IMG/VR virus record: IMGVR_UViG_3300037487_001246
Span: 1-30,856 of that record
Length of the DNA: 30,856 nt
Strand: one strand, 5' to 3'
Origin: a virus
The position numbers and the translations under genes are program-made. Position 1 is the stretch's first letter. Every line of letters begins with the position of its first letter. The notes beneath the pieces were generated by a model, which was not told the origin of the DNA, made no database searches, and saw only the letters and a list, made by a program, of their open reading frames with translations. Below are positions 1 to 30,856 of the stretch, piece by piece.

Positions 1-126
1 AACTTGTAGGTCGGCGCGAACCATCCGACGCACTGCTTAGCGATGATCGCGTCGATGCTGAGTTGCTGCGCAAAGGTCGTCTTTCCCCAGCGCCGCCCGA
101 TCTCAAGCACGCTGAAGCGCGCGAGA
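1..126. repeat. Terminal direct repeat, left copy
   Basis: Bases 1-126 are identical to 30728-30853; the match breaks at 127, where the right end finishes with three different bases (CCT). The simplest reading is a circular or circularly permuted genome whose contig ends overlap, because the repeat lies inside the large terminase gene and joining the ends restores that gene in frame. A true short terminal repeat cannot be excluded from sequence alone. Confidence 0.9.
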
Positions 127-191
127 GAAGAGAGAACTTCCAGTTGCGAAGCGTGAAGCACGGACTCAATCGACGGGAGCCGAATCTTCAA
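1..191 (-). CDS. terL: Terminase large subunit, N-terminal part (continues at 29737-30856)
   Basis: This is the 5' end of the large terminase, the ATPase/nuclease motor that packages DNA into proheads. Reading leftward from 191 and continuing from base 1 into 30727 gives one uninterrupted frame of about 393 codons. No ATG is available. The chosen TTG at 191-189 overlaps the TGA of the small terminase (188-190), which suggests translational coupling, although no clear Shine-Dalgarno precedes it. This part supplies the N-terminal adaptor strand and the Walker A loop GRRWGKTT at about residues 32-39. The gene is broken only by contig linearisation, not by mutation. Confidence 0.85.
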   Translation of the reverse strand, partial: MKIRLPSIESVLHASQLEVLSSLARFSVLEIGRRWGKTTFAQQLSIDAIIAKQCVGWFAPTYK

Positions 192-523
192 TTGAGCAAG
201 CGCGGCAAGATGCGCTCAATCTCGACGATCTCGTCGCGGTGCGTCTCCTCGATGCGATCCTTCTGTCCGAGGATTTGTTTGCCGAGCCAAATCATCATGG
301 TCACATTCCCTTCCTTCGCCTTCGTCCATTGCAGGCGGCGCAGGCTTACGCGCATACGCGCAGCGCCCGAGCGAAACGCTTCGCGCATATCTGCGCGCTG
401 TTGGAACTGGCGAGCCGAGCAGCCGACCAGCACGCCGATTTCGTCCTGCGTGCAACCGATCGCGGCTGCGGCTTCGACTTGCTTGAGGTCGTAGACTTTT
501 TTGATGCGTCCGAGTTGCGCCAT
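188..523 (-). CDS. terS: Terminase small subunit
   Basis: A 111-aa protein directly upstream of the large terminase, in the position and size expected for the DNA-recognition subunit that starts packaging. Residues 10-50 form a helix-turn-helix-like region (AAAAIGCTQDEIGVLVGCS). The middle carries a MIWLGKQILGQKD segment often seen in small terminases and related phage HTH proteins, followed by an acidic C terminus. The ATG at 523 has an AAGG a few bases upstream. The TGA overlaps the proposed TTG of terL. Confidence rests on the HTH-like segment, the motif and the position. Confidence 0.8.
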   Translation of the reverse strand: MAQLGRIKKVYDLKQVEAAAAIGCTQDEIGVLVGCSARQFQQRADMREAFRSGAARMRVSLRRLQWTKAKEGNVTMMIWLGKQILGQKDRIEETHRDEIVEIERILPRLLN

Positions 524-526
524 GCG

Positions 527-1639
527 TTAACCTTGGCGTGAAAGAATCTTGTCGCGGATTACTTCTGCTATTGCTTTCATCATCAGCGGCGGCACACTGT
601 TTCCTAGTCGCTCCCATTGCTGCGCGTAACTTCCAAGCAGGACGAAATCATCAGGGAAGGCGCAGATTCGCTTGAGTTCAGCGATAGTGAACTTACGTTT
701 TTCTGTGCCTTGACGAAGAAAGCCGCCTTGCTTGTTTGCGCCTGATGCCAACACTGTTGGATTCGGAACATCAGGCATACCCCAAATGGACTTGAACTTG
801 TCGTTGCCTGTAATGATTTCGATTTGATACTGATACGGCCGCGACGCGCCTAGCCCATTGTTACCGATTGTTGGGCAGGGCTTACCTCTAGCGTTTCGTT
901 GATCAGTTCCATTGTATAAAGATTGTCTAACATCAACAATCCATGGCATCGCATCCTCCACGCTGTATCGATACGGAAGCGGCGAGGGATGAACAGGCTC
1001 GGCGTTCAGATCATTCCTCACGCCGACAAAGATCGTGCGCTGGCGTTGTTGCGGTACACCCAGCCATTGAGCGTCAAGCACTCGGCAGGTCACTCGATAG
1101 CCGCTCGCTTTGAGCGCAGCAAGGATCTCCAAGAAGTATCCCTTCGCCGTTCCCATCACTAAGCCTTTGACATTCTCCGCGACGAAGACCTTCGGCTTGA
1201 GACCTCGCAGCAACCGAACATACTCATCGAAGAGCGTCTCGTTCTTTTGCGTTGCGCCGTGTTCGTACTGCTTGTTCTTTCCCCAACCCTTCTCGCGCTT
1301 GCCTGCGGTTGAGAACGCTTGGCATGGAGGCGAGCCGTCGAAGATGTCGAGTTCGCCGACCTTCAGTTTCGTTGCAGCGAGGATCTCGCTCGGGTGAACT
1401 AGTTTGATGTCGCGTCCGTCGAGGATTGAATCGCTCGCGCAGTTCGCTTTGTAACTTGCCTGCGCAGAGGGAACGAACTCGTTCGCCCAGACGACCTTGA
1501 AGCCAGCCATTCGATAGCCAGTGCATGAGCCACCGCAACCGCTGAAGGTCGAAGCAACCTTGAAGCCGTTCCACGGCATCTCCTTAATCTCGCTCATCAA
1601 CGGCACGCGATACATCGGCTTTGTATCAGGCTTCAACAT
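527..1639 (-). CDS. DNA cytosine-5 methyltransferase
   Basis: A 370-aa enzyme predicted to transfer a methyl group from SAM to C5 of cytosine in phage DNA. The family motifs are in order: motif I FSGCGG at 32-37, the catalytic GSPPCQ with Cys106, ENV at 155-157, the QRQR motif at 198-201 and the C-terminal GNSVPP at 346-351. A variable target-recognition region lies between about 215 and 310. The ATG at 1639 has a GGAG upstream and lies inside the end of the ParB-like gene, implying coupling; later in-frame ATGs exist. No partner restriction enzyme is visible, so it most likely protects phage DNA. The recognition sequence cannot be read from the protein. Confidence 0.95.
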   Translation of the reverse strand: MLKPDTKPMYRVPLMSEIKEMPWNGFKVASTFSGCGGSCTGYRMAGFKVVWANEFVPSAQASYKANCASDSILDGRDIKLVHPSEILAATKLKVGELDIFDGSPPCQAFSTAGKREKGWGKNKQYEHGATQKNETLFDEYVRLLRGLKPKVFVAENVKGLVMGTAKGYFLEILAALKASGYRVTCRVLDAQWLGVPQQRQRTIFVGVRNDLNAEPVHPSPLPYRYSVEDAMPWIVDVRQSLYNGTDQRNARGKPCPTIGNNGLGASRPYQYQIEIITGNDKFKSIWGMPDVPNPTVLASGANKQGGFLRQGTEKRKFTIAELKRICAFPDDFVLLGSYAQQWERLGNSVPPLMMKAIAEVIRDKILSRQG

Positions 1640-2123
1640 TGCCGCCGCTCCATCGATAGTTGCACTTAGGACATTGATGCTCGGTCTCGATGTTCTCATC
1701 GACTTCAGGAAAGACCTCAAGTGCAACGGCTTTCGCCATCTCTCCGATGTCCGCTTCGTCGAACCCCGTCGCGAGCGCGAGTTCCTCATCTTCGATTTGC
1801 AGCGCGGCGAGTTGTTCCGCGAGTGAGCCTTCGTCCCATTCCGCGAGTTCAGCCGTGCGATTGTCTGCGATGGCGTACGCAGTCGCTTCGCTTCCCTTGA
1901 GCGGCGAGCGAACGATTGCGATCTCGGTGTATCCGAGTTGCTGCGCAGCCATCAGCGTCCCGTTACCTGCGCGGACGATGCCGTTCGCGTCCACGACGAT
2001 CGGCTTCTGTTGCCCGAATCGCTTGAGACTCGCGATGATGGATTGAATGTTCTTGTCGGGATGCTTGCGCACATTCGCAGGATCGAGAGAGAGAGAAGAG
2101 ATAGCGACGAGTTCACTTTGCAC
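1626..2123 (-). CDS. ParB/sulfiredoxin-fold nuclease-like protein
   Basis: A 165-aa protein with the ParB N-terminal (ParBc/Srx) fold. Residues about 5-80 carry the characteristic order: a DPANVRKHP-type motif, then GQQKPIVVD, then GNGTLMAA in place of the usual GHGR box, then the helical TAYAIADNRTAELAEW segment. A CPKC pair near the C terminus looks like half of a zinc ribbon. The start is a GTG at 2123 with a GGAGG Shine-Dalgarno. Phages often carry such proteins beside DNA methyltransferases; roles range from DNA nicking or binding to methyltransferase partner. Here the stop lies within the 5' end of the C5-methyltransferase gene, supporting a joint function. Plasmid partition is unlikely because no ParA is present. 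Confidence 0.85.
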   Translation of the reverse strand: MQSELVAISSLSLDPANVRKHPDKNIQSIIASLKRFGQQKPIVVDANGIVRAGNGTLMAAQQLGYTEIAIVRSPLKGSEATAYAIADNRTAELAEWDEGSLAEQLAALQIEDEELALATGFDEADIGEMAKAVALEVFPEVDENIETEHQCPKCNYRWSGGNVEA

Positions 2124-2595
2124 GGTGCGCCTCCATGTTCAAACTACACCAGTGCCGCGAACAGTTCGCGCCTTCAGCACCAACGATTCGCAAACGATCA
2201 AAGCCCGACGCTTCGAGCAAGCCAGCCAACTTCGACGCGGTAAAGATTGCAAGATGTATGTCGTGATTGTCTATATGACCGCCCATGATGTAGCGTTCGA
2301 GTTGATTGTCTTCGAGACCCGACAGCATCGCGCCGACGATCTTTGCAAAGTCAGGCACTGCTACGAAGAGCCGACCGTCTACCTTGAGTACGCGGTTCCA
2401 TTCGACAAGCGCAACTTCCGATTGAAAGTACGAAATGTGTTCGAGTACATGAGACGCGCGGATTTCATCGACGCTCTCATCTGCGAGCGCGGAGAGGTCG
2501 AGACAGTCGCGCCCGTCTTTGATGTCCCAAGACGACCAGCCATCTTCGAGCGCGCTACCTGCGCCTATGTCGATGCGAACGAGTTGTTCTTCCAT
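2113..2595 (-). CDS. Class I SAM-dependent methyltransferase
   Basis: A 160-aa small-molecule-type methyltransferase. It has a SAM-binding motif I (IDIGAGSAL, residues 8-16) and a conserved ASHVLEHI segment typical of the Methyltransf_11 group, followed by the post-motif strands. The ATG at 2595 has a GGAGAG Shine-Dalgarno. The substrate is not evident. Its second half resembles the N-terminal part of the methyltransferase-glycosyltransferase fusion at 23040-24170, so the two may act on the same glycan or derive from one ancestor. It overlaps the start of the ParB-like gene by 11 bases. Confidence 0.8.
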   Translation of the reverse strand: MEEQLVRIDIGAGSALEDGWSSWDIKDGRDCLDLSALADESVDEIRASHVLEHISYFQSEVALVEWNRVLKVDGRLFVAVPDFAKIVGAMLSGLEDNQLERYIMGGHIDNHDIHLAIFTASKLAGLLEASGFDRLRIVGAEGANCSRHWCSLNMEAHRAK

Positions 2596-2607
2596 TCTCT
2601 ACTCTCC

Positions 2608-2973
2608 TTAGTTCGCGAGGATTTCGTCCGCGCGCGCGGATCCTAGCAGCCCGAACGAAACTAAGTACGCCATGCCGCCGACTGTCGCTGGGTCGTCGCT
2701 TACGATTTCTTGCGCGGCTTGCGCGAATGTAAGGAAGCGCAGCGTCGTCGCGTCGGTCTTCGCGGCTGCAAGAATGCCGTCGAGTTCCGCAGTCGTGAAG
2801 CGATTGAGGAACTGATACGCCGTCCAGCGCTGCGCGACAAACTCCCATCCCGTGTAGTACGCGCCGACGCGCGCGTTCATGCCGTCGAGTACGCGCACGC
2901 ATCCCGCTACTGGGTCGCTCGACTCGATGAGTTCAATGACGATGGAAGATGCATCGAGTCGCGCGTAGGTCAT
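2608..2973 (-). CDS. Conserved small phage protein, unknown role
   Basis: A 121-aa protein. Its second half (about 60-121) follows a pattern seen in many phage proteins near tail or lysis genes: F-T-x-x-E, an AAxxD helix, a hydrophobic FLTFAQAAQEI helix, DDPATV, then GLLGSxRADEIL at the C terminus. The N-terminal half is beta-rich. It starts at 2973, overlapping the stop of the lectin-like gene (ATGA-type), so it may be made together with that putative adhesin. The family link is from memory of the pattern; no biochemical function can be stated. Confidence 0.7.
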   Translation of the reverse strand: MTYARLDASSIVIELIESSDPVAGCVRVLDGMNARVGAYYTGWEFVAQRWTAYQFLNRFTTAELDGILAAAKTDATTLRFLTFAQAAQEIVSDDPATVGGMAYLVSFGLLGSARADEILAN

Positions 2974-3662
2974 CGGGTCACCGCCATTTGAAAGTCTGCG
3001 TAATCAACGATGATCGCGCGCGAGGAAGTTCCAGCCGACTTTGCGATTGAAACAAGAAACCCCGTAATATCAAGAACAGGATCGACGGGAAGATCTCCGA
3101 TTATTTGCCCGACATACGCGCCGTTGATGAAGAACTGCGCGAGCGTAGCAGTAGCGTTGATGCGGCATTCGAGGCGATACCAAGTCGAGACAGCAACCGT
3201 CACGCCGCTATCGACTGACTGCGTCCCAGTCGTACTTCCGCACACGCTGTAAAGTTGCCAGCGTCCCGAGTTGATGTTGTCGCGATAGCGGAATGTGACT
3301 GCTCCAGCAGTTCCGACGATCGATGTCAAACTGTCGTGGAAACCCGTACTGATGGCGTAGCGGTTCGTCGCATCGCTCAACGCTGATGGCGTTTGCAGGA
3401 TCGTCGTGAATGTGATCTCGCCATTCGCCATCACAACCTGATTCTGCAACTGCGAGCAGATTGCAGCGCGATTTGTTGTGCCTGTTCCTGTCGCAACGGT
3501 CGCGAATCCGTAACGATTTACGAAGGTTCCGACCGTCGTAAATACGACAGTGCCGCCGCTCAACGCCGTCGTAAAATCGCCAACGGCTTGCATCTCGCTT
3601 CGCACCAGAATCGATGTCGCTGGGTCGAGTCGGTCGCGCAATGGAGGGTAGGTCGTGATCAT
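2970..3662 (-). CDS. Putative lectin-fold (concanavalin A-like) surface protein
   Basis: A 230-aa protein rich in Thr, Ser, Val and Gly with alternating beta strands and almost no charged helices. The pattern FTTILQTPS...FRYRDNINSGRW...TWYRLECRIN...QFFINGAYVG matches the strand and hairpin order of phage concanavalin A-like/LamG jelly-roll domains, which bind carbohydrate or decorate particles. It lies outside the main tail cluster, between lysis and DNA-modification genes, but upstream of the terminase in the same leftward direction. It could be a tail-fibre head or a capsid decoration. The assignment is by sequence pattern only. Confidence 0.6.
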   Translation of the reverse strand: MITTYPPLRDRLDPATSILVRSEMQAVGDFTTALSGGTVVFTTVGTFVNRYGFATVATGTGTTNRAAICSQLQNQVVMANGEITFTTILQTPSALSDATNRYAISTGFHDSLTSIVGTAGAVTFRYRDNINSGRWQLYSVCGSTTGTQSVDSGVTVAVSTWYRLECRINATATLAQFFINGAYVGQIIGDLPVDPVLDITGFLVSIAKSAGTSSRAIIVDYADFQMAVTR

Positions 3663-3991
3663 GCTTCGCCGTCTCGCTTGCGGTTGCAGTTGCAGTGCGC
3701 GAGTTCAATCGCTTGCGCGTCGATTGCTGCGTTGAGTACTCGGTTCTCCGCGAGCAGATGATCAAGCGTCTTCTTGATTGCGCTTCGCGAAAGTTCGGTT
3801 CGCAGTCTGTCAATCTCGTCGGCGGCTTGCTTCGTCATGCCGTGCGCGAGTTCGCGCGCGATTGCGTCGGCTGTCGTGTTCGCGCGCCAGTAGCGGATCG
3901 TGTACTCGATCATGCCGCCATCTACGGTCGCCGTGACGACCGCCATCTTGCGGAGCAGCGCGGTGATGTCATCGACTTCATTTGCGGTCAT
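3659..3991 (-). CDS. Small coiled-coil protein, unknown
   Basis: A 110-aa protein with the start chosen at 3991 (MTANEVDD), which overlaps the HTH gene's 3' end by 14 bases. The N-terminal half is mixed alpha/beta. From about residue 55 it is helical with heptad-like spacing (ADEIDRLRTELSRSAIKKTLDHL) and ends in a Cys-Asn-Cys-Asn segment. No family was recognised. The stop overlaps the start of the lectin-like gene. Confidence 0.65.
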   Translation of the reverse strand: MTANEVDDITALLRKMAVVTATVDGGMIEYTIRYWRANTTADAIARELAHGMTKQAADEIDRLRTELSRSAIKKTLDHLLAENRVLNAAIDAQAIELAHCNCNRKRDGEA

Positions 3992-4250
3992 CGTATTTAC
4001 CCTTCGCGCGCGCGAAGCCTTCGCTCGCTTCAAAGTCTGCGAGTACCTGCGGATGCACGCGACGCGCGTTTGTTGCGGGAAGCGTGAAGCCAAGCAGTCT
4101 GCCAGTGTCAATCCATCGCGCGATCAGTCGCGATGTCACGCCGAGCCGCTTCGCGCAGTCGCCTGTAGTGAGCCATACGACGGGCGCAACTTTGGTCGGC
4201 TCAATCTCTGGATCTACGCGAGGAATGCGCGAGCGCGCTAGCGCCATCAT
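3978..4250 (-). CDS. Excisionase/MerR-type helix-turn-helix protein
   Basis: A 90-aa protein with a helix-turn-helix domain at about 27-75: WLTTGDCAKRLGVTSRLIARW, then an IDTGRLLGFTLP wing and an RRVHP segment leading to the LADFE helix. This is the layout of HTH_17/excisionase-like DNA-binding proteins. Such proteins act as small regulators or, in temperate phages, as excisionases; no integrase is seen here, so a regulatory role is more likely. The start could be either of two tandem ATGs at 4250 and 4247; the first overlaps the TGA of the lipoprotein gene. Confidence 0.8.
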   Translation of the reverse strand: MMALARSRIPRVDPEIEPTKVAPVVWLTTGDCAKRLGVTSRLIARWIDTGRLLGFTLPATNARRVHPQVLADFEASEGFARAKGKYDDRK

Positions 4251-4480
4251 CCACCGTTGCCGATCGCGTCCATGAACGATGGAGGAACGCAGTACCAGCC
4301 TTCAGGAATTGTCACCGCGTTTTCGCTGAGTCGCCATTCGCCATCGACGGATGCGTAGATCGTGCCGCGCACTTGACCGATGCGAATCGGCGACGATTCA
4401 TTGACGAGGATGGTTCTTGAGCAGCCAGAGACGCAGGCGAGTACCAGCGCGGCGCAGGTCATCAGGCTTAGTCGTCGCAT
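4247..4480 (-). CDS. Small outer-membrane lipoprotein, Rz1/o-spanin-like
   Basis: A 77-aa lipoprotein. Residues 2-16 form a basic then hydrophobic signal, followed by the lipobox V17-S18-G19-C20, so the mature protein would start at Cys20 and be anchored in a membrane. The mature part carries a TIPEGWYCVPP motif recalled from many small phage lipoproteins of lysis regions. Its start at 4480 lies inside the gene for the 55-aa protein 4398-4565, in another frame: the nested layout of Rz/Rz1 spanin pairs. A role in outer-membrane disruption at lysis is inferred from this layout. Confidence 0.7.
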   Translation of the reverse strand: MRRLSLMTCAALVLACVSGCSRTILVNESSPIRIGQVRGTIYASVDGEWRLSENAVTIPEGWYCVPPSFMDAIGNGG

Positions 4481-4565
4481 CTTTCGCGACGCTTCCGCGC
4501 TCGATGCGCTTGTCGAGCCATGAGAAGAGAGCGAGTGCAATTTGTGCGACGATTCGTTCGAGCAT
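4398..4565 (-). CDS. Small membrane protein nested with the lipoprotein gene, Rz/i-spanin-like
   Basis: A 55-aa reading frame with one N-terminal hydrophobic helix (residues 4-17, ending LALFSWLDKR), then a charged, basic amphipathic tail (DDLRRAGTRLRLWL). A GGAGG Shine-Dalgarno lies nine bases before the ATG at 4565; the ATG five bases further upstream is too close to it and leads into another frame. The gene overlaps the lipoprotein gene for 83 bases in a different frame. It is much shorter than classical Rz, so it could instead be a small holin-type or accessory membrane protein. Coding potential is supported by the Shine-Dalgarno, the coherent TM/tail design and the position. Confidence 0.65.
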   Translation of the reverse strand: MLERIVAQIALALFSWLDKRIERGSVAKDATTKPDDLRRAGTRLRLWLLKNHPRQ

Positions 4566-4570
4566 TTCAT

Positions 4571-4789
4571 TTAGCCTCCATCGTTGTTCTTTTCTTCGAG
4601 TCGGCGGCGAAGGAATGTGATTTCCTCAGCCGCAAGAAATAGTTCGCGTTTGATGTCTGTCCAGAACGAGAACATCGGCGCATCGTGCAACAGGCGCAGG
4701 CGCTCGACGCGTCCGAGCGTTCCTTCCATCTTCTCCATGTAGTGCTGGCTCACGCGAGACCAGCCATCGTCGCCATCGGGCGCGTTCAT
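4571..4789 (-). CDS. Hypothetical helical protein
   Basis: A 72-aa mostly helical protein with acidic and basic stretches and a C-terminal AAEEITFLRRRLEEKNN helix. The start at 4789 (MNAPDGDD) overlaps the stop of the holin-like gene ATGA-style. It is encoded within the lysis-like cluster, but no family was recognised and it has no signal peptide or TM segment. Confidence 0.65.
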   Translation of the reverse strand: MNAPDGDDGWSRVSQHYMEKMEGTLGRVERLRLLHDAPMFSFWTDIKRELFLAAEEITFLRRRLEEKNNDGG

Positions 4790-4983
4790 TTCGCGCCTGC
4801 GGATTCGCTCGTCACGCCGTTGTCGCGCGCGAAGCAACCGATACCGATTGCAGCAAGCGCAGCGAAGACCGCTTCAATCGAGAAGACCGTCGCGGGATCG
4901 TTGTCGAGCAGCGCGGACGCTTGAAGAGAGAGGATCGAGAGACCAGCGAGAACACCGACGGTAGTTGTCTTCCATGATTTCAT
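4786..4983 (-). CDS. Holin-like small membrane protein
   Basis: A 65-aa protein with two hydrophobic stretches (about 8-25 and 35-52) separated by DNDPAT, ending in a short polar tail with FARDNGVTSESAGAK. This arrangement and tail match a group of small phage membrane proteins placed in lysis modules and often called holins. It overlaps both neighbours by four bases (ATGA). Forming inner-membrane holes is the likely role, by analogy and position; activity is unproven. Confidence 0.65.
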   Translation of the reverse strand: MKSWKTTTVGVLAGLSILSLQASALLDNDPATVFSIEAVFAALAAIGIGCFARDNGVTSESAGAK

Positions 4984-5246
4984 TGATAGTCTTTCTTTTT
5001 GAGTTCCGACAGACCGTGCTTTGCAAGGTCGATTGTGAGATGGCTCAGCGCGTCCGCGATCTTCTCGACGGTCGCTTCGAGTCTACGAATCCTATCGGCT
5101 GATTGTGTGCGATCGGCTTCGAGCAGCGTTTGGATGTGTCGAAGATCGGTGCGAAGACCGTACATCTGACCGAGCAGCCAGACGACTGCGCCGATGCTGG
5201 GGAACAGGACGATGCCGACAATCTTGAGAACATCTTCAATGGTCAA
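4980..5246 (-). CDS. TM plus coiled-coil protein, XhlA/holin-accessory-like
   Basis: An 88-aa protein: one N-terminal TM helix at about 7-30 (IVGIVLFPSIGAVVWLLGQM), then a long coiled coil from about 31 (LRTDLRHIQTLLEADRTQSA and following heptads). The start is a TTG at 5246, chosen because an excellent GGAGGA Shine-Dalgarno precedes it by about six bases and it overlaps the end of the nuclease gene. Membrane-anchored coiled coils of this size (XhlA-like, hemolysin-type holin partners) are common in lysis cassettes. Such a role is inferred from topology and neighbours. Confidence 0.65.
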   Translation of the reverse strand: MTIEDVLKIVGIVLFPSIGAVVWLLGQMYGLRTDLRHIQTLLEADRTQSADRIRRLEATVEKIADALSHLTIDLAKHGLSELKKKDYQ

Positions 5247-5589
5247 CGGTTTCCTCCAAAGAAGAGACTCTACGCGATAGGGCGCGCAGGTCACTGAGCG
5301 CAACGAGTACATAGAAATCGGTGTCTCCGTTCTCGCGAAGCAGCACAACGGGAATCGTGCTTGCTTCTGTTGCATCTTTCGCGGCTTGTTCGTAGAACCG
5401 CAAGCAGGAATGAGCGGCTCGCGACTTAACTTCAAAGTGAACGCCGTCGAGCGTCGTAGTTAAGTCAGCATCACCAGCGCCGCCGCAGTACTGGACGCTG
5501 CGCCGCGCTTCCACGCCGAGAACTAAGTTCAGCGCCTTTGCGGCTTCGCGTTCCATGCGCTTACCTTTTTGCTTACTAAGTGATCCCAT
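5236..5589 (-). CDS. Holliday-junction-resolvase-like endonuclease
   Basis: A 117-aa protein of the small phage nuclease type with the PD-(D/E)xK core. It has the N-terminal KGKRMEREAAKALN helix containing a conserved Glu, then GDADLTTTLDGVHFEVKS, which carries the Asp and the ExK pair, then a helix with QAAKDA and a PVVLLREN strand. This layout is shared by archaeal-type and phage resolvases and by VRR-NUC-like nucleases. It probably resolves branched DNA left by Bet-driven recombination before packaging. The ATG at 5589 has no strong Shine-Dalgarno. Substrate choice is not proven. Confidence 0.75.
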   Translation of the reverse strand: MGSLSKQKGKRMEREAAKALNLVLGVEARRSVQYCGGAGDADLTTTLDGVHFEVKSRAAHSCLRFYEQAAKDATEASTIPVVLLRENGDTDFYVLVALSDLRALSRRVSSLEETVDH

Positions 5590-5647
5590 GCTAAGTACTC
5601 TATCGGCGAACGCCTACTTTTTATAGAGCCGATGGAATGTAAGTTCC

Positions 5648-5878
5648 CTATCTTGCGAAGCCCGAACTTAGTTCGTTCAAGCCGATATGGGATTCGTGGA
5701 GCGGGAAGCCATGCCCGATGAAGACGCGCGCAACGGTCTGCGCGTTGAGCGCGATGCGTACGCGGATCTTTGCGGTTTCGATGTCGTTGCGCCCGATCGC
5801 GATAGCGGTCGCGTGAATGCGTCCGCGCTTCTCATGCCGCGCGAAGCCGCGCACAATGTAAGTCTCGGGCGCGCTCAT
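5648..5878 (-). CDS. Hypothetical protein
   Basis: A 76-aa protein, beta-rich in its first half (TYIVRGFARHEKRGRIHATA) with basic patches. The start at 5878 overlaps the stop of the 49-aa membrane protein (ATGA), making a coupled pair. No family was recognised. Its 3' end contains an 11-bp GAACTTAGTTC dyad (5664-5674), one of several such sites in the genome. Confidence 0.6.
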   Translation of the reverse strand: MSAPETYIVRGFARHEKRGRIHATAIAIGRNDIETAKIRVRIALNAQTVARVFIGHGFPLHESHIGLNELSSGFAR

Positions 5879-6024
5879 CTGCGCACGACGCTGGCGACGC
5901 GGTCGCAGACCGAGGCGACAGAGAGATAGAGCGTGAGACCGACGACGACGAACAGGAAACACGCCTCGCGCAGGAAGATCCGCGCTGCGCTCTCGTCGGG
6001 TCGGTCGTCGTAGTCGTCGTTCAT
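5875..6024 (-). CDS. 49-aa single-pass membrane protein
   Basis: A short frame encoding an acidic, Asp-rich N terminus (residues 2-11), one hydrophobic helix at about 22-40 (ACFLFVVVGLTLYLSVAS) and a short basic tail, giving a likely N-out orientation. AAGGAG lies eight bases before the ATG at 6024, and the ATG overlaps the upstream stop (6021). Both ends are coupled to neighbours, which supports real translation. Its function is unknown; it could be an additional holin or antiholin-type peptide. Confidence 0.6.
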   Translation of the reverse strand: MNDDYDDRPDESAARIFLREACFLFVVVGLTLYLSVASVCDRVASVVRR

Positions 6025-6419
6025 TTCGTCGGCTCCTTGAAGCAATCCCAGCCGCGCCGTGCGGCGTGTTCAACCCTCAGAGTCGAGAGCCGAACATTCG
6101 ATCCCAGCAGAGACAAGTTCTCTGCCGTTCTCTCACAAGCCTCCCGCCGCGCTTCGTCGCGCTCGCGGATCGCTTCGTCGCGCTCCTCGCGCGCTTCATC
6201 GCGCTCGGAACGCCAAGCGTTCTCAATTCGTATCCGTCCTGTTTCGTCAATCTCGTTCAATCGGATCGCTAGGTCGCGCTCACGACGCGCCGCGTCGCGC
6301 TCGCAAACCGCCGCTCGACGCTCACGAATCTCCGCATCAAAATCTAAACGGAATTGATCGATCTCGATGCGTAGTCTTTGATTGTCGTCGAGAACGGTGG
6401 CAAGATCGCTCGCGCTCAT
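6021..6419 (-). CDS. Coiled-coil protein with repeated RERDEA motifs
   Basis: A 132-aa, highly charged protein predicted to be one long coiled coil from about 10 to 110. Residues about 40-98 are built from imperfect repeats of the type ERDEAxRE/RERDLA, a seven- to eight-residue charged repeat. The last 20 residues, with a WDCF segment, differ. The start at 6419 overlaps the upstream stop (ATGA). No enzymatic motif is present; a spacer or scaffolding role is possible but unsupported. Confidence 0.65.
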   Translation of the reverse strand: MSASDLATVLDDNQRLRIEIDQFRLDFDAEIRERRAAVCERDAARRERDLAIRLNEIDETGRIRIENAWRSERDEAREERDEAIRERDEARREACERTAENLSLLGSNVRLSTLRVEHAARRGWDCFKEPTK

Positions 6420-6625
6420 CGCTCCTCCTTTCGCTCAATGCGCGGAAGCCCGAGCAGGTCGTCCGCTGCATCTTCCGCAGCGTGAAGTCGCGCGAACGCG
6501 TCGCGCGTAGTCAACTCAAAATTGCAGAGTCCGCGATCCGCTAGACGGTACTCCATCAGCACATTCGATAGGGTCTCGATCCTCGCGGCAAGGCGAACGC
6601 GCATTTCTTCCATTGATTCATTCAT
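6416..6625 (-). CDS. Hypothetical helical protein
   Basis: A 69-aa helical, acidic protein with no recognised domain. It sits in a chain of overlapping small genes: its ATG at 6625 shares a base with the upstream stop, and its stop overlaps the coiled-coil gene start. Both N- and C-terminal thirds look helical (RVRLAARIETLSNVLMEYRL; FARLHAAEDAADDLLGL). Confidence 0.6.
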   Translation of the reverse strand: MNESMEEMRVRLAARIETLSNVLMEYRLADRGLCNFELTTRDAFARLHAAEDAADDLLGLPRIERKEER

Positions 6626-6840
6626 CAGATGACCTTCCCTTCTGGGTACTTCGTCGCCTGCGGAACATACTCAACAGGCGCAACTCGTCCGCAAGCCATG
6701 CATTTGATTTGTGGAATGACTCGTTCGTGGAAGTTTGCGTCGTCGTATCCGCTGCGCTTCACTTTGTCGCCGCAATGCTCACAAACAAACATCGCCGTAA
6801 AGTCTCTTCGGTGCTGGCTGATCATGGATTCGATCTTCAT
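6625..6840 (-). CDS. Small zinc-ribbon protein
   Basis: A 71-aa protein with two CxxC knuckles, CEHC at about 20-23 and CMAC at about 47-50, spaced as in a zinc ribbon. Such proteins bind nucleic acid or partner proteins; the target is unknown. The gene is not coupled to the upstream winged-helix gene and is preceded by the shared hairpin leader (6841-6869). Confidence 0.75.
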   Translation of the reverse strand: MKIESMISQHRRDFTAMFVCEHCGDKVKRSGYDDANFHERVIPQIKCMACGRVAPVEYVPQATKYPEGKVI

Positions 6841-6869
6841 CTCGTCTCGATTCTGCGGCTCATGCCGCG
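6841..6869 (-). promoter_or_regulatory. Hairpin leader element, copy E
   Basis: In the RNA sense this is a GCGGC-ATGA-GCCGC hairpin (6855-6868) followed after 14 bases (AGAATCGAGACGAG) by the start codon of the zinc-ribbon gene at 6840. The same hairpin-plus-AGAATCGAGAC design precedes four other genes. Only a GAG core is present as ribosome-binding sequence. Confidence 0.7.
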
Positions 6870-7250
6870 TTAGGTTGCTTCCCAGACGCGAGCGTTCCGT
6901 CCGCTGCGCGTCTTTCGTTTCGTTGTCGCGATCACCGCGCCCGAGTTCATCAAGCCATTGATGGCGGCGCTCGCCGATTGATGCGTGAGTTCAAGCGCGA
7001 TCTCGACCTCATCGCAGGTCGATGGAGTCGCGCGAATGTGCGCGAGGATTCGCGCAGGCTGATCACCGAGACGCTGCGCGTACGCTTCGTCCTGCGTTGC
7101 CCAGCGCGTCTCCTGGTGTCGCGTGGATCTTGGAGGATCGACCGTTGCGAAGCGCGCGTTGGTCGGCGCTGGCGGCTGCGTTGGGAGATTTGCTGCGAAG
7201 AGCGGCGAGACGCTCCAGTCGGTTCGCGTCGCGTAGTTTTTGTCGCTCAT
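6870..7250 (-). CDS. Winged-helix DNA-binding protein
   Basis: A 126-aa protein. Residues about 65-126 look like a winged helix: ARILAHIRATPSTCDEVEIA, then SASAAINGLMNSGAVIATTK, then the basic wing KRKTRSGRNARVW. This matches small phage and MarR-like wHTH proteins that sense or regulate by DNA binding. The first 60 residues are Pro-, Thr- and Ala-rich and probably disordered. The only sensible start, at 7250, lies 188 bases inside the upstream coiled-coil gene, so the disordered N-terminal region is encoded in two frames. The Shine-Dalgarno is weak. Confidence 0.65.
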   Translation of the reverse strand: MSDKNYATRTDWSVSPLFAANLPTQPPAPTNARFATVDPPRSTRHQETRWATQDEAYAQRLGDQPARILAHIRATPSTCDEVEIALELTHQSASAAINGLMNSGAVIATTKRKTRSGRNARVWEAT

Positions 7251-7644
7251 GCAATGCCTGCTTCATTTGTTGTGCGGCGAGTTTGTCCGCTCTAGTTTTT
7301 TGAGATGCTTCGCGGTTCTTGTTTTCGAGGCTGCGGAGTTTGCTCGTCACGCGATCGAGGCGCGCTTCAAGCGCGTTGAGTTGCACTAAGTGCGCGTCAA
7401 CTAGATCGCGCCATCCGTTCGGCTTGCAGTATGTTTCAGTCGTCAAGCCGTATTGCGCAAGCGCTTTCAGTACATCGCGCATCGCAACTTCGAGTTGTAT
7501 ATTCCGCTCTTCCGCGAGCCGCAGGTTTTCTCGCGTTGAGCGCAGGTCGATCACATCGAACTTGCGCCTTTCGTTCTCCACCAACGGCGCGAAAGACCGC
7601 GCGAAGGCGGCTTCTTGTTCGAGTCGTGTTTCGTTGTCGCTCAT
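7063..7644 (-). CDS. Coiled-coil protein, unknown
   Basis: A 193-aa charged helical protein. Residues about 20-150 have heptad-like spacing, with a non-coiled insert (QYGLTTETYCKPNGWRDLV) at about 64-82. The basic, low-complexity last 60 residues overlap the winged-helix gene, and it is unclear which frame is constrained there. The start at 7644 overlaps the stop of the CsrA-like gene (ATGA). No known family was recognised. Confidence 0.6.
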   Translation of the reverse strand: MSDNETRLEQEAAFARSFAPLVENERRKFDVIDLRSTRENLRLAEERNIQLEVAMRDVLKALAQYGLTTETYCKPNGWRDLVDAHLVQLNALEARLDRVTSKLRSLENKNREASQKTRADKLAAQQMKQALHERQKLRDANRLERLAALRSKSPNAAASADQRALRNGRSSKIHATPGDALGNAGRSVRAASR

Positions 7645-7838
7645 TCTGCGCGCTCCTCTATGGCTTGCGCGACGGCGCGCGTGATGCGAACCGACTGGTC
7701 AAAACAAAACGCGACCTTGATCTTTGCGTCGTTCGGAATGCGCTTGATCGTGACCGTTCCGATTTCAACGCCGCCGATGGCGAGCGTGATTTCGTCGTCC
7801 TCGCGCATATTGCGCAGTATGCATCCGCGTTTTTTCAT
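7641..7838 (-). CDS. csrA-like: CsrA-like RNA-binding regulator
   Basis: A 65-aa protein whose strand pattern fits the CsrA/RsmA family. LAIGGVEIGTVTIKRI aligns with the IG-x-V-x-V-T-V core, and IKVAFCFDQSVRITRA aligns gaplessly with the stretch ending in the conserved VxVxR, keeping the RNA-contacting Arg (R54). CsrA dimers bind GGA motifs, often at Shine-Dalgarno sites, to block or alter translation. The N-terminal LxLxRR segment is only partly kept and the following Glu is replaced, so divergence is clear. A GGAGG lies seven bases before the ATG, and its context CACGGAGG is itself a CsrA-type site, hinting at autoregulation. Length matches the family. Confidence 0.55.
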   Translation of the reverse strand: MKKRGCILRNMREDDEITLAIGGVEIGTVTIKRIPNDAKIKVAFCFDQSVRITRAVAQAIEERAE

Positions 7839-8107
7839 ATCGCCTCCGTGCTGGCTCGGCTCCCAGCGTCGGTCGGCGCGAAGCCGACCGACGCGCTGAG
7901 GAGACGAGCATCCGCATCCTGCGGGTTCAGCGGCTCGGAGTGTAACCGAGTGCGGAACGCGCAAGCGCGGCGAATCCACATAAGCGCGCGCGCTTCGTCG
8001 AGCGTCGTCGGCTCGGTGCGCGCGGCGATCGCGGCGAGACCGTCGCAGACGCGAGAGGATAGATGAGGTCGGCGGTCGGTTCCTGACGCTTTTTCATTCA
8101 TCATCAT
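7835..8107 (-). CDS. Hypothetical protein
   Basis: About 90 aa, beginning at one of three tandem ATGs (8107, 8104, 8101). The central helix (ARALMWIRRACAFRTRL) is amphipathic. No family was recognised. The stop overlaps the start of the CsrA-like gene. Its 3' part contains a perfect 12-bp stem (7866-7894) that would fold just upstream of the CsrA-like start. Confidence 0.55.
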   Translation of the reverse strand: MMMNEKASGTDRRPHLSSRVCDGLAAIAARTEPTTLDEARALMWIRRACAFRTRLHSEPLNPQDADARLLSASVGFAPTDAGSRASTEAI

Positions 8108-8345
8108 AAGTCCCAACCAAAGTCATTCCGTCTGGTAGTTTCGCCTGCGCCGCCGCCGCCAACAAAAGCGCAAGAAATTCGACTCTCTTAGCAAGAAATT
8201 CCAGCCGTTCGAGATCTTCTGTTACTCCTGCTTTTTTTCGCAGCATATTGCTGAATTTCAAAGCGTGCGCCATTCCCAAAATCGCCGCGCAGGTTGGAAC
8301 CGCTTCGGACAGTGGAAGAGAGATAGAGACGATTGGATCTTTCAT
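8094..8345 (-). CDS. Hypothetical protein, paralogue of 8342-8623
   Basis: An 83-aa protein starting at 8345 (MKDPIVSISL), coupled to the gene upstream by a four-base overlap. It shares with its neighbour the N-terminal pattern P-x-VSISL-x-L and a following A-A-I, then a helix ending in LA-x-LLLAA. The C terminus is short and acidic. This looks like a tandem duplication. Function is unknown. Confidence 0.65.
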   Translation of the reverse strand: MKDPIVSISLPLSEAVPTCAAILGMAHALKFSNMLRKKAGVTEDLERLEFLAKRVEFLALLLAAAAQAKLPDGMTLVGTYDDE

Positions 8346-8623
8346 TGCGCGCCCCAAGCCTGCGCTAGCGCGCGCTCGCCTTCGGCGGTCAACACAATCT
8401 CCCCATCGTCGTTCAAATCGCGCTGAGAGGCTGCTAGAAGCAGCGTCGCAAGACGGTCGAGACTGCCTGCGGCTTCGCGCAACTCTTGAAGACCGCCGTA
8501 GCGCCCGAGTTCGGTTCGCTCCTCGATCTGGCGGTCGATCTCCTGCGCTGCGCCGATGGCTGCGCGCGCGGTCGAGATTGCGTCTAAGAGAGAGAGAGAG
8601 ATTGAGACGGTCGGCTGGCTCAT
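8342..8623 (-). CDS. Hypothetical protein, paralogue of 8094-8345
   Basis: A 93-aa protein with the same PTVSISLSLLDAISTARAAI-type N terminus as the next gene downstream, then a central EELGRYGGLQEL-like turn and the shared RLATLLLAASQ helix. It has an extra C-terminal tail (about 75-93). Overlaps of four bases on both sides place it in one translational chain. No known domain was recognised. Confidence 0.65.
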   Translation of the reverse strand: MSQPTVSISLSLLDAISTARAAIGAAQEIDRQIEERTELGRYGGLQELREAAGSLDRLATLLLAASQRDLNDDGEIVLTAEGERALAQAWGAQ

Positions 8624-8907
8624 TGCGCGGCTCCAGTCTGCGCGTCAGCGCCCCAAAGAAACTCGGCTTCCTTTTCTCCGATGCGTCGAGCCGCGACTTG
8701 CTTAGTTTCGCCAATTTCGGTAACGCCGCTAATCCACGAAAAGTTTTTTGAGTGTCGAGAACATCGCCAGCGACGCAGTGACTGCGCCATGCGCTCGGCG
8801 GCGTTGAGACTGCTATGCACTGAAACGATTCGCGCATAGTTGCCGCGCTCAATGCAGACCACTACTGGTTGACGCGATTTGAAATGTTGCGAGATAGGGC
8901 GGCTCAT
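8620..8907 (-). CDS. Hypothetical basic protein
   Basis: A 95-aa protein starting at 8907 (MSRPISQHF). It has a beta-rich start (VVVCIERGNYARIVSV) and a basic middle (SLRRWRCSRHSKNFSW), which could contact nucleic acid. Its C-terminal ending in Ala-Gln resembles that of the downstream gene and of 8904-9131. It is coupled at both ends by four-base overlaps. No family was recognised. Confidence 0.6.
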   Translation of the reverse strand: MSRPISQHFKSRQPVVVCIERGNYARIVSVHSSLNAAERMAQSLRRWRCSRHSKNFSWISGVTEIGETKQVAARRIGEKEAEFLWGADAQTGAAQ

Positions 8908-9131
8908 TGAGCGACTCCGATCTGCGCGTCGCCGCGCGCTTCGAGTACTGGGTTCGCGATGTACGCGATTTCTGCGAGGTCGCACGCGTCGTCCGCGTGA
9001 CCCTCGCATCGTCGCATGGTCTCGATGAGGATGTCGAGAATCGCCATTTTCGACGCGCCGCGCAGCGCGATCCATTCAGGCGAGCCAGCGTAGAGGCTGG
9101 GCTTTTTTTGTTGTCGGGTTGTTCTGCTCAT
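8904..9131 (-). CDS. Hypothetical protein
   Basis: A 75-aa protein. The start at 9131 (MSRTTRQQ) is fixed by the hairpin leader and GAGACACC immediately upstream. A basic N terminus is followed by helices containing MAILDILIETMRRCEG and DLAEIAYIANPVLEAR. Function is unknown; it is the first gene of the overlapping chain 9131-7641. Confidence 0.65.
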   Translation of the reverse strand: MSRTTRQQKKPSLYAGSPEWIALRGASKMAILDILIETMRRCEGHADDACDLAEIAYIANPVLEARGDAQIGVAQ

Positions 9132-9160
9132 GGTGTCTCGATTCTGCGGCATCGTGCCGC
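9132..9160 (-). promoter_or_regulatory. Hairpin leader element, copy D
   Basis: RNA-sense hairpin GCGGCA-CGA-TGCCGC (9146-9160, six perfect pairs), then AGAATCGAGACACC and the ATG of the 75-aa gene. The hairpin and its flanks are almost identical to copy C at 9724-9760. Confidence 0.75.
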
Positions 9161-9219
9161 GTTGGTTCATGCGGAGTGCATGGCGAGAGAGCGCATCGCT
9201 GCGCTCGCTCACCGCAGAC

Positions 9220-9723
9220 TCAAGCGATGGTGTAGCCAGCCATTGTGTATGGCGCCGAGTAGATCGCGCGACCGTCGGCAAGCGATCCGACATAGTCAGT
9301 GTCGTCCGCGAGCGACGCGTCGCAAACGATACAGTCTGGGAGGGAGTCGACCCAATTCGTCCCGTCGCGAGCCGCTTTTTCAAACGCCGAGCGGACTCCA
9401 TCGAGGATCCGCGCGCACTTCGCATCGTCTGCGCTCTCCGCGCGCAACTCCATCCACGCGATGGTCGCGGCGTTCGTCGCCGTGATCTTGCGCGGGAGTT
9501 TGCCGTTGAGGAGTTGGCTCGCCATGCGTCGCGCGCTGTCGCGTCCATGATTCAGCGCAGCGATGGCATGGATGCCAGTCGCTGCGCAGCCATTGACGAC
9601 AAAGTGATACGACGCGAGATCAGTGAGTACCAGCGCCTGTCCCTTGATGGCGATCAATCCGATTTCGCGTGCGTCGATTCGTTCGGCTTGCGTCTTGCAG
9701 TTCGGCGATTTCTTTGCGGTCAT
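9220..9723 (-). CDS. Hypothetical protein
   Basis: A 167-aa protein with no recognised family. It has a short basic N terminus, a beta segment (REIGLIAIKGQALVLTDLAS), a central helical region with AALNHGRDSARRMASQLL and ITATNAATIAWMELR, and an acidic C-terminal part with two Cys (DCIVCD). The start at 9723 directly follows the hairpin leader, after an intergenic region of about 160 bases carrying a possible promoter, so it may begin a transcript. Confidence 0.65.
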   Translation of the reverse strand: MTAKKSPNCKTQAERIDAREIGLIAIKGQALVLTDLASYHFVVNGCAATGIHAIAALNHGRDSARRMASQLLNGKLPRKITATNAATIAWMELRAESADDAKCARILDGVRSAFEKAARDGTNWVDSLPDCIVCDASLADDTDYVGSLADGRAIYSAPYTMAGYTIA

Positions 9724-9760
9724 TTGTCGTCTCGATTTCTGCGGCATCGTGCCGCGTTGG
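9724..9760 (-). promoter_or_regulatory. Hairpin leader element, copy C
   Basis: RNA-sense CCAAC, then the GCGGCA-CGA-TGCCGC hairpin (9741-9755), then AGAAATCGAGACGACAA and the ATG at 9723. It is shared with copy D almost base for base through the hairpin. Confidence 0.75.
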
Positions 9761-9797
9761 TTTCTTGTCTCGCGGAGAGCGTCTCTGCGACGGAAGT

Positions 9798-9825
9798 AGT
9801 ATCGCCTATCCGCGCGGAAAGTCAA
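9798..9825 (-). promoter_or_regulatory. Possible sigma70-type promoter
   Basis: On the minus strand TTGACT (9825-9820) is followed after 16 bases by GATACT (9803-9798), a five-of-six and a four-of-six match to the -35 and -10 consensus. It lies in an AT-richer gap (9724-9885) before the gene at 9220-9723. The rest of this gap shows no gene. Confidence 0.35.
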
Positions 9826-9885
9826 CAGCATATATCGAGATTCCGTGAAATTGTCCGTATTTCTAATACTATCGGACTCTCTTCT

Positions 9886-10458
9886 CTACTTATCCACAAT
9901 CTGTCCACGCTTTGGCGGCGGCGAAACCCTCGACGAGTACCAAACGGAAGCCGAACACTCGATCCCTGCGAGGTCTGTTCGGTTCCTGTTCGTCGCAAGA
10001 TCGCTCACCGCGATCAGGTAGGCTCGGCTCCATTCATCGCGCGAGTCTGGCGCGCGCTCCCAGCCGACGCGATAGAGCGCCGCGAGGATCTCCGCGACCA
10101 ACTGCGGCTCGGCGCGGTCGATCTCCGCTCGTCGCGCCGCCCAGTCTGCGGCGACCGTCGCCGCCTCCACATCGAGCGCGACCGCGCGATCATGCGACGA
10201 CGCGACGCGACGAGCGCTCTGCTCGCGGTCGTCGTTCTCCGTTGTCAATTTGCCGTAAATTTCAAAGTATTTCGCGGGAATGAATCGACCGCGCAGACCG
10301 CCGTACTGGAGCGCGTATTGATCAAGCGCGTTCATGCAGACGCTCAAGCGGAGACCAGCGATGCGCGACTTCGCGAGCGCGAAGATGTCTTCATCCATTT
10401 CGCCGCGAAACAGTTTGCGAACGCGCGCGACGAACTCAGCAAGTTCAGGCGCGTTCAT
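9886..10458 (-). CDS. Hypothetical protein, possible replication accessory
   Basis: A 190-aa protein from the ATG at 10458 (MNAPELAEF), which overlaps the stop of the upstream gene. The N-terminal 75 residues are helical with aromatic residues (VRKLFRGEMDEDIFALAKSR; GRFIPAKYFEIYGK). The middle is Ala- and Arg-rich, and the C-terminal part is mixed. Phage proteins with such a start sometimes lie beside replication genes, but no motif proves a role. The final codons carry a perfect DnaA-box sequence on the opposite strand (9890-9898). Confidence 0.6.
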   Translation of the reverse strand: MNAPELAEFVARVRKLFRGEMDEDIFALAKSRIAGLRLSVCMNALDQYALQYGGLRGRFIPAKYFEIYGKLTTENDDREQSARRVASSHDRAVALDVEAATVAADWAARRAEIDRAEPQLVAEILAALYRVGWERAPDSRDEWSRAYLIAVSDLATNRNRTDLAGIECSASVWYSSRVSPPPKRGQIVDK

Positions 10459-10775
10459 TGCTTCGCCTTCGGTGGATGTTCGCGCGTGAGACGCTGAATC
10501 ATTTCGACATAGCACGCAATGCGTTCGGCTTCATCAATCGCCGCCTGAGCGAATGCCTTGCGCTGTCGCTCTTCCGACTCATCCCAGCGCGCTTGCCTCT
10601 CGGCGGCTTGCCTGAGATACTCCGCGCTCGGCGGCGCTGGCGGCACTGGGTCGAACTCATCGGGCGAGCGCTGGCACGATGTCTCGAACGCGTGCGAGAG
10701 TGCGTAGGTGAGATCGGTCGCGCTGCGTAGCACATCGGTACGCTCGCGCATTCGGTTTTCGGTTTCGTCTTGCAT
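10455..10775 (-). CDS. Hypothetical coiled-coil protein
   Basis: A 106-aa, mostly helical, highly charged protein (RQAERQARWDESEERQRKAF-like segment at about 57-78) with a Pro-rich turn before it. The start at 10775 is chosen because GGAG lies seven to eight bases upstream within the hairpin leader; another in-frame ATG at 10787 sits inside the leader itself. Function is unknown. Confidence 0.6.
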   Translation of the reverse strand: MQDETENRMRERTDVLRSATDLTYALSHAFETSCQRSPDEFDPVPPAPPSAEYLRQAAERQARWDESEERQRKAFAQAAIDEAERIACYVEMIQRLTREHPPKAKQ

Positions 10776-10806
10776 AGGTGTCTCCATGCGCAGCGTCATG
10801 CTGCGC
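10776..10806 (-). promoter_or_regulatory. Hairpin leader element, copy B
   Basis: RNA-sense 19-base hairpin GCGCAGCATGACGCTGCGC (10788-10806, seven pairs), then ATGGAGACACCT and the ATG at 10775. The CATGGAGA segment contains a GGA that would serve both as Shine-Dalgarno and as a CsrA-type site. Confidence 0.65.
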
Positions 10807-10815
10807 GCGGAAATC

Positions 10816-11226
10816 CTAGCAGATCACGCGCACAACTGCATTCGCGTCGGTGTCGGTCGAGATGCCGTCAATCGGGTCGTGCAAGTGCGCGTGTACCGAG
10901 AGTCGAGCGGTCGTTCCCTGCGCGCCCGTGACTTTTAAGTATCGCTTCTTGCCGAGCATCGAAATCTCGAACGCGACCTTCGCGACGGTCGTTGCGTTCG
11001 TCGCCGTCGATGGAGTCCAGTCAGTTCCCGTGACGCAATTTGGAATCGCGCTGAAGGTCGAGTTGTCGTCGCTATGCTCGATCTTCGTGGCGGTCGTCGC
11101 GGTGTGCGTCGTCGATGAGCAGAGCGAGATCGTCGCAAAGCGGAAGCCGAGCGTATCGATGGACGCGGTCACTTGCGTCGCGGACGCGTCGCCGTAAGCG
11201 AAGCCGATGTTCTGGTGTGAGCGCAT
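10816..11226 (-). CDS. Decoration-like beta protein, paralogue of 24258-24686
   Basis: A 136-aa beta-rich protein that shares clear blocks with the protein encoded after the major capsid gene: GTDWTPST at 67-74, a KKRYLKVT segment at 92-100, and PIDGISTDTDA at 118-128. These occur in the same order and spacing. The second copy suggests a capsid-decoration or stabilisation-type fold. It is encoded in the early/accessory region, first after the long leader and TTGACA promoter, so its timing differs from its paralogue. The ATG at 11226 has an AAGGA Shine-Dalgarno. Role is inferred. Confidence 0.7.
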   Translation of the reverse strand: MRSHQNIGFAYGDASATQVTASIDTLGFRFATISLCSSTTHTATTATKIEHSDDNSTFSAIPNCVTGTDWTPSTATNATTVAKVAFEISMLGKKRYLKVTGAQGTTARLSVHAHLHDPIDGISTDTDANAVVRVIC

Positions 11227-11472
11227 TTGATCCTTGCAAGAAAGAGAAGAGAGAGAACGACTAGCAGACTGCTAGAGAATGATCGGCAATCCGAGCAGCC
11301 ACATCTAGTCGCTCTCTCTCTACTCTCTCGCTGGTTCGCGCGATCAATCTATCTCCGCTCATCGATCACGCATCGCAGCGCGGTTCACGCGAGCGATCGA
11401 AACGCAGAGGAGAGAGAGAGATGTATCTAGCGCACCAGGCAATCAGACCGAGATCGATAGGCAAACGCGATA
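11227..11472 (-). promoter_or_regulatory. Structured 5' leader of gene 10816-11226, no clear gene
   Basis: About 245 bases between the predicted transcription start and the start codon. It contains a perfect 15-base dyad CTAGCAG-A-CTGCTAG (11261-11275) and a longer inverted pair CGACTAG (11258-11264) / CTAGTCG (11305-11311), both continued by GA- and CT-rich flanks. The two pairings compete. A 33-codon frame (11362 to 11261) ends within the dyad. This is the layout of an attenuator or regulatory leader, but no known riboswitch was recognised. Confidence 0.4.
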
Positions 11473-11478
11473 AGGGGG

Positions 11479-11508
11479 GTTTTAGGGGGGAAATAGAGAT
11501 TTTGTCAA
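11479..11508 (-). promoter_or_regulatory. Sigma70-type promoter
   Basis: On the minus strand a perfect -35 TTGACA (11508-11503) is followed after 18 bases by TAAAAC (11484-11479), four of six to TATAAT. It faces leftward toward the long run of small genes and lies just after the terminator of the Bet unit. The spacer and downstream flank carry runs of six Cs (six Gs on the plus strand). Confidence 0.5.
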
Positions 11509-11570
11509 GCGGTTTTTCCTATGAAATCTCAAGATAGAGTAAATGGATATGCGCTCGAGCGATGCATACT

Positions 11571-11597
11571 TATGCAGTATGCAGAAAGTTTATGCAG
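11571..11597. repeat. Three TATGCAG repeats (iteron- or operator-like)
   Basis: TATGCAG occurs at 11571-11577, 11578-11584 and 11591-11597. Next to them is a dyad, GCATA-CT-TATGC, overlapping the first repeat. They sit in a non-coding, AT-richer stretch about 60-100 bases upstream of the TTGACA promoter and beside the terminator. They could be binding sites for a regulator or a replication initiator. Confidence 0.45.
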
Positions 11598-11609
11598 GAA
11601 TGCGGCGTA

Positions 11610-11653
11610 TCAGCGCAAAAACGAAACAGCCGCGCGGTTTTGCCGCGCGGCTG
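11610..11653 (-). terminator. Rho-independent terminator after the Bet unit
   Basis: In the RNA sense an 11-bp perfect GC-rich stem (CAGCCGCGCGG / CCGCGCGGCTG, 11653-11627) with a five-base loop is followed by TTTCGTTTTT. It begins 14 bases after the stop of the 124-aa gene and would end the bet transcript before the next promoter. Confidence 0.85.
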
Positions 11654-11667
11654 ATCAACTGGCGAAA

Positions 11668-12042
11668 CTAACTGCGGCTCGCGGCTTGACCGCGCCAGCA
11701 CAAGATCATCCCGACGCTCCGCGCGCAAAGATCGAATCGCAGCGAAGGAGCCACGCACTCCCATCGCAGACGCGCTGCTCGCACACGACGCGCCGAAATC
11801 CCAAGCGTAACGGCGAGCGCGTCTGGGAGCGGTGAGAGATGCCCAGCGCGAAGGTCGTAGCAAAGACCAACGCGCAGGAGACGACGCACCGCCTGCGGCG
11901 TGCGGTCGTCTGTCGCGAGGATCATCGCGCAGCGCAGCACTTCACTCACTTCGTATGGGCGAAAAACGGTCGGGTCTTCGTCCTCGATTCCGATCTGAGA
12001 TCGGATCGACGCAACGCCGACCGAGTCGAGTATGTCACGCAT
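11668..12042 (-). CDS. Hypothetical protein with possible HTH
   Basis: A 124-aa protein whose ATG at 12042 overlaps the end of bet by eight bases, so the two are co-translated. Helix-rich, it contains [20 protein letters not shown] at about 75-94, which reads like a helix-turn-helix with basic recognition residues. It might be a DNA-binding partner of the annealing protein or a regulator. It is the last gene before the intrinsic terminator. Confidence 0.6.
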
Positions 12043-13096
12043 ATGCGCCCTCCTCTCTCACGCCGACGATGATCAGTTTCGCACCGCGACGCTCGCAGAC
12101 GCAATTGGAAATCAAGCCGAACGCCTGATTCGCCTCGATGCCTGCGGCAATAGTCTCATCGATGATCGCGAGCGGAGCGTAACCATCCTGATCGACTCGC
12201 CAGACGCGCCGACCTTGCGCGTTTGTGACGACGGAAATCTTCGCAGTGCCGTCGATGGCGATCATTTGCATATCCCATTCACGCGCGACGACAGCCACAG
12301 GCGCTGGCGTTGTTGCGGGAGCCGCGTTCGACTCATCGCGCGAAAGCATCTGCTCGGCGTAGACCGTTAGCGCGTTCGGCGCGTCAACTCGTTGCGCCGG
12401 TTGCTCGTCTCGCATTGTCGCGCCATCGACCGGCGCGGAGAGCGCCGGTACAGATTCGACCGGCTTTGTGCGCTTGCGCGTTGCCGGTGCTTCAACTGAC
12501 TTGACCGGCGCAGTCAACGCCGGTGAGATTGCGGCCGACTCGGACGCGGTTTGCGCCATCTCCTCGCCTGTATAGAGACCGCTCAACTCCGCAGGAAACG
12601 CCTTGCGCAGTGCCAACGCCTCCGCGCATTTCGCGAGCATGAGACTTGGCATTTTTGCCCAGAGTCCCGACGGCGAGCCGTCCTTCCGCGTCTGCTGATA
12701 CTCGCGCATGAGCGCGAGTCCGAAGCAGGCTTCGCGGAAGTTGCGCCGATGCACGCCGACGCGCGCGGCAACTGGCGGCGCAACCGCGAGCCAGACATCA
12801 AGCCAGACTCCATCCGCTCCACACCATTGCGGCGAGGTCTGTCCCTCATAGTCGCCGCTGCGCTGCGCGATCAGTCGGAACCCGTCAATCGAAACCTGCG
12901 TCTGCATGACTTCACGCGACTCGCGCGAGTCCCAGCGCTTCACGGCAAAGATTTGCCGCGCAAACGGATCGAGTCCTGTTCTGTCGCAGACCGCAGCGAA
13001 TAGCGCGAGTTCGTCGCGCGTCGCTCCCTTGCAAAGCGTCTGCGCGATCAGGTCGATTTTCTCCTGCGTCAATTTGATGATGGCGAGTTCACTCAT
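12035..13096 (-). CDS. bet: Phage recombination protein Bet/RecT-type single-strand annealing protein
   Basis: A 353-aa protein. Residues 1-180 match the Bet/RecT family: [14 protein letters not shown] at 42-55, [17 protein letters not shown] at 69-85, [21 protein letters not shown] at 148-168 and [10 protein letters not shown] at 171-180. These proteins coat and anneal complementary single strands during phage recombination and replication. A Pro/Ala-rich linker (about 185-285) leads to a small C-terminal domain, perhaps for binding a host SSB or partner; no phage exonuclease was found. The start at 13096 (MSELAIIKL) overlaps the stop of the 34-aa membrane peptide. Confidence 0.92.
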
Positions 13097-13193
13097 TAGA
13101 GTCGCCTCCGATCGCGCGAACGAGCGCAACGATGGCGAACGGGGAGGCAACTACGGCGAGTTGCACCAACTGAGATACGATATCCAATGTCAT
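13089..13193 (-). CDS. 34-aa membrane peptide upstream of bet
   Basis: A very short frame, [10 protein letters not shown] then a hydrophobic helix ([18 protein letters not shown], about 11-28) and a polar tail GGDSNE. GGAGACACA directly precedes the ATG at 13193, within the shared hairpin leader, and the stop overlaps the bet start. This gives good evidence of translation. It may be a small membrane effector or only a device that couples translation into bet. Confidence 0.55.
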
Positions 13194-13228
13194 TGTGTCT
13201 CCAATTTCTGCGCAGCATCATGCCGCGC
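13194..13228 (-). promoter_or_regulatory. Hairpin leader element, copy A
   Basis: RNA-sense 19-base hairpin GCGCGGCATGATGCTGCGC (13210-13228; eight pairs including one G-U), then AGAAATTGGAGACACA and the ATG at 13193. It has the same length as copy B, and position 5/15 changes from A-U (copy B) to G-U here, preserving the stem. Confidence 0.7.
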
Positions 13229-13254
13229 GGTGACACTCTATCGGATCGATCGCG

Positions 13255-13563
13255 ATGGATGCAATAGCAAAAACCGAGAAAGTTCCAAAAGCCCAAAATC
13301 GACGCGTGCGAAAGCATCTCCACGCGTGCATCCTCGCGCTGCGGCTGCGCAATCTCGGCGCAGGATTCGAGCCGCGCCTAGCGTCGCGCACAATCTCTCT
13401 CATCTATCCCACATGGGAACTGCTCGACGCGCTCACGCTGGCGCTCGATCTCTGCGAGGAAGAAAGCCTGCGCGTGTTAGTTTCGCAGGCGCGCACCGTA
13501 ACGCTCAAGAACTTAGTTACGCAATCAGAGAATCTAAGATCGTCTCTGAGCCAACATAGTTAG
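13255..13563 (+). CDS. Plus-strand hypothetical protein
   Basis: A 102-aa frame, the only likely plus-strand gene. It reads as a folded, helical protein (VRKHLHACILALRLRNLG; YPTWELLDALTLALDLCEEE) with normal composition, and no convincing minus-strand frame covers 13255-13516. It is divergent from the bet unit (61-base gap) and overlaps the 3' end of the last tail gene by 47 bases. There is no Shine-Dalgarno, and its family is unknown. A divergent small gene beside early genes is where a regulator would be expected, but no HTH is obvious. Confidence 0.45.
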   Translation: MDAIAKTEKVPKAQNRRVRKHLHACILALRLRNLGAGFEPRLASRTISLIYPTWELLDALTLALDLCEEESLRVLVSQARTVTLKNLVTQSENLRSSLSQHS

Positions 13564-14902
13564 CAGGCAAACTAAGTCCCTTATGATACATACCAAAGAG
13601 CCTATCGAACGCGGCGGCAATTCTGCCCATAGATCCGCTTCCATCGTTCGTGAAGTTATATCGCGCGTTGTCGTCGGCGTACCAGTCGCTACTACCCGCG
13701 ACAATCGCAAGCGACGCGCCGCCCGAAGCCATCGGCATCATCTCCGCTATGACGATTTCGTCGATGTAGAAAGCCGCAACCGCAACCGCGACCGTAGTCT
13801 CGATCACGATATAAGTGTCCTGCGGGATGACGCGCGGAGACCTAATCATCGCAGAGTAGAGTTGATATGAAGTCGTCGCCGATGCAATACTAAGTTCGTT
13901 CTTGAAGAGCGCGCTATCGAGGATTGTACCTGCTGAATCTTGGATCGAGACGACGACGGTTCCCGTCGCGCCTGCGTCCTTCATGCCTGCGAAGGAGATT
14001 ACATACGGACGATCAGGCGTGAGCCGACCAAGCGTTCCCGTTGATACTCCCATCTGCTGGCGAATGCGAAACACGGAACCCGTGACATTTAGTTTCAGCG
14101 CCTTAGTTCCGCGAAAGATGTTAGTTGTCTCGGTTGTGAACTCAGTACCAGCCGCGCCGCTCACGACCGTGAAGAGATCAGGCAAGTGCGAGGTCTGGTC
14201 TTCGAGATCGGTGTTCGAGCAAATGTTCTGCGCGCGGTTGCCATTGTCAACCGATGCAGATATTGAACTCATGCGCATGAGCGTTCCGCTACCCGCTGGG
14301 AATCGGTAGTCGAGTTCCGAGTACGAAGGCTGTCCGCGAATCTCGAACACTTCCGCGCCGCGCGCGACGCTGAAGTTCTGCGCGTCTTGCACGCAGCGCG
14401 CTTCGACCATCTCGGTTCGGATGTTGGGAAAGTCGTTTGTCGATCCAAGCAGAATGTTCGGCGCGTCGAACTGGTACAGAAACTTGCCGTTGCCGTTGTT
14501 TGAGCCGCCGACAGAGAGAGCCGACTTCGTGATCGTCGTCCCGTCGATGGTCTCGGTGTCCGCGTCCATCTCGCGAATCAACCAGACGAGCGCGTCAGTG
14601 ATTTCCTTGCGCGCCATTGCGTTTGTCGTTGAAGTTTGCGCGACTGCAAAGCACATTTCCAAAAGTGTTTTTTCCGCAGTTGCCCGAATGTCATATAGCA
14701 CGCTTCCAGATTCAGAGATACGACCTTCGATGTTTGACGCAAGACTATCCATCATCCAAGCATCAGCCGACGAGTACTCGCCTTGCACATTCGCAAGCAG
14801 CGTCTTCAAGTTTGCTTGATGAGTGCGCACTGCGTCCATCATAAAGATGAGCGCACCGAGTCGCGTAAAGAGTCCGTTCGCGCCGTCGTAGGTAAGTGCC
14901 AT
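13517..14902 (-). CDS. Putative tail fibre/adhesin with beta-sandwich domain
   Basis: A 461-aa protein, last of the tail cluster. Residues 1-125 are helical (starting MALTYDGANGLFTRLGALIF), probably a trimerisation or attachment part. Residues about 240-390 have the strand pattern of a carbohydrate-binding jelly roll (GTKALKLNV, RPYVISFAGMK, TVVVSIQDSAG, a run ending YIDEIVIAEM). A C-terminal segment follows. This layout fits a receptor-binding or fibre protein. The ATG at 14902 follows the zinc-motif gene by two bases. Confidence 0.6.
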   Translation of the reverse strand: MALTYDGANGLFTRLGALIFMMDAVRTHQANLKTLLANVQGEYSSADAWMMDSLASNIEGRISESGSVLYDIRATAEKTLLEMCFAVAQTSTTNAMARKEITDALVWLIREMDADTETIDGTTITKSALSVGGSNNGNGKFLYQFDAPNILLGSTNDFPNIRTEMVEARCVQDAQNFSVARGAEVFEIRGQPSYSELDYRFPAGSGTLMRMSSISASVDNGNRAQNICSNTDLEDQTSHLPDLFTVVSGAAGTEFTTETTNIFRGTKALKLNVTGSVFRIRQQMGVSTGTLGRLTPDRPYVISFAGMKDAGATGTVVVSIQDSAGTILDSALFKNELSIASATTSYQLYSAMIRSPRVIPQDTYIVIETTVAVAVAAFYIDEIVIAEMMPMASGGASLAIVAGSSDWYADDNARYNFTNDGSGSMGRIAAAFDRLFGMYHKGLSLPANYVGSETILDSLIA

Positions 14903-14904
14903 AG

Positions 14905-15165
14905 TTAAGCCTTTCGGTTTGTATCGGTAAACGGCACGGCTGCGTTGAGCGCGGCGCGACGCTGGGCGCAATTGCAACCGACCTTCCGCGCGACGGCATT
15001 AATACCCGTCGCAACTGCGATCGAATGCACTACATCGCCGAGACCGCGCGACGAGCCGCGATACTCCGCGCACGATGCGCATCGCGCTTCGTCTGTTGCG
15101 CCTGCAATGCGAGGATGACCACAAAGCGTCGGATGAACAAGCATGAAGCGACAATTCTTGGTCAC
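14905..15165 (-). CDS. Small Cys-rich phage protein (GLGD...CNC motif)
   Basis: An 86-aa protein with a probable metal site: Cys5, C15GH, C29ASC32 and a C63NC65. The C-terminal part GLGDVVHSIAVATGINAVAR...CNCAQRRAALN follows a short motif I recall from many unrelated phage and plasmid proteins (GLGDT...TGI...CGC..R...LN), whose function is unknown. The gene overlaps the 286-aa Cys-rich gene by four bases. Confidence 0.65.
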   Translation of the reverse strand: MTKNCRFMLVHPTLCGHPRIAGATDEARCASCAEYRGSSRGLGDVVHSIAVATGINAVARKVGCNCAQRRAALNAAVPFTDTNRKA

Positions 15166-16022
15166 GGGAACGACATTCCGACGATGTCAATGGTTTTTTC
15201 TAGCGTGTATGTGATCGTTGCTGGACACATAATTGGAGGATCGTTCTCATTTGGATTTCCAGGATAGTTCACCGTGCAAGATTCGTAGATGCCCGTGGGA
15301 TTGTCTGGGTTAAAAGGAAGCGTGTTTGCGCAATACGAATAAGCCATTTCTTCGTATGGATTTTGGTAAGTCTGAAACACATCTAATCCAGTGAAGTCGA
15401 AGTACGGGCAAGATGCGCTTATGTTTGAATCTTGATAGTTAAACGCAGTAGCAGCGCTACCAGAAGCAATCTGGAATGGCTCAGTTCCACTTGGTTCGGT
15501 ACAACCATATACACCAAACCATTCGGTTTCCTTTGTTCCATATATAAAAGCATCAGGAAACACGATAGTTGTCACCGATTTAAACGGTGATCCAAACGGA
15601 ACAGGTGACGCGCCGCAAATCAACTCCATCGGAACCGTTCCCGATGCGTTGTAGGTAATCCTTCGCTGAACGCGAGTTTCACAACAGTCGGCAATTGGAC
15701 AACCCCAAAAACCGCAAGGGACAGGAAAGGCGAAATCGTGGCTACCTGAGCGCTCCGTGTCTTCTCCCATTTGTCGCCATGTCATTAAAACATTACCAGT
15801 TAGTTTAGTATCGCCAATCGCTCTACTAAGAACGCCTTGCACCGTGCATACTGTAGTTCCTCGAACAAACGATTGCCCCCCGCCCGTTGAATTGTGCCAA
15901 GTAATTATATCTGATTCGACAAATGATAGATCCACTGACACCTGAAGCGGCGCGCATTCAGCCCATATATCGCATCCTATAGCGCTCCCACAACAGCACG
16001 GAATCAAAACTTCAAGGGTCAT
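15162..16022 (-). CDS. Cysteine-rich tail-tip or adhesin-like protein
   Basis: A 286-aa beta-rich protein with 16 cysteines, including CCC at 9-11 and a CC pair, and many aromatic and Asn/Thr residues. It has almost no charged helices. The content suggests disulfide or metal stabilisation of an exposed protein. Its codons are visibly more AT-rich than those of neighbouring structural genes, as for the next two upstream, suggesting a swapped host-interaction module. No family was recognised; the role is inferred from its place after the tail genes. Confidence 0.6.
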   Translation of the reverse strand: MTLEVLIPCCCGSAIGCDIWAECAPLQVSVDLSFVESDIITWHNSTGGGQSFVRGTTVCTVQGVLSRAIGDTKLTGNVLMTWRQMGEDTERSGSHDFAFPVPCGFWGCPIADCCETRVQRRITYNASGTVPMELICGASPVPFGSPFKSVTTIVFPDAFIYGTKETEWFGVYGCTEPSGTEPFQIASGSAATAFNYQDSNISASCPYFDFTGLDVFQTYQNPYEEMAYSYCANTLPFNPDNPTGIYESCTVNYPGNPNENDPPIMCPATITYTLEKTIDIVGMSFP

Positions 16023-16384
16023 ACTTCGCTTCCATAAACCGTCGTGTTTACTACGCCAGCCGTAGACGCGTAGGAAACAAGTTTGTCGCTGCTTGACATA
16101 TACACCATAAAGTCAAGCGATGTGGTTGTGTTGGCTTGCAGCGTGATGTCGTATGCAAGCGCGTTTGAAGTTGCTGCGCTTTCTGAAGGAAGCAAGTGAA
16201 ACAGTCGATAGGACACGCGCCCCGTTGAAGTGTTTGCAAGAACAATCGAAAAGACCGTTGCTCCGCGACCAACTGGGCATTCATAGACAATCGTATTTGA
16301 TGCCTGAGCAAGACGCGAGCCAAGTTTTCTGCTCGTTCGACTTGTCCTTGAAATCTGATTTATTTTGTCTGGCGTAGTGGTCAT
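16019..16384 (-). CDS. Small beta-rich structural-like protein
   Basis: A 121-aa protein starting at the ATG 16384, one base into the preceding TGA. A basic, Ser/Thr-rich N terminus (about 1-25) precedes a beta sandwich-like part (TIVYECPVGRGATVFSIVLA; YDITLQANTTTSLDF). The pattern resembles small phage particle or fibre-cap proteins, but no family was recognised. Confidence 0.6.
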   Translation of the reverse strand: MTTTPDKINQISRTSRTSRKLGSRLAQASNTIVYECPVGRGATVFSIVLANTSTGRVSYRLFHLLPSESAATSNALAYDITLQANTTTSLDFMVYMSSSDKLVSYASTAGVVNTTVYGSEV

Positions 16385-17088
16385 CAGCAAGTTACCCCAT
16401 AGCCATTAGGAATAGAAAAATAGTTTTTGTTGTTAATTCGTAAACAAGAAACAACGGTCTGCGGCTTTATAGGCTTTCTTACATAAACGCCGCCCGTAGG
16501 AACAACCGTACCTACACCGATACTTGCTGCATCAATAGGATTTTCGCAGCCGTTGTAGCCGTAGATTGTGTCGGTTCCTGTCCAAACTCCTGTCGCAGAG
16601 TTGTATTCAGCATCCTTAAGCATTTCATAAGTCCACGACCTATTTGCGTAAATCACTACTGAGTTTACAACAATTGCCATGAACGCTGAACTTGCTGCTC
16701 CCCCAACAACAAAGTAAAGCGATCCATCTGCGGCAATGTGGCTCAAAACTGTCGCAACAGTTCCAGAAGCCAGAGCCGCGCCAACAATTGGAGTCTTATA
16801 TAGCCCTGTCGTTCCTGCTTCTCCGTTGCTACTTTTAACGCCGCCAACGACAGGAACAAAAGTTCCAGAGTCAACCGTAGAAAGAGCAACTTCCTGAAAA
16901 GCGGTTTTTGCTGTAGTGCCTGCGCCCGTGCTTCCTAATGATTGAACAAGAAAGGAAGTTCCGATTCGATACGGGTTGCCTCTAGTTTGCTGCGTTGCTT
17001 CTGGTCGCTCGATGCGGTCAAACGCTTCGTTGAGATGCGACCACTCAAGCGATCCCATGCGACCAGAGTTGAACCGTGGAAGTGGCAT
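16384..17088 (-). CDS. Putative tail/fibre protein
   Basis: A 234-aa protein starting at 17088 (MPLPRFNSG). A short helical N terminus (SLEWSHLNEAFDRIERPE) is followed by Gly/Thr/Val-rich beta sequence and a YGYNGCENPI region. N-terminal segments of this kind occur in phage baseplate or fibre-associated proteins. Codon use is AT-rich as in 15162-16384. Role is inferred from position. Confidence 0.55.
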   Translation of the reverse strand: MPLPRFNSGRMGSLEWSHLNEAFDRIERPEATQQTRGNPYRIGTSFLVQSLGSTGAGTTAKTAFQEVALSTVDSGTFVPVVGGVKSSNGEAGTTGLYKTPIVGAALASGTVATVLSHIAADGSLYFVVGGAASSAFMAIVVNSVVIYANRSWTYEMLKDAEYNSATGVWTGTDTIYGYNGCENPIDAASIGVGTVVPTGGVYVRKPIKPQTVVSCLRINNKNYFSIPNGYGVTC

Positions 17089-17090
17089 CG

Positions 17091-17456
17091 TTAATCCGCG
17101 AGGATGAAGTACTGAAGGTTGACAGTAGACGAAACAGATCTTGCCGTCGGCGCGTTTGTTCCAAGCCGACAGACCGAACACTCGCCAGCCTTTAATCGAA
17201 GAAACGCGACAAACGCTCCAGCAGTACCCGTGCCGATGTCCACCGAGATCGTCGCGTCGGTGTTGCGGAAGTACGCGTATCCGCAGGTTCCAACATCGGA
17301 CACAACCAAGACTTCGCCAGTTGTGCCGATTGTTTGCACGCCGCCCGTAGCGGTCGTCCCGTTCATCGTCACACTCTGAGTACTTGGATTCTCAGAGTGC
17401 GCTAGGAAGCCTTTCGCGACAGACAACTTGAGAGATAGAGTGATTTCGTTTGCCAT
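17091..17456 (-). CDS. Small beta-rich structural-like protein
   Basis: A 121-aa protein with repeated strands and a single-domain beta-sandwich look (EITLSLKLSVAKG; GEVLVVSDVGTCGYAYFRN; FVAFLRLKAGECSVCRLG). It begins one base into the stop of the 268-aa gene (TGATG), so it is coupled to it. A particle-surface or fibre-cap role is plausible but not proven. Confidence 0.6.
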   Translation of the reverse strand: MANEITLSLKLSVAKGFLAHSENPSTQSVTMNGTTATGGVQTIGTTGEVLVVSDVGTCGYAYFRNTDATISVDIGTGTAGAFVAFLRLKAGECSVCRLGTNAPTARSVSSTVNLQYFILAD

Positions 17457-18262
17457 CAGAAGTTCTCGCTCAGTGTGTTGAAGTCGTAGAAAGAAGGGAA
17501 CGGCTGGATGTATTCCACTGTTGAGGCGCGATGTATTGCAGTGAATGGAGCGGTCTCTACCTTGCCGAGTTGATTTCTTAAAGCGCTTTGCAGCATATGG
17601 AACACTTCATCTTGTCGGAACTTGTGAGTGATGCTGAACTTTTCAAGACCAACGCGCGATGCACTTGCGCCCGTGTATAGCACTTCGCCTTTCACTGCGC
17701 CTTGAAACGGCGTGAGATTTCGCCGACCGCGAGCCGCGCGAATACCTTGACTTCGACCAGGAAACGACGCAGCCGAAACGGTTTCCTTTATTGTGATATC
17801 AGACATACGAACGAGAATCGAAAGCGGCTCGCCTGCTTTGTCGATCTTAATTCCTCCGATATCACCGCCACTTGGAATCCCTGCAACATGAGATCCCGCC
17901 GAAGTTCCCGTGCGCCAAAGGTCGCGGAACTCGATTGCGTAGTCAATCGTGATCTCGGTATAGCCTTCTTCCTGCGGAAGGTACTGGTTCGGCTCGCTGT
18001 TCTCGTAGTTCACCGTGAACTCCCAAGTGTTGCGCGAGCCTGCAAGATGCGCGATCGAATACGACACCGCGTAGACGACCTTCTCTTCAGGAAACTTGTC
18101 GCCGATTGCAGGAAGCGTCACGCCCATTTGGTCGCGAATGATTGACGGCGTTTCGATCGGAGTGACATCGTCCCACACCGTGAACATTCGCGATGCGGTC
18201 TTCTTGCCGCCGCTATCCGAGAAGCCGCGAGTCTCTTGTTTTTCGTAGAACTGAAATGCCAT
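17456..18262 (-). CDS. Putative distal tail/tail-tip protein
   Basis: A 268-aa mixed beta protein directly after the tape measure, the place of distal-tail or tip proteins in siphoviruses. It has strands such as KVVYAVSYSIAHLAG and NTWEFTVNYENSEPN, and a basic loop with GIRAARGRRN. No sequence family was recognised. It starts one base into the tape-measure stop. Confidence 0.5.
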   Translation of the reverse strand: MAFQFYEKQETRGFSDSGGKKTASRMFTVWDDVTPIETPSIIRDQMGVTLPAIGDKFPEEKVVYAVSYSIAHLAGSRNTWEFTVNYENSEPNQYLPQEEGYTEITIDYAIEFRDLWRTGTSAGSHVAGIPSGGDIGGIKIDKAGEPLSILVRMSDITIKETVSAASFPGRSQGIRAARGRRNLTPFQGAVKGEVLYTGASASRVGLEKFSITHKFRQDEVFHMLQSALRNQLGKVETAPFTAIHRASTVEYIQPFPSFYDFNTLSENF

Positions 18263-19344
18263 CAGGAGAATCCCATTCCGACGACGGCTTTACTCGTCGC
18301 CTCAGTTGCGTTCGCTATGCGCTGGTCAACGCTTTTCTTTTCGGAGTCTGGGTACGCGTCGAACCTAAACGAGCCAAGCGCGGTCGCGCCGTTGCCAATC
18401 GTGGCGGCGTTGAGCGCTTCTGCGGCGCTCGCAGCCGCAGCGTCTGCCGCAGCCGCGTCTTCCATGAAAGCCTTCTGCGCGTCAGCCTGCGCGTTTGCTT
18501 TGTCGTTCGCAAAGTTCAACTCTTCCTCTAGCAAGTCGCGCGCAGTCGCGACGCGCTTCTCTTCAGCGGCTTGCGCCTTCGCTTGCTTCTCGACTTCGTC
18601 GTCGATCTTCTTCGCTTGCAACGCGCTCTCTTTGTCGTTCTCGGCTTGATACTTATCGCGGACGAGGCGCTGCATCAGTTCCATTTCTTTGGCGAAGTTA
18701 CTTTCGATTTGAGCGCGCGCGGCTTCTGATGAAGTCTGCGCGAGTTCGAGATCGGTCTTTGTGCGAAGTTCCTTCTCTTTCTCTGCGTTCTCAAGCGTGA
18801 TCGCGAGGCGCTCGTCTCCGATATACCGAGCGGATTGGATTGCAAGTTGCGCATCGAGCGCCGCAGACTTCACGCCGCCAGTCGCGAGCGTCTCGCGCTC
18901 TTGTGTGTCTTCTGCAAGTTGCGCAAGCATCGCGGGCATTCGCGATTTCAGCGCCGTCATCTTCTCCTCAACCGCCTTTTCCATTTCGTCCGCGTCTGAA
19001 ATCGCGTCGCCGATTGCGTTTCCGATCGCGCCACCTAAGCGATACGCGGTTCCGATCACTGGTAGCGAGTTTGCGAGACCTTCAAGACCGCCGACAAAAC
19101 CCTTCTCGCCGCCGATGTTGATTGCTTCCGTAAGTGACTCCGCAATAGCAATTGGCGAAAGGATCTTCATACCCTTCGACGCGATTTGCGAAGTTGAGTC
19201 TTGCATCCAGTTGTTGAACTTGCCGCGAAATCCTTTTGCTGCGTTCTCGCCTTCGGATTTCGCGTTGTTGACAACTTCCGCGAGTTGCTTCCTGAAGCCT
19301 GCGATCTCTGCTTGGATTTGGACTTCAAGTGTTGCAGCGATCAT
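18262..19344 (-). CDS. Tape-measure-like protein (short)
   Basis: A 360-aa protein from the ATG at 19344. It has a helical N terminus, a hydrophobic Gly-rich middle (about 80-120, GLANSLPVIGTAYRLGGAIGN) typical of tape-measure membrane segments, then a long charged coiled coil with Ala-rich heptads. It follows the chaperone-like genes, as tape measures do. At about 0.15 nm per residue the tail would be near 50 nm, very short for a siphovirus. It could alternatively be a scaffold of another tail type. Confidence 0.7.
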   Translation of the reverse strand: MIAATLEVQIQAEIAGFRKQLAEVVNNAKSEGENAAKGFRGKFNNWMQDSTSQIASKGMKILSPIAIAESLTEAINIGGEKGFVGGLEGLANSLPVIGTAYRLGGAIGNAIGDAISDADEMEKAVEEKMTALKSRMPAMLAQLAEDTQERETLATGGVKSAALDAQLAIQSARYIGDERLAITLENAEKEKELRTKTDLELAQTSSEAARAQIESNFAKEMELMQRLVRDKYQAENDKESALQAKKIDDEVEKQAKAQAAEEKRVATARDLLEEELNFANDKANAQADAQKAFMEDAAAADAAAASAAEALNAATIGNGATALGSFRFDAYPDSEKKSVDQRIANATEATSKAVVGMGFS

Positions 19345-19550
19345 CGTGCTTGATCCTCGACATAGCGACGCATCCAACCGCTGTCGCGCTCGCTGTTCTC
19401 CTCATCGGCTGAACTCCCATTCACGGCGAGTCTCAAATGCGCTTCAAACTCCGCGACCGTCAAATCAAGCGGGTTCCCAAGACCCGACGCAACTCGCGCG
19501 ATCAAGTGCGCTTCGTTGATCCAGTTGCGGATCACTCGCGGCTTCATCAA
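19341..19550 (-). CDS. Tail assembly chaperone-like protein, second product
   Basis: A 69-aa protein between the G-like gene and the tape measure. It has a DLTVAEFEAHLR segment like the T-P-A-E-F motif of small tail chaperones. Its start overlaps the upstream stop and its stop overlaps the tape-measure start. In many siphoviruses this position is read by a frameshift from the preceding gene; no obvious slippery heptamer was found here, so independent initiation is assumed. Confidence 0.55.
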   Translation of the reverse strand: MMKPRVIRNWINEAHLIARVASGLGNPLDLTVAEFEAHLRLAVNGSSADEENSERDSGWMRRYVEDQAR

Positions 19551-19957
19551 ACCGCGAGTTTTCCCGCGTCATTCTCATCACTCTGCGCGGCGTTCTCGTC
19601 GAACTCCACGCCCATGCAGCGACAAGCCACACGCCCCAACTCAACGCTCGATACGCGCGATGCGAGCGTCTCGGCGGCTTCCATGCCTACCGACTTTGCG
19701 ACGATCTCTAGCGCCATTGACGGCTTGAAGATTGACATGAAGAACGAACCAAGACCTTCAGCGTCGGCGGTCGCTTCGGCAACGAACTTCGCGCGCTCAT
19801 TTCTGGTGAGGTCGAGACCGTCGCAGTCTCTCGCCGCCTTCGCGCGGCTTCGCTCGATGTGCAAGTTGTGAAGCGCAATGCGCTCGCGCACCGTGAGCGG
19901 TCGAAGTTCGACTTCAACGCCGCCGACGATCGATAGAAAAGAAGCAGAGAGATTCAT
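19547..19957 (-). CDS. Tail assembly chaperone-like protein (gpG position)
   Basis: A 136-aa protein with a beta-strand start (VEVELRPLTVRERIALHNL) and a helical rest, ending in an acidic DENDAGK tail. Size, place upstream of the tape measure and the LRPLTVRE-type segment fit tail assembly chaperones, which hold the tape measure before tube assembly. It overlaps both neighbours by four bases. Confidence 0.6.
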   Translation of the reverse strand: MNLSASFLSIVGGVEVELRPLTVRERIALHNLHIERSRAKAARDCDGLDLTRNERAKFVAEATADAEGLGSFFMSIFKPSMALEIVAKSVGMEAAETLASRVSSVELGRVACRCMGVEFDENAAQSDENDAGKLAV

Positions 19958-20232
19958 CCGAGGTTGAGCCTTCCGACAAGACTAAGGAACGGGTCGTCGT
20001 GCGCGAGCGTTTGCAACTTTGCCGACGACGAGACGCGACGAACCGAAGCGTCCGCGACATTGTCTGGATGGATCTTGTCCACATTCAGCGCGATGCGCAG
20101 CGCGTCCGTATCGCTCATGCTCGATGGACTCACGCGACGATTGAAGACGCGCCCGTCTCGCAGCGCAAGCGTAACGATCCAGTCGTCATCCGACGGCGCA
20201 AAGATTTGAGCAACGGAATTGATCGTACTCAA
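19954..20232 (-). CDS. Hypothetical structural-module protein
   Basis: A 92-aa protein between the tail-tube-like and chaperone-like genes. Its strand-rich start (DWIVTLALRDGRVFNRRVSP) is followed by a helix (DTDALRIALNVDKIHPD). It is encoded four bases after the tube-like gene and is coupled to the next. It could be a second chaperone component; no family was recognised. Confidence 0.55.
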   Translation of the reverse strand: MSTINSVAQIFAPSDDDWIVTLALRDGRVFNRRVSPSSMSDTDALRIALNVDKIHPDNVADASVRRVSSSAKLQTLAHDDPFLSLVGRLNLG

Positions 20233-20236
20233 TGGA

Positions 20237-20698
20237 TCAAGTCAACCATGTGAGAACTGGAGCAGTGCCGCCGCCGTTGGCGAAGTTTGCGGTGACGGAA
20301 ACATCTCCACCCTTGTCGCTGTTGAACGCGAACGAATCGAAGACAACGCCTGCAACAATCATCGCGCCGCTTGTCGCAGCCGCGCTCGTTCCGTAAAGAC
20401 CAAGCGTGAGTACGACGCTCTCGACGATCGTTGCGGTTGATGTTCCATAGTTTGTCTTCACGCCGTAGAAGAGATCGGTGACGACCGTCGAAGTCGTCGT
20501 GCCAACAAGCATGATCCCGTTCAGCGATCCCGTGAGATCGAGAAATCCAAGGCGCTTGCGCCGCCCAGCGTCGCCGAACGCAGTCACATCAAATGACTGT
20601 CGGAACAGTGAAGCCGCGTACGATTTCACTTTAATTTGATCGGTTCCAGCAACGGAAACGAACCCATCGGAACCCAGAACATAAGTCGTCGCAGCCAT
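20237..20698 (-). CDS. Major tail (tube) protein-like
   Basis: A 153-aa beta-rich protein with a Gly-rich turn pattern, FGDAGRRKRLGFLDLTGSLN at about 42-61, as seen in tail-tube monomers that check for the correct ring. It also has a strand-rich C-terminal half. Order (after gp10-like and terminator proteins, before chaperones and tape measure) matches siphovirus tail-tube genes. It is short for the family but plausible. Confidence 0.65.
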   Translation of the reverse strand: MAATTYVLGSDGFVSVAGTDQIKVKSYAASLFRQSFDVTAFGDAGRRKRLGFLDLTGSLNGIMLVGTTTSTVVTDLFYGVKTNYGTSTATIVESVVLTLGLYGTSAAATSGAMIVAGVVFDSFAFNSDKGGDVSVTANFANGGGTAPVLTWLT

Positions 20699-20711
20699 TG
20701 TGGAAACCCTT

Positions 20712-21104
20712 TCAGAGTTTGAAGCCTACCGCTTTATATCGGTCTGACATTGTCCATCCATCATCGACGAAGGTCGGAGTACCTGCGCTCGTTCGGATGA
20801 AAGTGACGCGGTCATATCCTGTTGCAGTAAGCACCGTCGCAAGCGCAGTCTCCAGCGCAGTGCTGAAACCGTGAAGCGTGTATCCGTTCGTTGAGTCTGC
20901 GAAGAAGTCAAAGACGAACGCGACTTCTACCCGCTCCGAAGTGCCGAAGATCGGCGAGATTGTGACGCTCTCCGCGCGATAGACCATGAGCGGAAGCGCA
21001 AGGTCTGCGGCTCCCTGATCTAGCGCGATGCGACTACCGAGCGAGGTTGCGAGACCTGAAGCGAGGAGACGAATCTTGAGCGCGTCGAGGATTGCTTTGC
21101 TCAT
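20712..21104 (-). CDS. Tail completion/terminator-like protein
   Basis: A 130-aa protein with the layout of DUF3168-type tail terminator proteins: an N-terminal helix (ILDALKIRLLASGL), a beta strand with LPLMVYRAESV, then ERVEVAFVFDFFADSTN and a helix GFSTALETALATVL. It lies between the gp10-like and tube-like genes as expected. Its ATG shares a base with the upstream TAA. Confidence 0.6.
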   Translation of the reverse strand: MSKAILDALKIRLLASGLATSLGSRIALDQGAADLALPLMVYRAESVTISPIFGTSERVEVAFVFDFFADSTNGYTLHGFSTALETALATVLTATGYDRVTFIRTSAGTPTFVDDGWTMSDRYKAVGFKL

Positions 21105-21610
21105 TATGGTTTGCCCAAAGCCTTAGCGATTGCGATTCTAAAAATGTCTTTGATCTTTGGCTTAAACAACTGAAGCACGGGTCGAAGATACGGGCGCGGT
21201 CTTACGAAGCGAGTGCCGTACTCCATAAAAGGAGCGTAGAAAAGATTCGATCCGTACTGCAAGACGGTTCGCGTCGGACTCGCGCGAACAACTTTTGCGT
21301 ATCCCATTTTCGTCACGCCGACCGTGCGACCAACTGAAGACGACATCCACGACGAGCGCAGGTCGCCAGTGTTTGCCGCTGGCGGTCTGTTCGGCGAGGA
21401 CGCTTGGTGATATCCCTTCTCTCGCTTGTTTCGTCCCTTCTTTTTTCCTTTGCCGATGCGATAGATTCGACCTGTTCCTTTCTTGGAAAGGTCTTCGCGA
21501 ATGCCGCGAGATAGCACCGCCTGCGATTGATTGAGCGCTTCAACGATCCCTTCGTTGATCTTGTTGTTCACGAACTCTTCGTCGAAGTTGAACTTTGCGA
21601 GAGCGCTCAT
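21104..21610 (-). CDS. HK97 gp10-like neck/tail-joining protein
   Basis: A 168-aa protein starting at 21610 (MSALAKFNF), with the ATG overlapping the preceding TGA. A central basic loop (KGKKKGRNKREKGYH) and the C-terminal YAPFMEYGTRFVRPRPYLRP are hallmarks of the gp10/HK97 family of neck proteins that join head and tail. The family match is strong through the EYGT..RPRPYLRP motif. Confidence 0.8.
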   Translation of the reverse strand: MSALAKFNFDEEFVNNKINEGIVEALNQSQAVLSRGIREDLSKKGTGRIYRIGKGKKKGRNKREKGYHQASSPNRPPAANTGDLRSSWMSSSVGRTVGVTKMGYAKVVRASPTRTVLQYGSNLFYAPFMEYGTRFVRPRPYLRPVLQLFKPKIKDIFRIAIAKALGKP

Positions 21611-22014
21611 GGATCGACTCCTAAAATCAAAATCGACGGCGAGACTTGCACCGCGTCTATCACTGTTAGGTTTAGATGACGCGCGAAGCCAGTACCACGC
21701 CCGATCTCTGCGGGATTCGTGCGACCGACGACGCGCCAACGGGCGGCACTCTCAAAATCGGGAACATCTTCATATAGTTCGTCGTCAATCTCGATATTTA
21801 TGTTTCCCGAGATGTAAATCGTTGCAGCCGTGCGCGAGTTCATGCGACCCTCGAACACATCTTGAGACTGTCCGTTCGGCTGAATAAAACACTTGCCGAG
21901 TTCCGTCACTCTGCCGTATGTGCGAACAGCGCTAGCGTCGGGAGCAACGGTCATCACTGGCTTCCATAGGTAAAGAGCCACGCCGAACTGCTCAATGAGG
22001 CGCTCGATGCTCAA
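21607..22014 (-). CDS. Head-closure-like protein
   Basis: A 135-aa beta-rich protein between the gp6-like connector and the gp10-like protein, the place of head-closure proteins. Strands such as TAATIYISGNINIEIDDELY and a C-terminal LTVIDAVQVS are compatible with that fold. Four-base overlaps link it to both neighbours. Call is mostly positional. Confidence 0.55.
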   Translation of the reverse strand: MSIERLIEQFGVALYLWKPVMTVAPDASAVRTYGRVTELGKCFIQPNGQSQDVFEGRMNSRTAATIYISGNINIEIDDELYEDVPDFESAARWRVVGRTNPAEIGRGTGFARHLNLTVIDAVQVSPSILILGVDP

Positions 22015-22826
22015 CGCACTCTCCGATACTGCTTGAGCATCTCTTTCTCTTCTGCGTCGATCTCAGTCGATGTCTTCGTTGAGTACGAATAGCCGCCGAG
22101 ACTCTCGCTGGTTACGCCAGAATCCTTGAGGCGCGAGTTAAACATCCTCGCTGAAATGTTTATTACGCATTGCTCGACATCGTATGGAGTCGTTGTGTAG
22201 CCAGCGGTGTAGTCAACGAACACCGAGCGATACTGGCGAAGCGTCGATCCGTACACGATGCCCGTCTCGGTGTCGAGTTGGTAGTCATAGAGCGACTGCG
22301 TCGGCGCGTCAATCAGCACCGATGAGTATGTGAGATCGCGACCTGAAATGTGCTGCATCCTGATGGATGGAATGTCCAGCAGCGCCGAGCCGCTAAAGCC
22401 TGCGGTCGCGCTTATCTGAGTCGCAAGAAGCGTTGTTGTCGGGTAGGTCGTGAACGACAACTGGGTCGCGAACGCAGTACCAGCGCTTGACATTCGGTAG
22501 AGATGAAGATGCTCATCATGCACCGTGACGCTGGCGGCAACATCGGAAGCCGTCGTCGATGAGACCGTGAGAACGCTATTCGTTCCCGTGCCAATGAAGC
22601 GAACATTCGTTACAGGCGAATGCTTCAAGACAAATCGCTCCGCGCCCCAAGTGTCTTTCCATTCCGTGTGCGCTTTGCTCATAAACTCGCGACCGCAGTA
22701 ACTCTCGATTTTTGCCGACGCGCGATCGATCGACGCTTCAAGCAGAGTGTCGTAGGTCGAGATCGTGATGCCGAGCCACGCCTTGAGTTTCGCGAGCGTC
22801 GTAAGTGCGTAGGTGTCAACCGCCAT
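22011..22826 (-). CDS. Head-tail connector protein, gp6-like
   Basis: A 271-aa protein with the N-terminal helical signature of HK97 gp6-type connectors: TTLAKLKAWLGI, then TYDTLLEASIDRASAKIESY and CGREF. A long beta region is inserted between about 60 and 200, then VDYTAGY...PYDVEQCVINISARMF and a final charged helix. The insertion makes it larger than classical gp6 proteins. It sits at the portal vertex between portal and tail. Confidence 0.8.
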   Translation of the reverse strand: MAVDTYALTTLAKLKAWLGITISTYDTLLEASIDRASAKIESYCGREFMSKAHTEWKDTWGAERFVLKHSPVTNVRFIGTGTNSVLTVSSTTASDVAASVTVHDEHLHLYRMSSAGTAFATQLSFTTYPTTTLLATQISATAGFSGSALLDIPSIRMQHISGRDLTYSSVLIDAPTQSLYDYQLDTETGIVYGSTLRQYRSVFVDYTAGYTTTPYDVEQCVINISARMFNSRLKDSGVTSESLGGYSYSTKTSTEIDAEEKEMLKQYRRVR

Positions 22827-23055
22827 TTTGTTCCTCGGGTATGCGCTTCGATGCTTTCATCGGCTTGCGCGGCGGGTCGGTTGAGTTAGCGAAGAGCGGC
22901 GACGCGCTAACGATGCGCTGGAGATGCCCAGACTTGACGAGCGGCGCTGCGATATCCGAGTCGATGTTGATGCGCGTCCCTACGCGAAGGTCGCGCCGCC
23001 CGTTGTGCGGGTCGTAGATTGAACACGGCTTCAGCACGATCAGTAGGTCATGCAT
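22816..23055 (-). CDS. Hypothetical small protein in head module
   Basis: A 79-aa protein starting at 23055 (MHDLLIVLK), overlapping the 3' end of the glycosyltransferase gene by 16 bases and the connector start by 11. A short beta-rich part (RRDLRVGTRINIDSDIAAPL) resembles small virion-associated proteins; the C terminus is basic and proline-rich. Function is unknown. Confidence 0.6.
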   Translation of the reverse strand: MHDLLIVLKPCSIYDPHNGRRDLRVGTRINIDSDIAAPLVKSGHLQRIVSASPLFANSTDPPRKPMKASKRIPEEQNGG

Positions 23056-24170
23056 GAATCGGGTCTCCCGTCTTTGTGGTACTCGCCTACATATTGATGG
23101 ACGCGCGAGAGATCGTCTTTCGCCCAAGTGATGACGAGTTGCAAGTGACCGATGCGTACCTTCGGACTCAAACAGATTCGATGTCCAGCATCTTGGAACT
23201 TGTGCCAGAAGTAAATATCGTCGTCAACGCGCCCTTCTTCCCATTGTCCGCTTGGACTCGGCACACCGAGGAACCAAGGCTTCGGAAGTTCAGCCAGCGT
23301 GGAGCATCGAATCATCGTCAAGCCGAAGTGACCGTTGCGAATGTCTACGGCTTCGCTGTAAAAATCGCTGGACTTCACTGTCTGAACGCGCGCTCCGTCT
23401 TTGGTCTCAAGGTTGACCAGCACGCTGTCACGATCGCGCCCGATTTGCAGCGGACATAGCGCGCCGATGTCTGGGTTGTCTTCCATGATTTGCCAGAGCC
23501 GCACAACATCGCGATCGTCGAAGATCGAGTCGTAGTCGATCGTGAGAATGTACTTGTCGCCTGCTGCGACTCGCGCTTCCATCAAGCGTTGAAGACATTG
23601 ACCCCAGAATACGCCAGTTGATTTCGTGAATGAGATTTGCAGATTGCTACACACATTGAGCGTGTGCGAGAATGTGTCTGTCCACGCGATGCGAGGAAGA
23701 GACATAATCGCGTGAACGCCTTTCAGCGGGATCGTCGGCGTAGGTCGCTTGCGCTTGACCGCGCGAACCGTGATGCGATTCGGGATCTCTGTCCACGACA
23801 GCGAATCGATGCCGCCGATGATTTCAAAGCCTGCGGCGTTGAGCAGATCGCAGATTTTTGAGCGGTTGAAGATCGCGCGGTTCTGTCCGAGTTCACCGCA
23901 AAGCATCTTCTCGGGGTCGCCTTCTCCGCTCTTGTAACTCTCGACGACTCGATCGAAGTCGGTGACAGACAGAATGATCGACCCTCGATCTTTGAGTTTC
24001 TCGCCGATGGCGCGAAGCGTCGCGAGCGATTCGTGATGCGGAACTAAGTCTATCGTCCCGCGCAAGTCGATCGCGTCAACGCTTGCAGGCGCGAACGATC
24101 CTTCGGTAAGTATGGAACTAAGTTCCGCGAGTGTGTTTGCCGTGAGTTCGTGCGGTGTCTCTGTATTCAT
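23040..24170 (-). CDS. Degenerate methyltransferase-glycosyltransferase fusion
   Basis: A 376-aa protein with AGGAG eight bases before its ATG at 24170. Residues about 15-125 follow the second half of a class I methyltransferase and align with the separate methyltransferase at 2113-2595 (S-V-D-x-I, then LxDRGSIILSV, DF, LNAAGF), but the glycine-rich SAM motif is absent. Residues about 145-350 look like a GT2/GT-A glycosyltransferase: YILTIDYDS with the D-Y-D at 212-214, LCPLQIGRD, and a DDDIYFWHKFQDAGH segment at 316-330 before an IGH. It probably glycosylates a phage or host surface component. Its place among head genes suggests capsid or decoration modification. Confidence 0.7.
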   Translation of the reverse strand: MNTETPHELTANTLAELSSILTEGSFAPASVDAIDLRGTIDLVPHHESLATLRAIGEKLKDRGSIILSVTDFDRVVESYKSGEGDPEKMLCGELGQNRAIFNRSKICDLLNAAGFEIIGGIDSLSWTEIPNRITVRAVKRKRPTPTIPLKGVHAIMSLPRIAWTDTFSHTLNVCSNLQISFTKSTGVFWGQCLQRLMEARVAAGDKYILTIDYDSIFDDRDVVRLWQIMEDNPDIGALCPLQIGRDRDSVLVNLETKDGARVQTVKSSDFYSEAVDIRNGHFGLTMIRCSTLAELPKPWFLGVPSPSGQWEEGRVDDDIYFWHKFQDAGHRICLSPKVRIGHLQLVITWAKDDLSRVHQYVGEYHKDGRPDSCMTY

Positions 24171-24194
24171 ATGTTCTCCTCGCGGCATACTAAC

Positions 24195-24234
24195 TATAAA
24201 AGCAAAGGGCGCAACGCCTTTCGACGCTGCGCCC
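24195..24234 (-). terminator. Rho-independent terminator after the decoration-like gene
   Basis: RNA-sense 10-bp stem GGGCGCAGCG / CGTTGCGCCC (24234-24207, one G-U pair, eight-base loop) followed by TTTGCTTTTAT. It lies 24 bases after the decoration-like stop and would limit read-through from the highly expressed capsid genes into the glycosyltransferase and connector genes. Confidence 0.8.
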
Positions 24235-24257
24235 CAAGGGAGAAGAGAGGGAGTGAC

Positions 24258-24686
24258 TTAGATTCCCAGCGAGTTCGCCGCGCCTGCGTCGGCTGAAGTG
24301 CTAATGCCATCGGATGGCATTGACAAATCCGCTGCAATGGTGAATCCAAGCGCCGCAGTTGCAGCCGTGTAGGTCACTTTCAGATATCGCTTTCGACCGC
24401 GCAGGTCGATGCCGTATTGCATTTTGGCAAGCGTTGCATCATTTGTTGTAGTTGAAGGAGTCCAATCGGTTCCACTGATTGCGCCTGCGAAGGTTGCGTA
24501 GGAGGCGGTTGTATCGCCTTCTTCAACCTTGTTGTTGGTTCCTGATGAAAGGGCTCCCGTACCTTGTGAAAGGCAAAGGATACGCGCGTACGAAAAGCCC
24601 TTCGTATCGAACTCGGCGGTGAGAACTGTCACTCCGCTTGTGTTCGTCGATGTTGCTCCGATGATGAACTTGTTGTTGTTTCGCAT
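24258..24686 (-). CDS. Head decoration-like protein
   Basis: A 142-aa beta-rich protein directly after the major capsid gene, the standard place for decoration or stabilisation proteins. It shares GTDWTPST (72-79), GRKRYLKVT (97-105) and DGISTSADA (126-134) with the early-region protein at 10816-11226, so the two are diverged paralogues. AAAGGA lies before the ATG. It is followed by a strong terminator, consistent with high-level expression with the capsid protein. Confidence 0.7.
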   Translation of the reverse strand: MRNNNKFIIGATSTNTSGVTVLTAEFDTKGFSYARILCLSQGTGALSSGTNNKVEEGDTTASYATFAGAISGTDWTPSTTTNDATLAKMQYGIDLRGRKRYLKVTYTAATAALGFTIAADLSMPSDGISTSADAGAANSLGI

Positions 24687-24707
24687 GGTGATTTCCTTTC
24701 TTTCTGA

Positions 24708-26063
24708 TTAGATGGTGAACTTGACAAGCGCACCAGCAGCGGACGAACTGCCGACATTTGCGCAGACGATGTCGAACCGCTGAGTACCACGAACGACGCG
24801 CTCGTCTTGCTCGAATGCATTCAACGCGGAATCGCTGAACGCAACAGAAGTCGCGCGTCGATCTCCGAAGTAGCAACCTTGCGTCAGGTCACCGATGTAG
24901 CCGATGACTGCGTCAGCAGAATCCGCAGGAACTGCAATCGCCTGCGAGAACTCCACTGGGTATCCCGCGAAGCGCGGTTGAGAAATGCCGCCAGCAAGTT
25001 CCGCAGCGGTCACGCCGCCAGCAGAGATCGCGAGACGCTCAAAGATAGCGTGATGCGTTCCTTTATTGCAGTAGATCTTGATGTTCTGCTTTTGCGAAGC
25101 CCAAGCAGGGAGTTTTGCAAACGCAGCCGACACATCAGCAACGGTAACCGTTGCTTTCGTTGTCACCGCTGACGACGAAATCTGATAGGTCGCGTCGCTC
25201 AACGCAGTCGCGAGACCAACGATGCCGCCGTATGTCGAAGTGCCTGTTCCGTTGAATCCGCAATCGTCCTCCTTGAAGGCGAACGAGTACGCGATTTCAC
25301 CTGCGATTTGATCGCCGATGTTTGCAACTGCGTCTTCGAGCAGTTCATTCGATACGGTCGTCAGCGCCATCAACTTCTTTGCAACGAGTTGCACCGAGTC
25401 GAAGGTCTGCGTTGATTCCGTGCCTGCTGTAATTTCGCCGACGAAGTAAGCAGTGAGACCGCTTGCACGCTTCGCGATGCGAAGTGTGTCGCTACCCATC
25501 GGGAAGATCCGAGCGTTGCGACGGAACACGCCGTACTCTTCACGCAGCGAAACGAGTTCGTTTTCAAACTCGTCAGGCACAAGGAAACCGCCTGCGGTGT
25601 TCACGGATTCGCTATGCGCCTTCTGGCGAAGCAAAGAGATTCCGTTGTTCGCGCAGAACTGCGCGGACTTCGTGTGTCCCATTGCCGCCATGCAGAACGA
25701 ACCGAATCGGTAGGCGCTCTCTTTGTTCTTCAAGTGCTTCAGCGAGCCGTACATCTTGACTGTCGGCATCGGCGCTTGAGCAGTGACGGCGAACTTTGTT
25801 GATGCGATCTGCTCCGCAAGATTCTTGCGGACGCTCGATGCGACTTTCTCTTCGAGATCGTTGTTCATGGTTTCTGTTTCTGGCATTGCAGCCATTGAGA
25901 TCGTGACATCGAGCATCGCTGGATCAACAGCGACACCGTCAGCATCGACGATCAGATAGTTGTCGAGAATGAGAGACTTCTGCGCGAGAACGCCAGCCTC
26001 TCCCTTGAGACTTCCAGCGCGCGTGAGCGCAGACTTGAAGCCGTCGAGATCCATAGTTTTCAT
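24708..26063 (-). CDS. HK97-fold major capsid protein
   Basis: A 451-aa capsid subunit. Residues about 1-125 form a scaffold-like delta region with a coiled-coil stretch (NNDLEEKVASSVRKNLAEQI, 67-86). The HK97 core follows, with TAGGFLVPDEFENELVSLRE, then ESTQTFDSVQLVAKKLMALT and SNELLEDAVANIGDQIA, which are typical family segments, and the C-terminal FEQDERVVRGTQRFD. The N-terminal part is probably removed by the protease encoded just upstream. The start at 26063 has a weak Shine-Dalgarno; an ATG three codons later is possible. Confidence 0.95.
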   Translation of the reverse strand: MKTMDLDGFKSALTRAGSLKGEAGVLAQKSLILDNYLIVDADGVAVDPAMLDVTISMAAMPETETMNNDLEEKVASSVRKNLAEQIASTKFAVTAQAPMPTVKMYGSLKHLKNKESAYRFGSFCMAAMGHTKSAQFCANNGISLLRQKAHSESVNTAGGFLVPDEFENELVSLREEYGVFRRNARIFPMGSDTLRIAKRASGLTAYFVGEITAGTESTQTFDSVQLVAKKLMALTTVSNELLEDAVANIGDQIAGEIAYSFAFKEDDCGFNGTGTSTYGGIVGLATALSDATYQISSSAVTTKATVTVADVSAAFAKLPAWASQKQNIKIYCNKGTHHAIFERLAISAGGVTAAELAGGISQPRFAGYPVEFSQAIAVPADSADAVIGYIGDLTQGCYFGDRRATSVAFSDSALNAFEQDERVVRGTQRFDIVCANVGSSSAAGALVKFTI

Positions 26064-26144
26064 GTTAAATCCGTAGATGAAGATCTACTCGTCTTTTCTT
26101 CAAGGCTCCAGTTCAGGCAAGTGCCGTGCTGCGAGCCGCAGAAA
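26064..26144. other. 81-base gap before the major capsid gene, with small dyads and a leader-like segment
   Basis: No gene is seen here. On the plus strand CTGCG-AGC-CGCAG (26129-26141) continues as GCCGCAGAAATC, a 12-base match to leader copy C but in the opposite orientation. In the RNA sense of the capsid transcript, GTAGAT-GAAG-ATCTAC forms a small hairpin near the capsid start. No promoter was recognised. Confidence 0.4.
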
Positions 26145-26813
26145 TCAGAGATAGATGGAACCTTTAGCGCGCGCGATTTCTCGCGCGACGATTCCGTCGA
26201 GATCAATCGACCGCTTCTGCTTTGCGAAACAGTCGGTCGATGGAACGCTCACCGAAATCATCACGCGTCGCGGCGCTTCAACGCCAAAGAATTGCTTCGC
26301 GGCAACTGGTGAAACGATTCCCTTTCGGATCGCAGTGATGAGCGCATCGGGATTCGCTTGCAGCGGAGCAAGCGAGACTTCAAGCAACTTCCAACGCGAG
26401 AAGATGCGCGTTGTTTCCTCGCCGTACTTCTTGCGGTCAACATCAGTCGCAGCGCGCACGCCGCCAGTCTCGGGTATGTACCCGACGCTCACGGCTGAAA
26501 CGATTCCTTGACCAACGAGCGCGGCTGCAACTTCAGGAAAGAACTCGCCGACATATCCTTCGGGTTTTACAGCGAAGACGAAGTCGCCGACGATGTCGCG
26601 GTCGCGGCGCTTGAGACCGCTCGATCGTCCGACGGGTCGCGCGTAGTCGTGATTCCAGAAAAGAACAGGATTGCGTTCAAACTCTTTTGAGTTCATGCCG
26701 CTCGGGATCAAGACTTCGCCGTCGCGGTCGAGCGTCTCGGCGCTGATCACTGCGGTGAATCCCTTTGCAGTTCCTGAGATTTCGGCGGGTAGTGCTTTGC
26801 GAATCATGTTCAT
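26145..26813 (-). CDS. HK97-family prohead protease
   Basis: A 222-aa serine protease (S78/U35 type) that trims capsid and portal precursors. Conserved features are DRDGEVLIPSG (29-39), the WNHDYARPVGR motif with catalytic His55, GIVSAVSVGYIP with Ser109, and LLEVSLAP with Glu145. The ATG at 26813 overlaps the stop of the portal fusion (ATGA). Position between portal and capsid gene is the canonical one. Confidence 0.93.
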   Translation of the reverse strand: MNMIRKALPAEISGTAKGFTAVISAETLDRDGEVLIPSGMNSKEFERNPVLFWNHDYARPVGRSSGLKRRDRDIVGDFVFAVKPEGYVGEFFPEVAAALVGQGIVSAVSVGYIPETGGVRAATDVDRKKYGEETTRIFSRWKLLEVSLAPLQANPDALITAIRKGIVSPVAAKQFFGVEAPRRVMISVSVPSTDCFAKQKRSIDLDGIVAREIARAKGSIYL

Positions 26814-29734
26814 TCTTTTGCGTCCTGTTCTGCTTCGATCCATTCGCCGCGCTGGCGTACTTCGGCTTCGAGATCCTGCGCGATCTTTTCGTAGTCGCCC
26901 GACAAGCGCGGTTGAAGCGAGCAGCGGCAATGCGGATGAAGCGGCGGCGCGCCGATGTCTTCGTAATCAAGCACAAACTCGCCGCCGTCTGCGCCTGTAA
27001 GTACGGTTCCCTTCGTGAAAAACGAGTCCTCAAGACCGACCGCGTTCTTGCTGAACTCGTCTGAGACGGCTTCGCAAAACTCGCACGGATCAGGCGCAAG
27101 AAGCCAAGTCTTTCCCTCGATGATTCCGCTCGACTTCCACGCTTCGAGTTCGCCAGCGCGCGCGGCGCGTTGCGATTCTGTTCGCGCGATCATCAACGCG
27201 CGCTTGCGAGTCGAGCGCACTTCGTCGCCTGCTTCTCCCGCCCATGCTTGAACTTGCTTTGCAATCTCTTGCACGCCGAAGCCTTGCTCGACTCCCTCGC
27301 CGATGATCTTAGAGACGCGCACTTCAAGATACTGCTTCACGCCTTTGACGACTCCGCGCGACAGACGAACCGACTCGGTCTCGGTGTACGCCTGAATCTC
27401 TGGGCGCTGCGGATTGAAGTCGGGAATGCCAACGGCAAGTTTATTCACGGTCTCGAATCCGACCTTGATTCCCTGCGCAAGCGATGCTTGAAGGTACGGG
27501 CGAAGCGCGTTGAGTAGTTCACGATCCCAACGCACCGAGCGAAGCAACTTCTCGATCTTTGCGGTGAGCGCGGCGTTCGGCTCGGTCGTAGCGTTTAGTT
27601 CGTTGAGAACTGCGTTGATTTGCCTGCGAAAGACCTTCTCGACCGAGTCGGAAAACTTGCCCTCATCTTCGGTGATGTCTTCAAACTCGCGCTCGGCATC
27701 TTTGCGCGAAGCCTTTGTCCACAACTCCGACGCGAACGACTTCTTTCCTGCGACGCAACCGCAGCCGCTAAAACTTTTTTGCTCTTTCTCTCGGTCAAAC
27801 TCTTCGACCTTCGCGCGCGCCCATGCAAAACCTTCGTCGCCGCCCCAGCCGTTCCACGCTTGCCATCCCTTCCCCTGGTCGTCCCATGTTTCACCTTGCT
27901 TGTCTACTTCGTGACGCTCAAAGAACGAGACCATGCGACGGATAGTGTCCTCTGAAAGGTTCTCGCGGTTGATGAGATCGCGAGCGCGCGCGATGCCGAC
28001 TGGTGTCATTCCGCGTTGCGACTCGGGCTGAAGCGCGCGGACATCGAGCGCGCGTTGCGCATTGTCCGCGACGGTCTGCGGCGGTTTGGTATCGACCGCC
28101 TTCGTCTCGATGGAAGCGAGAGAGAGAGACGGCGTGAACGCCTTGACCGCAGGCGTAATCGCAATGCCGACGAGCGGCGCGAAGATCGCGTCGATTGACG
28201 CAGGCGCGACAATCGGAAACGCAACGCGCGCGATCTCCCTTGCCGACTCAAGCGGAAGCGCGCCCGCTTTGACTTGCTCGACCATATCGACAAGCGCTGC
28301 GACTTGCGCAGTCTCTAGCGCAACAGGCGCAGGCGCTGCGCTCTCGGGAGCCGTAGCGATCACCTGCGGCGCTTGCGCTGCTGGCTTGACATCTTGCGCA
28401 GGCGCGAGCGGCGAAGGCGCTAACGGCGCAGGTACGCCGCCTAGCGGTTGACCGTTGACGAGCAGCGCGTCGGCGGCTTCGTTGTCAATGCGTTCGTGAC
28501 CTTCTTCGGTTCGCGCTTCGTTTGCCGTTCGCCAGCCGCCGACGACCGCAGTTCGACGCTCTTCGAGCGCGAGTCGCTTGTCCTCCGCGACTGGGTTGTC
28601 GTACGCGAGGAACGCGTCTTCGCCGATGCCGAACAACGGGACGAGATTCTGATTTAGGATCTCTTCGTCCATGCGCAGCATCGGAAGAATCGTCGTCTCT
28701 TTCCACGACGCGAAGCCGACGCTCGCGCTCGCGAGATTCGGATCATTGGCTTTCAACATCGAAACGGGAACACCGAAGATCGCGGCGATTTCCTCAACGA
28801 CATTCTCGCGACCTGCCAAGTCTTTTGGCGGGAATGAAAGCGGCTTGAGATCAACTTCAGCGGTCGCCGTAAGGAAACGACCCGTCCGACGCGAGCCGCG
28901 CAACTTCTCATCGATCTGCGCTTCGAGTCGGTCGAGTTCAGCAGGTGACGCGTCGCTCTTGACCGTAAGCAGATAGTCGGGTCGCGCCTTGTTCTCAAAG
29001 AACGACAAGTCCATATCGTGCATCGCTGCGTTCATTTGCACGACTCCCCAAGCGGCTTCGACCTTGCCGAGTCCGTAGTACAGGTCGGCGGGATTCGGGC
29101 GCTTGAAGTGAATCACTTCGTCGGGCGCAAAGATCTTGCGCTGCTCGCGCGATGCGCCGTACAAATACGCTTCGATGAACTTGTCTTTGCTCGGCACGAT
29201 CTCGACATACTGGCTCGGCATCGTCCAGAGTTGCACTGGGCGATTGAGTTTTGCATCCATCACGGGATGAATGTATGCGTTGCCCGTGAGTTCGGTGTAC
29301 AGCACACGCAGAATCGTTGCGTCGTATCCGTTCTGATACGGGTTTACCTTCGACAACAACTCAAGCAGCGGATGAGAGTCCGTCACGACTTCGTAATCGT
29401 CCGCGTACTCCGCGACTTTGCGCATCGTGAATACGCTCGGGCGCTGCGCACTATCGCCAGCGAGAAAGGCTTTCGTCTGTCGCGAAGCCTTGCGCGTGTT
29501 CCAGAGTTTGTAGCCAGTGCTGCGGTTGCGCACATAGAGACGCAGCGGAGTTGATGCGACCGCGACTGCGTTGAGATTCGCGGCGGCGTAAATCCAAGAT
29601 CGGTACGCGTTGATCGCTTGCAACTGCGAGAAGGATTGCCGCTTCGCGTCTTGACCGCCAGAGAGGAGAGAGACGGACGAACGAATCCATCGCTCGGAAG
29701 TGAAGGCGGCTTTGACGCGTGCAACTAGATTCAT
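26810..29734 (-). CDS. Portal-MuF minor head protein fusion
   Basis: A single 974-aa frame. Residues 1-425 are an HK97-type portal, with GNAYIHPVMD at 151-160, PADLYYGLGKVEAAW at 215-229 and GVPVSMLKAN at 321-330. A Pro/Ala-rich linker spans about 430-475, and a small helical unit about 478-520. Residues 575-645 hold a separate module (RARDLINRENLSEDTIRRM, HEVDK, WQAWNGWGGDEG) recalled from other phage structural or nuclease-linked proteins. Residues about 695-940 are MuF/SPP1 gp7-like, with IARTES, CEFC at 884-887 and PHCRC at 934-938. Portal and MuF proteins are normally encoded by separate adjacent genes. The start at 29734 lacks a good Shine-Dalgarno but follows the terL stop closely. Confidence 0.88.
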   Translation of the reverse strand: MNLVARVKAAFTSERWIRSSVSLLSGGQDAKRQSFSQLQAINAYRSWIYAAANLNAVAVASTPLRLYVRNRSTGYKLWNTRKASRQTKAFLAGDSAQRPSVFTMRKVAEYADDYEVVTDSHPLLELLSKVNPYQNGYDATILRVLYTELTGNAYIHPVMDAKLNRPVQLWTMPSQYVEIVPSKDKFIEAYLYGASREQRKIFAPDEVIHFKRPNPADLYYGLGKVEAAWGVVQMNAAMHDMDLSFFENKARPDYLLTVKSDASPAELDRLEAQIDEKLRGSRRTGRFLTATAEVDLKPLSFPPKDLAGRENVVEEIAAIFGVPVSMLKANDPNLASASVGFASWKETTILPMLRMDEEILNQNLVPLFGIGEDAFLAYDNPVAEDKRLALEERRTAVVGGWRTANEARTEEGHERIDNEAADALLVNGQPLGGVPAPLAPSPLAPAQDVKPAAQAPQVIATAPESAAPAPVALETAQVAALVDMVEQVKAGALPLESAREIARVAFPIVAPASIDAIFAPLVGIAITPAVKAFTPSLSLASIETKAVDTKPPQTVADNAQRALDVRALQPESQRGMTPVGIARARDLINRENLSEDTIRRMVSFFERHEVDKQGETWDDQGKGWQAWNGWGGDEGFAWARAKVEEFDREKEQKSFSGCGCVAGKKSFASELWTKASRKDAEREFEDITEDEGKFSDSVEKVFRRQINAVLNELNATTEPNAALTAKIEKLLRSVRWDRELLNALRPYLQASLAQGIKVGFETVNKLAVGIPDFNPQRPEIQAYTETESVRLSRGVVKGVKQYLEVRVSKIIGEGVEQGFGVQEIAKQVQAWAGEAGDEVRSTRKRALMIARTESQRAARAGELEAWKSSGIIEGKTWLLAPDPCEFCEAVSDEFSKNAVGLEDSFFTKGTVLTGADGGEFVLDYEDIGAPPLHPHCRCSLQPRLSGDYEKIAQDLEAEVRQRGEWIEAEQDAKE

Positions 29735-29736
29735 GT

Positions 29737-30856
29737 TCAGATGACTCGCATGAGTAAGGGTCTCCGTGATCTTCGCGCGAGAACCGCGAGAGCAAGCGCG
29801 CACACTCCGTCGTCGTGACCGACCGTCGCTTCATACGCGACTGCGCCTCTCCCTCCATATCGGAATCCGAACGACTCTAGTTCAGCGCGAAGCCAGCCGT
29901 CGGGGAAGCGGATCTCGCGCGTTTGGATCGCGATTTGAAGACCTTCCATGAGTTGTTGCTTGCTCGGCTGCGTGAACTTGAAGCCTTCAGCCTTGCGGCA
30001 AACTTTCTTGATGTCCTCGACAATTGGATCGCCAACGCCTGTCGAATCGATTTGCGCTGGCTTGTCGCCGATCATCTTCGCGAGCCGCTCGCGCGTGACT
30101 GTCCACGGCGCTTGCCATCGTTCTGATCGACAGACGCGCCCTTCGGCATCGAGCGCGATCGCGACCGACCAATCGACGCTCTTCGCGAGATCAACGCCCC
30201 AGCACTCGGGATCGGCTGCGGAAATCGGCGCGATGCACTCGCGGATTGCATCGATGCCAAACGGATTGCCGCCGTCTTCTGCGGGTATCCCTTCCATCTC
30301 TTGCTTGAAGACTGCGTCGGGCAACATCTTGCGAGCCATCTCTATTTCGTCTGCGCTCATCAGCGGATTCGATGCGCTACCCAAACGGAACGCGCGCCAG
30401 TTGCCCGAGTCGTCCGTCTCCGCTTGCAGGTAGAGCCGATGGAAATCTCCGCAGCCTTTCGGCGTACCGAGAAACAGCGCGCGACCGCGACGGTCTGCGA
30501 GCGTCGGGTAAATCGAAGCGCGCCACGCGTTGAGCAGGTCAGGCGCGAAGCCTGCTTCGTCGATGATCACCAGGTCATACGACCGACCGCGTCCACTGTC
30601 TGCATCTTCAAGCGTCCAGAAGTCAATCGCGCCGCCCGTCTTAAACTCCATGCGTTTCTCGACGCGATCAATGCGAGTCGCAATCGGCTTCAACGCGCGC
30701 TCAAAATCGCGCATCGGTTCAGCAAGGAACTTGTAGGTCGGCGCGAACCATCCGACGCACTGCTTAGCGATGATCGCGTCGATGCTGAGTTGCTGCGCAA
30801 AGGTCGTCTTTCCCCAGCGCCGCCCGATCTCAAGCACGCTGAAGCGCGCGAGACCT
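29737..30856 (-). CDS. terL: Terminase large subunit, main part (partial at window edge)
   Basis: Main part of the packaging motor. The sequence shows Walker A (GRRWGKTT), an adenine-side TYK segment, a Walker B-type motif (LVIIDEAG) and a C-terminal RNase H-like nuclease domain with acidic residues in GVDLAKSVDW, DSTGVGDPIVE and HDDG. The protein is open at the right window edge and is completed by bases 1-191. The whole product of about 393 residues is short but normal for compact phage terminases. The stop at 29739-29737 lies two bases before the portal start, so packaging motor and portal are co-expressed. The family assignment is firm; the exact start codon is less so. Confidence 0.93.
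   Translation of the reverse strand, partial: GLARFSVLEIGRRWGKTTFAQQLSIDAIIAKQCVGWFAPTYKFLAEPMRDFERALKPIATRIDRVEKRMEFKTGGAIDFWTLEDADSGRGRSYDLVIIDEAGFAPDLLNAWRASIYPTLADRRGRALFLGTPKGCGDFHRLYLQAETDDSGNWRAFRLGSASNPLMSADEIEMARKMLPDAVFKQEMEGIPAEDGGNPFGIDAIRECIAPISAADPECWGVDLAKSVDWSVAIALDAEGRVCRSERWQAPWTVTRERLAKMIGDKPAQIDSTGVGDPIVEDIKKVCRKAEGFKFTQPSKQQLMEGLQIAIQTREIRFPDGWLRAELESFGFRYGGRGAVAYEATVGHDDGVCALALAVLARRSRRPLLMRVI
30728..30853. repeat. Terminal direct repeat, right copy
   Basis: Exact copy of 1-126. The last three bases of the window (30854-30856) do not match bases 127-129 and may be an assembly-end error. Closing the circle at this overlap gives a genome of about 30,727 bp. Confidence 0.9.

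Follow-up and report, generated by a model that had tools for sequence, protein, structure and literature searches.

Does the small open reading frame (ORF) that a first-pass annotation had taken for a phage-encoded CsrA-like gene deserve that name, and is its expression controlled at its own start codon by a protein of this type? The locus lies in the window, the whole stretch of 30,856 nucleotides that was analysed, and its genes are the following:

7641..7838, minus strand: the CsrA-like protein of 65 aa, with an ATG start and a TGA stop, recognised from its ORF, family, codon bias and model

7835..8116, minus strand: an upstream ORF, the 3' end of which holds the whole leader described below, and the stop of which overlaps the CsrA-like start (ATGA)

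7063..7644, minus strand: a downstream gene with no function assigned, the start of which overlaps the CsrA-like stop (ATGA)

The 65-aa ORF, MKKRGCILRNMREDDEITLAIGGVEIGTVTIKRIPNDAKIKVAFCFDQSVRITRAVAQAIEERAE, is present as annotated and reads from 7838 to 7641, on the minus strand, a detail that had been left unstated. Against the copy in the sister phage (L001/L002), which shares 94% protein identity, base changes number 4, 1 and 16 at codon positions 1, 2 and 3, with 15 silent and 4 replacement codons; because the changes are biased to the third position, the ORF is a real protein gene under purifying selection. The overlap with the downstream gene is arranged equally in L001.

Regarding the genome, the window corresponds to a phage of ~30.7 kb, with a major capsid protein, a terminase, a RecT-like annealing protein and a C5 cytosine methylase. 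Perfect direct terminal repeats of 126 bp occur at 1-126 and 30728-30853, so the record is probably a complete phage genome, circularly closed or terminally redundant. A further ORF at 6419..6021 (minus strand) contains tandem 21-bp repeats at 6141-6203 that encode an Arg/Glu-rich, coiled-coil-like stretch.

As for the distribution of the gene, relatives were gathered with RecT, capsid and terminase queries, and a profile of the small protein was then run over the whole records, giving 28 distinct members, all from related uncultured phages. Fifteen records related by capsid or terminase and no shorter than 28 kb were examined, the window among them; each has the gene, which is therefore a core gene of a clade of ~30-kb uncultured tailed phages; more distant phages that have only RecT in common lack it. 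Relatives of the family were found neither in the collection of isolated phages nor in a scan of 84,980 bacterial and archaeal genomes, and no canonical CsrA was found elsewhere in the window phage or in four of its relatives. Some members (L211, L212, L213 and L220; for example L212:1474-1737) continue past the CsrA-like part into a zinc-ribbon-like C-terminal extension (CxxC...CxxC).

The term CsrA-like has to be earned through these relatives, since the window protein alone gives no CsrA match in Pfam, NCBIfam, PHROGs or the PDB sequences, and the link becomes visible because the relatives are included. The sole Pfam match of the L207 protein, GCVVLVRKEGERVSLSIDGEPLGYIDIAEILGEKVRMAFCCDKRLRIMREEIK, is CsrA (PF02599; E 8.8e-4, model positions 3-47 of 53), and the same family is the sole match of L208 (E 1e-3). 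Overall, Pfam CsrA is matched by 6 of 22 members, exceeding every other Pfam family, with none of them at the gathering score and the best one at 19.6 bits against a curated cut-off of 27. The NCBIfam csrA model (TIGR00202) matches three members and is the best NCBIfam match for L207, which also came first when a local CsrA model was run over the ORFs of the collected contigs, yet without significance (E 1.1).

Profile comparisons point in the same direction. When the family profile was searched against all PDB sequences, RsmN ranked second and RsmF third, behind a repeat-protein artefact. Alignment of the family with CsrA and RsmN together by hhalign scored above all 150 of 150 column shuffles; with CsrA alone the score was equalled by 1 of 150 or 3 of 300 shuffles, and the hhalign probability for CsrA was only 3 to 8%.

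Among individual residues, the C-terminal VRITR stands in the window protein as described by the annotation, and its Arg54 aligns with Arg44 of CsrA, at VHRE. Arg44 of CsrA and the corresponding Arg62 of RsmN are required for RNA binding (PMC7366521, PMC3791407). The annotation's point about VRITR holds as far as the alignment goes, Arg being present in 22 of 28 distinct members, with the reservation that the other 6 do not have it. The GxxAP loop that precedes beta5 in CsrA is not kept; the family has A-F/L-x-F-D there, and L010 has FPKDV.

The structure models add to this picture. In single-chain models, AlphaFold2 predicted five strands in the window protein (E4-11, E16-21, E24-30, E40-47 and E50-55; pLDDT 81), in the CsrA order that had been proposed for it, and five strands as well in L270, the same protein as L207 (E8-15, E19-25, E28-34, E43-50 and E53-59; pLDDT 86). 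In a Foldseek search of the PDB, the first match of the L270 model was RsmN (4krw; probability 0.97, TM 0.57/0.53, E 0.35). For the window model, no CsrA-family structure appeared among the matches listed and nothing fell below E 0.3, so that structure prediction, which the annotation had suggested as a check, recovered the strand order and returned no CsrA for the window protein itself. The suggested check was to look for a domain-swapped dimer; RsmN is a dimer without domain swap (PMC3791407), so a swap is not obligatory in the superfamily.

The same searches bear on whether the protein is a CsrA relative at all, or another small beta protein, such as an MCE/MlaD-like piece or an unnamed phage fold, with a resemblance due to the convergence of short amphipathic five-strand sequences. 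Besides the missing CsrA matches of the window protein alone, in the libraries as in the Foldseek listing, this reading draws on NCBIfam MCE (TIGR00996): 6 of the 22 members hit this model (best E 5e-5), against three for csrA, and the window protein itself hits it at 1.4e-4. The MCE match, however, spans about 40 of 291 model positions, and the hhalign alignment to Escherichia coli MlaD is limited to 11 columns around GxxxG, with a score reached by 6 of 150 shuffles, whereas the alignment to RsmN is whole-domain. MlaD is also absent from the best 50 Foldseek matches of L270 and from the family-profile search of PDB sequences in which RsmN and RsmF rank second and third. MCE proteins are membrane-anchored and larger; the phage protein has only 65 aa in full, and no membrane segment is evident in the members listed. 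Given the short match, the 11-column alignment and the lack of a whole MCE domain, an MCE/MlaD identity was judged less likely, and we regard an origin outside the CsrA superfamily in general as unlikely.

Each of these lines is weak, and in combination they speak for a strongly diverged member of the CsrA/RsmN superfamily. The name CsrA-like holds at this superfamily level, and with the help of the relatives rather than of the single protein; being below the curated cut-off, the protein is not filed as CsrA.

Comparison with known systems places the family more precisely. Its nearest PDB match, obtained with the L270 model, is RsmN/RsmF from Pseudomonas aeruginosa (PDB 4krw, 4kji and 4k59), the start of which, GFLILSRREGEGITL, resembles GCVVLVRKEGERVSL in L207 and GALAITRREGEKIFL in L212; a conserved Arg near the C-terminus (R62 in RsmN) is common to both. 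In RsmN an inserted helix redirects the chain (PMC3791407), whereas the phage family has ~3-4 extra residues at this point and no predicted helix, and its overall similarity to RsmN is far under family cut-offs. With CsrA/RsmA/RsmE (PF02599) the family shares the five strands in order and the RxxGD/E turn, and the VxIxR that ends its last strand aligns with the CsrA VHRE; GxxAPxxV of CsrA is instead AFxFDxxV, and the C-terminal helix is not confidently predicted.

CsrA-type genes on mobile elements have precedents: 30 of 2517 phage genomes carry csrA/rsm genes (PMC7366521), RsmQ is a plasmid-borne regulator of this type (PMC9928087), and our tblastn search found CsrA-type genes in 85 of 50,697 phage records. 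The phage CsrAs of Vibrio VvAW1 and Xanthomonas PhiXhv-12 have an insertion of 2-3 residues in the same turn as the present family. The known phage and plasmid CsrAs are near the chromosomal CsrA, with at least 48% identity in those listed; unlike them, the family described here escapes a search with E. coli CsrA, lacks relatives among the isolates of the phage collection and possesses its own conserved leader.

This leader precedes the start codon, and its elements in the window are:

7842..7847, minus strand: Shine-Dalgarno (SD) sequence GGAGGC, 9 nt before the ATG, complementary to GTCTCC and including the GGA of CACGGAGG

7860..7863, minus strand: upstream GGAG copy at -25, an alternative partner of GTCTCC and a possible decoy SD

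7866..7894, minus strand: inner hairpin with a 12-bp stem, a 100% complementary inverted repeat, and the loop UUCGC

7900..7905, minus strand: GTCTCC, the anti-SD arm, 67 nt before the ATG

The annotation had seen a CsrA-type site here, and CACGGAGG, at 7850..7843 (minus strand), does match the CANGGANG consensus. Sites of this kind number 14 in the window against 12.6 expected; of the 29 distinct leaders collected, CANGGANG is matched by just two, from the window and from the sister phage, and the SDs of the family do not preserve ANGGA. The match was accordingly rejected as evidence for CsrA control, because of its chance frequency and lack of conservation, and CACGGAGG is an ordinary SD sequence: the fit to the consensus is real, its reading as a CsrA-type site does not stand.

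The annotation also mentioned copies A and B of a hairpin leader that place GGA beside a hairpin at a start codon. Exact 26-bp repeats exist at 9142-9167 and 9737-9762 (minus strand), with the hairpin GCGGCA-CGA-TGCCGC, and each lies a short way ahead of a possible start codon, belonging to a different small gene in the two cases. The sister phage L001 has three copies of a 19-nt core of the repeat, and L006 has one. The repeat may serve early genes as a recurring regulatory leader. If they are the copies that were meant, the hairpin is there, and GGA, looked for between the hairpin and the ATG, is absent.

The stronger finding is a larger conserved element, the leader of the CsrA-like gene itself, which the annotation had seen only in part. 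Of 29 distinct upstream sequences, 28 contain GTCTCC, at -51 to -77 from the start; the SD is GGAGAC or GGAGGC, both complementary to GTCTCC, at -9 to -12 in 26 of the 29, and the whole order, GTCTCC, long hairpin and GGAG(A/G)C as SD, is likewise found in 26 of 29. L003 and L008, without GGAG near the start, and L210, without GTCTCC, have lost the leader in part or entirely and offer natural controls for it. It is common for two or three GGAG copies to adjoin the hairpin, and the GGA copies are located in stems or linkers rather than in the loops of hairpins. A 4-nt overlap with the upstream ORF (ATGA or TTGA) occurs in all but 2 of the 29 leaders, and in L281 this ORF has only 9 open codons. 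Protein coding does not account for the conservation of GTCTCC, because the frame of the upstream ORF in which it falls differs among the relatives, with all three represented.

The hairpin between GTCTCC and the SD has an uninterrupted stem of 9 to 18 bp across the family; the 19 different stems vary in pair type at every position, with the pairing maintained. Pairing was counted per stem position, as stem lengths were too variable for a fair column alignment, and shuffles rather than pair counts serve as the control, since the stem was chosen as the best for each sequence: against dinucleotide shuffles, folding of the whole leader gave z values from -2.5 to -7.0 across the family and -3.0 for the window. 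The loops are often of the GNRA type (GCAA, GAAA and GUAA), recurring in several lineages, as expected for a role at the RNA level. No family of Rfam 15 was matched by the leader above gathering; the matches were weak and chance-like.

Regarding its specificity, the window has a single leader motif where 0.13 would be expected. When 1.87 Mb of DNA was screened for GTCTCC, hairpin and GGAG(A/G)C, the sense hits were confined to the CsrA-like gene and four unrelated, chance-like places, the remaining hits being reversed readings of the same leader element. Control of other early genes by the phage protein, also put forward by the annotation, gains no support, the leader motif being found only at the CsrA-like gene; nor does any evidence speak for a hijacking of the host's Csr system, which the annotation had offered as an alternative. 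Finally, a pattern built from the leader and the DNA just upstream, run on the viral collection, retrieved L281, which encodes a new member of the family.

The same observations weigh on another reading, in which the inverted repeat is no SD switch: it would serve in DNA, as an operator or a site of recombination, or else as an attenuator or an RNase site. GTCTCC...GGAGAC is an inverted repeat in DNA too, and the motif is nearly identical on the opposite strand. The stem sequences, though, vary freely with pairing kept, whereas a DNA operator would keep its sequence; moreover, the loops are often of an RNA type, the 3' arm lies at SD distance from the start (-9 to -12) in 26 of 29 leaders, and the hairpin of the window is not followed by a U-run. 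Such a role is, in our judgement, highly improbable.

As an RNA element, the leader would exist in alternative pairing states. In the ensemble predicted for the window, GTCTCC pairs with the SD with a mean probability of 0.80 and with the upstream GGAG copy with 0.11; in that of the sister phage L001 the preference is reversed, with 0.03 for the SD and 0.71 for the upstream copy. Of 26 leaders, 16 are predicted to keep the SD mostly paired (P >= 0.8) and 10 to leave it partly or largely free. This distribution points to a balance of closed and open forms, which ribosomes coming from the upstream gene could shift, as perhaps could the CsrA-like protein.

SD-sequestering hairpins are known to couple the translation of overlapping phage genes. 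The present leader resembles them in its 4-nt start/stop overlap and in an SD held within a stem, close to where the upstream gene ends. It differs from SD hairpins in general in that the sequestering helix is nearly invariant and the inner hairpin freely variable, and in that many members hold two competing GGAG copies.

From this anatomy of leader and overlap, we infer translational coupling of the following kind. The last part of the upstream gene would form an RNA leader made of GUCUCC, a stable long hairpin, GGAG(A/G)C as SD, and the start codon; GUCUCC would pair with the SD and hide it in the cell or, in many members, pair with a second GGAG copy and free it. Ribosomes at work on the upstream gene would unfold the leader and begin again at the overlapping start codon, re-initiation being favoured by the start/stop overlap, and the CsrA-like protein would be made only upon translation of the upstream gene. 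The protein itself, small and five-stranded, is probably a dimer that would bind GGA RNA through the Arg of VRITR, as judged from its family. Because each GGAG copy contains GGA, it may bind the copies in its own leader and shift the balance; such autoregulation is a guess. Control of the gene at its own start codon, as the annotation had supposed, is hence plausible from the conserved SD-sequestering leader, and not from the match to CANGGANG.

The leader might, on the other hand, be a device for translational coupling or tight repression only, and the CsrA-like protein might have other targets. Pairing of GTCTCC with the SD and the ATGA overlap suffice for coupling, neither ANGGA nor CANGGANG is conserved, and the GGA copies lie outside hairpin loops. 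CsrA usually binds GGA within such loops. RsmN also binds ANGGA in unstructured RNA (PMC3791407). Against a device of this limited kind, the two or three GGAG copies commonly found beside the hairpin would fit a dimer that engages GGA at two sites, and the leader is confined to the CsrA-like gene rather than spread over other overlapping genes. We consider this reading a serious possibility, if not the probable one.

The best explanation of the locus is, with some confidence, a far-diverged regulator of the CsrA superfamily with a coupled, possibly autoregulated leader that hides the SD. A bolder version is rather doubtful: this branch of the superfamily would be a core, phage-specific translational regulator that remodels its own two-state leader, in which GUCUCC picks either the SD or the second GGAG, both of them GGA sites.

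In conclusion, phage csrA genes are known, mostly described as near copies of the host CsrA. The family described here is outside the reach of the searches that found them, below the curated cut-offs, and its leader is absent from Rfam. Its leader offers a direct and cheap way to test autoregulation, and its 28 natural variants, some without the key Arg, are a ready set for asking which residues matter. If the proposed reading is true, a far-diverged branch with its own RNA element, present in every near-complete genome of the clade, would mean that phages run CsrA-type control in their own programme.
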